This document shows, in pieces, positions 1-64,000 of a stretch of 64,000 bases of DNA. The stretch covers positions 310,001 to 374,000 of the forward strand of contig NZ_JAQMHX010000006.1 of assembly GCF_028331445.1 (NCBI RefSeq), given 5' to 3'. This DNA is from Candidatus Phyllobacterium onerii (GTDB taxonomy: Bacteria > Pseudomonadota > Alphaproteobacteria > Rhizobiales > Rhizobiaceae). How positions within the stretch are numbered: the first letter of the stretch is position 1; every line of letters starts with the position of its first letter. Made by a program: the position numbers and the translations under genes. Under the pieces are notes generated by a model that was given only the letters and a program-made list of their open reading frames with translations, made no database searches and was not told the origin of the DNA.

Positions 1-23
1 TCGGCTTTGGCACTGGGTTCCAT
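1..23 (-). CDS. Possible 5' end of a divergent gene cut by the window edge
   Basis: On the minus strand an ATG at 23-21 opens a frame that runs off the window as M-E-P-S-A-K-A. Only seven codons are visible, so no function can be read. In related Hyphomicrobiales a tyrosine recombinase gene (xerD) usually sits divergently upstream of aroK, which is why this start is worth noting. That assignment is inference from gene order, not from the residues. Confidence 0.25.
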
Positions 24-121
24 AATCCTGCAGCGGAAACCCTTATGATTTGATGAAGCTTGCGTCTTCTAATGCCATAGTTTGCTTGACGACAGCACGG
101 TTTTCCTGTCGAAACGCAATT

Positions 122-745
122 ATGAATATGACTGAAGACATAGTTGGGGCAGCCGAGATCGCGGAGCTTGCCAAGTCCATCAGAGAGCGCCTCGGACATA
201 GGTCCATCGTGCTTATCGGACTGATGGGCGCGGGCAAATCCACAGTCGGCAAAAAACTGGCGGCACTGGTCGAACTGCCATTCTTCGACGCTGACAACGA
301 AATCGAAAAAGTCTCGACCATGACTATTCCAGAACTTTTCGAAGCCTATGGAGAAGCCGAATTTCGGGACCTCGAGCGGCGTGTTATTGCCCGCATGCTG
401 GAAAATGGACCGATCGTGCTGGCGACCGGCGGCGGTGCTTATATGAATGAGCTTACGCGCAAAGCTATCGCTTCGGAGGGTATTTCGCTCTGGCTGAAAG
501 CTGAACTTGATGTGCTGATGGCGCGTGTTGCGCGCAAACAGAACCGGCCGCTTTTGAAAAACGATAATCCCCGAGGTGTGATGGAACGGCTTATGACCGA
601 GCGCCACCCGATTTATTCGATCGCCGATCTGGTGGTGAACTCCCGCGAAGAAAACAAGGAAATTATTGCCTTCGAAGCAATGCAGGCAATTGCCGGCCAT
701 CTTGACGGCATCGCACCCCGCAGCAATGAGGAATCCGGTTCATGA
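122..745 (+). CDS. aroK: Shikimate kinase
   Basis: Phosphorylates shikimate with ATP to shikimate 3-phosphate in the cytoplasmic chorismate pathway. The 207-residue product has the P-loop GLMGAGKST at residues 33-41, an acidic DAD motif just after it for Mg/shikimate, the shikimate-binding ATGGGAY segment, and the RPLL lid. In-frame codons extend upstream to position 50 (TTG, then ATG at 53). The ATG at 122 is preferred because it places the P-loop at the usual distance from the N-terminus; no clear Shine-Dalgarno helps. The stop overlaps the aroB start (ATGA), indicating translational coupling in an aroK-aroB operon. Confidence 0.95.
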
Positions 746-1866
746 CCGAAGCGGTTACCATTACCACTGTACCCGTGAAGCTCGGGGATCGTTCCTATGA
801 TATTCTCATCGGGGCCGGATTGATCGATCGGGCCGGATACGAGATTGCAAAGCGGGCAAAATCGGTGCGTGTCGCCATTGTCAGCGACGAGACTGTCGCA
901 GGTCTGCATCTCGATAGGCTCGCGCGAAGCCTGACGGCTGCAGGTATAGATTCTACGCCCATCTTGGTCGCACCCGGGGAGAAATCCAAAGGTTTTGCAA
1001 CACTCGAAACCGTAACCAATGCAATTCTTTCCGCGCGTCTTGAGCGCGGCGATATCGTGGTTGCTTTCGGCGGCGGTGTCATTGGCGACCTTGCCGGTTT
1101 TGCGGCAGGCATTGCCCGTCGCGGTATGGGATTCATCCAGATACCAACATCTTTGTTGGCGCAAGTCGATTCGTCCGTTGGCGGCAAGACGGGTATCAAC
1201 ACTGCACATGGCAAGAACCTCGTTGGCGTCTTTTATCAGCCACAACTCGTTCTGGCCGATACGGATGTGCTCGACACATTAACTCCGCGTGAGTTCCGTG
1301 CCGGTTACGCTGAAGTTGCAAAATACGGGCTGATCGACCGGCCGGATTTTTTTGTCTGGCTGGAAAAGAATTGGCGCGGGATTTTCGCTGGTGGACCCGA
1401 ACGCACTGAGGCCATTGCCATATCATGCCAATCCAAAGCCGATGTCGTCGCCAGAGATGAACGCGAAACAGGAGATCGCGCGCTGCTCAATCTTGGCCAT
1501 ACGTTTGGCCATGCATTGGAAACCGCGACGAATTACGATTCCGGGCGGTTGGTGCATGGCGAAGGGGTCTCCATCGGAATGGTTCTCGCCCACCAGTTTT
1601 CAGCAAAGATGAATCTGGCGAGCCCGGACGATGCGGTTCGTGTCGAAACGCATCTGCGCCACGTCGGGCTCCCGGTTTCCATAGACGATATCCCCGGGGA
1701 ACTACCCTCCGCGGAAAAACTGATGGACTATATTGCCCAAGATAAAAAGGTAGCGCGCGGGGCGCTCACTTTCATTTTGACTCGCGGCATTGGCCAATCG
1801 TTTATCGCAAAAGACGTGCCGCCATCCGCTGTGCTAAGCTTTTTGCAGGAGAAACATCCGACATGA
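742..1866 (+). CDS. aroB: 3-dehydroquinate synthase
   Basis: Converts DAHP to 3-dehydroquinate, the second shikimate pathway step, using NAD and a divalent metal. The 374-residue product is full length. Visible signatures are the glycine-rich NAD segment [12 protein letters not shown], the metal/substrate stretch AEVAKYGLI, the histidine motif [12 protein letters not shown] and the following HGEGVSIGM. It overlaps aroK by four bases upstream and the CBS-domain protein gene by four bases downstream, so the three genes are probably one transcript. Confidence 0.97.
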
Positions 1867-3146
1867 CCCTGGAAATCTGGATCTTTTGCGGAATCATATT
1901 CCTTTTGATCCTGATGTCCGCCTTGTTTTCAGGGTCTGAGACCGCTCTGACAGCCGTATCTCGTGCACGTATGCATCGCTTGTCCAAGCGCGGCGACGAA
2001 CGCGCGGCCGTAGTGGAAAATCTGATAGAGAAGCGGGACCGGCTTATTGGTGTCATGCTCATCGGCAACAACCTCATCAATATTCTAGCCTCATCGTTGA
2101 CGACGAGTATGCTGCTAACATTGTTTGGCCAAGCTGGCGTTGCCTACGCCACGGCGATAATGACAGTCTTGCTAGTCATCTTCGCGGAGGTGTTGCCCAA
2201 GTCCTGGGCTATTTCGAGTCCCGATAGAAATTCGCTCGCCCTTGTCCGGTTCGCCCAGATAGTCGTCTTTCTGTTCGGCCCCCTTTCTGATCTCATCAAT
2301 TGGATCGTTCGCCAGATTCTTGCAGTGTTCGGCATCAATCTTGCGGCAGGCACGTCAATGTTGTCAGCCCAGGAAGAACTGCGGGGCACTGTCGATCTAT
2401 TACACAAGGAAGGCTCTGTCGTTAAAGGTGATCGGGACCAGATCGGCGGTCTTCTCGACCTGCGTGAACTTGAAGTCTACGACGTTATGATCCACCGGAC
2501 CGATATGGATTCGGTCAACGCAGACGATCCCATCGAAACCATCATTACAGAAATCCTGGCGAGTCATCATACCCGGATTCCTGTCTGGAAGGACGCGAAC
2601 GACAATATTGTCGGCGTTGTTCATGCCAAGGATCTGGTGCGGGCGATCCGCGACGCCAATCGGGACTTTTCCAAGATCAACATCATGAAGGTGGCGACGA
2701 AGCCATGGTTCGTTCCGGATACGACAAGCCTTCAGGATCAGCTTAATGCCTTTCTGAGACGCAAAGCGCATATCGCCATCGTGGTCGATGAATATGGCGA
2801 CGTGCAAGGATTGATCACTCTTGAAGACATTCTCGAAGAGATTGTTGGCGATATCGCCGATGAGCATGACATCGATGTGCAGGGTTGCCGTCCTCAACCG
2901 GATGGTTCAGTGCTGGTCGACGGCTCAGTCCCCATTCGCGATCTCAATCGGGCCTTGGATTGGCATTTGCCCGACGCCGAAGCGACGACCATTGCCGGTC
3001 TCGTAATCCACGAAACACAGAGCATTCCTAAAGAAAAACAGGCTTTCACCTTCCACGGCAAGCGTTTCACAATCCTGAAGCGGGAAAAAAACCGCATCAC
3101 GCGCCTGCGCATTCGACCAATCGAGGATGACGACAAGCTGGGTTGA
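1863..3146 (+). CDS. HlyC/CorC-family transporter (DUF21 and CBS domains)
   Basis: A 427-residue inner-membrane protein. An N-terminal DUF21 (CNNM-type) region of about 185 residues carries the hydrophobic segments, including a start-proximal helix and the conserved SGSETALTA and GNNLINI motifs. A cytoplasmic CBS pair follows (about residues 205-330), and then the C-terminal CorC_HlyC domain. Family members are linked to Mg/Co homeostasis; the old 'hemolysin' label is not informative. The start overlaps the aroB stop (ATGA). The gene converges on bolA with a four-base gap. Confidence 0.9.
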
Positions 3147-3150
3147 GCCT

Positions 3151-3453
3151 TTAAGAGCGTGTTGTCTCTCCGGGCGCTGCGGGTTCGAGTGCCAATGCGT
3201 GGACGCTGCCATTCAGTTCGTCCTGTAGCACATCATTGATGGCGCGATGGCGAGCAACGCGCGACATACCGGCGAATGCCTCCGCGACAATCCGCACACG
3301 AAAATGCGTTTCGCCTGAACCGTCAAATGTGCCATGATGCTCGCTGTCAGAATGTTGGTGGCCGGCGTGCAGATGGCTTTCATTGATGACTGCCAACGAA
3401 ACAGGATGAAAAGCCTGCGTCAGTTTGTTTTCGATCACCGACTGAGTGGACAT
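3151..3453 (-). CDS. bolA: BolA-family protein
   Basis: A 100-residue single-domain protein with the BolA fold pattern: an N-terminal helix (ENKLTQAF), the ESHLHAGH segment containing the conserved histidines, ETHFRVRIV, and the helix RHRAINDVL. BolA proteins partner with monothiol glutaredoxins in Fe-S handling and stress responses. The ATG at 3453 has a clean AGGAG about seven bases upstream; an in-frame codon 15 triplets further up lacks this. It is transcribed toward the HlyC/CorC gene and away from the J-domain gene. Confidence 0.9.
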   Translation of the reverse strand: MSTQSVIENKLTQAFHPVSLAVINESHLHAGHQHSDSEHHGTFDGSGETHFRVRIVAEAFAGMSRVARHRAINDVLQDELNGSVHALALEPAAPGETTRS

Positions 3454-3597
3454 TTCGTTCTCCTGCGCCCATATGGTAGTTTCACTTGGCAAATCCATTC
3501 ATGATCACAAATTTACCGCCATTTCAGGCGTTAGGTCTATCCATGGGTAAATGTCAATTCCTGTTCCGCCAACCGATCCGTTGATGATTCTGATTCG

Positions 3598-4251
3598 ATG
3601 ACCTCAAGTTCGAAATATTTTGACAGCATCCGCATCCGCCCGAAAAAGGTGGACGAGGAGAAATCGCGCACACCTGTCTGCCAATGGGACGGTTGCGATA
3701 AGCCTGGACCACATCGTGCTCCTGTGGGGCGTGAGAAGGAAGGCGAGTTCTTCCATTTCTGCATCGACCATGTGCGTGAGTACAACAAGGGTTATAATTA
3801 TTTCTCTGGCCTCTCGGATGCCGAGGTAGCCAGATACCAGAAGGAAGCTTTGACGGGCGACCGCCCGACCTGGACCGTTGCGGGGTTACCTGGAAGCGGA
3901 GCCGGCGCAAGCGCCAGTACGCGTGCTCAAGCGAGCGCCAGCGCCAAGACGTCACCGGATTTTTCGAAGTTGCGTTCGGGTCGCGCGGCATATCAGAACA
4001 GATTCCGGGACCCCAACAGCGTTTTCAATGAGGCGCGGGTCCATATCCGCAAGCTCAAGCCATTGGAGTCGAAAGCACTGGATACGCTCGGGCTTGGCGC
4101 AAAAGCCACTGGCGAAGACATAAAGTCGCGCTATAAAGAGCTTGTGAAGATCCATCACCCCGATGCTAATGGCGGTGACAGGGCTTCCGAGGATCGTTTC
4201 CGTGACGTAATCCAGGCCTATCAATTGCTCAAAGCGGCTGGTTTCTGCTAA
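3598..4251 (+). CDS. J-domain (DnaJ-like) protein with C-terminal J domain
   Basis: A 217-residue protein whose J domain is at the C-terminus (about residues 150-217), with the diagnostic His-Pro-Asp at 187-189 (IHHPDANGGDRASE). The N-terminal half has several conserved-looking Cys and Trp residues (CQWDGCDKPG, FCIDHVREYNKGYNYF), followed by an Ala/Ser-rich linker. There is no G/F region or zinc-finger domain, so this is a class III J protein, not DnaJ itself. It lies directly upstream of cobS-cobT in the same direction. A link to cobaltochelatase assembly is a reasonable inference only. Confidence 0.9.
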   Translation: MTSSSKYFDSIRIRPKKVDEEKSRTPVCQWDGCDKPGPHRAPVGREKEGEFFHFCIDHVREYNKGYNYFSGLSDAEVARYQKEALTGDRPTWTVAGLPGSGAGASASTRAQASASAKTSPDFSKLRSGRAAYQNRFRDPNSVFNEARVHIRKLKPLESKALDTLGLGAKATGEDIKSRYKELVKIHHPDANGGDRASEDRFRDVIQAYQLLKAAGFC

Positions 4252-4334
4252 CCCACGATTGAGCCGAATTCGGAACCTCACAGCGAGGTTCCAAACTATC
4301 TTTATGCGTCTGCGCGTGCAGTCGCGCTGGAGGC

Positions 4335-5324
4335 ATGATGAATAAGGTTGATCGCGATATTGCGAATTTGCCGGATACAACGGTTTCTGCTGCAAAATTG
4401 TTTGGTTTTGAAACCGATATGATGGTTCCTGCCTATAAGGCGGGTGACGCTTATGTGCCGGAAATCGACACGGACTATCTCTTCGACAAACAGACCACGC
4501 TGGCCATTCTCGCGGGTTTTGCCTTCAATCGCCGTGTCATGGTCTCCGGCTATCACGGTACGGGCAAATCGACCCATATCGAGCAGGTCGCCGCACGGCT
4601 TAACTGGCCATGCGTGCGTGTCAATCTGGACAGCCACGTCAGCCGTATCGACCTTGTTGGCAAGGATGCGATCGTCGTCAAGGAAGGTATGCAGATCACC
4701 GAATTCCGCGACGGCATCCTGCCTTGGGCTTATCAGCATAATGTCGCGCTTGTATTCGACGAGTATGATGCGGGACGTCCGGACGTAATGTTCGTCATCC
4801 AGCGCGTGCTCGAATCGTCGGGTCGTCTGACGCTACTCGATCAAAGTCGCGTTATCCGCCCGCATCCCGCTTTTCGTCTGTTTGCGACCGCCAATACGGT
4901 TGGCCTTGGTGATACGACGGGCCTTTATCATGGTACGCAGCAGATCAATCAGGCGCAGATGGACCGCTGGTCCATTGTGACGACCCTCAACTATCTGCCG
5001 CACGATAATGAGGCGGCTATCGTTGCCGCCAAGGCCAAGCATTATCAGAACAAGGAAGGCAAGGAGATCGTCTCCAAGATGGTGCGCGTCGCTGATATGA
5101 CGCGCGCAGCGTTCATCAATGGCGACCTGTCGACTGTCATGAGCCCACGTACCGTGATCACATGGGCGGAAAATGCCGATATCTTCAAGGACGTAGGTTT
5201 TGCTTTCCGTCTGACCTTCCTCAACAAGTGCGACGAACTCGAACGTCCGCTGGTTGCCGAGTTCTATCAGCGGGCATTTGGCAAGGAACTGCCTGAATCG
5301 ACCGCCAATGTGGTCATTGGCTGA
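4335..5324 (+). CDS. cobS: Aerobic cobaltochelatase subunit CobS
   Basis: MoxR/AAA+ ATPase subunit of the CobN-CobS-CobT cobaltochelatase, which inserts Co into hydrogenobyrinate a,c-diamide in aerobic B12 synthesis. In the 329 residues the Walker A motif GYHGTGKST is at 72-80, and a Walker B-like VALVFDEYD follows. FATANTVG and a sensor region follow in the usual AAA+ order. The second codon is also ATG (4338), so the start may be one codon later. cobT begins 14 bases downstream, indicating an operon. Confidence 0.96.
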
Positions 5325-5338
5325 GCGTCACGATAAAG

Positions 5339-7228
5339 ATGGCTGGTTCCGGAGATAATTCACGTGCGAATCCCAAAGGTCCGGTTGATTCCGAGCCTTT
5401 CAAGCGCGCGCTTACGGGATGCATGCGTGCGATTGCCGGCGACCATGAAATGGAAGTCGGGTTCGGTAACGACAAGCCGGCCCTGACCGGTCATCGTGCC
5501 CGGCTTCCCGATCTACCCAAGCGCCCAACTGCCAATGATGTAGCGGTCACGCGCGGCCTCGGCGACTCGATGGCGCTGCGCAAAGCTTGTCACAATGACC
5601 GTATTCACGCGACACTGGCGCCTGAAGGCAAGCAGGCGAGGGCGATCTTTGACGCGGTCGAGCAGGCGCGCGTCGAGGCCATCGGTGCGCTGCGTATGGA
5701 TGGCGTCGCCGACAACTTGACTTCGATGCTTTCGGACAAATATGCCCGGGCCAATTTCCCGGCAATAACCGATAAAGCTGAGGCGCCGCTGGAAGAAGCC
5801 GTGGCGCTATTGGTCCGTGAAAAGCTTACGGGCCGCAAAGCGCCGGAATCAGCTGGCAATGTGCTTGACCTGTGGCGTGACTGGATCGAGGAGAAAGCCG
5901 CGGCAGACCTCGACCATCTCGGCGCCAAGATCAATGATCAGAACGCTTTCGCTCGCGTCGTACGCGAGATGCTGGCTTCCATGGAGATGGCGGAAGAGCT
6001 GGCGCAGGAGAGCCAGGAAGACGACAGCCAGGACAATAACGAAGACTCGCCCGAACCGGAAGAAAACAACGAAGGCGGTTCGGATGAGAACGAGGGCAGC
6101 GATTCGTCCGAGAATGATGAGTCCGATACATCCAGCGACGACAGCCAGTCCGGCGAGACCGAAGCCGCCGACGCTTCGTCTGACGATATGGACGAGGATT
6201 CGGACGCGGATGCCGAGATCCCCGGTGAGGCGCGGCGCCCCAACCAGCCGTTCTCCAACCTCGGAAGTGAGAGCGGCTACAAGATTTTCACGCAGGAATT
6301 CGACGAAACGACCGATGCGGAAGAGCTTTGCGACGAGGCCGAGCTGGAGCGTCTGCGGGCCTTCCTCGATAAGCAACTCGCCAATCTCTCTGCCGTCGTT
6401 GGACGCTTGGCAAACAAGTTGCAACGCCGCTTGATGGCGCAACAAAACCGCTCATGGGACTTCGATCTGGAGGAGGGTTACCTCGATAGCGCCCGTCTTG
6501 TACGTATTGTAATCGATCCAACGCAACCACTTTCCTATAAGCAGGAACGCGACACGGATTTCCGCGATACGATCGTGACGTTGCTCATCGACAATTCCGG
6601 TTCCATGCGCGGGCGGCCTATAACCGTTGCCGCTACGTGCGCGGACATTCTGGCGAGGACGCTGGAGCGTTGCGGTGTGAAGGTGGAAATCCTCGGGTTC
6701 ACCACCAAGGCCTGGAAAGGCGGTCAGGCGCGTGAAGCCTGGCTGGAACGTGGCAAGCCTGCCAATCCCGGGCGTCTCAATGACCTGCGCCACATCGTTT
6801 ATAAGCGTGCTGACGCCCCATGGCGTCGCTCACGGCGCAACTTGGGGCTGATGATGCGTGAAGGCCTCCTGAAAGAGAACATCGACGGCGAAGCCCTGAT
6901 ATGGGCGCACCAACGCTTGCTGGGCCGTCCTGAGCAGCGCCGTATCCTGATGATGATCTCGGATGGCGCTCCGGTTGATGATTCTACTCTTTCGGTCAAT
7001 CCGGGCAACTATCTTGAGCGGCACTTGCGCGCTGTGATCGAGGAGATCGAAACACGTTCGCCAGTTGAGCTGATCGCTATTGGTATCGGTCATGATGTGA
7101 CCCGGTACTATCGCCGAGCTGTTACTATCGTCGATGCGGAGGAACTGGCCGGCGCCATGACTGAACAACTGGCTTCACTGTTTGAAGAGCCGGAACGACA
7201 GAGCGCAAAAAAGTCAGTGCGGCGATAA
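5339..7228 (+). CDS. cobT: Aerobic cobaltochelatase subunit CobT
   Basis: Partner of CobS in the ATP-dependent cobaltochelatase complex. The 629-residue product has an N-terminal conserved region and a strongly acidic low-complexity stretch (about residues 220-297, dense in D, E, S and N). A C-terminal von Willebrand A domain has the MIDAS motif DNSGS starting at residue 418 ([11 protein letters not shown]) and later [10 protein letters not shown]. It is typical for CobT in length and layout. It follows cobS closely, and the next exported protein gene starts one base after its stop. Confidence 0.96.
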
Positions 7229-7229
7229 C

Positions 7230-8243
7230 ATGAACCGAACTGCGCTGGCTTTTCGGCGCGCATCGCTTTGCCTCGTGTTCCTCGTTGCAATGCCGGTTTC
7301 AGCGGAGGAAAACGCGGTCGTTTCCCCAGCTACCATCGAGTCCCATGTGGTCTCCAATTTTCGCATCGGCTCGTCCGAGAGACGGTTCGGGGAGCTTGAA
7401 TTTGTTGGCGGCCTGGAAATGACCTCTGCAAGTTCCGACTTTGGCGGCCTTTCCGCGTTTCGCTATCTGGATTCAGGAAAGAAATTTCTCGGCATCACCG
7501 ATACTGGCTTCTGGTATGCGGGTACGATGCAGCGCGATGAAGAGGGCAGACCCGCATCGATCAGCAGTTTTCGCTTGGCACCGATTCAAAGCGAGGAGGG
7601 TGTTCCCGTCGAGGGCAAATGGAACTCCGACGCCGAAGGTATGAGCGTTTACGGCAATACCGTCACCGTCTCATTCGAGCGTATTCACCGGATTGCAGAA
7701 TATGTGCTGGACCTAGAAAACTTTGCGTCGACACCAAAGAATGTCCCTCTGCCGATCCCACGCGACGAACTGCGCAACAACCGCGGCATAGAGACGATAG
7801 CCTATTCACCAGCCTCCAGCCCATTGCACGGGGGACGGATTGCCGTAACCGAGAAAAGCATCAACAAAGCCGGCGATATGTTTGCCGCAGTTCTTGAAGG
7901 ACCGGAGAAAGGTATTTTCTTTGTCAAACGCCGCGATGATTTCGACGTCAGCGATGGCGATTTCCTGCCCGATGGTGATTTGTTGCTGCTCGAGCGCCGC
8001 TTCAGCATAGCCAGCGGCGTGGTCCTTAGAATACGAAGGATACCCGCGGCAAGCATCAAACCTGGTGCTACGGTCGACGGCGAATTCATCCTGCAGGCGG
8101 ACATGCGAAACCAGATAGACAATATGGAAGGGCTGGATGTCTGGCAGACGGCAGACGGTTCTACCCGACTATCACTCGTATCAGATGATAATCATTCCAT
8201 CCTGCAACGGAATCTCTATCTGGAATTCCGGTTTGCCGAGTAA
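7230..8243 (+). CDS. Exported esterase-like/phytase-like protein
   Basis: A 337-residue protein with an N-terminal signal peptide (RRASLCLVFLVAMPVSA, cleavage likely before EEN). The mature part resembles the 'esterase-like activity of phytase' family: GGLSAFRYLDSGKKFLGITD, DAEGMSV, NRGIETIAYSP and DNMEGLDVW mark successive beta-propeller-like repeats. The ATG at 7230 is chosen because it starts exactly at the signal peptide, one base after the cobT stop; an in-frame upstream extension would overlap cobT. Substrate is unknown. Its 3' end overlaps the convergent transporter gene by 28 bases. Confidence 0.8.
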   Translation: MNRTALAFRRASLCLVFLVAMPVSAEENAVVSPATIESHVVSNFRIGSSERRFGELEFVGGLEMTSASSDFGGLSAFRYLDSGKKFLGITDTGFWYAGTMQRDEEGRPASISSFRLAPIQSEEGVPVEGKWNSDAEGMSVYGNTVTVSFERIHRIAEYVLDLENFASTPKNVPLPIPRDELRNNRGIETIAYSPASSPLHGGRIAVTEKSINKAGDMFAAVLEGPEKGIFFVKRRDDFDVSDGDFLPDGDLLLLERRFSIASGVVLRIRRIPAASIKPGATVDGEFILQADMRNQIDNMEGLDVWQTADGSTRLSLVSDDNHSILQRNLYLEFRFAE

Positions 8244-8866
8244 ATAGCGGGGGCGAATATTGCAAGGATCGCTCCGTAGGGCACCAGCATCACGACAGCC
8301 ATGAACATTTTTACCATCAGATCGCCAAAACCCAACGACATCCACAATGGAATTTCCCGGCCAAGGAACGGCACCAGCATGGCGAGTGACGAATCGGCGT
8401 GGCCTGTCGCGGTGTCTATCCAGGAAAAGTTTGCAGCAAAGGCGATCGAGAAAAACAACAAAGTGTCTAGCAGCGAACCGAAGATGGCAGAAGCAAAAGG
8501 CGCCTTCCACCAGGTCAACTGCCGCAATCTGTTGAATACGGTGATGTCCAGCAGCTGGGCTGTCAGGAATGCCGTGCCCGATGCGATAGCGATGCGCGGT
8601 GTTGCCAGCCAGACAGAAAGGACGACGGCAATCGCAAACCCCACATAGACGACCTTCCGGGCAAAGGCCGGGCCGAATGTGCGATTTGCAAGATCGTTGA
8701 CCAGAAAGGCTATCGGGTAGGTAAAGGCGCCATAGGTCAGGATTTCCCCCAATCCAAAATGATCAAAAGGATACTGAACAAGGATATTGGACGCGGCAAC
8801 GACCGCGCACATGGCTATAACGGGGAGAATAAAGTCCGAAAAGGTATAGGCGCGTTGCAGCGGCAT
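8216..8866 (-). CDS. VUT-family queuosine precursor transporter
   Basis: A 216-residue polytopic membrane protein with about six hydrophobic helices. FTYPIAFLVNDLANR near residues 48-62 and the later GSLLDTLLFF segment match the YhhQ/VUT family, which imports preQ0/preQ1 for tRNA queuosine synthesis. The leader is short (about 80 bases to rpmB) and shows no recognisable preQ1 aptamer. The 3' end overlaps the convergent esterase-like gene. It could be cotranscribed with rpmB by read-through, but a hairpin lies between them. Confidence 0.85.
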   Translation of the reverse strand: MPLQRAYTFSDFILPVIAMCAVVAASNILVQYPFDHFGLGEILTYGAFTYPIAFLVNDLANRTFGPAFARKVVYVGFAIAVVLSVWLATPRIAIASGTAFLTAQLLDITVFNRLRQLTWWKAPFASAIFGSLLDTLLFFSIAFAANFSWIDTATGHADSSLAMLVPFLGREIPLWMSLGFGDLMVKMFMAVVMLVPYGAILAIFAPAIYSANRNSR

Positions 8867-8896
8867 TTTTTTATCCTGGGTAATGGAACCAGCAAT

Positions 8897-8918
8897 AAGG
8901 CCAGCATTTGCTGGCCTC
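8897..8918 (-). terminator. Hairpin after rpmB, possible terminator
   Basis: A perfect 8-bp inverted repeat (GGCCAGCA / TGCTGGCC, 8899-8916) lies between the rpmB stop and the transporter start. On the minus strand it is followed by TTATTGC, a weak U-tract, so termination is plausible but not certain. Confidence 0.4.
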
Positions 8919-8946
8919 GACGACTAGAAATAGAAGCGATTGCTGA

Positions 8947-9246
8947 TTAAGCAGCGACCGGAGCTTCGAGAAGCTTCTTGGCAATCTGGCGCTTCAGGAG
9001 ACGAGCGCGCTGCGACAGCTCCTTCTCGTCAGCCTTGACCAGGAATGCATCCAGACCACCGCGATGCTCGACGCTGCGTAGGGCGTGAGCCGAAACGCGC
9101 AGGCGATAGCTCTGACCGAGGGCTTCGGAGATCAGCGTTACGTGGCAAAGATTCGGCAAGAAGCGGCGGCGCGTTCTGTTGTTCGCGTGGCTCACGTTGT
9201 TACCATACTGCACCGACTTAGCGGTCAATTCACATGTGCGGGACAT
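8947..9246 (-). CDS. rpmB: 50S ribosomal protein L28
   Basis: A 99-residue basic ribosomal protein. It begins [20 protein letters not shown] and continues with [36 protein letters not shown], and the alphaproteobacterial extension [18 protein letters not shown]. Length and wording are those of L28 in this group. A near-consensus sigma-70 promoter lies about 115 bases upstream (9362-9390). Confidence 0.97.
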
Positions 9247-9361
9247 CTGGTCTCACCTTCAAATTTTTCATTCGCCTTTGTCCGAATATTTCCTGCTACC
9301 ATCGCACGTTGCCGTGCAGCGGCTCGCTTATCGGATGGGCGGCCTATTGGGAAGTCGCGTT

Positions 9362-9390
9362 TCTATAGTGATATGGGCCGCGCGCGTCAA
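9362..9390 (-). promoter_or_regulatory. Sigma-70-type promoter for rpmB
   Basis: On the minus strand TTGACG (9390-9385) is separated by exactly 17 bases from TATAGA (9367-9362). This is one of the closest matches to the housekeeping consensus in the window, and it points at rpmB with a leader of roughly 110 bases. No start-site data are available. Confidence 0.7.
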
Positions 9391-9510
9391 GTGCACTTAT
9401 GCCAAGTTTGGCGCTACTTATATCTAATACAGGCCAGCGTTGTAAGGTTTATCACAACTTTGCCTGCTTTATACGCTCGAACAATCACTGCAGGGATGCG
9501 TTGGACAAGA

Positions 9511-10326
9511 ATGACGAGAATGAATGCCCATAGGCAGTATGCCAGCCGAACGCGAATGCTGGTGCCGCTCGCTGCACTAGCGCTGATGGGCGCGCATCCA
9601 GCGCACGGTGCCCAGTCGTATCAGACAGATTACCGCGTTTCACTCTTTGGATTGTCGATAGCCAAGGCAAGTTTTTCAACCAGCGTCACAGATGATCACG
9701 CTTACAAAGTTGTCGGGTCTCTTGCCAGCTCGGGGCTGGGTAGCCTGTTCGACGACACCAACGGCAAGCTGGACGTTACTGGCCAGTTCGCCGAGACCGG
9801 GCCCGTGCCGAATTCCTATGTTGTCAAATACCGGCATGGTAACCGAAACAAGAGCACATCGATCGCCTTTACCAACGGCAATGTCACGAATACCACCAAT
9901 GATCCTCCGATCAACAGGAAGAAGAACTGGGTGGATCTGAAGCCTGCCGACCTCCAATCTGTTGCCGATCCGATTTCCGGCGTGATGGTCGCAGCAAGCA
10001 GCCTTGATCAGGTCTGCAAGCAGACATTGCATCTCTATGATGGCCAGACGCGCGTGGACTTGAAACTTTCTCCATCGGGCAGGGCGCAGCCCTTTGCGAC
10101 CGAGGGTTTCAAGGGTGATGCCATCACTTGTCTGGCCAAATTCGTCCCGATCGCCGGCTATCAATCAGGGCGAAAAGCTATCGAATATCTGAAGAACTCG
10201 AGCAAGATCAGTCTCACCTTTGCATCGCTCGGCAAGTCCGCTATCTATTCACCGGTGCAGGCGAAAATCGGCACACAGATCGGTACGGTGACTGTTTACG
10301 CAACCCGTTTCGAAAAGACGCAATAG
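9511..10326 (+). CDS. Exported DUF3108-type protein
   Basis: A protein of about 271 residues with a signal peptide (RMLVPLAALALMGAHPAHGA). The mature region starts SYQTDYRVSLFGLSIAKASF, a beta-strand pattern typical of DUF3108 envelope proteins. Two cysteines (QVCKQ, ITCLAK) may pair. Three in-frame ATGs (9496, 9511, 9520) are close together; 9511 is preferred for a weak GGA upstream, but the choice is not firm. The open frame extends far upstream over the antisense of rpmB, which is not considered coding. The function of the family is unknown. Confidence 0.75.
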   Translation: MTRMNAHRQYASRTRMLVPLAALALMGAHPAHGAQSYQTDYRVSLFGLSIAKASFSTSVTDDHAYKVVGSLASSGLGSLFDDTNGKLDVTGQFAETGPVPNSYVVKYRHGNRNKSTSIAFTNGNVTNTTNDPPINRKKNWVDLKPADLQSVADPISGVMVAASSLDQVCKQTLHLYDGQTRVDLKLSPSGRAQPFATEGFKGDAITCLAKFVPIAGYQSGRKAIEYLKNSSKISLTFASLGKSAIYSPVQAKIGTQIGTVTVYATRFEKTQ

Positions 10327-10363
10327 ACACGGCGGGTAGCCGTCTTCGAATCCGGGGTACTTT

Positions 10364-11257
10364 TTGGCTACGTTTGTTGGTTTCCTTGCGATCATCATGT
10401 GGGCGATGCTCGCACTTTTCACTGATGTGTCGGGTAAGGTTCCGCCATTTCAGTTGACGGCGATGACGTTCGCTATCGGTGCGAGCCTTGGGTTGATCTC
10501 TTGGCTGTGGCGGCCGGGTGCTGCAAGGCATCTGCGCCAGCCCGCAAAGGTCTGGTTACTCGGTGTTGTCGGGCTCTTTGGCTACCACTTCCTCTATTTT
10601 ACGGCACTACGTAACGCTCCAGCTGTCGACGCCAGCCTTATCGCCTATCTCTGGCCGCTTTTCATCGTTGTGGGATCCGCTCTGATGCCGGGTGAAAAGC
10701 TACGCTGGTTTCACATTCTAGGCACGTTGCTGGGCTTGGCTGGAACAGTGCTGATCATAACCAAAGGTGGCGGCCTCGGCTTCGATCTGCAATTCGCCTT
10801 TGGGTACTCGATGGCGGGTCTCTGTGCACTGACATGGGCCGCCTATTCGCTGTTGTCGCGACGCTTTTCCAACGTGCCAACGGATGCTGTGACAGGCTTT
10901 TGCATAGCAACTTCATTACTTTCGCTGATTTCGCACTTGCTGCTCGAGCAGACGGTGTGGCCGGGCGGACTCATCCAGTGGCTCGCCGTCCTTGGGCTTG
11001 GGCTATTTCCGGTTGGTGCGGCGTTCTATGTCTGGGACTATGGCGTAAAGCATGGGAATATCCAGGTGCTCGGTGCGTCGAGCTATGCCGCACCACTGCT
11101 TTCAACGCTTGTGCTGATCATCGCGGGGGTGACGGAGCCAACGGGGCGGGTGATGCTCGCATGCCTCTTGATCACGCTGGGCGCGGTTATCGCAGCAAAG
11201 GACATGCTCTTCAAGCGCCGTCAGGGCTCCCAGCCGGGCTCCGCCATTTCGAACTGA
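10364..11257 (+). CDS. DMT/EamA-family transporter
   Basis: A 297-residue membrane protein with about ten hydrophobic helices in two EamA repeats. The segment GYHFLYFTALRNAPAVDASL and the following LIAYLWPLFIV resemble YddG-type aromatic amino acid exporters, but substrate cannot be fixed from sequence alone. The start is TTG at 10364 preceded by GGGG about seven bases upstream; no ATG fits the first helix. Its end overlaps the convergent cupin gene by 37 bases. Confidence 0.85.
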   Translation: MATFVGFLAIIMWAMLALFTDVSGKVPPFQLTAMTFAIGASLGLISWLWRPGAARHLRQPAKVWLLGVVGLFGYHFLYFTALRNAPAVDASLIAYLWPLFIVVGSALMPGEKLRWFHILGTLLGLAGTVLIITKGGGLGFDLQFAFGYSMAGLCALTWAAYSLLSRRFSNVPTDAVTGFCIATSLLSLISHLLLEQTVWPGGLIQWLAVLGLGLFPVGAAFYVWDYGVKHGNIQVLGASSYAAPLLSTLVLIIAGVTEPTGRVMLACLLITLGAVIAAKDMLFKRRQGSQPGSAISN

Positions 11258-11655
11258 GCGAAATCAAATCCCGGTGCTACCGTGCACCCGACAAGTGTCC
11301 AGGCGCCGAGGCTCTTGGCCATTTGCCATTGTCCTGCCGGAACAATGGCTTGCGGGCGCTGCCCATTGGCAAGATCAAGTCCAAGCGTATGGGTTTCGTG
11401 TGGTGAGCCCTCAGTCGCCAGGGTCAAAAGCAGTGGTGCGCCACCATACCAGTGCCAGACTTCGGCAGCATCCTTGACGCGGTGCCAGGCCGAGATTTGG
11501 CCTTCCTCGAGCAGGAAGTAGATGGCCGTCGAGTGCCCGCGCCCGCCTTCCGGCCACTCACCCTCGTTGTCGCGGAAAGTCTGGACATAGAAGCCACCTT
11601 CCGGATGCGGTTGAAGCCCAAGGTGTTCGCGAATCTCGGTTGCTGTCAGCACCAT
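11221..11655 (-). CDS. Cupin domain protein (DUF985)
   Basis: A 144-residue cupin of the DUF985 type: EIREHLGLQPHPEGGFY at the start, then STAIYFLLEEGQISAWHRV with the cupin histidine, AEVWHWYGGAPL, and a C-terminal GCTVAPGFDFAQFE. Function is unknown; distant relatives are sugar isomerase-like. The ATG shares its A with the gloB stop (TGATG), so it is translationally coupled to gloB. A TTG one codon earlier is less likely. Confidence 0.85.
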   Translation of the reverse strand: MVLTATEIREHLGLQPHPEGGFYVQTFRDNEGEWPEGGRGHSTAIYFLLEEGQISAWHRVKDAAEVWHWYGGAPLLLTLATEGSPHETHTLGLDLANGQRPQAIVPAGQWQMAKSLGAWTLVGCTVAPGFDFAQFEMAEPGWEP

Positions 11656-12425
11656 CAAAAGCTGTCCTTGCGCTTGCGGATTTCAGCGAAAACCGCCTCA
11701 TCGGTCGCGCTTTCCATCCCGAGGTTTTTGCGGATTGCCGGATCATGCCAGCGAAGAAACGGATTGGTTGCCATCTCGCGCATGAGCGTGGTTGGCAGTG
11801 TCGGCAAGTCTGCCTCCCGCAAAGTCTTGATTTCCTTGGCCCGCTCCTTGAGCGCCGAGTTTTCCGGGTCGATGGTCAGGGCAAAACGCGCATTGCTCTC
11901 GCTATATTCGTGGCCGCAATAGATTTGAGTTTCACCCGGCAGTCCTATCAACCGCTGCAAAGACTTAAACATGGTTGCGGGCGTTCCTTCGAAAAGCCGC
12001 CCGCAACCGAGCGAAAACAGGGTGTCGCCGGTAAATGCAACCTTGGCGGCAGGGATATGAAAGGAGATTTCGCCCGCGGTGTGCCCCGGCGTGGAAATGA
12101 CCTCCACCTCGAAATTGCCGAACTTGAAGCGGTCGCCGTGCCGGACGCCCCGGTCAATACCCGGTATCTTCGCCTTTTCGTCCTGCGGTCCGATGATTTC
12201 CATGCCAAATCGTTTCTTCAGCGCCAGATTGGCCTCGACGTGATCGGTGTGGTGATGCGTGGTGAAAATATGGGTCAGTTTCCAGCCGCGGCGCTTGAGC
12301 GCGTCAAGAATCGGCTGCTCTTCGGGCGCATCGATCGACGCGGTCAGGCCGGTTTCAGGATCATGGATCAGCACGCCGAAATTATCGCTGCGGGCGTTGA
12401 ATTGTTCTATCTGCAATTGGGACAT
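11655..12425 (-). CDS. gloB: Hydroxyacylglutathione hydrolase (glyoxalase II)
   Basis: Hydrolyses S-lactoylglutathione to lactate and glutathione in methylglyoxal detoxification. The 256-residue product shows the metallo-beta-lactamase motif THHHTDH, further metal ligands in STPGHTAGE, FTGDTLFSLGCGRLFEG, and YCGHEY. The ATG at 12425 (MSQLQIEQFNARSDNF) follows a GAAGAGAA ribosome-binding site; an ATG five codons earlier is possible. It is divergent from the methyltransferase gene and coupled to the cupin gene. Confidence 0.95.
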   Translation of the reverse strand: MSQLQIEQFNARSDNFGVLIHDPETGLTASIDAPEEQPILDALKRRGWKLTHIFTTHHHTDHVEANLALKKRFGMEIIGPQDEKAKIPGIDRGVRHGDRFKFGNFEVEVISTPGHTAGEISFHIPAAKVAFTGDTLFSLGCGRLFEGTPATMFKSLQRLIGLPGETQIYCGHEYSESNARFALTIDPENSALKERAKEIKTLREADLPTLPTTLMREMATNPFLRWHDPAIRKNLGMESATDEAVFAEIRKRKDSF

Positions 12426-12529
12426 GGTCGTTCTCTTCATTCTTTGCTGGGCAAGATAATCCCGGTTCAGCCAAGCCTGCAACCCATGTCATTTCTTGAT
12501 GTTCTCTTCTTCCATGTTACGTTGCGGCC

Positions 12530-13297
12530 ATGCATCTCGACATCATCGATCTTCGCTCATTTTACGCTTCAACGCTCGGCCATCTGACCGAGCGCTCCAT
12601 TACGATGGCCTTGGTGCCCCTCTGGCCGAAGCTGCCGGGCGAGCGGCTCGTTGGTCTCGGCTACGCCGTACCTTACCTCGACCGGTTCCGCGGCGATACG
12701 GAACGCACATTCGCCTTCATGCCGGCCGGGCAGGGCGCCGCCAGCTGGCCGCCTGTCGAGCCATCCGCTACAGCATTGATATTTGAGGAGGATTTGCCTC
12801 TGCCCGACTCCGCAGTGGACAGAGTATTGATGGTACATGCGCTGGAACATGCGGAAGATCCACGCGAAACACTGAAGGAAATGTGGCGTGTTCTCGCGCC
12901 CAACGGCCGGCTGGTCATCGTCGTTCCGAACCGGCGCGGGCTATGGGCAAGGTTCGAACATACGCCTTTCGGCAGCGGCCGCCCCTATAGCCGAGGTCAG
13001 CTGACGCGTCTCCTGAGGGAGGCAAACTTCACGCCCGGACCGTGGGGCGAAGCTCTGTTCTTCCCGCCGTCATCGCGAAAAGCGATGATGCGGCCCTCCT
13101 CATTGTTCGAACGGGTGGGCCGCCGGTTTTGGCCAATGTTTTCGGGCGTATTGATCGTTGAGGCGCAAAAACGCATCTATCAGGGGCTGCCCGTTGCCAA
13201 GCGTTCGTCGCGGCGTGTGTTCGTGCCCGTGCTCTCGCCACAAGGAACGGCGAGCGCCAGTTCGCGTCGGCACAATCAAATTACCCGCATTGATTGA
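12530..13297 (+). CDS. SAM-dependent methyltransferase (class I)
   Basis: A 255-residue Methyltransf_11-type protein. Instead of a glycine-rich motif I it has LVGLGYAVPYLDRF. The motif II/III region is clear: LPLPDSAVDRVLMVHALEHA followed by LAPNGRLVIVVPNRRGLWAR. The family is conserved divergently from gloB in Hyphomicrobiales; substrate is unknown. The C-terminal 40 residues are basic and look disordered. Confidence 0.85.
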   Translation: MHLDIIDLRSFYASTLGHLTERSITMALVPLWPKLPGERLVGLGYAVPYLDRFRGDTERTFAFMPAGQGAASWPPVEPSATALIFEEDLPLPDSAVDRVLMVHALEHAEDPRETLKEMWRVLAPNGRLVIVVPNRRGLWARFEHTPFGSGRPYSRGQLTRLLREANFTPGPWGEALFFPPSSRKAMMRPSSLFERVGRRFWPMFSGVLIVEAQKRIYQGLPVAKRSSRRVFVPVLSPQGTASASSRRHNQITRID

Positions 13298-13298
13298 A

Positions 13299-13337
13299 AT
13301 TCTTGCGGCGGAATCGATGATTCTTGCATCGGAATCG
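13299..13337. repeat. Imperfect 18-bp direct repeat between convergent genes
   Basis: ATTCTTGC-GG-CGGAATCG (13299-13316) and ATTCTTGC-AT-CGGAATCG (13320-13337) recur with a 21-base period just after the methyltransferase stop. No hairpin with a U-run is evident. Role unknown. Confidence 0.5.
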
Positions 13338-13390
13338 CAACTCTTCATGTGAGATTCGAGGATTCCTGCGCAAATCCCAAACAGGGTTCA

Positions 13391-14005
13391 CTAGCGCTTG
13401 AGCAGAAACACGGCCTGCTGGCCGAAGAGGTTCCAGAATCCCCATGGCATGTTGAATCCGAGGCGCTCTCCCAAGGCATTCAGCGCGACGGCGGACTCGA
13501 CCTCGGCGCCGACTTCCTTGGTCATGTCGACAAAATCATTGATGGTGCAGAAGTGGATATTCGGCGTGTCGTACCAGCTATAGGGCAGGTCCTTGGTGAC
13601 CGGCATGCGACCGTTGATCGCGAGCGAGGTACGAACCCGCCAATGCCCGAAATTGGGGAATGACACGATGGCCTTTTCGCCGATGCGCAGAAGTTCGGTG
13701 AGGACATTTTTCGGGTTGCGGGTCGCCTGCAAGGTCTGCGACAGGATCACATAGTCGAAACCGCCATCCGGATAATATTTGAGATCGCTGTCGGCATCGC
13801 CCTGGATGACCGACAGGCCGCGTGCCACCGATTCATTGACGCCCTTTTGCGAGAGCTCGACGCCGCGTCCATCCACATCCTTGGTGTTCTGCAAAAGCTC
13901 CAGCAGTTCGCCATCGCCACAGCCGACGTCGAGTACGCGCGAGCCGGGCTTGACCAGCGAGGCGATGACGGCAAAATCGACGCGGGGATGGACGTTCACA
14001 CTCAT
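13391..14005 (-). CDS. metW: Methionine biosynthesis protein MetW
   Basis: A 204-residue class I methyltransferase-like protein with SAM motif [14 protein letters not shown] and the conserved [14 protein letters not shown] segment of MetW. In many proteobacteria MetW supports homoserine acylation together with MetX. Its ATG overlaps the metX stop (ATGA), as expected for the conserved metX-metW pair. Product length is normal. Confidence 0.95.
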
Positions 14006-15189
14006 GACGGCAAAAGCCCCTTGGCCCGCGCAGCCGACCGGATGAATCCGGTGATCGTGGAAAACATCTCGGGCTCATCGAGCAGGAATGAGTCGTGGCC
14101 CCGATCCGACTCGATCTCGACGAAGGACACGGACGCGCCCGCCGCATTCAGCGCATGGGCGACCATCCGGCTTTCGCTGGTCGGGAACAGCCAGTCGCTG
14201 GTGAATGAGACAATGCAGAACCGGGTCTTCGATCCAGCGAAGGCATCGGCAAGCCGGCCGCCATGTTCGGCGGCGAGGTCGAAATAATCCATCGCCCGGG
14301 TCATGTAGAGATAGGAATTCGGGTCGAAGCGCTCGACGAACGTCGTGCCCTGATGGCGCAGATAACTTTCAATCTGGAAATCCGCGTCGAATCCGAAGGT
14401 CAGTTTCTGCCGATCCTGAAGATTGCGTCCGAACTTGTTGTGCAAGGCGGTCTCGGACAGATAGGTGATATGCGCTGCCATGCGGGCGACCGAGAGACCT
14501 TTGCGCGGGACAGTGCCGGCTTCGAGATAACGGCCTTCCTTCCAGTCGGGATCAGCCATGACCGCCTGCCGGCCCACTTCATGGAAGGCGATATTCTGCG
14601 ACGAGTGGCGGGCACCGGTCGCGATCGCCACGGCCGCAAAGACCTTGTCGGAATGGCTCGACGCCCATTCCAGCACCTGCATGCCGCCCATGGATCCGCC
14701 GATCACGGCAAAAAGCTGTTTGATGCCCAAATGCTCGATGAGCATCGCCTGCGCACGCACCATGTCCGCTATCGTGATGATCGGAAGATCCAGCGCGTAA
14801 GCCTTGCCGGTTTCGGGATTGATCGAGGCCGGGCCCGTCGAGCCAAGACAACCACCCAGAACATTGGAACAGAGCACGAAGTAGCGATCCGTATCGATCG
14901 GCTTGCCCGGACCGATGAGCAACTCCCACCAGCCCGGCTTGCCGGTTACGGGATGGACATTGGCGACATGCTGATCGCCTGTCAGCGCATGGCAGACGAG
15001 GATTGCGTTGGACTTGTCGGCGTTGAGTTCGCCATAGGACTGATAGGCGATGCGAAATGGCGAAAGCGATACACCGCTATCCAGGTGCAACGGCTTGTCA
15101 GCGCCAAAATCCACCACCGGACTGTGGGGATTTGTCGCTTCCTGGCTTTGCTGAGCTTTTTTAGCGGATGGTCGGCTGATTTTCGTCAT
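14002..15189 (-). CDS. metX: Homoserine O-acyltransferase MetX
   Basis: Acylates homoserine, historically annotated as O-acetyltransferase, at the first committed step of methionine synthesis. The 395-residue alpha/beta-hydrolase-fold product has the nucleophile motif GGSMGGMQ, the conserved [14 protein letters not shown] loop, and the C-terminal catalytic histidine in DRGHDSFL. Whether the donor is acetyl- or succinyl-CoA cannot be decided here. It is followed by metW in overlap and preceded by a likely sigma-70 promoter divergent from hisC. Confidence 0.95.
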
Positions 15190-15220
15190 GTCTGCGCAAT
15201 TGAGGGCGTGATCGCGCGTA

Positions 15221-15248
15221 GGTATGGTCGCAGTTCGCGCAAAGTCAA
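15221..15248 (-). promoter_or_regulatory. Putative promoter of metX
   Basis: On the minus strand TTGACT (15248-15243) and CATACC (15226-15221) are 16 bases apart, about 32 bases upstream of the metX ATG. The -35 is good and the -10 mediocre. I looked here for the SAM-II aptamer that often precedes met genes in alphaproteobacteria and did not find its GCUAAA-type core. Confidence 0.4.
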
Positions 15249-15321
15249 GTTGTTCTCGACATTGGCCCCATTGGCAGTTATGTCCGCACGGTGCTTTTGC
15301 CCGTTACGGACTCGAACAATT

Positions 15322-16428
15322 ATGACAACGACACGACAAGACATGCGCCCCACTCCGAAAGCCGGTGTGCTCGACATCGCCGCCTATGTGCCTGGCAAGC
15401 ACAGCGCTCCCGGTGTGGAGAATGTGCATAAGCTGTCGTCGAACGAGACGCCGCTCGGTGCCAGCAAGCATGCGATGGAGGCCTATCGCGCTGCGGTGGG
15501 GCAACTGGAGATGTATCCCGATGGTCAGGCGACCCTGCTGAAGCGGGCGATCGCCGATATCCACGGTTTGAACGTCGATAATATCATGTGCGGCAATGGT
15601 TCGGACGAATTGCTCGGCCTGTTGTGCCAGGCCTATCTCGCTGCAGGCGATGAGGCTGTCTATACCGAGCATGGTTTCGGCATTTACAAGATCGCCACCA
15701 TGGCTGCGGGTGGCGTACCGGTCGTTGCCAGCGAAAAGAACGAGCAAGCCGATGTCGATGCGATTTTGCGCGTCGTCACGCCGCGCACCAAGATCGTATT
15801 CTTGGCAAATCCAAACAATCCGACAGGCACCTATCTGCCTTTCGAAGAGGTTCGCCGACTGCATGCCGGGCTGCCGAAGAACGTCATGCTGGTGCTTGAC
15901 GCCGCCTATGCGGAATATGTTCGCCGCAATGACTATGAGTCAGGTGTCGAACTGGTATCATCGTCCGAAAATGTCGTGATGACCCGCACGTTTTCGAAGA
16001 TATACGGCCTTGCCGCTTTGCGCGTCGGCTGGATGTTTGCGCCCGCCCATATCATCGATGCGACGAACCGCATCCGCGGCCCGTTCAATCTGAACTCCGC
16101 GGCCATCGTCGCCGGCGCTGCGGCGATACGCGACCGCGCGCATCTCAACGATGCTGTGGCTTTCAACGAGAAGTGGCTGCCCTGGCTCACCGAACAATTG
16201 ACCGGGCTTGGGCTCCGGGTCACGCCGTCGGTAGGAAATTTCCTTCTCGTGCACTTTCCCGAAGATCCGGCGAAATCGGCGGAGAAGGCAGACGCTTACC
16301 TGACGAGCAAGGGCTATATTTTGCGCCGCGTCACGGGATACGGATTTCCGAACGCGTTGCGCCTTTCCATTGGATCCGAAGAAGCCAATCTGGGCGTGGT
16401 CGCAGCACTCTCCGAATTCTTAAAGTAG
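15322..16428 (+). CDS. hisC: Histidinol-phosphate aminotransferase
   Basis: PLP-dependent aminotransferase acting on histidinol phosphate; members next to tyrA can also serve aromatic amino acids. The 368-residue product shows [26 protein letters not shown] and the PLP lysine in [16 protein letters not shown]. The open frame continues more than 1 kb upstream through antisense of metX. The ATG at 15322 is chosen because homology-like sequence ([17 protein letters not shown]) begins right after it. A second ATG at 15343 is possible. Confidence 0.93.
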
Positions 16429-16550
16429 ATTCATACCATGACGGGCTGCAAATGGCGTTTTCCTGTGCTCCGGTGCTCACGTACCTTAAAGTACGCTGCG
16501 CTCCGGTGCTCGAAAACCACCATTTTCGCCGCGTCATAGCGCGAATCTCA
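16429..16550 (+). repeat. Dispersed palindromic element, subtype I, copy A
   Basis: An element of about 120 bp begins at the hisC stop. The centre is CGTAC (16480-16484) / GTACG (16491-16495) around CTTAAA, flanked by direct copies of GCTCCGGTGCTC. The outer arms AAATGG and CCATTT pair, and the right end CGTCATAGCGCGAATCTC matches copies B and C. It lies between hisC and the tyrA-type gene, both on the plus strand. Confidence 0.9.
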
Positions 16551-16573
16551 GCGCAGTTACAGGTCATAGAAAC

Positions 16574-17506
16574 ATGTCCGACGTTCATTTTGATACAATC
16601 GCACTGATCGGCATCGGCCTCATCGGTTCGTCGCTGGCGCGCGTCATCAAGCGCGAGGGCCTTGCCGACAAGATCGTCATTTCCACCCGCAGCCAAGCCA
16701 CACTGGCTCGGGCAAAAGAGCTCGGCCTCGGCGATAACTACACCCTCGACAGCGCCGAGGCGGTAAAGAACGCCGATCTCGTCATCGTTTCGGTACCTGT
16801 GGGTTCGTCAGGCGAGGTGGCCCGGCATATCGCCGGTTCGCTGAAGCCCGGTGCCATCGTCACCGATGTCGGCTCGACCAAGGGTTCGGTGATTGCGCAG
16901 ATGCAACCGGAACTACCCGCCAATGTGCATTTCATTCCAGGGCATCCGCTGGCAGGAACGGAGTATTCCGGCCCCGATGCCGGGTTTGCCGATCTGTTCA
17001 TCAACCGCTGGTGCATTCTCACGCCGTTGGAGGGTACGGACCCGGACGCTATCGCGAAGCTGACGAAGTTCTGGGAAGCCTGCGGTTCGCGGCTCGACAC
17101 GATGGACCCTTTGCATCACGACCGTGTGCTGGCCATCGTGTCTCACCTGCCGCACCTCATTGCCTACAATATCGTTGGCACGGCGAGCGATCTGGAAGAG
17201 GTGACGAACTCCGAAGTCATCAAATATTCGGCTTCAGGTTTTCGCGATTTCACGCGTCTGGCCGCATCTGATCCCACCATGTGGCGCGATGTATGCCTGC
17301 ACAATAAGGACGCCATCCTTGAAATGCTGTCGCGGTTTTCCGAGGACCTCGCCTCGTTGCAGCGATCGGTTCGCTGGGGCGATGGCGATGCGCTGTTCGA
17401 TCTGTTCACGCGGACTCGCGCCGTCCGCCGCGGCATCATCGATGCGGGTCAGGAAGTGGATGCTCCGGACTTTGGTCGGCAGAAGGCAGGACAGCCGTCA
17501 ACGTGA
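16574..17506 (+). CDS. tyrA: Prephenate/arogenate dehydrogenase (TyrA family)
   Basis: A 310-residue NAD(P)-dependent dehydrogenase for tyrosine synthesis. The Rossmann motif GIGLIGSSLA lies at about residues 12-21. DVGSTKGSV, the catalytic-histidine region HFIPGHPLAGTEYSGP and SHLPHLIAYN are all conserved. Cyclohexadienyl dehydrogenases of this group accept prephenate and/or arogenate; sequence alone does not say which. It sits 145 bases after hisC with a repeat element between, a conserved pairing in Hyphomicrobiales. Confidence 0.93.
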   Translation: MSDVHFDTIALIGIGLIGSSLARVIKREGLADKIVISTRSQATLARAKELGLGDNYTLDSAEAVKNADLVIVSVPVGSSGEVARHIAGSLKPGAIVTDVGSTKGSVIAQMQPELPANVHFIPGHPLAGTEYSGPDAGFADLFINRWCILTPLEGTDPDAIAKLTKFWEACGSRLDTMDPLHHDRVLAIVSHLPHLIAYNIVGTASDLEEVTNSEVIKYSASGFRDFTRLAASDPTMWRDVCLHNKDAILEMLSRFSEDLASLQRSVRWGDGDALFDLFTRTRAVRRGIIDAGQEVDAPDFGRQKAGQPST

Positions 17507-17549
17507 CGGCGAAAGGGCAGTTCATTGGCAGTGCCACACCAAATTTTAC

Positions 17550-17579
17550 TTGATAACTATTATTGAAGCTTCATATAGT
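17550..17579 (+). promoter_or_regulatory. Promoter with palindromic operator for the ParDE-type pair
   Basis: TTGATA (17550-17555) and TATAGT (17574-17579) are 18 bases apart, so they form a good promoter 20 bases before the antitoxin ATG. An inverted repeat (17556-17579), ACTAT...ATAGT, is centred on the perfect palindrome TGAAGCTTCA (17564-17573). It occupies the spacer and -10, the position expected for antitoxin autorepression. The ribosome-binding site GGAGGT follows at 17587-17592. Confidence 0.65.
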
Positions 17580-17599
17580 GGTTATTGGAGGTGCGACAA

Positions 17600-17860
17600 A
17601 TGGCTCAAAGCGTCGAACTTGGCAATCTGGAATCCGTTCTCAATCGGCTGGTTGAAAGCGGTCGGTACAACTCGAAGAGCGAAGTCCTGCGGGAAGGTAT
17701 CCGGCTCGTTGACGAGAGGGAAAAGCGTTTGGCGGCACTCGATGCTGCGTTGGCGCGGGGTTTGGCCGATGTCGAGGCGGGCCGAGTCCGGCCACTACAG
17801 GATGTCTTTGACGAGTTGAAAGCGCGTTACGCCAAGATGGCGGAAGAACGCGGCCTTTGA
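17600..17860 (+). CDS. parD: ParD-type antitoxin (ribbon-helix-helix)
   Basis: An 86-residue protein with the N-terminal ribbon-helix-helix pattern of ParD/CopG antitoxins: MAQSVELGNLESVLNRLVES, then GRYNSKSEVLREGIRL. The charged C-terminal half would bind the toxin. The ATG at 17600 has a strong GGAGGT seven bases upstream. The stop overlaps the toxin TTG start (TTGA). RHH antitoxins normally repress their own promoter, consistent with the palindrome upstream. Confidence 0.92.
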   Translation: MAQSVELGNLESVLNRLVESGRYNSKSEVLREGIRLVDEREKRLAALDAALARGLADVEAGRVRPLQDVFDELKARYAKMAEERGL

Positions 17861-18156
17861 AGGTTATTTTCACGGAGGAAGCGCGCCAGGACTTGTTCGT
17901 GATCGGCGATTACATTGCGGACGACAATCCTCGAAGAGCATGGACCTTTATGAACGAACTCCACACCCGTTGCGTGTCTATCGGGGATTTTCCCGGAGCC
18001 TGTCCATTGCTGTCACGCCACGAGGGGACAAGCATCAGACGGGCGGTTCATGGCAACTACGCGATATTTTATATTGTAGGTCGCGACACAGTTAGTGTTT
18101 TGCGTGTCCTCAATAGTGCGATGAACTATGAAAGGTTCCTGTTTGAAGACGACTGA
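17857..18156 (+). CDS. parE: ParE/RelE-superfamily toxin
   Basis: A 99-residue toxin of the ParE/RelE fold: EEARQDLFVIGDYIADDNP at the start, the SIRRAVHGNYAIFYIV core strand region, and C-terminal VSVLRVLNSAMNYERF. ParE family toxins inhibit DNA gyrase, but RelE-like ribosome-dependent activity cannot be excluded. The start is TTG at 17857, overlapping the antitoxin stop by four bases. Both genes look intact. Confidence 0.9.
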   Translation: MKVIFTEEARQDLFVIGDYIADDNPRRAWTFMNELHTRCVSIGDFPGACPLLSRHEGTSIRRAVHGNYAIFYIVGRDTVSVLRVLNSAMNYERFLFEDD

Positions 18157-18171
18157 TGCCCTATTCTTCAA

Positions 18172-19191
18172 TCACAGCGCGGGCAGCCGTCCGATACCGA
18201 TAAAGCCAACCGACATTTTGCCGTTCTTCACCGTGATAGGCAGTGTCGGCGCGCCGCTCGCGTCTTTCGGAACGAACGCCATCGCTTGAACAACGGTCGA
18301 AATCGTATTGCCTGCCTCAGGGAAAATGCCCTGCATGACCTTGGCGACACCTTCCGGATTGCGCATCGTCACCTTGAAATCACCGCTGATGCGTCCGTCA
18401 TCGGCGACGGAAAACGGACCGGAAATAGCAATCCCGCTACCATCCTCGAAGGACAGTTCGACTTTTCGCAACGTTCCCGTCTGGCCGCGCAGAACCGACA
18501 GGTCACGCTCGGGTTTCGCCAGAAGCGCGAAACCATTGGCAAGCTGGACATCGGCAGCTGCCGTCAACTCCGGCAATGGCCTGTCGAGGACGATATTGTC
18601 GGCGATCTTCAGCTTGTCGAAGGATAGTGCGATATCCATCTGCGGTTGGGCGGTGTTGAACTCAAGTTTCCCGGTCTGCATCACGGCGAGCGGAACAGGG
18701 TTGCTCACATTCCCGCGCTCATTCACCATGACATTGCTGCCTTCAATCGACAGTTGTTTCGGAAGCGGCTTGTCGAGCCGCACGCTCGTCGCGAGATTTT
18801 CCCACTTCACATCGAGGGGTGGAGCGCCGGGCACATCGACTGCGGCAGGGCCTTCGACGCTGCTGACAATTTGCAGCGGGTCATAGACTTGGGCGGCGGA
18901 ACGAAAGCCGCCAGCGGTGATGGATATGTTTTTGGCCTGGTCGACCCAGCCGACTTTCGAGCAGTCGAGACCAACCCGTAAGGGATAGCCACTCGCCCTG
19001 GCGTTTTCGCAGGTGGCGTCGATGCCCTGTTGCTTGAACGCCGCGATGTTCGTTGCGACCCGGCTTTCCAGCTGATTGGCCAGATAGTACCAGCCGCCGG
19101 TGTAGATCACGCCGGCAAGGACAATCAGTGCGCCGATGATGATCGGAAGTCTCGAAGGCTTGCGGCTCTTTTCGGCAGTGCTTGACGGCAT
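18172..19191 (-). CDS. DUF2125 membrane-anchored protein
   Basis: A 339-residue protein of the DUF2125 family. It has one N-terminal transmembrane segment (LPIIIGALIVLAGVIYTGGW) followed by a large periplasmic part, with CENARASGYPLRVGLDC as the recognisable conserved block containing two cysteines. Function is unknown. The open frame extends 53 codons further upstream through repeat element D. I place the start at the ATG at 19191, just outside the repeat and 12 codons before the helix. Confidence 0.82.
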   Translation of the reverse strand: MPSSTAEKSRKPSRLPIIIGALIVLAGVIYTGGWYYLANQLESRVATNIAAFKQQGIDATCENARASGYPLRVGLDCSKVGWVDQAKNISITAGGFRSAAQVYDPLQIVSSVEGPAAVDVPGAPPLDVKWENLATSVRLDKPLPKQLSIEGSNVMVNERGNVSNPVPLAVMQTGKLEFNTAQPQMDIALSFDKLKIADNIVLDRPLPELTAAADVQLANGFALLAKPERDLSVLRGQTGTLRKVELSFEDGSGIAISGPFSVADDGRISGDFKVTMRNPEGVAKVMQGIFPEAGNTISTVVQAMAFVPKDASGAPTLPITVKNGKMSVGFIGIGRLPAL

Positions 19192-19230
19192 GGGGCGGGT
19201 CTCGCTATCGGTCAGGGAGAGACCGTTGAC

Positions 19231-19353
19231 AATCCACCCCGACGGCCATTTGATGCGATTTTCTGCGCTTCCGGTGCTCATGGACCAAATGTCCACTGCG
19301 CTCCGGGTCTCGAAAACCACATCAACTGACTCGCCAGGCTGAATTCTCAAACA
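19231..19353 (+). repeat. Dispersed palindromic element, subtype II, copy D
   Basis: It shares CCGGTGCTC, GCGCTCCG and TCGAAAACCAC with the other copies. Its central stem is instead TGGAC (19281-19285) / GTCCA (19291-19295), and the right end is GGCTGAATTCTCA as in copy E. It lies between the divergent DUF2125 and ChaC-like genes. Confidence 0.85.
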
Positions 19354-19359
19354 GTCTCT

Positions 19360-19385
19360 CAGGCAAATCTATCAGGCAAATCTAT
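19360..19385 (+). repeat. 13-bp tandem duplication before the ChaC-like gene
   Basis: CAGGCAAATCTAT occurs twice head to tail (19360-19372 and 19373-19385). A third partial copy, CAGGA, serves as the ribosome-binding site for the ATG at 19396. Confidence 0.8.
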
Positions 19386-19395
19386 CAGGACGGAT

Positions 19396-19914
19396 ATGGG
19401 CGATTTTTGGGTCTTTGGCTATGGCTCTCTGATGTGGAAGCCAGGCTTTGCACATGTGGAGACCTTGCACGCCCGACTGCACGGCTATCGAAGGGCACTG
19501 TGCGTGCGTTCCTATGTGCATCGCGGAACGCCTGAGCGACCGGGCCTGGTCCTCGGCCTTGATCGCGGCGGATCCTGTCTTGGAATGGCGTTTCGCGTCC
19601 CTGGCGATCTTGAGGACGAGGTTGTCGCCTATTTGCGAGAGCGCGAGCTGGTCACCAACGTCTATCTGGAGAGACGGCTCGGAATAAGGCTCGAAGACGG
19701 GCGCAAGGTCGAGGCGCTGACCTATATCGTTGACCGCAACCATGTTCAGTATGCGGGCAGGCTTTCCGTTAGCGAAGCCGCGACGGCTGTGCGCGGCTCA
19801 GTGGGTCAATCGGGCCGCAACGAAGACTATGTGCACAGTACGCTCGAGCACATGCACAAGATGAAGATCCGCGATCACTGGATGGAGGCGGTCGTCGCGG
19901 CTGTAGACAGATAG
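19396..19914 (+). CDS. Gamma-glutamylcyclotransferase, ChaC-like
   Basis: A 172-residue protein opening with the family signature WVFGYGSLMWKPGF, then CVRSYVHRGTPERPGLVLGL with the expected positions of the substrate-binding loop, and NVYLERRL. ChaC enzymes cleave glutathione to 5-oxoproline and Cys-Gly. The protein is slightly short for bacterial ChaC, but no key segment is missing. It is divergent from DUF2125 across repeat element D. Confidence 0.88.
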   Translation: MGDFWVFGYGSLMWKPGFAHVETLHARLHGYRRALCVRSYVHRGTPERPGLVLGLDRGGSCLGMAFRVPGDLEDEVVAYLRERELVTNVYLERRLGIRLEDGRKVEALTYIVDRNHVQYAGRLSVSEAATAVRGSVGQSGRNEDYVHSTLEHMHKMKIRDHWMEAVVAAVDR

Positions 19915-19935
19915 AGCCAAGACGGCTGGCCGTTT

Positions 19936-20616
19936 TTACAACCCGGTCGCCGTATCGACAAAACGAGCGGCGTCATCGCTGGACCAATCGGCCGGACCAT
20001 TCATCGCGGCAATCTGGCAGCCTTCCTTGTCGACAAGCATCGTCACCGGGAGGCCGAAAGCGAGGTTCTTCCGCTTCAGATCGTTGAATACGCCCATCGA
20101 TGGATCACGATAGAGCTGCAACGACTTGACGCCGATCTCGCTCAAGAACGCCTTCGGTTTCTCGTCGTCGCCCGTATCGATGTTGATGGTCACGACCTCG
20201 AAGTTGTCGCCTCCTTTTTTTGTTTCGAGCGCATCGAGGGCCGGCATTTCCTCGCGGCATGGCACGCACCATGTTGCCCACAGATTGACGAGAAGCGTCT
20301 TGCCCTTGAAATCGCCGAGGCGGGCAGGCTTTCCATCGGGAGCAGTGAAAGTCAAAGCCGACATGGATTGAGGTGAGTCCGCGCCGCGCATGGCCGCAAC
20401 GGCGCCGACGGCGGCGCCGTCTATCTTCTTGGCATCCGCGGTTTTCAAAGCGCATTGATCGGCGGACGGGTTTGTGCCGGCGACAATATTGCCAGAAGGC
20501 CGTTCCATCACGTATACCGCAACCGCACCGGCAAGAATGCCTGCGAGTGCTGCAGACAGGATGATCTTCCTGCTGTTGTCGCGTGGCGTTTTCTGCGTTT
20601 CGTTGCCGTCCGTCAT
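19936..20616 (-). CDS. tlpA: Thiol:disulfide interchange protein TlpA
   Basis: A 226-residue membrane-anchored thioredoxin-fold protein. After the N-terminal helix ([20 protein letters not shown]) there is a redlike/AhpC-TSA domain with the active site [10 protein letters not shown]. TlpA reduces periplasmic partners in cytochrome oxidase maturation. The ATG at 20616 is preferred over an upstream GTG (20637). It is divergent from argH with only 35 bases between starts, the same arrangement as in related genomes. Confidence 0.93.
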
Positions 20617-20651
20617 TTTACTCTTTTCGCTTCTCACCCAAGGCGCTACCC

Positions 20652-22052
20652 ATGTCCGACAAGAAGAACAGCAATGAAATGTGGGGAGGCCGTTTTGCCT
20701 CGGGTCCCGCCGCGATCATGGAAGAAATCAACGCTTCCATCGGCTTCGACCAGAAACTCTACGCCCAGGACATTCAAGGTTCGCTTGCCCATGCTGCCAT
20801 GCTTGCGAAAACCGGCATAATAGCGGCGGACGATCACGACAAGATCGCAAAGGGCCTGAACACGATATTGTCAGAGATAGAAACGGGAAAATTCACGTTT
20901 TCGCGCAAGCTCGAAGACATCCACATGAATATCGAGTCGAGACTGGCTGAATTGATCGGCGCACCAGCGGGGCGGTTGCATACGGCGCGCTCGCGCAATG
21001 ATCAGGTCGCTGTCGATTTCCGCCTGTGGGTGAAGGTGGAGTTCGAGAGAACGGCGGTTGCGCTGAAGAAGCTGATCGAAGCGTTTCTGAAGCGTGCCGA
21101 GGAGCATGCAGCGACGTTGATGCCAGGCTTTACGCATCTGCAGACGGCGCAGCCCGTCACCTTCGGTCACCACTGCATGGCCTATGTCGAGATGTTCGGC
21201 CGCGATTTGAGCCGGGTCCGGGATGCCACCCTCCGCATGAACGAGTCGCCGCTGGGTGCTGCGGCGCTGGCCGGGACTGGTTTTCCGATCGACCGGCATA
21301 TGACAGCCAAGGCGCTCGGCTTCCGTGAGCCGACCCGCAACTCCCTCGACAGTGTTTCGGATCGCGATTATGCGCTGGAGTTCCTCTCGACCGCCGCGAT
21401 CACCGCGACGCACCTGTCGCGGCTGGCCGAAGAGATCGTCATCTGGTCGACGCCGCAGTTCGGGTTCGTGCGCCTGTCCGACAGTTTCTCCACCGGCTCA
21501 TCGATCATGCCGCAGAAGAAGAACCCCGACGCTGCCGAACTTGTGCGCGCCAAGACAGGGCGTATCACAGGCTCGCTGGTCGGTCTCCTGACGGTGATGA
21601 AAGGCCTGCCGCTGACCTATTCCAAGGATATGCAGGAAGACAAGGAAGCTGTCTTCGATGCAGCCGAGACGCTGGAATTATGCATTGCCGCGATGACCGG
21701 CATGGTTGGCGACATGACCATCAACACCGCCGCAATGAAAAAAGCGGCCGGTTCCGGTTATTCCACTGCGACCGATCTTGCCGATTGGCTCGTGCGCGAA
21801 CTCGGCCTGCCTTTCCGCGAGGCCCATCACGTCACCGGACGCGCAGTCGCACTGGCGGAACAGAAGAAAGCCGAGCTCGGCAAGCTGTCGCTGGAGGATC
21901 TGCAGGCGATACACCCCGGCATCACCGATGCGGTGTTCGGTTATCTGACCGTCGACAAATCGGTGCGCAGCCGCAAATCCTATGGCGGTACGGCACCGGG
22001 TGAGGTACGCCGCCAGATCAAATTCTGGCAAAAGCGTATCGCAAAGCTCTAA
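20652..22052 (+). CDS. argH: Argininosuccinate lyase
   Basis: Cleaves argininosuccinate to arginine and fumarate. The 466-residue product has the fumarase-superfamily signature [12 protein letters not shown], the N-terminal [10 protein letters not shown], and the HTARSRNDQ region. The frame is open further upstream, but ATG 20652 has AAGGCG eight bases before it and matches the usual N-terminus. It begins an argH-lptM-lysA run. Confidence 0.97.
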
Positions 22053-22131
22053 AACAATATTGGCTGGTGATGGGGGTGCAAAGCGCGCCCTCATACGCTA
22101 GACAGAGTAAACGCCATTCGGGATCAAACTT

Positions 22132-22317
22132 ATGACGAGCCGTTCTTTTTTGACGACAATACTGATGTCGATTGCAATTTTAAGCGCTGTTTCGGCTTGC
22201 GGCCGAAAGGGCGATCCTGAACTGCCGCCGGCTTCCGTAACGACGATGCCCGGCGAGCCGAAGACGGAAAAACCGCCGGTTCAGGACAAGCGTTTCATCC
22301 TCGACCCGTTGATCTAG
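22132..22317 (+). CDS. lptM: Small lipoprotein, LptM-like
   Basis: A 61-residue lipoprotein: a hydrophobic signal (FLTTILMSIAILSAVSA) and lipobox ending at Cys, followed directly by GRKGDPELPP. This matches the LptM (YifL) pattern, in which the short mature part assists LPS transport protein LptD maturation. Its place between argH and lysA is conserved widely. The symbol rests on pattern and position. Confidence 0.85.
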   Translation: MTSRSFLTTILMSIAILSAVSACGRKGDPELPPASVTTMPGEPKTEKPPVQDKRFILDPLI

Positions 22318-22326
22318 GCGTTTTGC

Positions 22327-23592
22327 GTGAATCATTTCGACTATAAAGACGGCGTTCTCCATGCCGAGGGCGTCAGCATTCCCGATATCGCCAAGGCGGT
22401 CGGAACGCCTTTCTATTGCTATTCCACCGCGACAATCGAGCGGCATTTCAAGGTCTTCTCGGCGGCATTCGCCGATATGGATACGCTCGTCGCCTACGCG
22501 CTCAAGGCCAATTCCAATCAGGCCGTCCTGAAGACGCTGGCTCGCCTCGGTTCAGGCGCCGACGTGGTCTCCGAGGGCGAGATGCGCCGCGCTCTCGCTG
22601 CAGGCATCCCGGCCAACAAGATCGTTTTTTCCGGCGTCGGCAAGAAGCCTAGCGAAATGGATTATGCGCTGGCTGCCGGAATCCATTGTTTCAACGTCGA
22701 ATCCGAACCGGAGCTGGAAATACTCTCCGGGCGCGCGGTTGCTGCCGGCAAGATTGCGCCGGTGTCGCTGCGCATAAACCCGGATGTGGACGCCAAGACG
22801 CACAAGAAGATTTCCACGGGCAAATCCGAAAACAAGTTCGGCATTCCGCTTGCAAAGGCCAGCACGATCTATGCGCATGCCGCCAAGCTGCCCGGCCTCA
22901 GGGTCACCGGCATCGACATGCATATCGGCAGCCAGATCACCGATCTCGAGCCGTTCGACAATGCCTTCAGGCTACTGGCGCAGCTGGTGGCGCAGCTCCA
23001 GGCAGACGGTCACGATATCAAGCATGTCGATCTCGGCGGGGGCTTGGGCATTCCCTATCATTTCGACAACAATCCACCACCGCTGCCCGATGCCTATGCG
23101 CAAATCGTGCAAAAACATATCAAGCCTCTGGGCCTGAAGACCATTTTCGAGCCGGGCCGTCTCATCGTCGGCAATGCCGGTATTTTGGTCAGCGAGGTGA
23201 TTTATCTCAAGGAAGGCGATGCGCGGAATTTCATCATCGTCGATGCGGCCATGAACGATCTTATCCGTCCGACGCTTTACGACGCCTTTCATATCATCCG
23301 TCCGGTCAAGGAACCTGCGGCCAACGATCCGCGTATTCGCGGCGATGTCGTCGGTCCCGTTTGCGAAACCGGCGATTATCTTGGCCTCGATCGTGATCTG
23401 CCGCGTCCCGCTCCGGGCGATCTCATCGCCATTGGAACGGCAGGCGCTTACGGCGCCGTACAGGCCGGCACCTACAACACGCGTCTGCTGGTTCCAGAGG
23501 TTCTGGTCAACGGCGACCGGTTCCATGTGGTGCGGCCCAGGACGAGCTATGACGAGCTAATCGGCTTGGATTCGGTGCCAGACTGGCTATAG
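22327..23592 (+). CDS. lysA: Diaminopimelate decarboxylase
   Basis: PLP enzyme converting meso-diaminopimelate to lysine. The 421-residue product shows the PLP lysine in YALKANSNQAVL, GSGADVVSEGE, HIGSQITDLEPF, the glycine-rich DLGGGLGIPY, EPGRLIVGNAG, and the active-site VGPVCETGDYL. The start is GTG at 22327, nine bases after the lptM stop. A C/G-rich inverted repeat follows the stop. Confidence 0.97.
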   Translation: MNHFDYKDGVLHAEGVSIPDIAKAVGTPFYCYSTATIERHFKVFSAAFADMDTLVAYALKANSNQAVLKTLARLGSGADVVSEGEMRRALAAGIPANKIVFSGVGKKPSEMDYALAAGIHCFNVESEPELEILSGRAVAAGKIAPVSLRINPDVDAKTHKKISTGKSENKFGIPLAKASTIYAHAAKLPGLRVTGIDMHIGSQITDLEPFDNAFRLLAQLVAQLQADGHDIKHVDLGGGLGIPYHFDNNPPPLPDAYAQIVQKHIKPLGLKTIFEPGRLIVGNAGILVSEVIYLKEGDARNFIIVDAAMNDLIRPTLYDAFHIIRPVKEPAANDPRIRGDVVGPVCETGDYLGLDRDLPRPAPGDLIAIGTAGAYGAVQAGTYNTRLLVPEVLVNGDRFHVVRPRTSYDELIGLDSVPDWL

Positions 23593-23605
23593 CAGTCCTA
23601 AGAAA

Positions 23606-23762
23606 GACCCCTCCCTGCTGCTACGCAGCCTCCCTCCCCACAAGGGGGAGGGTAGGACCGTCGCACCCTTGATGTACGTACATGCAAATCTCCGGGATGT
23701 ATGAGCTAGCGCCTGACCCTCCCCCTTGTGGGGAGGGACGGAGCGAAGCGACGGGGAGGGGC
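23606..23762. repeat. C/G-rich inverted repeat, copy 1
   Basis: Two arms of about 48 bp in opposite orientation (23606-23655 and 23716-23762) are separated by about 60 bases. Each arm runs from CCCCTCCC to a CCCTCCCC...GGGGGAGGG block, and the ACAAGGGGGAGGG ends face inward. The arms also contain small hairpins. It could act as a bidirectional terminator for lysA. The same element recurs at 26484-26600. Confidence 0.85.
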
Positions 23763-23881
23763 ATCTTGCTCCTCTACACAAAACTATGATCGCATTTTTA
23801 CCCCAAGGCCTCGCCTTTGCCACGATGAATGGTATTGTTCTATGATGCCAGCACCGTCGATGCCGGCAAGATGGAGTGTGT

Positions 23882-26452
23882 ATGACCGATCAACACCCCG
23901 ACAAACGGGACGCTGAAAGGTTCACGTTCGATATTTTCAAAAGTATCGATCGCCTCCGTTTGTCTACATGGTTGACTGTTGTGTTCGAACGCCTGTGGCC
24001 GCTGGTACTGCCGCTGCTGCTTTCGGTTGCCGTTTTCCTGTGCCTGTCCTGGTTCGGTATTTTCCGGATAGTTCCGGATCCGTTGCGACTGGCACTGCTC
24101 GGGCTTTTTGTTCTCTCTCTGCCTCTCTGCCTCTATCTCCTGCTGAGATTCCGCCTCCCCAATCACTCGGAAATCAGCCAGCGGCTGGAAAGCGTCAACA
24201 CGCTCGATCACCAGCCGATCACCATCCAGTCGGAAGAGCTCGTCAACAAGAGCATCGATCCGTTTGCTCAGGCGCTGTGGGACGAACATCGCAAGCGCAT
24301 GGCCGAGCGCATCCAGCATTTGAAGAGCGGCCTGCCGCAAACCCGTATTCCGGAACGCGATCCCTGGGCGTTACGCGGCATTGTCGGCCTACTTCTCGTC
24401 GTCGCCTTTGCCTTTTCCGGTGGGCCGCTCGGCGGCCGCATCAACGATGCATTCCGCAGTCATAGCAAGAGCGAAGCCATTCCCCCCCGTATCGACGCCT
24501 GGGTAACGCCTCCACGCTATACCGGACGTGCGCCGCTCTTCCTGACAGCGGCAGCCAATACGGAAGAAAAACAGTTCACCATTCCGCAGGACAGCACGCT
24601 TATCGTTCGCATCATCGGCGGCAGCGGATCGGAGAAGGTTACCCAGACGTCGATGGACGGCGAGGCAACAGACATTGCGGCGAAAGACCAAGGCAAGCCC
24701 GAAGACAATCCAGCGACCGCCAAAGCCCGGCCGCGTAATTTCGAACTACCGATCGGTGCCAACAGCACGGTTAGCCTGTCAGATGATGGTAACCCGCTTG
24801 CCGAATGGGCGTTTTCAATAACGCCCGACCAGCCGCCGTCCATCCGTTTCACCAAGGATCCTTCCAGTGCCGCGAATGGCACGATGGAGGTTTCCTACGA
24901 AATCAAGGATGATTACGGCGCATCGAGCGCGGTAGCGCAAATCGAGCAGGCATTGCCTGCCGACAAGGATGCGCGACCGCTCTTCAAGGCGCCCGACCTG
25001 CCTCTGGCTCTGCCGCGGCGCGGCGATCAGCCCAAGGAAACCACGACCACCAAGGATCTCACCGAGCATCCATGGGCTGGTTCCGAAATTCGGATGACCC
25101 TGGTCGCAACCGACGATGCGAAACAGGAAGCCAGAAGCGAGACCAAGACGTTCGTCATGCCCGAACGCCCCTTCGCCAACCCGCTGGCCAAGGCTGTCGT
25201 GGAACAGCGTCGCATGCTGGCGCTCAACGCCAATGCCAAGCCGCAAGTGCTCGATATGCTGGATGCAATCACCATCTGGCCGGAAGAGACCATCAAAAAC
25301 GCATCTCATTACCTCGCTTTGCGCAGCGTACGCTCGCGGCTCAATCTGGCGCGCAGCGACGACCAGTTGCGCGACGTCGTCGCCTATATGTGGCAAGTCG
25401 CGCGCGGCATCGAAGACGGCGCCCTTTCGGACGCCGAGCGACGCCTGCGTCAGGCACAGGAGGCCTTGAAGCAAGCGATCGAACAGGGTGCAAGCCAGGA
25501 AGAAATCGAAAAGCGCATGAAAGAATTGCGCAGCGCCATGAACGAATATCTGCGTGAATTTGCCCAGAAAGCCCAGAAAAACCCGAATATGGCTCAAATG
25601 CCTAATCCTAACGCGATGGAACTGCGGCAGGAGGATATAAACCGCATGCTCGACCGCATCGAGGATCTGGCCAAGCAGGGATCGAAGGATCAGGCGCAGC
25701 AACTGCTTTCCGAACTCGAAAACATGATGAACAATCTGCAGATGGGCCAGCAGCAGCAAAACCAGCAGGGCCAGCAAGGCCAGATGCGACAGCAGATGGA
25801 TAAGCTGGGCGAATTGATGCGGCGCCAGCAGGAGATGATGAACCAGACCAACCGGCTTGAGCAGCAGCGTCAGAATGGCATGCAGCAGGACCAGGGCCAG
25901 AGCCAGCAGGGTCAAAATGGCCAGGAAGGGCAGCAAGGCCAGATGTCCGAAGAGGATATCGCCAAGGCGCTGCGCGGCCTGCAGGAAGGCCAGGGCAAGC
26001 TGCAGTCTGATCTCGAGCAAATGATGAAGGATTTGAAGGGGCTCGGCATCAATCCCGGTGAAGGGTTCGGCGATGCCAACAAGTCCATGGGCCAGGCAGG
26101 AAAGGCGCTGGGCGATGCGGATGGCGGCCAGGCGGTTGACCGGCAGAGCAATGCGCTCGATGCCTTGCGCCGCGGCGGGCAGGACATGATGAAACAGATG
26201 CAACAGGCCATGGGTCAGGAAGGCCAGACCGGCGGGCCCAATGGACAGCAGCAACAAAATGGCAGGCTCGATCCCTTGGGACGGCAACGGTCCAGGGGAG
26301 ATTTCTTCGACGACTCCAAGAATATCGTCCCCAAAGACCTGGATATTCAGCGGGCACGCGAAATCCTGGACGAAATCCGCAAGCGCCTCGGCAATGCGCT
26401 GAGCCCTCAGATGGAAAAAGACTATCTGGAGAGATTGCTGAAGTTTGATTGA
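23882..26452 (+). CDS. DUF4175 (TIGR02302-type) membrane protein
   Basis: An 856-residue protein conserved in Hyphomicrobiales as TIGR02302. Two hydrophobic helices occur near residues 40-95 (LWPLVLPLLLSVAVFLCLSW and LRLALLGLFVLSLPL) and a third near residue 165 (GIVGLLLVVAFAF). A large periplasmic-type region follows, then a Gln/Met-rich low-complexity segment (about residues 620-690) and a basic C-terminus. Function is unknown. ATG 23882 follows GATGGAG at good spacing. The gene is bracketed by two copies of the same inverted-repeat family. Confidence 0.85.
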   Translation: MTDQHPDKRDAERFTFDIFKSIDRLRLSTWLTVVFERLWPLVLPLLLSVAVFLCLSWFGIFRIVPDPLRLALLGLFVLSLPLCLYLLLRFRLPNHSEISQRLESVNTLDHQPITIQSEELVNKSIDPFAQALWDEHRKRMAERIQHLKSGLPQTRIPERDPWALRGIVGLLLVVAFAFSGGPLGGRINDAFRSHSKSEAIPPRIDAWVTPPRYTGRAPLFLTAAANTEEKQFTIPQDSTLIVRIIGGSGSEKVTQTSMDGEATDIAAKDQGKPEDNPATAKARPRNFELPIGANSTVSLSDDGNPLAEWAFSITPDQPPSIRFTKDPSSAANGTMEVSYEIKDDYGASSAVAQIEQALPADKDARPLFKAPDLPLALPRRGDQPKETTTTKDLTEHPWAGSEIRMTLVATDDAKQEARSETKTFVMPERPFANPLAKAVVEQRRMLALNANAKPQVLDMLDAITIWPEETIKNASHYLALRSVRSRLNLARSDDQLRDVVAYMWQVARGIEDGALSDAERRLRQAQEALKQAIEQGASQEEIEKRMKELRSAMNEYLREFAQKAQKNPNMAQMPNPNAMELRQEDINRMLDRIEDLAKQGSKDQAQQLLSELENMMNNLQMGQQQQNQQGQQGQMRQQMDKLGELMRRQQEMMNQTNRLEQQRQNGMQQDQGQSQQGQNGQEGQQGQMSEEDIAKALRGLQEGQGKLQSDLEQMMKDLKGLGINPGEGFGDANKSMGQAGKALGDADGGQAVDRQSNALDALRRGGQDMMKQMQQAMGQEGQTGGPNGQQQQNGRLDPLGRQRSRGDFFDDSKNIVPKDLDIQRAREILDEIRKRLGNALSPQMEKDYLERLLKFD

Positions 26453-26483
26453 ATTTAGCGCAGTTGCATAAGGTTTGGCGCCA

Positions 26484-26600
26484 TACCCTCCCCCTTGTGG
26501 GGAGGGAAGCTGCGAAGCAGCAGGGAGGGGCTTTTTTTATAGCAGCAAGCAAGACCCCTCCCCGAACCTGCGGTTCGTCCCTCCCCACAAGGGGGAGGGT
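26484..26600. repeat. C/G-rich inverted repeat, copy 2
   Basis: The same two arms as at 23606-23762 but in the opposite arrangement: 26484-26530 and 26553-26600, with the CCCCCTTGTGGGG blocks facing outward and about 22 bases between. Internal hairpins GCTGC-GAA-GCAGC and GAAC-CTGCG-GTTC are visible. It lies between the convergent DUF4175 and hpt genes and may terminate both. Confidence 0.85.
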
Positions 26601-26612
26601 AGGGACGTCGAG

Positions 26613-27149
26613 CTAATCCGCGACCACACCCACATAGGGCAGTTGCCGGAACGAATGGCCAACGTCCATGCCGTATCCCACAACGAAATAATCCGGGCAT
26701 TCGAAACCTTTGAAATCGGCTTCGATATCGGTCTTGCGCTTGACGCTCTTGTCGAGCAGCACCGCGATGGAAACGCTGCGCGCGCCGCGTTCCAGCATGA
26801 GTTCCCGGGTGAATTTCAGCGTTTTTCCGGATTCGAGAATATCGTCGATCAAAAGCACGTCGCGGCCATGCACATCGCTGTCGATATCGCGAAGCAAGCG
26901 CACTTCGGTGCTTTCCGTGCCCTTGCCATAGCTCGATACCGTTATGAACTCCACGTCCGGTTCCGCTCCCGCATCGTGCATGGCGCGGATGAGGTCTGCG
27001 GCGAAGATGAAAGATCCCTTGAGGATCGAGATCACCAGCAAGTTTTCGAAATTGCGGGCGACGATCGCCTTGGCAAGTTCGAGGTTCCGCTCCGCGATCG
27101 TCTCGGCGCTGAAAAGGACCTCGATAGTTTTTCCACCGACCTTTGGCAT
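26613..27149 (-). CDS. hpt: Hypoxanthine phosphoribosyltransferase
   Basis: Purine salvage enzyme forming IMP/GMP from hypoxanthine or guanine and PRPP. The 178-residue product carries the PRPP-binding motif VLLIDDILESGKT, the upstream ILKGSFIFAADLIRA loop, and C-terminal PDYFVVGYGMD. Length is normal. It converges on the DUF4175 gene. Confidence 0.95.
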   Translation of the reverse strand: MPKVGGKTIEVLFSAETIAERNLELAKAIVARNFENLLVISILKGSFIFAADLIRAMHDAGAEPDVEFITVSSYGKGTESTEVRLLRDIDSDVHGRDVLLIDDILESGKTLKFTRELMLERGARSVSIAVLLDKSVKRKTDIEADFKGFECPDYFVVGYGMDVGHSFRQLPYVGVVAD

Positions 27150-27207
27150 GCAGTTTTTTTCCGGTTAACGATATGCAACTGCTATAGCCCGATCGCCGCC
27201 TGGAAAT

Positions 27208-27594
27208 CTAGCGCGCCTGTTCGTTCTTGTGCCCGACTGAACCCGTGGTCAGCATCGGATCGTCGGCGGGCGATGTTCCGGACAATAAGGTATGGCCGCC
27301 GGTTATCCAGAAGACCGAGACGGCAACCAACGCGACGACAAGCCAATAGCCGAAGCCCGGCCCCTTCAGTTCCGCGCTTTCGCGCGCATGCAATATCGTC
27401 ATCGCTTCATCGCTGGGCAACAGGCGTTGCCATGTCTCAGCCCCAGCCCCGGCCTCCTTGGTCATAGGGCGGCGGGCCAGTGTCTCGAAACCAACATCCT
27501 CCGCACCACCTTTGTCGATGGAAGGGACAGCATTCAAACTCAGATTATCTTTAGGTTCCATTGTATCGATCTTTGCAAAATACGGTTTTGGCAT
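27208..27594 (-). CDS. Hypothetical single-pass membrane protein
   Basis: 128 residues; I do not recognise a family. The N-terminal 85 residues are polar. One hydrophobic helix lies near residues 83-98 (YWLVVALVAVSVFWIT), and the tail is short (GGHTLLSGTSPADD...). The ATG at 27594 has GAGGG six bases upstream. An internal ATG at 27561 has none. It is divergent from ftsE and upstream of hpt in the same direction. Confidence 0.65.
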   Translation of the reverse strand: MPKPYFAKIDTMEPKDNLSLNAVPSIDKGGAEDVGFETLARRPMTKEAGAGAETWQRLLPSDEAMTILHARESAELKGPGFGYWLVVALVAVSVFWITGGHTLLSGTSPADDPMLTTGSVGHKNEQAR

Positions 27595-27748
27595 CGTCTG
27601 CCCTCATGCAGACAATTTTTTCCGAATCATGGGGCAGCCTATCCCACAAAAATTAATGTTTTGGCCGATGCCTGGCTGCGTTTGATGGGTGGCCAAATCC
27701 GTCCGCACAAAATAGAACACGCATGGACACGAGATTGGAAATGTACGC

Positions 27749-28408
27749 TTGATTCGCTTTGAGAATGTCGGTTTGCGATATGGAATGGGCCCGGAGGTTC
27801 TGCGTGATGTCAGCCTCCATATTTCACCGCGGTCGTTCCAGTTCCTGACCGGCCCGTCGGGTGCTGGAAAGACGTCACTGCTGCGGCTGTTGTTCATGAC
27901 GCTGAAACCGACGCGCGGCCTGATCAACGTCTTTGGCAAGGATATAGCCACGATCTCGTCGAAGGAAATGCCGTTGTTGCGACGCCGCATTGGCGTGGTT
28001 TTCCAGGATTTCCGTCTGCTCGACCACATGACGACCTATCAGAATGTGGCGCTGCCGCTGCGTGTGCGCGGCAAGGAGGAGGCGACGTATCGCGCCGAAG
28101 TCGAAGAGCTTCTGGACTGGGTTGGCCTCGGTGAGCGTATGCATGTGCTGCCGCCCGTCCTTTCCGGCGGCGAGAAGCAGCGTGCGGCAATCGCGCGGGC
28201 CTTGATCGATCAGCCGGAAATTCTGCTCGCCGATGAGCCGACCGGCAATGTCGATCCGCCCTTGGCGAGGCGCCTGCTGCGGCTTTTCGGCGAGCTGAAC
28301 CGCTCGGGCACGGCGGTTGTCATCGCGACGCATGATCTGACGCTGATGGACCAGATCAATGCGCGGCGCATGATCCTCGATCAGGGGAGGCTCGACATTT
28401 ATGATTGA
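27749..28408 (+). CDS. ftsE: Cell division ATP-binding protein FtsE
   Basis: ABC ATPase of the FtsEX complex, which couples the divisome to peptidoglycan hydrolases. In 219 residues: Walker A GPSGAGKTS, Q-loop VVFQDFRLL, signature LSGGEKQR, Walker B ILLADEPTGNVD, and H-loop ATHD. The start appears to be TTG at 27749 (IRFENVGLRYG follows); no in-frame ATG exists nearby. The stop overlaps ftsX by eight bases. Confidence 0.94.
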   Translation: MIRFENVGLRYGMGPEVLRDVSLHISPRSFQFLTGPSGAGKTSLLRLLFMTLKPTRGLINVFGKDIATISSKEMPLLRRRIGVVFQDFRLLDHMTTYQNVALPLRVRGKEEATYRAEVEELLDWVGLGERMHVLPPVLSGGEKQRAAIARALIDQPEILLADEPTGNVDPPLARRLLRLFGELNRSGTAVVIATHDLTLMDQINARRMILDQGRLDIYD

Positions 28409-29399
28409 CGCCGCCCGCATCAAATATCTGGCGCTCGACCTGTTTGGCCGTGCCATGGAGCGCTTTCGAGCGAAGAGCGGGCAGGCGCCGATTGTGCCAG
28501 CCGGCAATGTCGTTGGCCACGCCCTGATGATCGTCATCGCCATCATGACCTTCCTCGCCTGCCTTACCATTGGCGCCGTCAGTCTCGTCCAGTCGACGGC
28601 CGCAACGTGGCAGAGCCAGATTTCGACCGAGGCCACTATCCAGATACGTCCGGTCGAGGGCCAAGACATGGAAGCGCTGCTCAATCAGGCGAGCGCCATT
28701 GCGCAGGGTTTTGCCGGAGTGAAATCGACGCGTATCATCGACCGTGCCGCGACCGAGCGCCTGCTGGAGCCATGGCTTGGAACCGGTCTCGATATCGACG
28801 AGCTGCCGGTTCCGAGACTGGTGATCGTCACGCTCGACGAAGCTTCGCCGCCGGATTTCGCTGCAATTCGCGCGGCGCTGGTCAAGGAGGTTCCGGGCGC
28901 CAGTTTCGACGATCATCGCAACTGGGTAGACCGGCTCGTTTCCATGGCGCGTTCGACGGTCCTGATCGGCATGGCGGTGCTTGCGCTCGTTGTGGCAGCG
29001 ACTGTGCTGACGGTTATTTTCGCAACGCGTGGCGCGATGGCCGGCAACGGACACATCATCGAGGTTCTGCATTTTATCGGTGCGGACCAGAATTTCGTTG
29101 CGCGTCAGTTCGAGCGGCATTTTTTCTGGACGGCGCTCAAGGGCGCCGCTTGCGGTGGCGCGCTTGCCATCATCATTTTCCTGTGTATCGGCTGGTGGTC
29201 GTCGCATAATCTGGCGACGCCCGAGGCAGACCAGGCGACGGCGCTCTTTGGCAATTTTTCCATTGGATCAGGCGGCTATACGGGCGTCGTCCTCATCATA
29301 TTGGCGGTCAGCATCCTGACCATGATTACAACGAGAATGACGGTCATAGCGCATTTAAGACGGGTTGACGGTCGCAGCGGCGAAAGTCACGAAACCTGA
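28401..29399 (+). CDS. ftsX: Cell division protein FtsX
   Basis: Membrane partner of FtsE. The 332-residue product has an N-terminal helix (VGHALMIVIAIMTFLACLTI), an extracytoplasmic domain, and three C-terminal helices (around VLIGMAVLALVVAATVLTVI, GGALAIIIFLCIGWW and GVVLIILAVSIL). This is the four-helix FtsX layout. It overlaps ftsE, so translation is coupled. Confidence 0.93.
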   Translation: MIDAARIKYLALDLFGRAMERFRAKSGQAPIVPAGNVVGHALMIVIAIMTFLACLTIGAVSLVQSTAATWQSQISTEATIQIRPVEGQDMEALLNQASAIAQGFAGVKSTRIIDRAATERLLEPWLGTGLDIDELPVPRLVIVTLDEASPPDFAAIRAALVKEVPGASFDDHRNWVDRLVSMARSTVLIGMAVLALVVAATVLTVIFATRGAMAGNGHIIEVLHFIGADQNFVARQFERHFFWTALKGAACGGALAIIIFLCIGWWSSHNLATPEADQATALFGNFSIGSGGYTGVVLIILAVSILTMITTRMTVIAHLRRVDGRSGESHET

Positions 29400-29504
29400 T
29401 GCCATTTCATTCATTTTAATATCCGGATTGTAAAAAGGCTGAGGCCCAGCGCTCTTTTTGACCAGAACAAGAACAAACCTCGAACAAGGCATTTTTAATC
29501 CATC

Positions 29505-30203
29505 ATGGACGGCGCAAACGACAGCAACCAGCAAGATCAGATCGCTACTACGCGCGGCGGACGGCTGCTCGCCTTCATCCGCAGACGGATCGTGCTGCCG
29601 CTATTCATCGCCTGCGTTCTCGGTCTTGTCCTGTTCATCGGCGGGTTCATTCTTTTCGCCGATCGCGTCACGACCCTAGAGGCACCGGACCTTACCCGGC
29701 CTGCCGATGGGATAATCGTGTTGACCGGCGGTTATTCCCGCATCGAAGGGGCGCTCGATCTCCTCAAGAACAAGCGCGGCGAGCGCCTGTTCATCAGTGG
29801 CGTGCATCCAACGACCAATCGCAATGAATTGCAGCGCGTGACCGGCGGTGACGCCACCCTGTTCGAATGCTGCGTCGATATCGACCGTTCGGCTCTGGAC
29901 ACGGTCGGCAATGCGGCCGAGAGCGTCAAGTGGGCCCATTTAAACCAGTACAAGCGGGTGATCGTGGTCACCAACAACTACCATATTCCCCGCACGATGG
30001 TGGAACTCCGGCGCGTCTCGCAGGACATCGAATTCATCCCCTATCCGATCATCAACACGAACCTGCGCGACGGCGACTGGATTTCCCGCGGCCTGGTGGT
30101 GCGGGTGCTTCTGGTCGAATATATGAAATATCTTGGTGCTGAAGTTCGCTCGCATCTCCCCGATAGCCTGTTCGGGCTCAAGCTTGGCGCGAAGACTTTT
30201 TGA
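29505..30203 (+). CDS. YdcF-family (DUF218) protein
   Basis: 232 residues with one N-terminal membrane helix (IVLPLFIACVLGLVLFIGGF) and a periplasmic DUF218 domain: DGIIVLTGGYSRIEGALDLL, ERLFISGVHP, and ERVIVVTNNYHIPRTMVELR-like segments. Members are linked to envelope or vancomycin-resistance-like functions, but the reaction is not established. It follows ftsX by 105 bases and precedes plsC, an order conserved in the group. Confidence 0.88.
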   Translation: MDGANDSNQQDQIATTRGGRLLAFIRRRIVLPLFIACVLGLVLFIGGFILFADRVTTLEAPDLTRPADGIIVLTGGYSRIEGALDLLKNKRGERLFISGVHPTTNRNELQRVTGGDATLFECCVDIDRSALDTVGNAAESVKWAHLNQYKRVIVVTNNYHIPRTMVELRRVSQDIEFIPYPIINTNLRDGDWISRGLVVRVLLVEYMKYLGAEVRSHLPDSLFGLKLGAKTF

Positions 30204-30264
30204 GAGTTCACGGCATCGCGGCATTAGTATACGAAGGCGCAAGGCCAACCGTCCCGAGACTCAG

Positions 30265-31044
30265 ATGACGATCATTCGATCAATCGCCTTCAACACACTC
30301 TTCTATCTGAATTTGATCATCCGGATGATCATCTTCACGCCCTATTATTTCTTGAGCCCGCGCAAGCAAGCGTGGAGCGTTCCGAAAAACTGGGCGAAAT
30401 CAAATCTGTGGCTGCAAAAGGTGATCGTCGGCGCAGACGTCCACATCGATGGGCTGGAGAATATTCCGGATGGTCCGTATATATGTGCGCCGAAGCACCA
30501 ATCCTTCTGGGATACCTATGCCTTCCTGCCGCACATCGCCGACCCGGTCTATATCCTCAAGCGCGAGCTGACCTGGATTCCGCTGTTCGGCTGGTACATT
30601 CAGAAAATGAAAATGGTGCCGATCGATCGCGGCAAGCGTTCCGCGGCCATGAAAGTGGCTGTCAGGGGTGCGCGCGAAGCTGTCGCCGGAGGGCGGCAGC
30701 TGATGATTTATCCTGAAGGCACACGGACCGCGCCGGGTGCGCCGCCGCATTACAAATACGGCGTCGCGCATATCTATGGCGAACTCGGTGTTCCCGTCGT
30801 TCCGATCGCCCACAATGCCGGGCTCTACTGGCCGCGCCGCAAGTTCATGCGCTATCCCGGCGTCATCCGCTGCCGCATTTTGCCGCCGATCCAGCCAGGA
30901 CTCGACAATGACGCGTTTTTGAAAAAGCTCGAAGAGGTTACCGAAGCGGCCTGCGACGAGATCCTGATCGAAGCGGCGAAGTCGGACAATCCGCCGCCCA
31001 TGCCGCCAACGGCAGTCAGGCGGCTGAAGGAACTCGGCGTCTAG
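30265..31044 (+). CDS. plsC: 1-acylglycerol-3-phosphate O-acyltransferase
   Basis: Adds the second acyl chain in phosphatidic acid synthesis. The 259-residue product has an N-terminal hydrophobic segment (NTLFYLNLIIRMIIFTPYYF), the catalytic HX4D motif in KHQSFWD, and the substrate motif YPEGTRTAPG. The frame is open for 44 codons upstream into the YdcF gene; ATG 30265 is the first that fits the N-terminal helix. A repeat element begins just after the stop. Confidence 0.92.
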   Translation: MTIIRSIAFNTLFYLNLIIRMIIFTPYYFLSPRKQAWSVPKNWAKSNLWLQKVIVGADVHIDGLENIPDGPYICAPKHQSFWDTYAFLPHIADPVYILKRELTWIPLFGWYIQKMKMVPIDRGKRSAAMKVAVRGAREAVAGGRQLMIYPEGTRTAPGAPPHYKYGVAHIYGELGVPVVPIAHNAGLYWPRRKFMRYPGVIRCRILPPIQPGLDNDAFLKKLEEVTEAACDEILIEAAKSDNPPPMPPTAVRRLKELGV

Positions 31045-31050
31045 GGTCCG

Positions 31051-31181
31051 TCGATATTCGCGCTCTGACGGCCTGCAAACGGCGTTTCTCTGCGCTCCGG
31101 TGCTCACGTACCTTAAAGTACGCTACGCTCCGGTGCTCGAAAGCCACCGTTTTCGGCTCGTCATAGCGCGAATCTCAACAG
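31051..31181 (+). repeat. Dispersed palindromic element, subtype I, copy B
   Basis: Outer arms TTCGCGCTCTGACG (31057-31070) and CGTCATAGCGCGAA (31159-31172) pair at 13 of 14 positions. The next stem is AAACGG/CCGTTT, where copies A and C have AAATGG/CCATTT. The core is CGTAC/GTACG around CTTAAA. It lies between plsC and the convergent hydrolase gene. Confidence 0.9.
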
Positions 31182-31212
31182 ACCCAGTGCAAGTTCTGTC
31201 CAAATTACCTGT

Positions 31213-31242
31213 CTCCCCTCCTTGCGGTGACAAGAAGGGGAG
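31213..31242. terminator. Hairpin downstream of the lipoprotein hydrolase
   Basis: CTCCCCTCCTT (31213-31223) and AAGAAGGGGAG (31232-31242) form a near-perfect 11-bp stem 21 bases past the hydrolase stop. There is no U-tract on either strand, so an intrinsic terminator is only possible. Confidence 0.35.
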
Positions 31243-31263
31243 CGATGCGCTGGTAGCAGTTCG

Positions 31264-33975
31264 CTATTGCTTGGCGAGCTTCTGCGAAGGTTTCTCCCGG
31301 CCAAGGTTCTGCAGTTCTATATCGGTGATGGCCACCTTGCCGCTCTCCTTGGGGAAGACGAGTTTCAGCTCTTTCAAGCTAGTCAGGTCAATGCCCTCGA
31401 AGGCCTTGAGCGGGATGGCGACCATGTTCATGAGGATCTTTACTTGACCATCGGCGAAGGGTGAATCATCCGGATGATCGACCATCGGAATGCTTGTAGC
31501 CTTTTTGTCTTCGCCCCCGTCCAGATGCGTAACCGCCGGTTCCTCATCGGACTTTTTCCGTGGCGCGTTGTAGGTTGCATTGCTGAAATCGCTTGCCTTT
31601 AGCATTGCTGTCCTGCCGGCGCTGTCTGTCAGCGTCACCTCAACCTCCTGGCCCATGGGCCGTACCACGCCGATGCGAAAGGTGAGTGAATCCATGCCCT
31701 TGGCGGAAAGGCCCTTGAGGTCGGTGACGACGGAGGGTTCTTTGGCTGACCAGGCGAGTTCGAGATGGTCGGCAATGGAAAGCATGCCACCATCACCGTA
31801 TTCGAACCCAGGTAGCAGGCCAGGCAAACAATCGCCGATCGGATATTTCGTCGCTGCGTACCAAAATCCTGGCACTAAGTATGACGGGCCAATTGGCATC
31901 TCACAGCGCGCGGACGCATCAAAGCCCTTCAAGGTGATCGCACCGCCAAACTCATTCTCGGTTGCACTCTCATCGCGCGCGAAACGTGCGATGAGCTTGC
32001 GGCTGGGCGCGCCTTTTTGCACAGTCAGGACGATACGTTCGTCACATGGACCGTCCGTCGAGGGGCAGGCGGCACCCGGCAATTGCGCAGTGCCATTCCA
32101 GTATGCTGCGAATTTTTGCTCCCCGCCCACATGATAACGCATGAAGGAATTGATGAGAAAGCTGCCGCCGCGGCGCTGATCGACCCGGTTCAGGCGAATA
32201 GAGCCAGGCCGATCGTCCGCGCAATAGGATGTTCCGCCGCTGTCGAAATCATCCTCCCACCACTCGGTATTGTAGAAATTGTGGTTGGCACCAAAGACCT
32301 GGATTTGATAGCGCGGTGCCGTATCGGTGATTGGGCCGAAACGGTTGTGGTCATACGATCTTGCGCCATAGAGGGAGCTCACATCGCCATCGCATGTGGG
32401 CAGCAAATTGGCGAGCGGTACATTGTTGACGCCAAGATTGCCATTATTGTCCATCGGCGCGAGCATGAATGCGCCCTTGAAATCGTAAGGCGGGATGGTT
32501 TCCCGGCCGGCGGCATAGAAGATATTGTATTTTTTGACCGCGTCCTCGAACGTCATTTTCGCGCTATCATTCGACTGGGTTTCTTCATTATTTTCGTTCG
32601 AATTATCTTCTGCTACCGGCTGGATGATCGCCGGTATGATCGTGGCCAGCAAATCGGGAAAAAAGCCGCCCAAGGGAAAATGACCCGCGAGCAGTAGGGT
32701 TTTGGTGGCTTCGGCGTCAGGCAATAATCCGCCGACAAGTGGCGATTCTTTAGATTTGTCGTAGGCGGTCTTGAACTTTGCCTCGTCGATGCTGACCGTT
32801 GGTTCCTTCTCCACCATTTCCGTGGTCGCAGGTATGACCGTTGCTAGCAAATCGGGAAAAAAGCCACCCAAGGGAAATTGACCGGAGAGCAGTAAAGCTT
32901 TGGTGGCTTCGGCGTCAGGCAATAATCCGCCGACCAAGGGCGTTTCTTTGGATTTCTCGTAGGCGATCTTGAACTTTGCCTCATCGAAGTGGGCCGGCAC
33001 GACTTTCTCGATTTTCGCGACAGCCGGCGTGACGACCGGTTGCGTCGTTGCGGGTGTTACTGCAGCGACAAGATCCGGATAGTCGTTCGCGAAGAAATCG
33101 GGATGGTCCTCCAACGCTTTTTTCAGATCGCCCGGACTGACCCCCACCCGGGTCTGATTGTATTTGATGGCGTTGGAGACACCTTGCCCGCCGCGCGAAT
33201 GGCCCATGATACCGACGCGGGTGAAGTCGAGCTTGCCTTTCAGGAAATTGAGCGGTCCGGCTTCCCCCGATTCGTCGACCTGACCGAGCTCGTCAATCTG
33301 CTGCAAACGATCGAGCGTACCGAGGATCAATTGTGCCCGTGCCTGACCTTGTTTATCTCCACCCCAATTACCATTGATCGCATTCCCGTCGACTGAAAGA
33401 ACGACATAGCCGTGGCTCGCCAGTTCCTCGGCGAGATAGTCATAACCTTTGTAACTGGGGTCGGACGGCGAATGTTGGCCGTGCTCGAAGACAATGACAG
33501 GAAAGCGTCCTTTTGGTGCAAGCGGCTTGGGGTCCTGCGGATAGCGTATCCAGCCGGCAACCTGAGAGATGAAAAACTTATCGTCACTAGCCGAGGTTAG
33601 ATCATTTGCCACCGACGCAACAAGATTGCCGAGATCATAGTCCATCTCCGGCGATGACCGGAACGTCGCCCCGCCAGCGGTATCAGGGGCGATTTCGGTA
33701 AAGCGCCCGACCTTTGTGGCCAGCGGAATGGCAAAGCCGCCGGTGGTTACCGGGTCCTGTGCTGGCTTGCCAACAGTCACTGTACCTTTGACCGGCTCGT
33801 CCTTGGGGACCTCTGCCGTAACAACGGTTTTTACCGCCGGCACATCGAATGTCGTGTCGGATGATGTCTTATCCTCATTGCAGCCTGATAAAGTAGCAGC
33901 AAGTAGTGCCGATATGCACGCTGTTTGTGCAAGTCTGCACGCCAAGCGCGTGCCTGGTTTCAACCATTGCGTCAT
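31264..33975 (-). CDS. Large lipoprotein with alpha/beta-hydrolase domain and internal tandem repeats
   Basis: A 903-residue protein. A signal with lipobox (LLAATLSGC) predicts a lipid-anchored envelope protein. The hydrolase part shows FPVIVFEHGQHSP (oxyanion strand) and the nucleophile elbow GHSRGG with Ser260. After it comes a 66-residue unit repeated in tandem, with a third degenerate copy, and then a Asn/Glu-rich stretch (EDNSNENNEETQSND). The second half has FGANHNFYNTEWW (likely the catalytic His region) and a beta-rich C-terminal domain. ATG 33975 has GAGGGAA upstream. Substrate is unknown; a dienelactone/PAF-hydrolase-like esterase is the nearest guess. Confidence 0.8.
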   Translation of the reverse strand: MTQWLKPGTRLACRLAQTACISALLAATLSGCNEDKTSSDTTFDVPAVKTVVTAEVPKDEPVKGTVTVGKPAQDPVTTGGFAIPLATKVGRFTEIAPDTAGGATFRSSPEMDYDLGNLVASVANDLTSASDDKFFISQVAGWIRYPQDPKPLAPKGRFPVIVFEHGQHSPSDPSYKGYDYLAEELASHGYVVLSVDGNAINGNWGGDKQGQARAQLILGTLDRLQQIDELGQVDESGEAGPLNFLKGKLDFTRVGIMGHSRGGQGVSNAIKYNQTRVGVSPGDLKKALEDHPDFFANDYPDLVAAVTPATTQPVVTPAVAKIEKVVPAHFDEAKFKIAYEKSKETPLVGGLLPDAEATKALLLSGQFPLGGFFPDLLATVIPATTEMVEKEPTVSIDEAKFKTAYDKSKESPLVGGLLPDAEATKTLLLAGHFPLGGFFPDLLATIIPAIIQPVAEDNSNENNEETQSNDSAKMTFEDAVKKYNIFYAAGRETIPPYDFKGAFMLAPMDNNGNLGVNNVPLANLLPTCDGDVSSLYGARSYDHNRFGPITDTAPRYQIQVFGANHNFYNTEWWEDDFDSGGTSYCADDRPGSIRLNRVDQRRGGSFLINSFMRYHVGGEQKFAAYWNGTAQLPGAACPSTDGPCDERIVLTVQKGAPSRKLIARFARDESATENEFGGAITLKGFDASARCEMPIGPSYLVPGFWYAATKYPIGDCLPGLLPGFEYGDGGMLSIADHLELAWSAKEPSVVTDLKGLSAKGMDSLTFRIGVVRPMGQEVEVTLTDSAGRTAMLKASDFSNATYNAPRKKSDEEPAVTHLDGGEDKKATSIPMVDHPDDSPFADGQVKILMNMVAIPLKAFEGIDLTSLKELKLVFPKESGKVAITDIELQNLGREKPSQKLAKQ
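32631..33060 (-). repeat. 198-bp tandem repeat inside the hydrolase gene
   Basis: The segments starting near 32631 and 32829 are the same sequence at a 198-bp (66-codon) period. Over about 143 aligned bases from AGCAAATCGGG I counted roughly 16 mismatches by eye. A third, more diverged start (YPDLVAAVTPATTQ) lies one further period on, near 33027. The repeated peptide includes VGGLLPDAEATK and FPLGGFFPDLLAT. Confidence 0.9.
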
Positions 33976-34151
33976 TGTAAATAATTCCCTCAACTGGAGG
34001 TCGTATTTTGAAAATAATCGACCGTGAAATGACAAAAAATATGAGATGGCAAATAATCATGCGGCTGCGGGACATGTATGCCCGCATCAATCATGTAAGC
34101 AATGATCGTGCCAGTTTGGGACTCAAGGGAGATTCTCAGGCGTAAAAGCCA

Positions 34152-34291
34152 CCTCTCCGTCATCTTCGTCCCCTGGGTTTAGCCCGCGGATGACCCGAGG
34201 ACCCATTTGGGAATGTCCAAACTGCAGCGTTGAGTTCTTCCTTCTGCACGAAGTGTGGGTCCTCGGGTCAAGCCCGAGGATGACGGAGAGG
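34152..34291. repeat. Inverted repeat of the intergenic palindrome type
   Basis: CCTCTCCGTCATC at 34152 pairs with GATGACGGAGAGG ending at 34291. Further in, ATGACCCGAGGACCCA pairs with TGGGTCCTCGGGTC around a loop of about 50 bases. The left arm carries extra sequence, so the arms are unequal. It lies in the 441-base gap (33976-34416) between the hydrolase and helicase genes. That gap otherwise holds only the terminator at 34362-34392. Confidence 0.8.
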
Positions 34292-34361
34292 GCGGCGTCA
34301 GGGAGCGCAACCTCCGGATCGTGAAGGCCGCCGAACACTAGTCCTGAAACAACACCGGGCA

Positions 34362-34392
34362 TAAAAAAAGCTCCATCGTGAGATGGAGCTTC
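34362..34392 (-). terminator. Rho-independent terminator of the DEAD-box helicase gene
   Basis: Minus strand: stem AAGCTCCATC / GATGGAGCTT (34369-34391 region) with loop TCAC, followed by a run of seven T. It is 25 bases after the helicase stop and is the cleanest intrinsic terminator in the window. Confidence 0.9.
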
Positions 34393-34416
34393 TTTAGATT
34401 ATGCGAACGCGCTGAA

Positions 34417-36345
34417 TTACTCAGCTCCTCCTGCTGCGGCTTTCCGTGCCTTCTTGGCCTTGTACTTGTCAAAGCCATGCAGTTCGCCTGGTTTGCGTTC
34501 TTTTGGTGTTTTCTTCGGCTTTTCCGGCTTTTCTGTGGTCCAGCCTTCCGGCTTTGCCTTCGCTGGCTTGGCCGCCCAATCGGTCCTGGGCTTCTCATCA
34601 TTGGAGCGCGGCTTGCGATTGTCGAATTCGCGCTTCTCGCCGAATTGCTTCCTCGGCTTGAAGTCGCCGCCCTCAGTGCGACGCGGCGAGGAAGGGCCAG
34701 CCCCTTCGCTGCGCGTGATATTCACGCCCTTTTCGCCGGAACCGAATTGCTTGATCCGCGCCATGAAGGCATCGGCCTTGCTGGCTGTGATTTCGAAACG
34801 CGTCTCCGTCTCGAGGATCTTGATCGAGCCGACATCGGTCTTGGTGATATCGCCGGCCTTGCAGATCAGCGGCAGGAGCCAGCGCGGCTCGGCGCGCTGC
34901 TTGCGGCCAACACTCAAGGAAAACCATGCTCCGCTTTCGAACTGCTCAAAGCGATCCGAACGTGGAGCGCGCTCGCCGCGGCCGGGCCGATCGTCAAAAC
35001 TGCCTTTGCGGATCGGTTCCAGAACGTGCGACGGCGTGTTGGAAAGTTCTTCCGGGGCAGGGCGCGCAGCCATCTGCTGGCGCAAATAGGCGGCGGCGAT
35101 CTGTTCGGCAGAATGCAGGCCGAGCAATTCGGCAACATATCCGGCCTCTTCCTCGCTCACGACTTCCGTCAGGGAAGGGTCATTGAGAATCCGGTCATGG
35201 TTGCGCTTGTTGATCGCATCGGCGTCCGGCGGCGGTACCATGGTCGTTGACAGCTTGGCACCCTGCAGCAGGCGCTCGGCGGTACGGCGGCGCGATGCCG
35301 GTACGATCAAGACGCAGATGCCTTTGCGTCCCGCGCGTCCTGTGCGTCCCGAACGATGCAGAAGCGTCTCGGAATTGTTCGGCAGGTCGGCGTGGATAAC
35401 GAGGTCGAGATTGGGCAGGTCGATGCCGCGCGCCGCAACGTCGGTCGCAACACAGACGCGGGCACGGCCATCGCGCATCGCCTGCAGGGCGTTGGTGCGT
35501 TCGGCCTGGCTGAGTTCGCCTGAAAGGGAAACGACGGAAAAGCCGCGATTGGAGAGGCGGCTGGTCAGATGCTTCACCGCCTCACGGGTCGAGCCGAAAA
35601 TAATGGTGTTTTGCGCATCATAGAAGAGCAGGGAATTGATGATGGCGTTTTCGCGCTCACGCGGCGCCACTGGCATGATGTGATATTCAATATCCGCGTG
35701 CTGCTCGCGGTCGCTCGTCGCGGAAATGCGCAGGGCGTCCTTCTGGAACTGCTTGGCGAGCAAAGCGATGGGCTTTGGCACGGTCGCCGAGAACATCAGG
35801 GTGCGGCGGTCTTTCGGCGCTTCGCCGAGAATGAATTCGAGGTCTTCGCGGAAACCGAGATCGAGCATCTCGTCGGCTTCATCGAGCACGACTGCGCGCA
35901 GTTCCTTCATGTCGAGCGAACCGCGGGTGATATGGTCGCGCAAACGGCCGGGTGTGCCGACGACGATATGCGCGCCCTGTTGAAGCGCGCGGCGCTCCTT
36001 GGTCATGTCCATACCGCCAACGCAGGAGGCGATGCGCGCGCCGGTCGGCTCGTAGAGCCATTCGAGTTCGCGGCGAACCTGCAATGCCAGTTCGCGCGTC
36101 GGGGCGATGACCAGCGCGTAAGGTGCGCCAATGGAGGTGAAGCGGTCTTCGCCTTCAAGCAAGGTCGGTGCGATGGCGATACCGAAGGCGACGGTCTTGC
36201 CGGAGCCGGTCTGGGCTGAGACCAGTAGGTCGGCGCCCTCGGCTTCCGGCGCCAGAACAGCGGTCTGCACCGGCGTCAGGGTCTCGTAGCCACGGGCTGC
36301 CAATGCACCGGACAACGCCGGAGCGATAGAATCAAAAATAGTCAT
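34417..36345 (-). CDS. DEAD-box ATP-dependent RNA helicase
   Basis: A 642-residue helicase with all core motifs in order: Q-motif region (TPVQTAVLAP), motif I AQTGSGKT, PTRELA, motif II DEAD in VLDEADEMLD, SAT, and motif VI HRSGRTGRAGRKG. Beyond residue 480 an RNA-binding DbpA-like domain (EPRWLLPLICKAGDITKTDV) follows, then a long basic, disordered tail rich in K, R, P and G. This fits the CsdA/DeaD type acting in ribosome assembly or cold response. ATG 36345 (MTIFDSIAPALS) is preferred over an upstream in-frame start. Confidence 0.92.
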   Translation of the reverse strand: MTIFDSIAPALSGALAARGYETLTPVQTAVLAPEAEGADLLVSAQTGSGKTVAFGIAIAPTLLEGEDRFTSIGAPYALVIAPTRELALQVRRELEWLYEPTGARIASCVGGMDMTKERRALQQGAHIVVGTPGRLRDHITRGSLDMKELRAVVLDEADEMLDLGFREDLEFILGEAPKDRRTLMFSATVPKPIALLAKQFQKDALRISATSDREQHADIEYHIMPVAPRERENAIINSLLFYDAQNTIIFGSTREAVKHLTSRLSNRGFSVVSLSGELSQAERTNALQAMRDGRARVCVATDVAARGIDLPNLDLVIHADLPNNSETLLHRSGRTGRAGRKGICVLIVPASRRRTAERLLQGAKLSTTMVPPPDADAINKRNHDRILNDPSLTEVVSEEEAGYVAELLGLHSAEQIAAAYLRQQMAARPAPEELSNTPSHVLEPIRKGSFDDRPGRGERAPRSDRFEQFESGAWFSLSVGRKQRAEPRWLLPLICKAGDITKTDVGSIKILETETRFEITASKADAFMARIKQFGSGEKGVNITRSEGAGPSSPRRTEGGDFKPRKQFGEKREFDNRKPRSNDEKPRTDWAAKPAKAKPEGWTTEKPEKPKKTPKERKPGELHGFDKYKAKKARKAAAGGAE

Positions 36346-36495
36346 CAATGAACTTTCAGTGCTGGTTTGGGCGTGTGGTTGGCTCGGCGTCAATGGGAGC
36401 ACGAGCGGCACGCATGTAGCTTTGTTGCGCTCTCGTAGAGCCTGCGACGCGTTCCGTCAATGCCAAGAAACGCATAGCTCCCATCCGCACTCCCG

Positions 36496-36972
36496 TCAGG
36501 AGGTGAAGCCCGCACGTTTCAAACGCACAATAGCGAGGTCGAGGGCGGAAAGAAAGCTCGAACGATCTTTCGGGGAAAATGGGCGTGGACCGCCGGTGAT
36601 CTGCCCGGCAGAACGAAGCTCGTCCATGAGATTGCGCGTGGCCAGCGTGTTGCCGATAGAGGCTTCCGTGAAGGCGCGCCCGGTCGGCGAAATGGCATCG
36701 GCCCCGGCTTTGACGCAGCGGCTGGCAAGTGGAATATCCGCCGTCACCACAACATCGCCGCGCGAGACACGCTCCGCGATCCAGTCGTCGGCTGCGTCGA
36801 AACCATCGCTGACGATGACACGTTCGATCATCGGATCGCGCGGAATTGCCATCATCGAGTTGGAGACGACGTAGACCTTCACGCCATAGCGCTCGGCAAC
36901 GCGGTAAACTTCCGCTTTTACCGGGCAGGCATCGGCGTCGACATAAATTGTGATCTTTTTCTCTTCTGTCAT
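36496..36972 (-). CDS. YaiI/YqxD-family (DUF188) protein
   Basis: A 158-residue protein with the DUF188 hallmark [20 protein letters not shown] at the N-terminus, then FDAADDWI and [12 protein letters not shown]. The acidic pattern resembles PIN-like nucleases, but no activity is established. The start is placed at ATG 36972, two bases after the ExoD stop, because the domain begins at once; the longer open frame runs back through exoD antisense in another frame. Confidence 0.9.
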
Positions 36973-36974
36973 GT

Positions 36975-37598
36975 TCAACCAAAAATATGCAAGGCCGCGA
37001 GCCCGACCGAGGCGCCGAGCCCGATGGCGATGCCTGCGGCAAGCGCTGCCACCAATAGGCCTGTTCCAAGCCAGACGCCGTCCTGTTCGCCAAGGCCGAT
37101 GGCCAAAAGGACAATGCCGAGCGCCGGCAGCTGATTGATGAGCGGGACCGGCAGGATGACAATCAGCGACATCAGCAGCGCGACGATGCTGACGACACGC
37201 TCGACGATCATTTGCGGAACGAACCAATAGCGCGGGCGTGCCAGCTTTTCAAAGCGAACGAGCATGGGCTCCAGCCTTGCAATGAACCTGCGATAGGTTT
37301 CGACCTGCATGGATTTGCGCCGCATGAAGGCGGGAAACCACGGTTTTTCAAAGCCCAGCAGCATCTGGATCGAGAGCAGCACCAGCGGAATGCCGAAGAT
37401 CGTGGAACTGCCCGGAGGAAGCGGCACGAGATTGAGCGCCGCAAAAAGGATCATGAGCGCGCCGAAACTACGTTCCGACAAGGCGTCGAGAATGTCGTCG
37501 AACGATATTCTTGTCGCAGGATCCGCGCCGATCTCGACCAGGACTTTGGACAAGCGCCGCGTATCCAGATCGTACGGCGCGCTATCATCGCCGCTCAT
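36975..37598 (-). CDS. exoD: ExoD-family membrane protein
   Basis: 207 residues with a polar N-terminus and several hydrophobic helices. The ExoD pattern is clear in [20 protein letters not shown] and [20 protein letters not shown]. ExoD was named for exopolysaccharide and alkaline-pH phenotypes in Sinorhizobium; its molecular role is unknown. Repeat element C abuts the start codon on the upstream side. The yaiI-type gene follows two bases downstream. Confidence 0.88.
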
Positions 37599-37729
37599 CG
37601 ATATTCACGCTCTGACGGCCTGCAAATGGCGTTTTTCTGCGCTCCGGTGCTCACGTACCTTAAAGTACGCTGCGCTCCGGTGCTCGAAACCCACCATTTT
37701 CGTCGCGTCATGGCACGAATCTCAACAGT
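37599..37729 (+). repeat. Dispersed palindromic element, subtype I, copy C
   Basis: Nearly the same as copy B: TATTCACGCTCTGACGG on the left, TCGTCGCGTCATGGCACGAA on the right, core CGTAC-CTTAAA-GTACG, and flanking direct copies of TGCGCTCCGGTGCTC. It lies between hbd and exoD, both on the minus strand, so any exoD message starting from hbd would contain its complement. Confidence 0.9.
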
Positions 37730-37745
37730 CATGCGTAGAGGACAT

Positions 37746-38627
37746 TCAGCGCGTCGGAACGGGATGTTCGCCGCGATAATCATAGAAGCCGCGACCGGCC
37801 TTGCGTCCGAGCCAACCGGCCTCGACATATTTTACCAGGAGCGGGCAGGGGCGATATTTGGAATCCGCCAGGCCGTCATACAGTACCTGCATGATCGACA
37901 GGCAGGTATCGAGGCCGATGAAATCGGCCAGCTGCAACGGTCCCATGGGGTGATTGGCGCCGAGTTTCATCGCGGTGTCGATGGCATCGACCGAGCCGAC
38001 GCCCTCATAGAGCACATAGATCGCTTCGTTGATCATCGGCAGAAGGATGCGATTGACGATGAATGCCGGGAAATCCTCGGACACCGTAATGGTCTTGTCG
38101 AGGCTGGCGACAAATTCGCGGGCACTTTCGAATGTGACGTTCTCTGTCGCGATGCCGCGAATAAGCTCGACGAGATGCATCACCGGAACCGGATTCATGA
38201 AGTGAATGCCGATGAATCGTTCCGGGCGATCGGTGGTCGCAGCAAGGCGTGTGATCGATATCGATGAGGTGTTGGTGGCGAGAATGGCTTCCGGGTTGAG
38301 GTTGGGACAAAGCTGCGCGAAAATCTTGCGTTTTACGGTCTCATCTTCCGTGGCTGCTTCAATGGCAAGATCGACACCGGCGAGGTCCTCCATCCGCAAT
38401 GCCGGACGGATACGCGACATTCCCTTGACGCGCTCAGCTTCCTCGAGCTTGCCGTGGGATACCTGGCGGGCCATGTTGCCGTTGACGGTGGCGAGGGCCT
38501 TTTCGATCTGGTCCGCCGACTGGTCATGGATCAAAACATCGTATCCAGCCAAAGCGCAGACATGTGCAATACCGCTGCCCATCTGCCCTGCGCCAACAAT
38601 GCCTACGGTCTTGATCGAGCCTGCCAT
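37746..38627 (-). CDS. hbdA: 3-hydroxybutyryl-CoA dehydrogenase
   Basis: NAD(P)-dependent oxidation of 3-hydroxybutyryl-CoA or the reverse. The 293-residue product has the Rossmann motif GAGQMGSGIAHVCALAGYDV, LATNTSSISIT, the catalytic-histidine motif GIHFMNPVPVM, and the C-terminal domain NHPMGPLQLADFIGLD. It is downstream of etfB-etfA, a common grouping for fatty-acid/butyryl-CoA oxidation, with a hairpin between. Confidence 0.93.
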   Translation of the reverse strand: MAGSIKTVGIVGAGQMGSGIAHVCALAGYDVLIHDQSADQIEKALATVNGNMARQVSHGKLEEAERVKGMSRIRPALRMEDLAGVDLAIEAATEDETVKRKIFAQLCPNLNPEAILATNTSSISITRLAATTDRPERFIGIHFMNPVPVMHLVELIRGIATENVTFESAREFVASLDKTITVSEDFPAFIVNRILLPMINEAIYVLYEGVGSVDAIDTAMKLGANHPMGPLQLADFIGLDTCLSIMQVLYDGLADSKYRPCPLLVKYVEAGWLGRKAGRGFYDYRGEHPVPTR

Positions 38628-38669
38628 GTTTCCATCCGCTTTTTTATGAATATATCACACAAACTAAAT

Positions 38670-38699
38670 GGCCGGGGTAGCGTTCGTCTACCCCGGCCA
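38670..38699 (-). terminator. Hairpin between etfA and hbd
   Basis: GGCCGGGGTA and TACCCCGGCC form a perfect 10-bp stem around an 8-10-base loop. On the minus strand it is followed by ATTTAGTTTG, a weak U-rich tail. It may attenuate read-through from etfA into hbd. Confidence 0.55.
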
Positions 38700-38731
38700 A
38701 GCAATTTCATTTTAAAGTTCGAATTAAATAA

Positions 38732-39661
38732 TCAAAGCGCCTTTTCTAGCTCCGGCAGGATAACGAAGAGATCGCCGACGAGACCGTAGTCAGCGACCTG
38801 GAAGATCGGGGCTTCCTCGTCCTTGTTGATGGCGACGATGACCTTCGAATCCTTCATGCCAGCCAGATGCTGGATCGCGCCCGAAATACCGACGGCGATG
38901 TAAAGATCCGGTGCAACCACCTTGCCGGTCTGGCCAACCTGCCAGTCGTTCGGGGCGTAGCCGGCATCCACCGCAGCGCGCGAGGCGCCAACGGCTGCAC
39001 CGAGCTTGTCGGCAACCGGGAGGATGACTTCCTTGAACTTCTCGTTCGAGCCGAGTGCACGGCCGCCGGAGATGATGATCCTCGCCGAAGTCAGCTCTGG
39101 ACGGTCGCCGCCGGAAAGCTTGGCTTCGACGAACTTCGACAGGCCGGGGTTGGCAGCGGCGTTGACATTCTCGACGGAAGCCGAACCGCCTTCGCCGGCT
39201 GCCGCGAAGGTTGCGGTGCGCACAGTGATGACCTTCTTGGCATCGGTTGCCTGTACGGTCTGGATGGCGTTGCCCGCATAGATCGGGCGCTTGAACGTAT
39301 CGGCCGAGATCACCTCGATGATGTCCGAGACCTGCATGACGTCGAGCAGGGCAGCAACACGCGGCAGGATGTTCTTGCCGTTGGTGGTTGCGGCCGCAAT
39401 GATCGTGTCGTAATTGCCAGCGAGCGAAACGATGAGCGCTGCACTTGCCTCGGCAAGGCGGTTGGCCAGATCGTCACTGTCGGCCAGCAAAACCTTTTTG
39501 ACACCGGCAAGCTTGGCAGCCTGATCGGCAACGCCCTTGGCGCCTTTGCCCGCGACGAGCACATGCACATCGGAGCCGATGGCAAGCGCTGCCGTCAGTG
39601 CCTTTGCGGTCTGGTCGGAAAGGGTCTCGTTGTCATGTTCGGCAAAAAGAAGAATAGCCAT
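38732..39661 (-). CDS. etfA: Electron transfer flavoprotein alpha subunit
   Basis: 309 residues. The N-terminal domain begins [14 protein letters not shown]. The C-terminal FAD-binding domain contains [20 protein letters not shown], then [20 protein letters not shown] and [20 protein letters not shown]. It forms the heterodimer with EtfB that passes electrons from acyl-CoA dehydrogenases to ETF:quinone oxidoreductase. etfB lies 18 bases upstream in the same operon. Confidence 0.97.
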
Positions 39662-39679
39662 GGTGAAATTCCTTATCCT

Positions 39680-40432
39680 TTAAATCAGAACGCCGGCTTC
39701 GTTCTTCAGCTTGCTGATGAGTTCAGCGACATCCTTGACCTTGACGCCCGCCTTGCGGCCACCCGGCTCTTCAGTCTTGATGACCTTCAAACGCGGCTTG
39801 GTATCGACGCCATAATCGGCAGCGGACTTTTCATCCAGCGGCTTTTTCTTGGCCTTCATGATGTTCGGTAGCGAGGCATAACGCGGCTGGTTCAAGCGGA
39901 GATCGGTAGTGACGATCGCCGGGAGCGTGATTTCGATGGTCTGCAGGCCGCCATCGACTTCGCGCGTGACCTGGGCATTGTCGTTACCGAGTTCAACCTT
40001 CGATGCGAAGGTGCCCTGGCTCCAGCCGAGCAGGGCCGCAAGCATCTGACCTGTCTGGTTGGCATCGTCATCGATCGCCTGCTTGCCGAGGATGACCAGC
40101 TTTGGCTGTTCGGCATCGACGACGCCCTTCAAAATCTTGGCGACAGCGAGCGGCTCGACGATATCGTCGACCTTGACGAGAATGCCGCGGTCGGCACCCA
40201 TGGCGAGCGCGGTGCGGATGGTTTCCTGCGCCTGCGCCGGTCCGATCGATACGACGACCACTTCCTCTACCTTGCCGGCTTCCTTCAGACGGAGCGCTTC
40301 CTCGACTGCGATTTCGTCGAACGGGTTCATCGACATCTTCACATTGGCAAGTTCAACGCCGGAGCCGTCGCCTTTAACCCTGATCTTCACGTTGTAATCG
40401 ACTACCCGCTTTACCGGTACGAGGACTTTCAT
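39680..40432 (-). CDS. etfB: Electron transfer flavoprotein beta subunit
   Basis: 250 residues: [20 protein letters not shown] at the start, the AMP-binding [31 protein letters not shown], and the recognition-loop-like [20 protein letters not shown] with KAKKKP following. The ATG has GAGGGA upstream. It is first in the etfB-etfA-(hbd) run; the 182-base upstream gap would hold the promoter. Confidence 0.97.
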
Positions 40433-40614
40433 AGGGATTCCCTCTCAAATAAACGAAGGACAGATTTACCTGTCCGGTGGTGCTACCCGCTTGCCGGAAG
40501 CCGACATGGAGGTGAGAAAAACGACACGTTTGTGCCGGGATTGCGCGGGACCGTAATTATGGGCGGAGTAAAGGTCAATCTGGCTGCGCCAAGTTCAACC
40601 GATTGAAAGAACGA

Positions 40615-41376
40615 TCATCGGCCCCACTTGACCGGTTCTGCCTCGCGGGTGACTGGCTCCGGTTGCTTATCCACCACCACTGCGCGCGGCGAAACGATGG
40701 CCCGGTCAAACAGTGGCACGCTTCGGCGTTTCATGATCACGATTAGAACAGCGCCGGCGATGATGCCGCCGACATGGGCCGGCCAGGACACCTGTTCCTG
40801 CCCGCCCCATAAAAGCATTGCGAATTGTATCACAACCCACAGCACCAGCGGATATATTGCCGGGATGCGCAGGGGAATGCGACCAAACGCCAGCACCCAG
40901 ACTTTTACGCGGGGGTGAAGCAGCAGATAGGCGGAGACAATGCCGGCAATGGCGCCAGAAGCGCCGATGAGCGGCGCTTCTGAATTTGGCAGGATCACGC
41001 CATGCAGGAATGCTCCGGCTGCGGCGCACAGAAGATAGAAGATCAGAAACTTGATGTGACCGAGCGCGTCTTCGACATTGTCGCCGAAAACCCAGAGGAA
41101 CAGCATATTGCCGCCGAGATGGAACATGTCGGCGTGCAGGAAAGCGTAGGTGATGTAGGTGAAATCGGACGGGACGAAGTAATAACGGGCAGGCAGAACC
41201 GCCATGTCATGGATGACGGCGGGTATGTAACCGAGGCCGATCGCGGCGGCCTGGGCAGTCTCGCCGTCAACAGCCATGACCAGATAGACAAGCACGTTGA
41301 TGGCGATCAGCGAGAGCGTCACATATTGCAGCTTGATGTATTTGAGACTGTTGGCGTCATGCAACGGAATGAACAT
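40615..41376 (-). CDS. Rhomboid-family intramembrane serine protease
   Basis: 253 residues with about six hydrophobic helices. The catalytic serine is Ser140 in GASGAIAG, and the partner histidine lies in the last helix (WPAHVGGIIAGAVL). HADMFHLGGNMLFLWVFGDN carries the conserved HxxxN pattern. A basic tail of about 50 residues follows the last helix. Substrates are unknown. It precedes etfB on the same strand's far side and is followed upstream by pduO. Confidence 0.9.
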   Translation of the reverse strand: MFIPLHDANSLKYIKLQYVTLSLIAINVLVYLVMAVDGETAQAAAIGLGYIPAVIHDMAVLPARYYFVPSDFTYITYAFLHADMFHLGGNMLFLWVFGDNVEDALGHIKFLIFYLLCAAAGAFLHGVILPNSEAPLIGASGAIAGIVSAYLLLHPRVKVWVLAFGRIPLRIPAIYPLVLWVVIQFAMLLWGGQEQVSWPAHVGGIIAGAVLIVIMKRRSVPLFDRAIVSPRAVVVDKQPEPVTREAEPVKWGR

Positions 41377-41426
41377 CGGCGCCGGTCCCCAGGCTTAGCA
41401 GTTATGACGTTTAGCGATTGTGGCAT

Positions 41427-42008
41427 TTAGCGATTGTGGCCGGGCACCCATAACACGTCCTTCGCGCCATTGTCATTGACCACGCGGGCGGCGACGAAGA
41501 GAAAATCCGACACGCGGTTGATGTATTTCAGGGCGGCCGGTGTGACGGTCTCATCCGGCTTCTGGGCGAGTTCGACCATCTGCCGCTCGGCGCGGCGCGC
41601 TACGGTGCGGGCAAGGTGCAGCGCGGCGGATGCGGGCGAGCCGCCCGGCAGCACAAAGGAGCGCAATGGCGCAAGGTTTGCGTTCAACCGGTCGATCTCC
41701 GTTTCGAGCCGCAGGACCTGGCTGTCGATGATGCGCAAGGGCTCGTAGGCAAGCGTTTCGCCTGTATCGGGCGTTGCAAGATCGGCACCGAGATCGAAGA
41801 GGTCGTTCTGGATGCGCATGAGCATGGCGTCGAGCTCGGGGAACGTTTTCTCCGTGTGGAGCCGAGCAAGCCCGAGACAAGAATTTGCTTCGTCCACGGT
41901 GCCGTAGGCTTCAACGCGCAGATCATGTTTGAGACGGCGTTCGCCGCTGCCGAGGCCGGTCGTGCCGTCATCGCCCGTACGCGTGTATATCTTGTTGAGC
42001 TTGACCAT
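41427..42008 (-). CDS. Cob(I)yrinic acid a,c-diamide adenosyltransferase, PduO type
   Basis: A 193-residue ATP:corrinoid adenosyltransferase. The N-terminal KIYTRTGDDGTTGLGSGER is the ATP-binding signature, followed by VEAYGTVDEANSCLGLAR, and by RSFVLPGGSPASAALHLART and then RRAER, as in the PduO trimer family. It adenosylates the corrinoid made with the help of CobST near 5 kb, although the genes are far apart. ATG 42008 (MVKLNKIY) is preferred over an upstream in-frame start inside the twin-membrane protein gene. Confidence 0.94.
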   Translation of the reverse strand: MVKLNKIYTRTGDDGTTGLGSGERRLKHDLRVEAYGTVDEANSCLGLARLHTEKTFPELDAMLMRIQNDLFDLGADLATPDTGETLAYEPLRIIDSQVLRLETEIDRLNANLAPLRSFVLPGGSPASAALHLARTVARRAERQMVELAQKPDETVTPAALKYINRVSDFLFVAARVVNDNGAKDVLWVPGHNR

Positions 42009-42021
42009 ATGATTGATGTCT

Positions 42022-42219
42022 CTAGCCTGCCGCGCGGTGGAAATAGATCGCACCGACGATGAGGATAATGGCGACCAGCTGCAATAATATGCGCAATTGC
42101 ATCATCTTGTTGGAGAAGTTGGCGTCGCCGCCCTTCATCATGTTGCGCAGGCCAATCAGAAGCACGATGGTCACCGCGGCAATTGCCACGAGCGCCAGAA
42201 ATTTGAAAATGACATCCAT
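42022..42219 (-). CDS. Twin transmembrane protein, HIG1-domain-like
   Basis: A 65-residue protein with two hydrophobic helices (FLALVAIAAVTIVLLIGLRN and LRILLQLVAIILIVGAIYFH) separated by a charged loop, MMKGGDANFSNKMMQ. This layout and the NKMMQLRI motif match bacterial HIG1-type proteins, which in other systems tune cytochrome oxidase. Here function is unknown. It starts a tight pair with pduO (13-base gap). Confidence 0.85.
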   Translation of the reverse strand: MDVIFKFLALVAIAAVTIVLLIGLRNMMKGGDANFSNKMMQLRILLQLVAIILIVGAIYFHRAAG

Positions 42220-42262
42220 ACTCTATTCCTTGATCGTCAGACTTGCCTGCAGTCTGCTCCTG

Positions 42263-43096
42263 TCACGACTGGCTCGCAAGCACGCGATATAGCGCACGTG
42301 CGGATAGAAATCTGCGGGCAAAGTTGGCAATTTTTGCAGGTCGCGTCACCAGATAGTGGGGCTTGGGACGTGGGCTTTCCAGCGCATGCTTCAGAACAGC
42401 GTATACGGCCTCTGGGCCAAGCTTGAAGCGCGACTTGCGGCCTTCCAGCGAGAACTGGCCGACAAGCTTGCGGTAGACCTCGCAATGCACCGATTTTTCG
42501 ACGTCGATATACCGCTCGACCTGCTGGAAGGCATTGGAGGTGAAACGCGATTCGATTGCGCCGGGTTCAATGAGCGAGACTTCAATGCCGGAGCCCTTCA
42601 GTTCCATGCGCTGCGTCAGCATGAGGCCTTCAAGCGCGAACTTCGCGGCAACATAGGCTCCGCGCCATTTCATCGGCAAGAGGCCGAGAATCGATGAACA
42701 ATGAACGATACGGCCGTGACCCTGTGCCCGCATAACCGGGACGATGAGCTGCGTCAGTTCATGCCAGCCAAAGAACGCGGCATCGAACTGTTCCCTGAGC
42801 GTTGCAATCGGAATGTCTTCGACAGCGCCGGGCAAGGCATAGGCGCCGTTGTTGTAAAGCGCATCCAGCGTGCCGCCGGTTTCGCTGAGCACTGCTTTGA
42901 CCAGCGCAGAGATCGATTCGGATTTGCTGTAGTCCATGTAAAAGGCGGTGAAGCCGTCTGCCTGAAGCATTTCAATATCTGCGGGATTCCGGGCGGTCGC
43001 GAAGACGGTCCAGCCATCCTGCTTCAACGCCCGGGCGCAATGGGCACCTATGCCGCTGGAACATCCTGTGATCAAAATCGTTCTGGAACGGGCCAT
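42263..43096 (-). CDS. Short-chain dehydrogenase/reductase
   Basis: 277 residues. The cofactor motif is TGCSSGIGAHCARALK (TGxxxGIG), and the catalytic set is the serine in HCSSILGLLP with YxxxK in AYVAAKFALEG. NNGAYALPG is the NNAG-like element. The C-terminal extension (YHAR-like, KPHYLVTRPAKIANFARRFL) fits the classical SDR subgroup often annotated as retinol or oxidoreductase-like. Substrate is unknown. ATG 43096 is chosen over a TTG at 43114. Confidence 0.88.
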   Translation of the reverse strand: MARSRTILITGCSSGIGAHCARALKQDGWTVFATARNPADIEMLQADGFTAFYMDYSKSESISALVKAVLSETGGTLDALYNNGAYALPGAVEDIPIATLREQFDAAFFGWHELTQLIVPVMRAQGHGRIVHCSSILGLLPMKWRGAYVAAKFALEGLMLTQRMELKGSGIEVSLIEPGAIESRFTSNAFQQVERYIDVEKSVHCEVYRKLVGQFSLEGRKSRFKLGPEAVYAVLKHALESPRPKPHYLVTRPAKIANFARRFLSARALYRVLASQS

Positions 43097-43190
43097 GTTT
43101 ACCGGATGTTTCAACTAAGGTGTTTTAAACACTTCACATATTCGCCGTTGCCTTGCAATCTCGAGGTCAGGAAGGGGCAGACCATAATCG

Positions 43191-44045
43191 ATGCGTAGGG
43201 CAAAAACTTTTCTTTGGCGTGTTGTCGTCGATACGTGGCGGCATTTCAGCACCGATGATGGTTGGGCGCTCGCAAGCCATGTTGCCCTTTCGGGAATTCT
43301 TGCGCTTTTTCCGTTCCTGATTTTTGCGACTTCTCTCGCAAGTTTTCTTGGCGCAAGCGCCTTCACCGATACGGCTGTTCATGTGATCTTCGATACTTGG
43401 CCGGAGGTAATCGCCAAGCCGATTGCGCAGGAAGTCCGAAATGTCCTCAATATCCAGCGCGGCGGCCTTTTGACGATCAGCGTGATCGCGGCAGCCTATT
43501 TTGCCTCGAACGGTATCGAAGCGCTGCGGGTGGCGCTCAACCGCGCTTATCGCGTGATCGATACGCGTTCGATCATCTATTGCCGCCTGCAAAGCCTCGG
43601 CTATGTCATTGTCGCGACGATCGGCATCATGGCCATCAGCTTCCTGCTGATCCTTGCGCCGCTCGCCATGCGTATAGCGGCCATCTATGTCCCGGAACTG
43701 GTTCTCGTATCAGGAACGATCAGTTTCTGGCGCTATTGTATTGCCTCGGCTGTGCTGATCATCGGCTTGCTGGTCGTGCATTTGTGGCTGCCGGCCGGGC
43801 ACCGCCGGTTTGTCGAGATCTTGCCCGGCGTCCTGTTGACGCTGCTTGCCTGGACCGTTGGCGCTACGATCTTTGCAAGTTATCTCGAAACCTTTGCAAC
43901 CTATGTGTCGACTTATGCGGGCCTCGCATCGATCATGGCGGCGATCGTTTTCCTCTATATTGTTGCGGCGATCTTCATCATCGGCGCGGAAATCAATGCC
44001 GCGATCATCCGTTATTGGGAAATCGAGGAAGCCACGCGTCTCTGA
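43191..44045 (+). CDS. YihY/BrkB-family membrane protein
   Basis: A 284-residue polytopic protein of the YihY (formerly 'ribonuclease BN') family. HVALSGILALFPFLIFATSL is the conserved first helix, followed by AAYFASNGIEALRVALNRAY and a C-terminal helix pair ending GAEINAAIIRYWE. The family is not a nuclease; its role is unknown. The 3' end overlaps the convergent DMT transporter gene by 34 bases. Confidence 0.9.
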   Translation: MRRAKTFLWRVVVDTWRHFSTDDGWALASHVALSGILALFPFLIFATSLASFLGASAFTDTAVHVIFDTWPEVIAKPIAQEVRNVLNIQRGGLLTISVIAAAYFASNGIEALRVALNRAYRVIDTRSIIYCRLQSLGYVIVATIGIMAISFLLILAPLAMRIAAIYVPELVLVSGTISFWRYCIASAVLIIGLLVVHLWLPAGHRRFVEILPGVLLTLLAWTVGATIFASYLETFATYVSTYAGLASIMAAIVFLYIVAAIFIIGAEINAAIIRYWEIEEATRL

Positions 44046-44923
44046 CCCGTCGAGAGGGCAACGCCTAGGCTGGCAATGACCATTCCGACCAGCTGGAACG
44101 GTGTCAGTGTCTCGCCGAATAGCGCATAGGCCATCAGTGCCGTGACACCCGGAACCAGATAGAACAGCGATGCAACCTTGGACACTGCCCCTTGATTGAT
44201 GAGCAGCATCAGCAGAAGCACAGCGCCGATCGACAGGACGAACACCAGCCAGAACATCGCGAATACCAATTCGCCCGACCAGATTATCGTGTGCGTTTCC
44301 AGTAACAGCGAGCATATGCCGGTGAGGACGGCAGCGCCGAGATATTGCAGGGTCGTACCCGCCTTCAAGTCGATAGTGCCGACGAAGCGTTTCTGCCAGA
44401 CGGTGCCAATGCTGATGGCGACAACTGAAAAGATTGCTGCCGAAACGGTTGCCGGGGTGATGCCGCCGGCAGAAATGACGAGCTTTGGCCAAAGGACCAT
44501 GGCGACGCCGATGCAGCCGACGGCAAGCCCGGCCCAATGACGCGGCTGGATGGATTCGCCAAGGACCAGCCCTGCGATCAGCGCTGTGATCAAGGGCTGC
44601 AGTCCAACGACGAGTGCTGACATGCCTGCGGGCAATCCATTGTGAATGGCCCAGAAGGCGGCGCCGAGATAGGCTCCGTGTATGAGGCATCCCGCAATGA
44701 TCGCGTGCATTGCACCACGTTTGCTGGGCCAGTGATTGCCATCGAGTACCACCCAGACGCCAAGGATAACGCCCGCGATCAAAAACCGAATCGTTAGGAA
44801 ATAGAACGGCTCTATGTAGGGCATGGCATAGCGCGCGCCGATGAAGCCGGTGGCCCAAAGAACGACGAACAGAGCGGGGAAATAGCGGACAGGCATAGTC
44901 ACGGGACCGGATCGGGAATGCAT
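44012..44923 (-). CDS. DMT/EamA-family transporter
   Basis: A 303-residue protein with ten hydrophobic helices in two EamA repeats. LWATGFIGARYAMPYIEPF near the N-terminus and GLVLGESIQPRHWAGLAVG at the end of the first repeat are typical. Substrate is unknown. It is distinct from the other DMT gene at 10.4 kb, which resembles the YddG branch more. Confidence 0.88.
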   Translation of the reverse strand: MHSRSGPVTMPVRYFPALFVVLWATGFIGARYAMPYIEPFYFLTIRFLIAGVILGVWVVLDGNHWPSKRGAMHAIIAGCLIHGAYLGAAFWAIHNGLPAGMSALVVGLQPLITALIAGLVLGESIQPRHWAGLAVGCIGVAMVLWPKLVISAGGITPATVSAAIFSVVAISIGTVWQKRFVGTIDLKAGTTLQYLGAAVLTGICSLLLETHTIIWSGELVFAMFWLVFVLSIGAVLLLMLLINQGAVSKVASLFYLVPGVTALMAYALFGETLTPFQLVGMVIASLGVALSTGQRRVASSISQ

Positions 44924-44963
44924 TGTTGTGCTGATCTATACCCGAACGAACATCGGCGATAGA

Positions 44964-45824
44964 TCACAACCCGATCATAGCGTGTATCTCCTGACAGGTG
45001 ACACCTTCTTGCCGCAGTGAACGCAACGCCGTGTTCTTGCGGCTTTTCGAAAGTTTCTCCCCGTCTCGATCCAGGATAAGTGCATGGTGATGATAGAGAG
45101 GTGGCTCGATATCGAATAATCGCTGCAGCAGGCGATGGACGCTGGTCGCCTGGAAAAGGTCCTCGCCGCGCACGACGTGAGTGATGTCTTGCAGCGCGTC
45201 GTCGATCACGACGGATAGATGATAGCTCGTCGGCATATCCTTTCGCGCAATGATGACGTCACCCCAAACGCCCGGTGCCGCTTCAACAGCGCGTTTTTCA
45301 TCGGCAAGTTCGGTCCAGAACAGTGGCTCGCCGATGTGTTCGAGTGCGCTGTCCATGTTCAGGCGCCACGAAAATGGCTGTCCTTCACTTATGCGCCGTT
45401 CGCGCTCGCGGGCTGAAAGCTGCCGGTCCGTTGGCGGATAGAGCAGGGCTCCGTCCGGATCGCGCGGCCAACTCTCATTTCCGCCAAGGTTTTCGATTTC
45501 GCTTTTGATCTCGCCGCGGCTTAGAAACGCTGGGTAGACAAGCTCCATATCGATCAGCCTATCGAGCGCCTCACGGTAGACAGCGAAGTGCTCCGACTGG
45601 CGGCGGACCGGCTTCTCCCAATCGAAGCCGATCCAGTGAAGGTCCTCCTGCATCGTCTGTTCGAGTTCCGGCGTGCAGCGCCCCCGGTCGATATCTTCCA
45701 TGCGCAGGAGCAATCTGCCGCCTGCATCGCGCGCCATCTGCTGGTTGAGCAACGCGGAATAGGCATGGCCGAGGTGCAGATGGCCATTGGGGCTGGGGGC
45801 GAAACGAAATACCGGAACTGTCAT
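44964..45824 (-). CDS. gluQRS: Glutamyl-Q tRNA(Asp) synthetase
   Basis: Transfers glutamate to queuosine in tRNA(Asp). The 286-residue product is a truncated glutamyl-tRNA synthetase with no anticodon domain: HIGH region FAPSPNGHLHLGHAYSALLN, DIDRGRCTPE, VVRGEDLFQATSVHRLLQ, and the KMSKS-like EKLSKSRKN. ATG 45824 is chosen because MTVPVFRFAPSPNG is the usual N-terminus. A queuosine-precursor transporter gene lies elsewhere in the window (8.2 kb). Confidence 0.94.
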   Translation of the reverse strand: MTVPVFRFAPSPNGHLHLGHAYSALLNQQMARDAGGRLLLRMEDIDRGRCTPELEQTMQEDLHWIGFDWEKPVRRQSEHFAVYREALDRLIDMELVYPAFLSRGEIKSEIENLGGNESWPRDPDGALLYPPTDRQLSARERERRISEGQPFSWRLNMDSALEHIGEPLFWTELADEKRAVEAAPGVWGDVIIARKDMPTSYHLSVVIDDALQDITHVVRGEDLFQATSVHRLLQRLFDIEPPLYHHHALILDRDGEKLSKSRKNTALRSLRQEGVTCQEIHAMIGL

Positions 45825-45904
45825 GAGTGATGAGTGGCGTTCTTGCGTGGGTATCAAGGCAATTGATACGGTGTTTCCCAAACGAAGCAAAGTGAACGAT
45901 CGCA

Positions 45905-46549
45905 ATGCGCAGAATTGATACGCTCGAGGATATCGCGGAAGGGCTGGAAGCCTTGCTGCAAACCCACCCCGAACTTGTGGCGATAGCGGAACGCGCGGGG
46001 CCGCTGCCGCTGCGCCGCTCCGTCCCTGGCTTCGAGAGCCTCGCCTCGGTGATCGTTTCGCAGCAGGTCTCCAAGGCCAGTGCCGATTCGATCTGGAAGC
46101 GGCTTGTCAGCATCATCGATCCCCTGACACCGGAAAACTATCTTGCTGCCGGCGAGGAGGCGTGGCGGGTTGCCGGCCTATCCCGCGCCAAACAGGCCAC
46201 TCTCGCCCGGATCAGCGAAGCAGTCATTGCCGGAGAACTCGACCTCACCGCTTTGGCGGATATGCCGATCGACGAGGCCATGCAGGTCATGACCAACGTG
46301 AAGGGTATCGGGCCCTGGACGGCGGAAGTCTATCTGCTGTTTTCGGCAGGCCATGCGGATGTCTTCCCGTCGGGCGACGTCGCGCTTCAGCATGCCTATG
46401 CCCATGCCTATGGCGAATCAGTACGGCCGGATTCCAAGGCGTTGCGGCTCTTTGCCGAGCGCTGGACCCCGTGGCGCGGTGTTGCCGCCCGACTTTTCTG
46501 GGCTTACTATGCCGCCACGCGTGGCCGCGATGGCACACCAATGCCATGA
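45905..46549 (+). CDS. DNA-3-methyladenine glycosylase, AlkA-like
   Basis: A 214-residue base-excision repair glycosylase. The helix-hairpin-helix is in NVKGIGPWTAEVYLLF, and the catalytic Asp lies in the following DVFPSGDVAL. The FESLASVIVSQQVSKASADS block is conserved in AlkA/Mag proteins. It lacks the N-terminal beta domain of E. coli AlkA, as in the shorter Mag1-like group. It is divergent from gluQRS. Confidence 0.92.
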   Translation: MRRIDTLEDIAEGLEALLQTHPELVAIAERAGPLPLRRSVPGFESLASVIVSQQVSKASADSIWKRLVSIIDPLTPENYLAAGEEAWRVAGLSRAKQATLARISEAVIAGELDLTALADMPIDEAMQVMTNVKGIGPWTAEVYLLFSAGHADVFPSGDVALQHAYAHAYGESVRPDSKALRLFAERWTPWRGVAARLFWAYYAATRGRDGTPMP

Positions 46550-46635
46550 AGTTGAAATAACGGGGTTTTTCCTCAGCAAACACCGCAATTTGCTTCACAT
46601 TCCTGTCACGTCCAGCTTACAATAATGCAAGCCTG

Positions 46636-47217
46636 ATGGTTGGATTGGGAGTTGATTCCTTGACAATAGCCGTCTCGCCGGACGGGTTACCGGCTCTGGT
46701 ACTCAATGCGGACTACCGTCCGCTCAGTTATTATCCCTTGTCGCTCTGGTCCTGGCAGGACGCGATCAAGGCGGTTTTTCTTGACCGTGTGAACATCGTC
46801 GCCGAATACGAACACGAGGTTTCCTCGCCCTCTTTCGCGATGCGCCTGCCCAGCGTGGTATCGCTCAAGACGTACATCAAACCCTCCCGCAATCCAGCCT
46901 TTACCCGGTTCAACGTCTTCCTGCGCGACCGGTTCGAATGCCAGTATTGCGGCTCCGAAGAAGATCTGACTTTCGATCACGTCATCCCACGCTGTGCGGG
47001 CGGCGAAACGATCTGGGAGAATGTCGTCGCGGCCTGTTCACCTTGCAATCTTCGCAAGGGCGGGCTGATGCCCAACCGTGCCAAAATGTGGCCGAGGCAG
47101 AAGCCCTATGAGCCGACGGTGCATGATCTGCACAATAATGGCCGGCTGTTTCCGCCAAACCATCTGCACGAAAGCTGGATGGATTATCTGTACTGGGATG
47201 TCGAGCTGGAACCCTAA
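46636..47217 (+). CDS. HNH endonuclease domain protein
   Basis: 193 residues. The C-terminal half contains an HNH motif with paired zinc cysteines: RFECQYCGSEEDLTFDHVIP then ENVVAACSPCNLRKGG. The N-terminal ALVLNADYRPLSYYPLSLW is conserved in a widespread chromosomal family of housekeeping-like HNH proteins. Its function is unclear, and it does not look like a homing endonuclease. Repeat element E follows the stop. Confidence 0.9.
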   Translation: MVGLGVDSLTIAVSPDGLPALVLNADYRPLSYYPLSLWSWQDAIKAVFLDRVNIVAEYEHEVSSPSFAMRLPSVVSLKTYIKPSRNPAFTRFNVFLRDRFECQYCGSEEDLTFDHVIPRCAGGETIWENVVAACSPCNLRKGGLMPNRAKMWPRQKPYEPTVHDLHNNGRLFPPNHLHESWMDYLYWDVELEP

Positions 47218-47228
47218 AAACCTCTGCC

Positions 47229-47351
47229 AATCCAACCCATTGGCCATCTGATGCGATTTTCTGCGCTTCCGTTGCTCACGAACCCAAAAGTTCGCTGCGC
47301 TACGGTTCTCGAAAACCACACCAGCTGACCCATCAGGCTGAATTCTCAGAG
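47229..47351 (+). repeat. Dispersed palindromic element, subtype II, copy E
   Basis: Shares its left end (AATCCA-CCC-GGCCAT-TGATGCG pattern) and right end (GGCTGAATTCTCA) with copy D. Its central stem is CGAAC (47279-47283) / GTTCG (47290-47294), different from both the CGTAC and the TGGAC versions but still paired. It lies between the convergent HNH and dsbB genes. Confidence 0.85.
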
Positions 47352-47386
47352 GGTTTTTGCGTGGCGGCCTAAACAAGGGAACGAAG

Positions 47387-47890
47387 TTAAGCCTTCGCTG
47401 CGCCACGAAATGCGACGATGATCAGAATAAAGCTGGCGATGGCATTCCAGCCAGCAAAGGACAGGCCAAGTACGCGCAGCGCAGCCGTATCGCATGCGGG
47501 CGGGTGAATGGCGTTCATATCCTTCAAAAGATTACCCGCATCGGTGGTGATCGACATGGACACTGCGGTGCAATCCGTCGGTCCGGCCCAGAATTTCCAT
47601 TCAACGCCCGCGTGGAAGATGGCGAGGCCGAGGCCAATGAGCATGAGTAGCCCGCCAAGTGCCAGCAGGAGACGCGTAAGGCTCGCTGGCCATTTCAGGC
47701 TGGACGAGGCAACAGCCAATGCCATCAGCGGAATGCCGGCATAATAGGGAAAGCGCTGTTCCAGGCACAATTTGCAGGGCAGATAGCCGCCGATATATTG
47801 AAAACCGAGCGCGGACCCGACCGTGAAAATCATTGCGAGGAAGAGAAATACAGCCGTCCTGAAATGGATGGGGGAATTCGTTGCAGTCAT
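47387..47890 (-). CDS. dsbB: Disulfide bond formation protein B
   Basis: A 167-residue membrane protein with four hydrophobic helices. The first periplasmic redox pair is CKLC in YLPCKLCLEQRFPYYAG. The second loop has Cys in GPTDCTAV and PPACDTAA, the pair that exchanges with DsbA. It passes electrons to quinone. It is located near other membrane protein genes with no dsbA visible. Confidence 0.9.
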   Translation of the reverse strand: MTATNSPIHFRTAVFLFLAMIFTVGSALGFQYIGGYLPCKLCLEQRFPYYAGIPLMALAVASSSLKWPASLTRLLLALGGLLMLIGLGLAIFHAGVEWKFWAGPTDCTAVSMSITTDAGNLLKDMNAIHPPACDTAALRVLGLSFAGWNAIASFILIIVAFRGAAKA

Positions 47891-47923
47891 AATATCTTGA
47901 CGTCCTCATTCATGGCGATCGGT

Positions 47924-48514
47924 TTACAACTGGGTGTAGTGGAACAGTGCATAGAGCAAGATCAAGACAACGGCGGCTGCACCGGCGATCAGGCCGAGCC
48001 GCTTTTCGATGAAGCCACGAATAGGCTCCCCATACCGCCGCAAAAGCCAGGCAAGGAAGAAAAAGCGCGCGCCGCGCGCAAGCACCGCCGAGATGATGAA
48101 CAGCCAGATATTGATCCCGGCCGCTCCGGAAAGGATCGTCACGACCTTGATCGGCGGCAGGTGGGCCAGGCCCGATGTGACGAGCAGGAGCAGGATCGCA
48201 TCGGCGCTGGTCGAACCGCGCAACTGCTCGAAGGCATCGAGCTTGCCGTACATTTCAAGGATCGGCTTCGCCAGTGTTTCATAGGCGTAGTAGCCGAGCA
48301 GCCAGCCCGCGATGCCTCCGAGGACCGACGCGACGGTTGCCACCAGCGCATAGCGGTAGGCGCGCTGCGGACGCGCCAGCGCCATCGGCAGGAATAGCAC
48401 ATCGGCCGGAACCAGGAACACCGAGCTTTCGATGAACGCGATGACTGCAAGCCAGACTTCCGCCGATTTGCGCGCAGCCAGAGACATGGTCCAATCGTAT
48501 AGTCTGCGCAGCAT
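47924..48514 (-). CDS. YqaA-family membrane protein (VTT/DedA-related)
   Basis: 196 residues, mostly hydrophobic, with IAFIESSVFLVPADVLFLPM at the N-terminal side and ASVLGGIAGWLLGYYAYETL, which match the YqaA branch of the DedA/VTT superfamily. The charged C-terminal LLRRYGEPIRGFIEKRL precedes a last helix. Function is unknown; relatives act in envelope maintenance. ATG 48514 follows AGGAA at good spacing. Confidence 0.87.
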   Translation of the reverse strand: MLRRLYDWTMSLAARKSAEVWLAVIAFIESSVFLVPADVLFLPMALARPQRAYRYALVATVASVLGGIAGWLLGYYAYETLAKPILEMYGKLDAFEQLRGSTSADAILLLLVTSGLAHLPPIKVVTILSGAAGINIWLFIISAVLARGARFFFLAWLLRRYGEPIRGFIEKRLGLIAGAAAVVLILLYALFHYTQL

Positions 48515-48701
48515 CAAGTCGGTTCCTGTGGGGGAGGCTATTTTTGAAAAGTCGGGTGATCTTTAGAGCAAACCGCAGCCAAATGGAATCGTCTCGCTCA
48601 ATTTTTGCCAAGGCTGTTTTCCTGGCCATTCGCCTCTATTTGTCTCGTGCGGGCAGGGCAACACACGACTGTGTTACATTTAAGAAATCATCTTATTGCT
48701 G

Positions 48702-48729
48702 TTGACCGAAGGGTGGCTCTGCATGTATT
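48702..48729 (+). promoter_or_regulatory. Putative promoter of tRNA-Leu
   Basis: TTGACC (48702-48707) and TGTATT (48724-48729) are 16 bases apart, about 45 bases before the tRNA. The -35 is good and the -10 is fair. Confidence 0.4.
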
Positions 48730-48774
48730 TGGCTTTTCACGGTCGTGGGTTCACCCATGTCCGAGGCTCTTGCG

Positions 48775-48859
48775 GCCCCCTTGGCGGAATTGGTAGACGC
48801 GCCTGACTCAAAATCAGGTTCCGAAAGGAGTGCTGGTTCGATTCCGGCAGGGGGCACCA
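48775..48859 (+). tRNA. tRNA-Leu (anticodon CAA)
   Basis: An 85-base type II tRNA including an encoded CCA. The acceptor stem GCCCCCT pairs with AGGGGGC. The anticodon stem CCTGA/TCAGG encloses the loop CTCAAAA, giving anticodon CAA. A long variable arm and the T-loop GGTTCGATTCC are visible. It reads UUG codons. No gene is cotranscribed within 280 bases downstream. Confidence 0.97.
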
Positions 48860-49099
48860 ATGATGATGCTTGCCAGTGCGTCGGAAAAGAGCGCAATGCT
48901 TCCAGTCAGCAGGTAGGCGAAAATATTTCACGCCGAGTATGAGAAGTTTGACGGCAATCTACCGACCGCAAGGTTGAGTGTCCCGTTCACCTGCGGTCAG
49001 ACCAAGGTCCGAACGTTCATGGCATAGGTCTGTGGGCCGTATAAATTCCTCCAGATCGGCGGTCTAATTCCTTCAGGAAGACGAACCGTCTGGCTCGTC

Positions 49100-49124
49100 G
49101 CCGCTCCGCTTAGCGGGTAGCGGC
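49100..49124 (+). promoter_or_regulatory. Leader hairpin before the Gly/Ser/Asn-rich protein gene
   Basis: GCCGCT (49100-49105) pairs with AGCGGC (49119-49124), and an inner CCGC-TTA-GCGG stem lies inside. It ends about eight bases before the AGGGAG ribosome-binding site (49132-49137) of the gene starting at 49147, so it could influence translation or message stability. The rest of the 287-base gap after the tRNA shows no gene. Confidence 0.5.
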
Positions 49125-49146
49125 AACCTTTAGGGAGTTCTTCAAT

Positions 49147-49725
49147 ATGAGAATCGCTCAATCCATTTTGGCAGGGACCAGTGTGGTTGCACTGAGTCTT
49201 TTTGGTTTCGCCGCAAGTGCGAGCGCGTCAGCTCGATCCGACCCCGGCCCGATTGCATCCGGCACGACCAACTCGGTCCTGATTGCCCGAAGCGGATCGG
49301 ACAACAGCGGTCCGGGCAGCGATCACGATGGCGGCGATGACCATGGCGGTAGCGGCAGCAGTGGGTCCGGTAACAGTGGGGCCGGCAACAGTGGTCCCGG
49401 TAACAGTGGCCATGGCCACAATAATCATGACAACGATCGGGATGAAAACGATAATCGCGATAATCACAATAATCGCGATAGTCGCGATGGCCGAGATGCC
49501 AGAGGCGATCGGCCCGAGGTCGATCTGAATGTTTCGGACGAAAACTTGCGGGGCCTGCTGAACGGTTCTTTGGTTGCCGTCGACAATCTCGGTCGCGTGC
49601 TGGAGGTCGAAGTCGAACGCGAGCACGGCGTGCGTGCTGTAACCGTGAAGCCTCATGGCGGAGACTTCCGTCGCAATCCTGGTCCAATCACAAACATTTC
49701 GATCCGGCCCGCGTCTGCGCCGTGA
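49147..49725 (+). CDS. Secreted low-complexity protein rich in Gly, Ser, Asn, Asp
   Basis: A 192-residue protein of unrecognised family. Signal peptide: ILAGTSVVALSLFGFAASASA. Residues 45-120 are low complexity: Gly/Ser repeats of the GNSG type (GSGNSGAGNSGPGNSG), then Asn/Asp/Arg-rich (RDENDNRDNHNNRDSRDGRD). A short folded-looking C-terminal domain follows (DENLRGLLNGSLVAVDNLGR). AGGGAG lies nine bases before the ATG. A similar but distinct protein follows at 49919. The acidic repeats suggest a matrix or cation-binding role, which is inference. Confidence 0.75.
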   Translation: MRIAQSILAGTSVVALSLFGFAASASASARSDPGPIASGTTNSVLIARSGSDNSGPGSDHDGGDDHGGSGSSGSGNSGAGNSGPGNSGHGHNNHDNDRDENDNRDNHNNRDSRDGRDARGDRPEVDLNVSDENLRGLLNGSLVAVDNLGRVLEVEVEREHGVRAVTVKPHGGDFRRNPGPITNISIRPASAP

Positions 49726-49729
49726 GTCA

Positions 49730-49785
49730 CTTCGCTTGATGCCGGCGCATTTCCCCGTCATGCGCCGGAGCGAAGAGGGCTTTTC
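49730..49785 (+). terminator. Long stem-loop terminator after the first low-complexity gene
   Basis: Outer arms CTTCGCT (49730-49736) and AGCGAAG (49769-49775), inner arms CCGGCGCAT and ATGCGCCGG, loop TTCCCCGTC, followed by AGGGCTTTTCT. The stem is strong, with a short T-run. It begins four bases after the stop at 49725. Confidence 0.7.
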
Positions 49786-49918
49786 TGCAGGTGCATGCTG
49801 ATCACTGTAACGCTAGAAATCACGATTTCATGATAGCGGCAGAAAGTTGAAAATCTGTGTCGTTGCACGGCATGCCACGGCGCCATAGAATTCAGCAGGT
49901 TCGAGATCGTTTTGTGAG

Positions 49919-50443
49919 GTGAATGTTTTGACTTCGACAGACGTCTGTTCAATCTCAATGGCCAGCCGGGCCGCGGGCATAAGCCGCGTCTTGATAGTCC
50001 TTCTCGGCCTGTTGCTTGGCGTCTTCGGTCCAACGGGTAATGCCTGGAGCGACAAGGGTTCGAGTTCCGGGGGAAGCTCCGGTTCGGGCTCAAGTGGAGG
50101 CTCGGGCAGTAGTGGTTCAGGTTCTGGCGATAGTGGATCAGGATCGGGCTCAAGTGGGGGCTCCGGCAGTAGTGGTTCAGGCTCCGGCAATAGTGGCTCG
50201 GACAATTCCGGCTCCGGGTCCAGCGGGGGTGGTTCGCACAGTTCCGGTTCTGATGACTCAGGCGGTGACAGATCGGGTGCGACGTCGGGTACCGGGAGAC
50301 AGGAACGGACCTATCAGGGCGGATGGAGGGAGCGCATTCGCAATGGCCGCTACGAGATCTTCGATCCGGCCGGCCGTCGCGTCATCAACCGGAAGGCAAA
50401 CCCGGCCGATGGGCTTCGCATCAACCAAGCCGGTTCGCGCTAA
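49919..50443 (+). CDS. Secreted Gly/Ser-repeat protein
   Basis: A protein of about 174 residues of unrecognised family. A hydrophobic signal (VLIVLLGLLLGVFGPTGNAW) is followed by a long Gly/Ser/Asp run (about residues 45-125, SGSGSSGG-type). A basic C-terminal segment then looks conserved: ERIRNGRYEIFDPAGRRVIN. The start is uncertain: GTG 49919 opens the frame, and ATG 49958 is closer to the signal peptide; neither has a clean ribosome-binding site. It converges on the response regulator with a six-base gap. Confidence 0.65.
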   Translation: MNVLTSTDVCSISMASRAAGISRVLIVLLGLLLGVFGPTGNAWSDKGSSSGGSSGSGSSGGSGSSGSGSGDSGSGSGSSGGSGSSGSGSGNSGSDNSGSGSSGGGSHSSGSDDSGGDRSGATSGTGRQERTYQGGWRERIRNGRYEIFDPAGRRVINRKANPADGLRINQAGSR

Positions 50444-50449
50444 CTTGTT

Positions 50450-51124
50450 TCAGGATTGTGGTCGGGCCGCCCGCAACAAAAGGGCAGCTTCGGTGCGGTT
50501 GCGCACCTGCAGTTTCTGCAGGATGCTGGTCATGTGGTGTTTGATGGTTTTTTCCTGCAAGCCGATTTCCCGTGCGACTTCCTTGTTGCTTTTGCCGTTG
50601 GATACCAAGCCAAGTATTTGCTCCTCGCGCGGTGTCAGGGAGTGGATGGCATCGTGATTGTCGGAATCAGTTTGATTGAGCCCAACCTCGGTGTTGGAGC
50701 TACGCATTTCCATCAGAATGCGTGCGGCAAGCGCTGGCGACACATAGCGCTCACCGGCAACGACATTCTGGATGATTTCGCAAAGGGCTGCTGCCCTGAC
50801 GCCTTTCAGAACGTACCCGTGTGCCCCGCTGCGCAGGGCCTGCAGCACATCCTCATCGTTTTCGGAGACAGTGAGGATAACGACTTTCAGATCAGGGCTC
50901 GCTTCGAGAATGCTGAGAAGGGCGTTCAGCCCACCACCCGGCATTGAAAGGTCAAGCAGCGCAACATTCGGCTGTAACTCGCCGACCAAGCGGACAGCGT
51001 CGCTGGCGCTCGAACCCTCTCCAACTACCTTGAATCCATTCTGCTCGGACAGGCTGACCGTAACACCCTGCCGAAAAAATGGATGATCGTCGACGACGAC
51101 AATACGGATGCTTGCTTCGTTCAT
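50450..51124 (-). CDS. NarL/LuxR-family response regulator
   Basis: 224 residues. The N-terminal receiver domain has VVVDDHPFF and phosphoacceptor Asp58 in ALLDLSMPG, then KVVILTVSEND. The C-terminal LuxR-type helix-turn-helix is LTPREEQILGLVSNGKSNKE followed by IGLQEKTIKHHMTSILQKL. It is coupled to the sensor kinase gene by a four-base overlap and lies immediately tail-to-tail with the Gly/Ser-repeat protein gene, which may be a target (inference). Confidence 0.95.
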   Translation of the reverse strand: MNEASIRIVVVDDHPFFRQGVTVSLSEQNGFKVVGEGSSASDAVRLVGELQPNVALLDLSMPGGGLNALLSILEASPDLKVVILTVSENDEDVLQALRSGAHGYVLKGVRAAALCEIIQNVVAGERYVSPALAARILMEMRSSNTEVGLNQTDSDNHDAIHSLTPREEQILGLVSNGKSNKEVAREIGLQEKTIKHHMTSILQKLQVRNRTEAALLLRAARPQS

Positions 51125-52518
51125 GTGTCCTGCGCTCCTGGGATGTGCATGGTGACTGTTGTACCCCGTCCCGGCGACGATTTGACCGCGAACGTCCCGC
51201 CCAGCCCAGCCAACCGTTCTTCCAGGCCCGTCAGTCCGAGGCCCTTGTCAGGACGGGCGGCATCAAAGCCCTGACCCTCGTCGGAGACCGTTACACTCAA
51301 CCCGTCTTGGGTCGACCCGGCGATGACTTTCTGGGCGATCCCGTTGGCATGGCGAAAAGCGTTGTTGAGCGTTTCCTGGACAAATCTGTAGACGCCGATC
51401 TTTTCCGCTTGGTTCAAATCGGGCAAGTTGTCGCTGCTTTGGAAATCGACGGTCGTTCTGGTCCTGCTTTCGTGCCCCTTGATCACCCGCTTTAGTATCT
51501 CCTCTGTACCCAAATCATCAAGTTCCGGCAGCATCAGGCCGTGACAGATATTGCGGACCTCTCGCAACGCTTCCTCTAGCGAGGTCGTCACGTTTTCCAA
51601 ATCGGAACCGGCGGCTGTTCCCTTGGTCGCAGTTTCGAGACGCAGGCAGGCCAGCGCAATGAGCTGGGCGGGACCATCGTGAAGCTCGGCCGAGATACGC
51701 CGGAGATACTGTTCATTGAGCGTCGCGGTACGGTGCGCTGCCTTCTCGGCACGCAATCGAAGAGATCTGTTTGAATGCAGCAGGCGATTGAGTTCATCGA
51801 ACCTGTCTCTCAAGACGTCCGCCTGCCGCGCGATCAATCGGCTGCCGCGTGCAACAATCCCGAACAGAGTTCCCAGCATGGCCAACGTGACGAGGCCGAC
51901 CACGATCCAGCTGCGTTTTCGGACAAGCGCAAGATCAGATTGCAGATCGGATGCTATTTCGTAGAACTCAGCAACACCAATAACGCGACCCGACCATGGT
52001 TGCCGGATCGGGCTATATATCTCGAGCAGGGGAATTCCTTTGGCACGTTCCTCCGCATTTTCGGCACTGTCGAGTTGATCGAATTCCGCTTGGACCGCGC
52101 CAGCGAGGGCTCCCCGTAGGCGACCGGTCATTGGGAATTGGCGACCAACAATATCCTGTTGGTTGCTGAACACCACAGTGCCATCAGGCTTCCATATCTT
52201 GAAGGAGACCAGCTTGTTGCCGAGCACGCCTTGGCCGAGTGTCTCGGTCAAGGCCAGCCGGGCACCTTCTCCCAGTGCTTGGGAGTCGGCAAGCTCCTGT
52301 GTCAGAGGCGCGATGACACTATCGACATAGAGGGCTGTGGCCGCGGCGGCATTGCGGGTGACCGAATCTTCTATGCGGGAAGTCACCCAGAAAGCGATAA
52401 CGGCCATGCCCAGTATCAGTACAATAGTGGCTGCCAGGATGAACTGCCGGGCGAGACTCATTCCCCCAAACAATTCGGGTGGGTCTGCGGGCGGCGCGGA
52501 TTTGGCGAGGGTCGTCAT
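51121..52518 (-). CDS. Sensor histidine kinase, HisKA_3/NarX-DegS type
   Basis: 465 residues. Two membrane helices (FILAATIVLILGMAVIAFWV and IVVGLVTLAMLGTLFGIVAR) enclose a periplasmic sensor of about 160 residues with FKIWKPDGTVVFSNQQDIVG and IYSPIRQPWSGRVIGVAEFY. The cytoplasmic part has phosphoacceptor His280 in ELHDGPAQLIALACL, then the HATPase with GVYRFVQETLNNAFRHA, DEGQGF and GLGLTGLEERL. It overlaps the response regulator, and the pair is a complete two-component system. The ligand is unknown. Confidence 0.94.
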   Translation of the reverse strand: MTTLAKSAPPADPPELFGGMSLARQFILAATIVLILGMAVIAFWVTSRIEDSVTRNAAAATALYVDSVIAPLTQELADSQALGEGARLALTETLGQGVLGNKLVSFKIWKPDGTVVFSNQQDIVGRQFPMTGRLRGALAGAVQAEFDQLDSAENAEERAKGIPLLEIYSPIRQPWSGRVIGVAEFYEIASDLQSDLALVRKRSWIVVGLVTLAMLGTLFGIVARGSRLIARQADVLRDRFDELNRLLHSNRSLRLRAEKAAHRTATLNEQYLRRISAELHDGPAQLIALACLRLETATKGTAAGSDLENVTTSLEEALREVRNICHGLMLPELDDLGTEEILKRVIKGHESRTRTTVDFQSSDNLPDLNQAEKIGVYRFVQETLNNAFRHANGIAQKVIAGSTQDGLSVTVSDEGQGFDAARPDKGLGLTGLEERLAGLGGTFAVKSSPGRGTTVTMHIPGAQDT

Positions 52519-52763
52519 CAGCGTTCGCTCCTAGCGACAGTATTCTGAACCTATTGCATCGCCAGGGCGACCGCATTCGAGGTAAACACTTCAGCACACC
52601 GACTTATTCGTCGCGGCCAGTTTCGAGCACCTTCAGCTTGCGGAATCGGCCTTCAATCAAAATGACGGCACATCTTCAGAAGGACATATTCGCCATGGGC
52701 GGTGAATGATATGATGTTAGGTGAGAGTGAATGGCGGCCTATCGCTTGAACAGGAGACAGCTG

Positions 52764-53126
52764 ATGACAACGCTAGAACTTGCCAAGGATTTCACGAATA
52801 TTCTGAAAAACGGCGATCACGAGGGCGCAGGGGCAAAATACAATGCCGACGCCATCGTAAGCCATGAAGCTATGGAAGGCCCAATGGCCGTTTGCCGGGG
52901 CAAGGATGCCGTCAAAGCCAAGGGTGAGTGGTGGCAAGCAAACCACGAAGTGCATGGCGGTAACGTGGAAGGTCCATATGTTAACGGCGACCAATTTGTT
53001 GTGCGCTTTACCATGGACGTAACACCCAGGGCTACGGGGCAGCGCATGACCTTGGACGAAGTTGGAATCTATACGGTCCGGGACGGAAAGATTGTCGAGG
53101 AGCGCTTCTGCTATCTCGAAGCCTGA
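52764..53126 (+). CDS. SnoaL-like (NTF2-fold) protein
   Basis: A 120-residue single-domain protein: LELAKDFTNILKNGDHEGAG at the start, GKDAVKAKGEWWQANHEVHG in the middle, and VGIYTVRDGKIVEERFCYLE at the end, the SnoaL/NTF2-like pattern. The ATG at 52764 follows AGGAG at 52752. Function is unknown; members bind small molecules or act in stress responses. It is divergent from the sensor kinase across 245 bases in which no other gene was seen. Confidence 0.85.
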   Translation: MTTLELAKDFTNILKNGDHEGAGAKYNADAIVSHEAMEGPMAVCRGKDAVKAKGEWWQANHEVHGGNVEGPYVNGDQFVVRFTMDVTPRATGQRMTLDEVGIYTVRDGKIVEERFCYLEA

Positions 53127-53187
53127 CGCTACCCTGCCAAAGCCAATTGTGAAGCGACTCTCTCTTCGCAGCATGACGGCGACTCAG

Positions 53188-54471
53188 TTACTTCCGGCCC
53201 GTCAAATTCCTCAAACGCTCGCGGACCAGACGCGCGATATTCTGCGTGCGCCGGTAAAGGTGAAGCTGTGAGGCTGCCTGCCGTGCTGCGCGGTCAGCGG
53301 CGGGTGTCAGCCCGATCACCAGCGTGCCAACGGGTTCGCGTTCCATGAACAGGCGCGATGCGACAGGATGGTCGGGTACGGCACAGGAATCCGTCCGGTC
53401 GATGTTCGGATCGTCCAGGTGGTTTTTCAGCATCTCGATCATCAGGAGAACGCCGGGTGAATAGGCGGCGAGGCTCTCGTCATAGGCGGTTTTCCATGTC
53501 CACGCTTCGCCGGCTTCGACAAAGACCACGAGAACTGCGATGGTCTTGCCGTCGAGTTCGAGTGTGTGGATGCGGGCGAGATCGCGGGTCGCGAGGTTGT
53601 TGACCGCCTCGCGGGCAAAGGCAGCACGGAAACGATCGACCGCCATGGCGGAGCCACGCTGGCCTTTCCAGCCGCTGGCCTCGAGCACGAGGAAGTCCTC
53701 CAGCCGCACGCGGATATCTTCTTCGCTGCGGCTGACGGTATAGGTCAGCTTGCCCTTGTCGGCGAGGCGGCGCCATAGCCGGCGATATTCCTTGGCGTGC
53801 TTGGCGCCGATGGCGTCACGCAAGTACTCTTCGCCTTCCTTGGCGCTTTCAAGGAAGGGGCGTTCGACCTGATTGACTGTCACCATTGTAAGATTGCGGT
53901 CCAGCGCGATGGAGCGGATCAGCTGTGCCGCGGTGCGGTTCAGCAATATGTCCGGCAGCACCAGAATTTCCGGGAATTTGAGGTGCTTGCGCCCCAGCAT
54001 GTCGAACAGGTCATTGAGCACACCGACCGGATCGTCCCGGTCGATCAGCGGCGTGCCCTGTGGCCCGAAGGGTGTAGCCCAGGCGCGGATGATCGAAGCC
54101 GTGACATTGAATCCCGGCCGTTCGATCGTATAGGGCATGAGGAAGCGCAAACGGCTCTTCACATCGTTTTCGTCGCGCATGACCATGAAGCGAACCTGCC
54201 GGTCGTCGAGGCGTGGCATGGCGGGGGCGAGGAAACGCGGATTGAAGAAGATGTTCGGCTCGACCGTGCGATACGTCAGATATTCAAGCTCATCGAGGAG
54301 TTCGAAACCGGCAGAGGCAGAATAGACAGAAAGCTTGCGCGGAACGGCGCGCGTGCCAAGGGTCTCTTCGAGCTGCTTGGTCGCCTCGTGCGACTCGAAG
54401 CCCGAGAGCTGGGAGAGGATCTGCGAGGACGGGCCTCCGGCAAGTTCTTCGAGAAGCGGTATGGCTGCCAT
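53188..54471 (-). CDS. GNAT-superfamily acyltransferase, BcsL/CelD type
   Basis: A 427-residue protein with the C-terminal GNAT_acetyltransf_6 (CelD/BcsL) region: YRRLWRRLADKGKLTY, FLVLEASGWKGQRGSAMAVD, and ARIHTLELDGKTIAVLVVFV-like strands. Such proteins are found in cellulose and exopolysaccharide clusters. Its ATG overlaps the flippase stop (TGATG), so the two are coupled, and modification of an exported polysaccharide is a likely but unproven role. Confidence 0.85.
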   Translation of the reverse strand: MAAIPLLEELAGGPSSQILSQLSGFESHEATKQLEETLGTRAVPRKLSVYSASAGFELLDELEYLTYRTVEPNIFFNPRFLAPAMPRLDDRQVRFMVMRDENDVKSRLRFLMPYTIERPGFNVTASIIRAWATPFGPQGTPLIDRDDPVGVLNDLFDMLGRKHLKFPEILVLPDILLNRTAAQLIRSIALDRNLTMVTVNQVERPFLESAKEGEEYLRDAIGAKHAKEYRRLWRRLADKGKLTYTVSRSEEDIRVRLEDFLVLEASGWKGQRGSAMAVDRFRAAFAREAVNNLATRDLARIHTLELDGKTIAVLVVFVEAGEAWTWKTAYDESLAAYSPGVLLMIEMLKNHLDDPNIDRTDSCAVPDHPVASRLFMEREPVGTLVIGLTPAADRAARQAASQLHLYRRTQNIARLVRERLRNLTGRK

Positions 54472-55913
54472 CAGACTTCTTCCTTGGCAGCGCCTGTCCT
54501 GCCCGCAAAAACGAACATCGTAATGTTCAGACGATTGTAAACAGTCAGTGCCAGCGTCACCGCTTCGAACACCATCGAGAATGCGGTCGCAAAAGCGGCA
54601 CCAGCAAGGCCGTAGGCCGGTATCAATACAATGCTGAGACAGATATTAACAATCAGTGTGACCGCATAGACCATGGCGCAAATTTTCTGCTTGCCGGCCA
54701 TGTTGAGGAGGCTTTCCGCCGGACCGACCGAAGCGCGGGCGACGACACCGATCACCAGAATGAACAACAGCGGATAACCATCGGTAAACTGGGCGCCGAA
54801 GAGCAGGAGCAGCGGTTTGCCGAGAACGAGAAGGATGATCGCCATCGCCAGTGAAGGCCAGAAGGTCCAGCGCGCCGTATCGCTGGCGAATTGCGCAAGC
54901 TGTTCATGGTCATGGGTATGCATCAGCTCGGAATAACGCTGGGCGGCACCGGCTTTGACTGAGAAATAGACGAAATGGACCAATGCGAGCAGTTTGACCG
55001 TCGCGAAATAGGTCGCGACCTTGTCCGGGTCCATAAAGCGGCCGACCATCAGGACGTCGGCATTGGTCAAAAGGAAGAAAAACCCTTCGACCAGAAAGAT
55101 CGGTAGCGAGACCGCGAACCATTCGCCAAAACGGATCGCCTTCGGGCCCGGCGACACGACCTCCCTGAACCGGTGATTGACGACCGCTAATTGCACCAGC
55201 GAGGTCATATAGGTCGCAATAATCGCCGATATTACGGCCGCGACTGCTGTCGGCGCGAAGCCGGCCACATGGGCGACGGTCATGATGACAAGCGTGAGAA
55301 TTGGACGGATGATGTAGGTCGGCGTCAGCGCGACCAATGCCCAGGATCGTGACCGTGCGGTTCCGTCCAGCGTATCGCCAAGCGCAATCATCGGCAGGCA
55401 GATGAAGCCGATGATGAAGGGCGCGACGTAATAGGATTCGATAGCATCGCGCAAGAAATAGACCCCTGCAGCGCCGATGATCGCGATGCAGGTCGTCAAG
55501 CCGAGCGCGAATATCTTGCTGGTGAACAAAATACCGCGCAGGTGATCAAGCTGGCGGTGTTCCAGATATTCCGGCACGAAGCGGATGACGCTGGTCTGGA
55601 AACCCAGACAGGAGAGGTTTCCGAGAATGACCACCGTCACCCAGACAAGGACGAAAATGCCGTATTCGAACTGCCCCATCCAGCGCGCGAAGATGACCTG
55701 CGAGACGAGTGCGATGGCGGCGCTGATAATGCGGATGGAAAAGGCGATCAGTGACACGCGCTGCGCAGCGGCGTGCTCCATTGAACCGTCAAACAGCTGA
55801 TCGAGGCGGACGAGCCACGGAAGAAGCTGCTTTGACAGTTTATCCGGCAAAAACCGGTCTGCAGCTTTGACCGCAGAAATTCGCAAGGGCAGCTCCACTC
55901 GTTTCCAATGCAA
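54471..55913 (-). CDS. Polysaccharide flippase (MOP/Wzx-like)
   Basis: A 480-residue membrane protein with 12 or more helices, starting after a polar N-terminal 55 residues. RVSLIAFSIRIISAAIALVS, QFEYGIFVLVWVTVVILGNL and the later PAESLLNMAGKQKICAMVYA are typical of the polysaccharide biosynthesis/MVF branch of the MOP superfamily. It presumably flips lipid-linked oligosaccharide. It is first in a two-gene operon with the BcsL-type acyltransferase. Confidence 0.88.
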   Translation of the reverse strand: MHWKRVELPLRISAVKAADRFLPDKLSKQLLPWLVRLDQLFDGSMEHAAAQRVSLIAFSIRIISAAIALVSQVIFARWMGQFEYGIFVLVWVTVVILGNLSCLGFQTSVIRFVPEYLEHRQLDHLRGILFTSKIFALGLTTCIAIIGAAGVYFLRDAIESYYVAPFIIGFICLPMIALGDTLDGTARSRSWALVALTPTYIIRPILTLVIMTVAHVAGFAPTAVAAVISAIIATYMTSLVQLAVVNHRFREVVSPGPKAIRFGEWFAVSLPIFLVEGFFFLLTNADVLMVGRFMDPDKVATYFATVKLLALVHFVYFSVKAGAAQRYSELMHTHDHEQLAQFASDTARWTFWPSLAMAIILLVLGKPLLLLFGAQFTDGYPLLFILVIGVVARASVGPAESLLNMAGKQKICAMVYAVTLIVNICLSIVLIPAYGLAGAAFATAFSMVFEAVTLALTVYNRLNITMFVFAGRTGAAKEEV

Positions 55914-55979
55914 GACGCTTACTGCGTAAACGTTTAGAAACGGTTCGGAAAGTCAACGGCTTGTGCTGTTGGAACAAGA

Positions 55980-56009
55980 GAAAAGGCCGCGTTTTGAGCG
56001 CGGCCTTTG
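55980..56009 (-). terminator. Rho-independent terminator of secA
   Basis: Stem AAAGGCCGCG / CGCGGCCTTT (55982-55991 and 55999-56008) with a 7-base loop, followed on the minus strand by TTTTCTCTT. It lies seven bases after the secA stop. Confidence 0.85.
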
Positions 56010-56015
56010 GGTTCA

Positions 56016-58742
<2,727 letters not shown>

Positions 58743-59012
58743 CCCTGGTCCTCTCTATAATACGTTTTGCCAGCAATTCTGGCATTTGAGGCATCAAAAG
58801 CCTGACATTCAAGACGCCTGATACAATACGGACACCAAGCCCAAGGTATAAGTCTATCTCTTGCCAAGCTATCTGGACGCAAAGCCGATGGACAGATAAG
58901 AGGGGGCACGAATTATGTCAATGTTGAAGCAACAAGCGATCGATCGCAGCCTCATGGCAAAATTCTGCCGTATTCATAGCCCGTACCGGTCCTCCCAAGG
59001 AGAAATTGACCC

Positions 59013-59930
59013 ATGAACCAATTGCGTAAAACCCTTTCATTAATGACTGTCGCTGCACTTTTGACCGGTATATCTTCCGTGGCAATGGCCCAGGAAGCCG
59101 GTAAAACGGAACCTGCCAAGCCGGATGCCGCACAGGCAGATACTGCCAAGGCCGATCCCGATAAAGTGCTTGCAACAATCAACGGCAGCAAGATCACAAA
59201 CAAGGACGTGGACCAGATTTCTGCGGACCTCGATCCGCAATTTGCCAAGCTGCCTGATGATCAGCGGCGTTTGGCCGCTCTGGCTGCCATTATCGACATC
59301 AAGTCACTTGCAGCGAAGGCCGAAGCCGAAAAGCTTGACCAGACCCCCGAGTTCCGGGCTCGTCTGGAGTTCCTGAAGGATCGCGCCCTGCACAATGACT
59401 ACTTCAAGCAGCAGGTCGTCGACAAGATCACCGACGCCGACATTCGCGCCCGCTACGATAAGGAAATCGCAGCGATGCCGCCACAAAATGAGGTCCGCGC
59501 CCGTCACATTCTGGTGAAGACGAAGGAAGAAGCCGAAGCCATCATCAAGCAGCTCGATGGCGGAGCGAAATTCGAAGACGTTGCCAAGGAGAAATCGACG
59601 GACGGCTCTGCTGCCCAAGGCGGCGATCTCGGTTATTTCGGACCAGGTCAGATGGTGCCGGAATTTGACAAGGCAGCCAATGCGCTGGAAGTCGGCCAGT
59701 ACACCAAGGAACCCGTACAGACTCAGTTCGGCTTCCATGTGATCAAGCTCGAAGACAAGCGTACCCAGCAGCCGCCTGCGTTCGATCAGGTCAAGGACCA
59801 GGTGAAATCGATCCTCATTCGCGAGAAGTACATGGAGCTGGTGAAGAAGGACCGCGGCGACCTCAAGATCGAATATACCGATCCGGCAACGGAAGCGGCG
59901 ATCAAGGCTGCAACCGAAGCCCAGCAGTAG
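59013..59930 (+). CDS. Periplasmic peptidyl-prolyl isomerase, PpiC/SurA-like
   Basis: 305 residues. A signal peptide (LSLMTVAALLTGISSVAMAQ) is followed by an Ala/Asp/Lys-rich linker, a SurA-N-like helical region (KITNKDVDQISADL), and a parvulin domain (about residues 160-255): RARHILVKTKEEAE, GGDLGYFGPGQMVPEFDKAA, and FGFHVIKLED. It assists folding of exported proteins. AAGGAGA precedes the ATG. A hairpin terminator follows. Confidence 0.93.
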   Translation: MNQLRKTLSLMTVAALLTGISSVAMAQEAGKTEPAKPDAAQADTAKADPDKVLATINGSKITNKDVDQISADLDPQFAKLPDDQRRLAALAAIIDIKSLAAKAEAEKLDQTPEFRARLEFLKDRALHNDYFKQQVVDKITDADIRARYDKEIAAMPPQNEVRARHILVKTKEEAEAIIKQLDGGAKFEDVAKEKSTDGSAAQGGDLGYFGPGQMVPEFDKAANALEVGQYTKEPVQTQFGFHVIKLEDKRTQQPPAFDQVKDQVKSILIREKYMELVKKDRGDLKIEYTDPATEAAIKAATEAQQ

Positions 59931-59936
59931 CAATAC

Positions 59937-59963
59937 AAGACCCGGTGCAAGTCGCCGGGTCTT
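59937..59963 (+). terminator. Hairpin terminator after the PpiC-type gene
   Basis: AAGACCCGG (59937-59945) and CCGGGTCTT (59955-59963) pair perfectly, followed by CCTTCGATAATTTG. The T-tract is poor but the placement, seven bases after the stop, is right. Confidence 0.6.
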
Positions 59964-60012
59964 CCTTCGATAATTTGTGACCTGTCAAAAAAAGCGCTTC
60001 TCGAGGTAGCCG

Positions 60013-61254
60013 ATGTCCACGTCCGTCTCTCCGCTGGCTCCGAAACATTATCCGACCATGCCGGAAATTCACGGGGTAAAGATCGCCACAGCTGAAGCCG
60101 GTATCAAATACAAGGGCCGGACAGACGTTTTGCTCATCGTATTCGATCGGCCAACGGCCGTGGCCGGCGTATTTACACGGTCCAAATGCCCTTCGGCAGC
60201 CGTGGATTACTGCCGTACAAGCCTGGAAGGCGGCACGGCGCGGGCCGTCGTCGTCAATTCCGGCAATGCCAATGCCTTCACCGGCAAAAAGGGTCGCGAG
60301 TCGGCCAAGTTGACCGCTGCAGCGGCCGCAAAGGCTGTGGATTGCAAGCCCCACCATATTTTTCTTGCCTCGACCGGCGTGATCGGTGAGCCGCTCGATG
60401 CGGGTAAGTTCAGCCATCTTCTGACGGATATGACCAAGAATGCCGTTGCCGGGCGCTGGCAGGATGCTGCGAGCGCCATCATGACGACCGATACATTTCC
60501 CAAGGTCGCAACCGAGACCGTACTGCTGGGCCGCGTGCCGGTGACAATAAATGGCATCGCCAAGGGTGCCGGCATGATTGCGCCGGATATGGCCACGATG
60601 CTGTCTTTCGTCGCCACCGATGCGCCAATTGCGGCAGATGTGCTGCAGAAGTTGCTGGCGAAATCCGTTGGCAAGAGTTTCAATTCCGTCACTGTCGACA
60701 GCGATACATCGACATCAGACACCCTGCTGCTTTTTGCTACCGGATCGGCTGCCGAACGCGGCGCTGCACCTGTTACCAAGCTCAAGGACAAGCGTCTCAA
60801 GCCTTTCGCCAAAGCGCTCGACCGCGTTCTCAAGGACCTCGCACTGCAGGTAGTGCGCGACGGCGAGGGCGCACGCAAGATGCTTGAAATCAGCGTAACC
60901 GGTGCGACCTCCGCGCGCTCCGCCAAGCGGATCGCGTTGTCGATTGCCAATTCGCCGCTGGTCAAGACCGCTGCCGCTGGCGAGGACGCCAATTGGGGCC
61001 GCATCGTTATGGCCGTCGGCAAGGCTGGTGAACCGGCCGACCGCGACCGGCTGGCGATCTGGTTCGGGGATATCCGTGTTGCTCGCGAAGGTGAACGCGA
61101 TCCGGACTATTCGGAAGAAGCGACCTCCGCCTATATGAAGAATGACGATATCAAGATCCGTGTCGACATCGGTCTCGGCAAAGGCAAGGCGACTGTCTGG
61201 ACCTGCGATTTGACGAAGGAATATGTGGCGATCAATGGCGATTATCGCAGCTAA
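60013..61254 (+). CDS. argJ: Glutamate N-acetyltransferase / amino-acid acetyltransferase ArgJ
   Basis: Transfers acetyl between N-acetylornithine and glutamate (arginine synthesis). The 413-residue precursor self-cleaves before the catalytic Thr in the [13 protein letters not shown] motif, which is present and intact. [14 protein letters not shown] and the C-terminal [18 protein letters not shown] are typical. Whether it is bifunctional (also acetyl-CoA dependent) cannot be read. argH is elsewhere in the window (20.7 kb). Confidence 0.96.
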
Positions 61255-61260
61255 AAGCCG

Positions 61261-61394
61261 TTTGAAACTCTACTGCGGCGGTCATCTGACGCGATTTTCT
61301 CCGCTTCCGGTGCTCACGTACTTTAAGTACGCTGCGCTCCGGTTCTCGAAAACCACGCCATATGCCGCGCCGCAGCGACTTACAAACAGGCTCT
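61261..61394 (+). repeat. Dispersed palindromic element, subtype III, copy F
   Basis: Outer arms CTGCGGCG and CGCCGCAG pair. The core is CGTAC (61317-61321) / GTACG (61327-61331) around TTTAA. The left end (CTCTACTGCGGCGG) and right end (CGCAGCGACTT) match copies G and H. It lies between argJ and the GNAT gene. Confidence 0.9.
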
Positions 61395-61407
61395 GACAAG
61401 GATCACT

Positions 61408-62160
61408 ATGCAGTTAGCCCAAATCAGGCAATTTGAGGCGGTTGGTTTCCGGTCCTGGCCCGCATCGTCGGTGCATTATGATGGAAGCTGGGCAATTCGC
61501 ATGACGGCCAGCCACCCTTCGAAGCGGTTGAATTCCGTCAATCCGCTCGACCCTGGTGATACCAATAATCTCGAACAACGTGTCGCGCGTGCAGCGCAAC
61601 GGTTTCGCGCCTACGGCAGGCCGGCAATTTTTCGCCAGTCACCGCTCGCGCCGGAAGCGCTCGACCAGTACCTTGAGGAGCTCGGCTGGGCACGGTTTGA
61701 CGAATCCATGGTCATGGTCGTCGATCTGGCAAATGTCGATCTTTCGGACGCGCTCGATCAAATTCCGCTCAAAGATATCGGCCGGTTCATCGATGCCGCC
61801 TTGCAGGTGCAGGAAGATAATGCCGCGCTGAAACCTGGCCTCTTCGAAGTTATCAATGCTATTCGTCCATCCAAGGGCTTGTTCGTCATCGAAGAGGGAG
61901 CCGTCCCGGTGTCAACGGCGATCTGTGTTCAGGATGGAGCACTGGCAGGTCTGTTCAATATCGGAACGGCGGCCAACCGGCGACGCGTGGGTCTTGGCCG
62001 GACGATTATCAAATCGGCATTGAAATGGGCCCTGCAGCACGGCGCGAAGAAGGCGTGGTTACAGGTCGAAATAGCGAACACGGGCGCCATCGCGCTCTAC
62101 GAGCGGATGGGCTTCAATGAGGCTTATCGCTATGCCTACAGGCAGGCACCTGAGACATGA
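61408..62160 (+). CDS. GNAT-family N-acetyltransferase
   Basis: 250 residues, with two GNAT-like halves: a degenerate N-terminal half and a C-terminal half with the acetyl-CoA loop RRRVGLGRTIIKSALKWALQ, WLQVEIANTGAIALYERMGF and a final YRYAYRQ. AAGGA lies upstream of the ATG. It overlaps mutT by four bases (ATGA). Substrate is unknown; position after argJ is conserved in the group. Confidence 0.88.
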   Translation: MQLAQIRQFEAVGFRSWPASSVHYDGSWAIRMTASHPSKRLNSVNPLDPGDTNNLEQRVARAAQRFRAYGRPAIFRQSPLAPEALDQYLEELGWARFDESMVMVVDLANVDLSDALDQIPLKDIGRFIDAALQVQEDNAALKPGLFEVINAIRPSKGLFVIEEGAVPVSTAICVQDGALAGLFNIGTAANRRRVGLGRTIIKSALKWALQHGAKKAWLQVEIANTGAIALYERMGFNEAYRYAYRQAPET

Positions 62161-62564
62161 GCGAACACCCGATCCTTCTCGTGACGGCCTGTGCGCTGGT
62201 CGACGCGGATGGCCGGGTGTTGCTGACCCAGCGTCCGGAAGGCAAATCGCTTGCCGGTCTCTGGGAGTTTCCGGGCGGCAAGGTCGATCCGGGGGAAACG
62301 CCGGAAGAAAGCCTGATCCGCGAACTGCACGAAGAACTCGGCATCATTGTCAAACCGGCCTGCTTGGCGCCGCTGACCTTTGCCAGCCACACCTATGAAA
62401 CCTTCCATCTGCTGATGCCGTTGTTCATCTGCCGGCGCTATGAGGGGATACCCCGCGGGATGGAGGGGCAGGTTCTCAAATGGGTACGGCCAAAGGATAT
62501 GCGCGACTATCCAATGCCGCCTGCAGATATCCCACTCATCCCGTTCCTTGTCGATCTCCTGTAA
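62157..62564 (+). CDS. mutT: 8-oxo-dGTP diphosphatase MutT
   Basis: A 135-residue Nudix hydrolase. The Nudix box is complete: GGKVDPGETPEESLIRELHE followed by ELG. LLTQRPEGKSLAGLWEFPGG and the C-terminal MPPADIPLI are typical of MutT, which cleans 8-oxo-dGTP from the nucleotide pool. The ATG overlaps the GNAT stop, so the two form an operon. Repeat element G follows the stop. Confidence 0.92.
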   Translation: MSEHPILLVTACALVDADGRVLLTQRPEGKSLAGLWEFPGGKVDPGETPEESLIRELHEELGIIVKPACLAPLTFASHTYETFHLLMPLFICRRYEGIPRGMEGQVLKWVRPKDMRDYPMPPADIPLIPFLVDLL

Positions 62565-62571
62565 CAGCCCG

Positions 62572-62709
62572 TCTTGAAAGTCTACTGCGGCGGTCATCTG
62601 ACGCGATTCTCTGTGCTTCCGGTGCTCACGTACTTTATGTACGCTGCGCTCCGGTTCTCGAGAACCACGCCATCTGACTCGCCACAGCGACTTTCCAAAC
62701 TGGCTGTGA
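62572..62709 (+). repeat. Dispersed palindromic element, subtype III, copy G
   Basis: Same ends as copies F and H (CTACTGCGGCGGTCATCTG, CACAGCGACTTTCC). The core reads CGTAC-TTTAT-GTACG. It lies between mutT and the small membrane protein gene. The remaining 107 bases to the next start show no gene. Confidence 0.9.
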
Positions 62710-62816
62710 GTTTCAACCGCAAATTATATTCTTGCCGCGTTAACTCTGATGCTTAATTGATCCTTCACCTGATTGAGCGACTTTTAGTTAATCTTGACGC
62801 GTATTTCAGGTGGGGC

Positions 62817-63146
62817 ATGGGGCGTAAGAACGACTATCTCGATGATGAACTGTTACAACCAAGCGCGCTTTCGGGTGCAGCCGGAGGTATCTTGCGGATC
62901 ACGTTGCTGTTCGGTTCGGCAGCCGTTGCGCTGGCTCTGATCATTGCGCCGCTCGCTGACCGCGGTTCGCAGGCTGTCGTCGATTATTCGACCAGCCGCT
63001 CCATCGATGAGATCCAGACCGGATCGATCAAGAAGCCCGAACCAATAACCACGTCCACCTATACCATTCGCCGCAGCGTAACGCAGTCTTCGCCCAAGGC
63101 GGTCTGTATATTGAACAGCGATGGCTCAAAGATCGGCGACTGCTGA
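62817..63146 (+). CDS. Hypothetical small membrane protein
   Basis: 109 residues, no recognised family. A polar start (MGRKNDYLDDELLQPSALSG) is followed by one helix (ILRITLLFGSAAVALALIIAPLADRG) and a polar tail ending CILNSDGSKIGDC, with two cysteines eleven residues apart. ATG 62817 has AGGTGGGG upstream and is preferred over a longer in-frame start at 62757. Two repeat elements flank the gene. Function is unknown. Confidence 0.7.
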   Translation: MGRKNDYLDDELLQPSALSGAAGGILRITLLFGSAAVALALIIAPLADRGSQAVVDYSTSRSIDEIQTGSIKKPEPITTSTYTIRRSVTQSSPKAVCILNSDGSKIGDC

Positions 63147-63290
63147 GAAAACTCTACTGCGGCGGGCATCTGCCGCGATTTTCTGCGCTTCCGGTGCTCA
63201 CGTACTTTAAGTACCCTGCGCTCGTCGCAAGAGCGACCCCGAAAACCACGCCATACGTCTCGCCGCAGCGACTTTTCCAAATGGGCTCAG
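63146..63290 (+). repeat. Dispersed palindromic element, subtype III, copy H, with internal change
   Basis: Ends match F and G, and the core is CGTAC-TTTAA-GTAC. In the right arm, where other copies have GCTCCGGTTCTCGAAAACC, this copy has an unrelated stretch containing GTCGC-AAGA-GCGAC (63224-63237), a small hairpin of its own. It abuts the stop of the upstream gene and ends before the convergent methyltransferase stop. Confidence 0.85.
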
Positions 63291-63291
63291 A

Positions 63292-64000
63292 CTATTTCTT
63301 TTCGCCTGTTTCCACGTCCTTGAGAAAATCGGCAAGCGATGCCTTGGCGGAGCCGGGCTTCAACGGCTTCTGCTGCGATTCATGCGCAGCCCAGCCTGAC
63401 ATCCAGATGAACGAGAAAGTCGCCCTGATCCGGCCGTCTGGATCGCTGAAGCGTTCCGCATAAATCTCCGCAACCCGCATGAAATAATGCCGTGTCAGTG
63501 GCTGGCGCGATCGTCCGATGAGGATATTCTGCATGCCCATGGCGCGCAGGTCGCGCATCAGGGCAAGGGCCGAGTCGTAGCGTACCGTATAGGTCTCGAT
63601 ATCGGTGACGGGCAGGGTAAAACCCGCACGCTGCAACAGGCCGCCGACATCGCGGACATCGGCAAAGGGCACAACGCGGGGAGAGGCGCCGCCATAAATC
63701 TCGCTTTCTGCCGCCAGCAGGCATTCGCGCAATTCCGCCAGGGTATTCTCGCCGGCCATCGCACCGAGGAACAGACCATCGGGTTTCAGCGCGCGACGGA
63801 TTTGCAAGAGGGTACCCGGCGTGTCGTTGGTGAGGTGCAAGGATAGTAGTGACACAATAAGGTCGATGCTGGCCGGTTTAAGCGGCAGGATCTCCTCATC
63901 CGCGACGACTGCAGGAAACGCACTGTCGAGAAACTGCCGCGCGTGCTCGACACGCACGATCGTCGTAGCCTTGCCGGATCGCTGAATTGCGCGCGCGGCG
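63292..64000 (-). CDS. SAM-dependent methyltransferase, BioC/NDUFAF5-like (5' end missing)
   Basis: The frame is open to the window edge, so the N-terminus and SAM motif I are outside. Visible parts: ILPLKPASIDLIVSLLSLHL, TNDTPGTLLQIRRALKPDGL then FLGAMAGENTLAELRECL, and a C-terminal FSFIWMSGWAAHESQQKPLK. The pattern resembles BioC or the NDUFAF5 complex I assembly methyltransferase branch. In-frame residues upstream of the internal GTG at 63957 continue the protein (AIQRSGKATTI). Product and substrate are uncertain. Confidence 0.8.
   Translation of the reverse strand, partial: AARAIQRSGKATTIVRVEHARQFLDSAFPAVVADEEILPLKPASIDLIVSLLSLHLTNDTPGTLLQIRRALKPDGLFLGAMAGENTLAELRECLLAAESEIYGGASPRVVPFADVRDVGGLLQRAGFTLPVTDIETYTVRYDSALALMRDLRAMGMQNILIGRSRQPLTRHYFMRVAEIYAERFSDPDGRIRATFSFIWMSGWAAHESQQKPLKPGSAKASLADFLKDVETGEKK

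Follow-up and report, generated by a model that had tools for sequence, protein, structure and literature searches.

A probably MITE-like palindromic repeat of about 142 bp in Candidatus Phyllobacterium onerii: arm pairing, insertion sites, stop-codon docking and replication polarity

The spread of palindromic intergenic repeats that lack their own transposase is an open question in the field, and it is raised by a 64,000-nucleotide stretch of the genome of Candidatus Phyllobacterium onerii (contig NZ_JAQMHX010000006.1, positions 310,001 to 374,000; hereafter the window), in which one palindromic element occurs eight times. For this element, junctions and empty sites are available together with a fold specific to one strand and a polarity towards both genes and replication, so that its mode of movement can be directly tested. 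The insertion junctions, the docking at stop codons, the replication polarity and the identity of the better-folding strand described below all go beyond the initial annotation of this locus.

All eight copies were found where they had first been placed, both by reading the sequence and by repeat finding, and were recovered with E values from 3e-12 to 5e-30 by a model (R1) built from alignment A1, which comprises 43 copies of the host genome, window copies among them. The location of the copies was thus confirmed, while for most of them the true ends lay some bases outside the coordinates originally given. R1 detected no ninth copy in the window, its six further matches being the opposite strand of the same eight copies. 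The copies are listed here with one empty target site and with the neighbouring genes, as called by our own simple gene caller.

16420..16553, plus strand: copy 1, R1 score 123.3 bits; tips decayed, extent derived from the model; preceded by a plus-strand gene (14263-16428, aminotransferase domain) with a TAG stop at 16426-16428.
19219..19358, plus strand: copy 2, 102.9 bits; tips of the GAGACC/GGTCTC type, central stem TGGAC/GTCCA; divergent genes on either side.
31044..31185, plus strand: copy 3, 133.5 bits; tips read; the upstream plus-strand gene (acyltransferase domain) has a TAG stop at 31042-31044 that is completed by the first G of the element.
37594..37727, plus strand: copy 4, 127.5 bits; extent derived from the model; between two minus-strand genes.
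47218..47357, plus strand: copy 5, 104.5 bits; central stem CGAAC/GTTCG, tips read; preceded by a plus-strand gene (HNH domain) with a TAA stop at 47215-47217.
48564..48566, no strand: empty target site TAG in CTTTAGAGC; the element is present here in three relatives.
61255..61393, plus strand: copy 6, 103.0 bits; right flank TGA; preceded by argJ, TAA stop at 61252-61254.
62565..62706, plus strand: copy 7, 109.0 bits; right flank TGA; preceded by a NUDIX gene, TAA stop at 62562-62564.
63147..63288, plus strand: copy 8, 59.6 bits; right repeat broken by a nested hairpin; preceded by a short plus-strand gene, TGA stop at 63144-63146.

The host genome (6.0 Mb, 65 contigs) returned 108 R1 matches at E <= 0.01, corresponding to about 90 copies, the weakest of them partial, once 18 opposite-strand self-matches had been removed. 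A pattern describing the core matched 33 times, against none for the same pattern read backwards, and these two results together argue that the element is not a product of chance. A near-complete relative, G019, carried 92 copies on its 3.87-Mb chromosome and three on other contigs after removal of 16 opposite-strand self-matches. Of 120 copies inspected across the host and G019, 62 had definable tips and 58 had unclear ones; a length of 140-143 bp was measured in 49 of the 62, and the unit is a single imperfect hairpin of about 142 bp reaching out to the tips, with T-N-A or TA as flanks. The tips mostly read GAGCC, GAGAC, GAGTC or GGGTC, the terminal G being partly due to construction as the tip search demanded G first and C last.

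At the core, two near-direct repeats, TGCGCT(T)CCGGTGCTC, flank a CGTAC-loop-GTACG stem, and the arms prolong this hairpin to the tips. Subtypes differ in arms and tips, and more than the three originally proposed were found. The stem variants first reported, CGTAC/GTACG, TGGAC/GTCCA (19.28 kb) and CGAAC/GTTCG (47.28 kb) at the centre and AAATGG/CCATTT or AAACGG/CCGTTT in the outer stem, are real in the sequence. Copies from other genera showed the same core and layout with other tips, eleven of which were complementary over all 14 nt compared. The element is short and non-coding, with terminal inverted repeats and complementary tips; terminal inverted repeats and target duplications are the features attributed to MITEs in a passage of PMC3049150. 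An Rfam search of the window at gathering thresholds returned one tRNA and nothing at the element, and five loci searched down to E 5 gave three matches, none at the element. Copy 8 (H) carries an additional hairpin, GTCGCAAGAGCGAC, within its right repeat. Matches of 83-94% over the same stretch occurred elsewhere in the relatives G017, G004, G001 and G005, and this nested-hairpin variant seems to have multiplied.

The initial annotation had proposed that the paired structure and not the sequence is kept, and this was examined by covariation in two alignments. A1 contained 43 of the 44 extracted host copies (63146 left out), identical 40-nt cores having been dropped beforehand, while A2 contained 64 sequences mostly from other genera, i.e. 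59 of 73 extracted references and five host or window copies, chosen by an exact core pattern from the 80 listed of 112 stretches. As A2 was picked by its core, it speaks for the arms, and its core pairs prove nothing. The pairing was taken from averaged single-sequence folds of the top strand because an RNAalifold consensus on A1 had only 10 pairs; since averaged folds inflate the share of paired cells, the two-sided counts and the controls with slid partners carry more weight. In A1, 80.4% of the cells were paired, compared with 72.6% when the 3' letters were shuffled and at most 45.7% when the partners were slid, and two-sided changes were present in 32 pairs against 22.9 after shuffling. 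The corresponding values for A2 were 78.9%, 62.7% and at most 42.1%, with two-sided changes in 730 cells, compared with 272 after shuffling and no more than 290 after sliding; as the copies are related, the cells are not independent events. These comparisons give good support to a conserved pairing of the arms, whose tip sequences differ between lineages but remain complementary. The original proposal thus holds for the arms and only in part for the core, whose sequence is itself highly conserved, two-sided changes affecting only 2 of the innermost 9 pairs among own-genome copies.

The two strands of the element do not fold equally well. RNA folding of the top strand was clear relative to dinucleotide shuffles in six of the eight window copies (z -2.3 to -6.0) and weak in the other two (z about -1.6). 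This reported strand, on which the initial annotation was based, is the weaker folder and the complement folds best, as for the 31-kb copy, with -61.8 kcal/mol for the reported strand vs -81.6 kcal/mol for its complement. With RNA energies, the reverse complement was the better folder in 43/43 sequences of A1 and 61/64 of A2, and with DNA energies the reported strand was never the better one. When the arms alone were considered, the complement was favoured in 41/43 (A1) and 58/64 (A2) sequences by RNA energies and in 37/43 and 61/64 by DNA energies. On the reported strand, A.C mismatches, which are G.U on the complement, exceeded G.U by 173:57 in A1 and 311:140 in A2, a bias that was borderline in a sign test by column (p 0.05 and 0.09). 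These calculated energies lead us to infer a role for the bottom strand in single-stranded form, either as RNA or as DNA.

The mismatch bias also bears on a different origin of the paired changes, which might have arisen in the absence of selection if the replication machinery switched templates from one arm to the other. The correction of near-palindromes by template switching is known in E. coli, and adjacent arm positions of the element do change together across lineages. However, this process predicts no strand preference, whereas the arm mismatches favour the bottom strand, albeit at the borderline significance given above, and we consider it an unlikely source of the covariation.

Insertion was then assessed by comparing orthologous sites between species. 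At window position 48564 the host site CTTTAGAGC is empty, while G019 reads CTTTA-[element]-TAGAGC; the element is likewise present in G001 and G005, and the relatives with an empty site include G017, G004, G018 and G011. At 61255 the empty site of G011, AGC-TGA-CAAGG, compares with AGC-TAA-[element]-TGA-CAAGG in the window. The copy at 62565 is absent from the orthologous site in G004 and G017, and that at 63147 from the site in G001 and G004. The sites orthologous to copy 5 are in part filled, in part empty and in part occupied by another subtype. The orthologous sites were not filled in all relatives, empty ones being present. As the occupancy of these sites varies from species to species, with a duplication of 2-3 bp at two of the empty/filled pairs, the element is, judging from the aligned junctions, mobile and makes discrete insertions at T-N-A or TA. 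Among the 62 tip-defined copies the left flank was T-N-A in 32 and NTA in 19, and identical 3-bp flanks were present in nine against 3.9 after shuffling, a value reached by 62 of 5000 shuffles; a target duplication may thus be weakly visible across all copies. In some relatives, exactly the insertion points of 61255 and 47218 (L301-L305, L287) were occupied by another subtype with unchanged orientation. This would count against simple descent, and both re-insertion and replacement fit.

Related genomes were searched as well, and 17 of 20 genomes of the genus showed matches at 1e-6 (0-137 each, opposite-strand self-matches included), the remaining three having none. Among the matches listed, the core occurred in contigs of Mesorhizobium, Phyllobacterium, Brucella/Ochrobactrum and Devosia, and also of Sphingobium, Novosphingobium, Stappia, Asticcacaulis and others. 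Across the class, model R2 matched at least 25 of 289 genomes (at least 23 of 219 genera) at 1e-6, a lower bound obtained with stricter filters and ten candidates scored per genome; in the genus of a Brucella pituitosa contig it matched 32 of 35 genomes. Among 72,556 plasmid records, 29 and 31 matched, all named as alphaproteobacterial genera, whereas a single query of phage records returned no match; the core was present in 19 stretches of viral contigs. The spread thus appears patchy, with varying copy number. The core was also observed in a contig labelled Bacillus sp. 2B10 (L098), with tips that look Sphingobium-type, and the label or the assembly of this contig may be wrong.

The position of the copies relative to genes was analyzed in G019 (five contigs), where 47 of the 92 chromosomal copies had defined tips. 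In 18 of these 47 (TAG 9, TGA 5, TAA 4), a same-strand gene had its stop codon ending right at the tip, with an offset of 0 or 1, and the stop of an opposite-strand gene lay at the other tip in three, stops representing 580 of the 6424 T-N-A triplets that are usable without gene breakage in the sampled sequence. With a wider search interval, which includes genes running slightly into the element, 60/92 copies had a same-strand stop and 5/92 only an opposite one. In the window, a same-strand stop precedes six of the eight copies, copy 4, flanked by minus-strand genes on both sides, being an exception to docking in the sense direction. Insertion keeps the stop working, as TA followed by the G of the element gives TAG, and TAA and TGA remain whole. 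The argJ gene preceding copy 6 is not truncated, since its Pfam match extends to the last residue, and the minus-strand gene adjoining copy 2 probably has its true start to the left of the element, as its DUF2125 match begins only at residue 87. The left tips often adjoin the stop codon of an upstream gene on the same strand, and this gene stays intact. Landing at a stop where a working stop remains shows how such an element can become numerous in a compact genome while doing little damage.

Orientation was also related to replication. In G019 the origin was placed at about 1.15 Mb and the terminus at about 3.05 Mb from the GC skew of 39 sampled stretches. The skew of sampled 20-kb stretches was used as the replication proxy, that of 3-kb loci having been discarded as too noisy (35/59 positive). 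The orientations of the chromosomal copies formed 12 runs, compared with a shuffle mean of 43 and with 0 of 20,000 shuffles as low. The reported strand was on the leading strand in 76/92 copies, against 424/784 genes (54%), and eight of the 16 non-leading copies lay at 3.40-3.63 Mb. Copies at stops are mostly in the direction of the gene itself, but the replication alignment exceeds what gene direction explains: the leading orientation was present in 45/55 copies docked at a same-strand stop and in 23/27 copies away from stops, which rules out an orientation merely following that of the genes. In the host, orientation switched in 6 of 77 neighbouring pairs against 38 expected, and in Sphingobium sp. 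SYK-6 a weak agreement with the sampled skew was found (12/16 copies, one-sided p 0.04). The pneumococcal BOX, RUP and SPRITE repeats have leading-strand shares of 60.8-63.3%, reported as mirroring coding bias in a passage of PMC3049150, vs 83% for our element. GANTC sites were observed in the right arm of 40/92 and the left arm of 10/92 G019 chromosomal copies (L204-L238, L322-L384), on a genome background of 1.9 per kb.

Copies at gene ends might instead be hairpins of use to the host, stabilising or ending the mRNA as part of its 3'-UTR and kept for that purpose, with mobility a secondary matter. The excess of same-strand over opposite-only stops in the wide interval (60 to 5) and the conserved pairing are what such hairpins would lead one to expect. 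However, the mRNA would hold the weaker-folding strand and species differ in which sites are filled, which makes this role less likely; in addition, three genomes of the genus had no match at 1e-6, and the copies off stops were equally aligned with replication (23/27). We therefore judge a primary 3'-UTR function to be improbable.

Taken together, the empty and filled sites, the T-N-A flanks, the covariation, the docking at stops, the leading orientation, the better-folding complement and the patchy spread suggest that this repeat of about 142 bp is probably a non-autonomous transposable element of MITE-like type. A transposase supplied in trans would move the copies, and the bottom strand would have to fold at some step, as single-stranded DNA or RNA. 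The orientation could be set at insertion, if this takes place at replication forks and at the ends of transcribed genes, or by later loss of those copies whose strong-folding strand comes to lie in mRNA or on the lagging-strand template, and the data fit both. Cut-and-paste transposition alone predicts no orientation bias, which counts against the MITE-like reading, as do the weakness of the duplication signal and the absence from the host of both transposase domains searched for, Y1_Tnp and DUF4096. Moreover, in ordinary MITEs it is the interior that varies and the tips that are constant, whereas this element has a constant core and tips that differ from lineage to lineage. IS5-family (IS1031-like) MITEs show a T-N-A target duplication and go with a DUF4096-type transposase, and T-N-A flanks are common here; the DUF4096 domain (PF13340) was absent from two of three carrier genomes, namely the host and G019, while G001 had two, at whose loci a simple scan detected no inverted ends like those of the element.

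An HUH enzyme that acts on the lagging-strand template and mobilises a REP-like element in single-stranded form would agree with the replication polarity, the strand-specific folding and the conserved core mismatches. Against it, the Y1_Tnp domain (PF01797) was not found in the host genome by a search that was positive in 5/14 control genomes, the weaker-folding strand lies on the lagging template, and the identical flanks of some copies point to duplication, and we regard this route as very doubtful. The GTAG and CGTC REP superfamilies share with the element a palindromic structure but consist of 20-40 bp units, with CGTC stems of 8-9 bp; the CGTC type is common in alphaproteobacteria, without a known transposase, and is reported missing from Brucellaceae (passages of PMC3733652), whereas the element matches in a genus of that family. 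The REP membership first considered, and with it a REP/RAYT system, was rejected on the length of about 142 bp and the missing Y1_Tnp domain in the host.

It is also conceivable, if on the unlikely side, that the mobile form is the folded single strand of the complement, recognised by core and fold and not by fixed tips. Such a form would dock at stops in gene direction, insert in step with the fork by means of another system, and have persisted across alphaproteobacterial orders with its tips drifting by compensatory change.

For the MITE-like element that we favour, relationships with described families were then considered. ERIC, RUP and Correia elements are likewise hairpin-forming mobile repeats of similar size. 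CIR repeats of Caulobacter carry a GANTC site in one arm. A passage of PMC10969869 presents them as strictly intergenic alphaproteobacterial repeats counted as MITEs, and it is by description that they resemble the element. Bru-RS repeats, in passages of PMC2267715, PMC2266754 and PMC3163539, are intergenic and palindromic, with a length of 103-106 bp in print and a modelled length of 118 bp. They are targets of IS711, whose insertion at YTAR duplicates TA (PMC2266754, PMC3163539); they are also treated in a passage of PMC10800456. Bru-RS1 and Bru-RS2 of Brucella share with the element the palindromic structure, the intergenic location, the bacterial order and a related insertion chemistry nearby, but differ in length (103-106 bp vs about 142 bp), the comparison being made by description only. 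A 280-kb sample of genome G325 had 51.5% GC and showed no repeats in the comparison, which was uninformative on Bru-RS.

The element may prove to be a longer relative of Bru-RS or CIR, and thus a member of a known family, a possibility that we hold tentatively and lean against. The palindromic, intergenic nature of Bru-RS with its IS711 insertions at YTAR, the strictly intergenic CIR, the R2 matches in 32/35 genomes of the genus of the Brucella pituitosa contig and the uneven GANTC sites (right arm 40/92, left arm 10/92) speak for it, whereas the length differs (142 bp against 103-106 bp). Among the matches listed for strings of the element in the literature, only 10-mers occurred and no title concerned such a repeat. 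Judged by title and start of abstract, the family was not described in the literature retrieved that links palindromic repeats to stop codons and the leading strand, nor among the matches listed on repeats of Phyllobacterium and Sphingomonas/Erythrobacter, and a search on the replication orientation of MITEs found none. The family is provisionally regarded as novel, Bru-RS and CIR being near to it in kind and host.

Finally, the window contains other repeats. At 23600-23767 and 26478-26610, two further kinds of short palindromic repeat, of the CCCTCCCC...GGGGAGGG type, are each present twice; they belong to another family than the 142-bp element. At 32625-32996 and 50078-50197, an open reading frame containing two direct repeats of 174 nt and a tandem repeat of 60 nt were observed.
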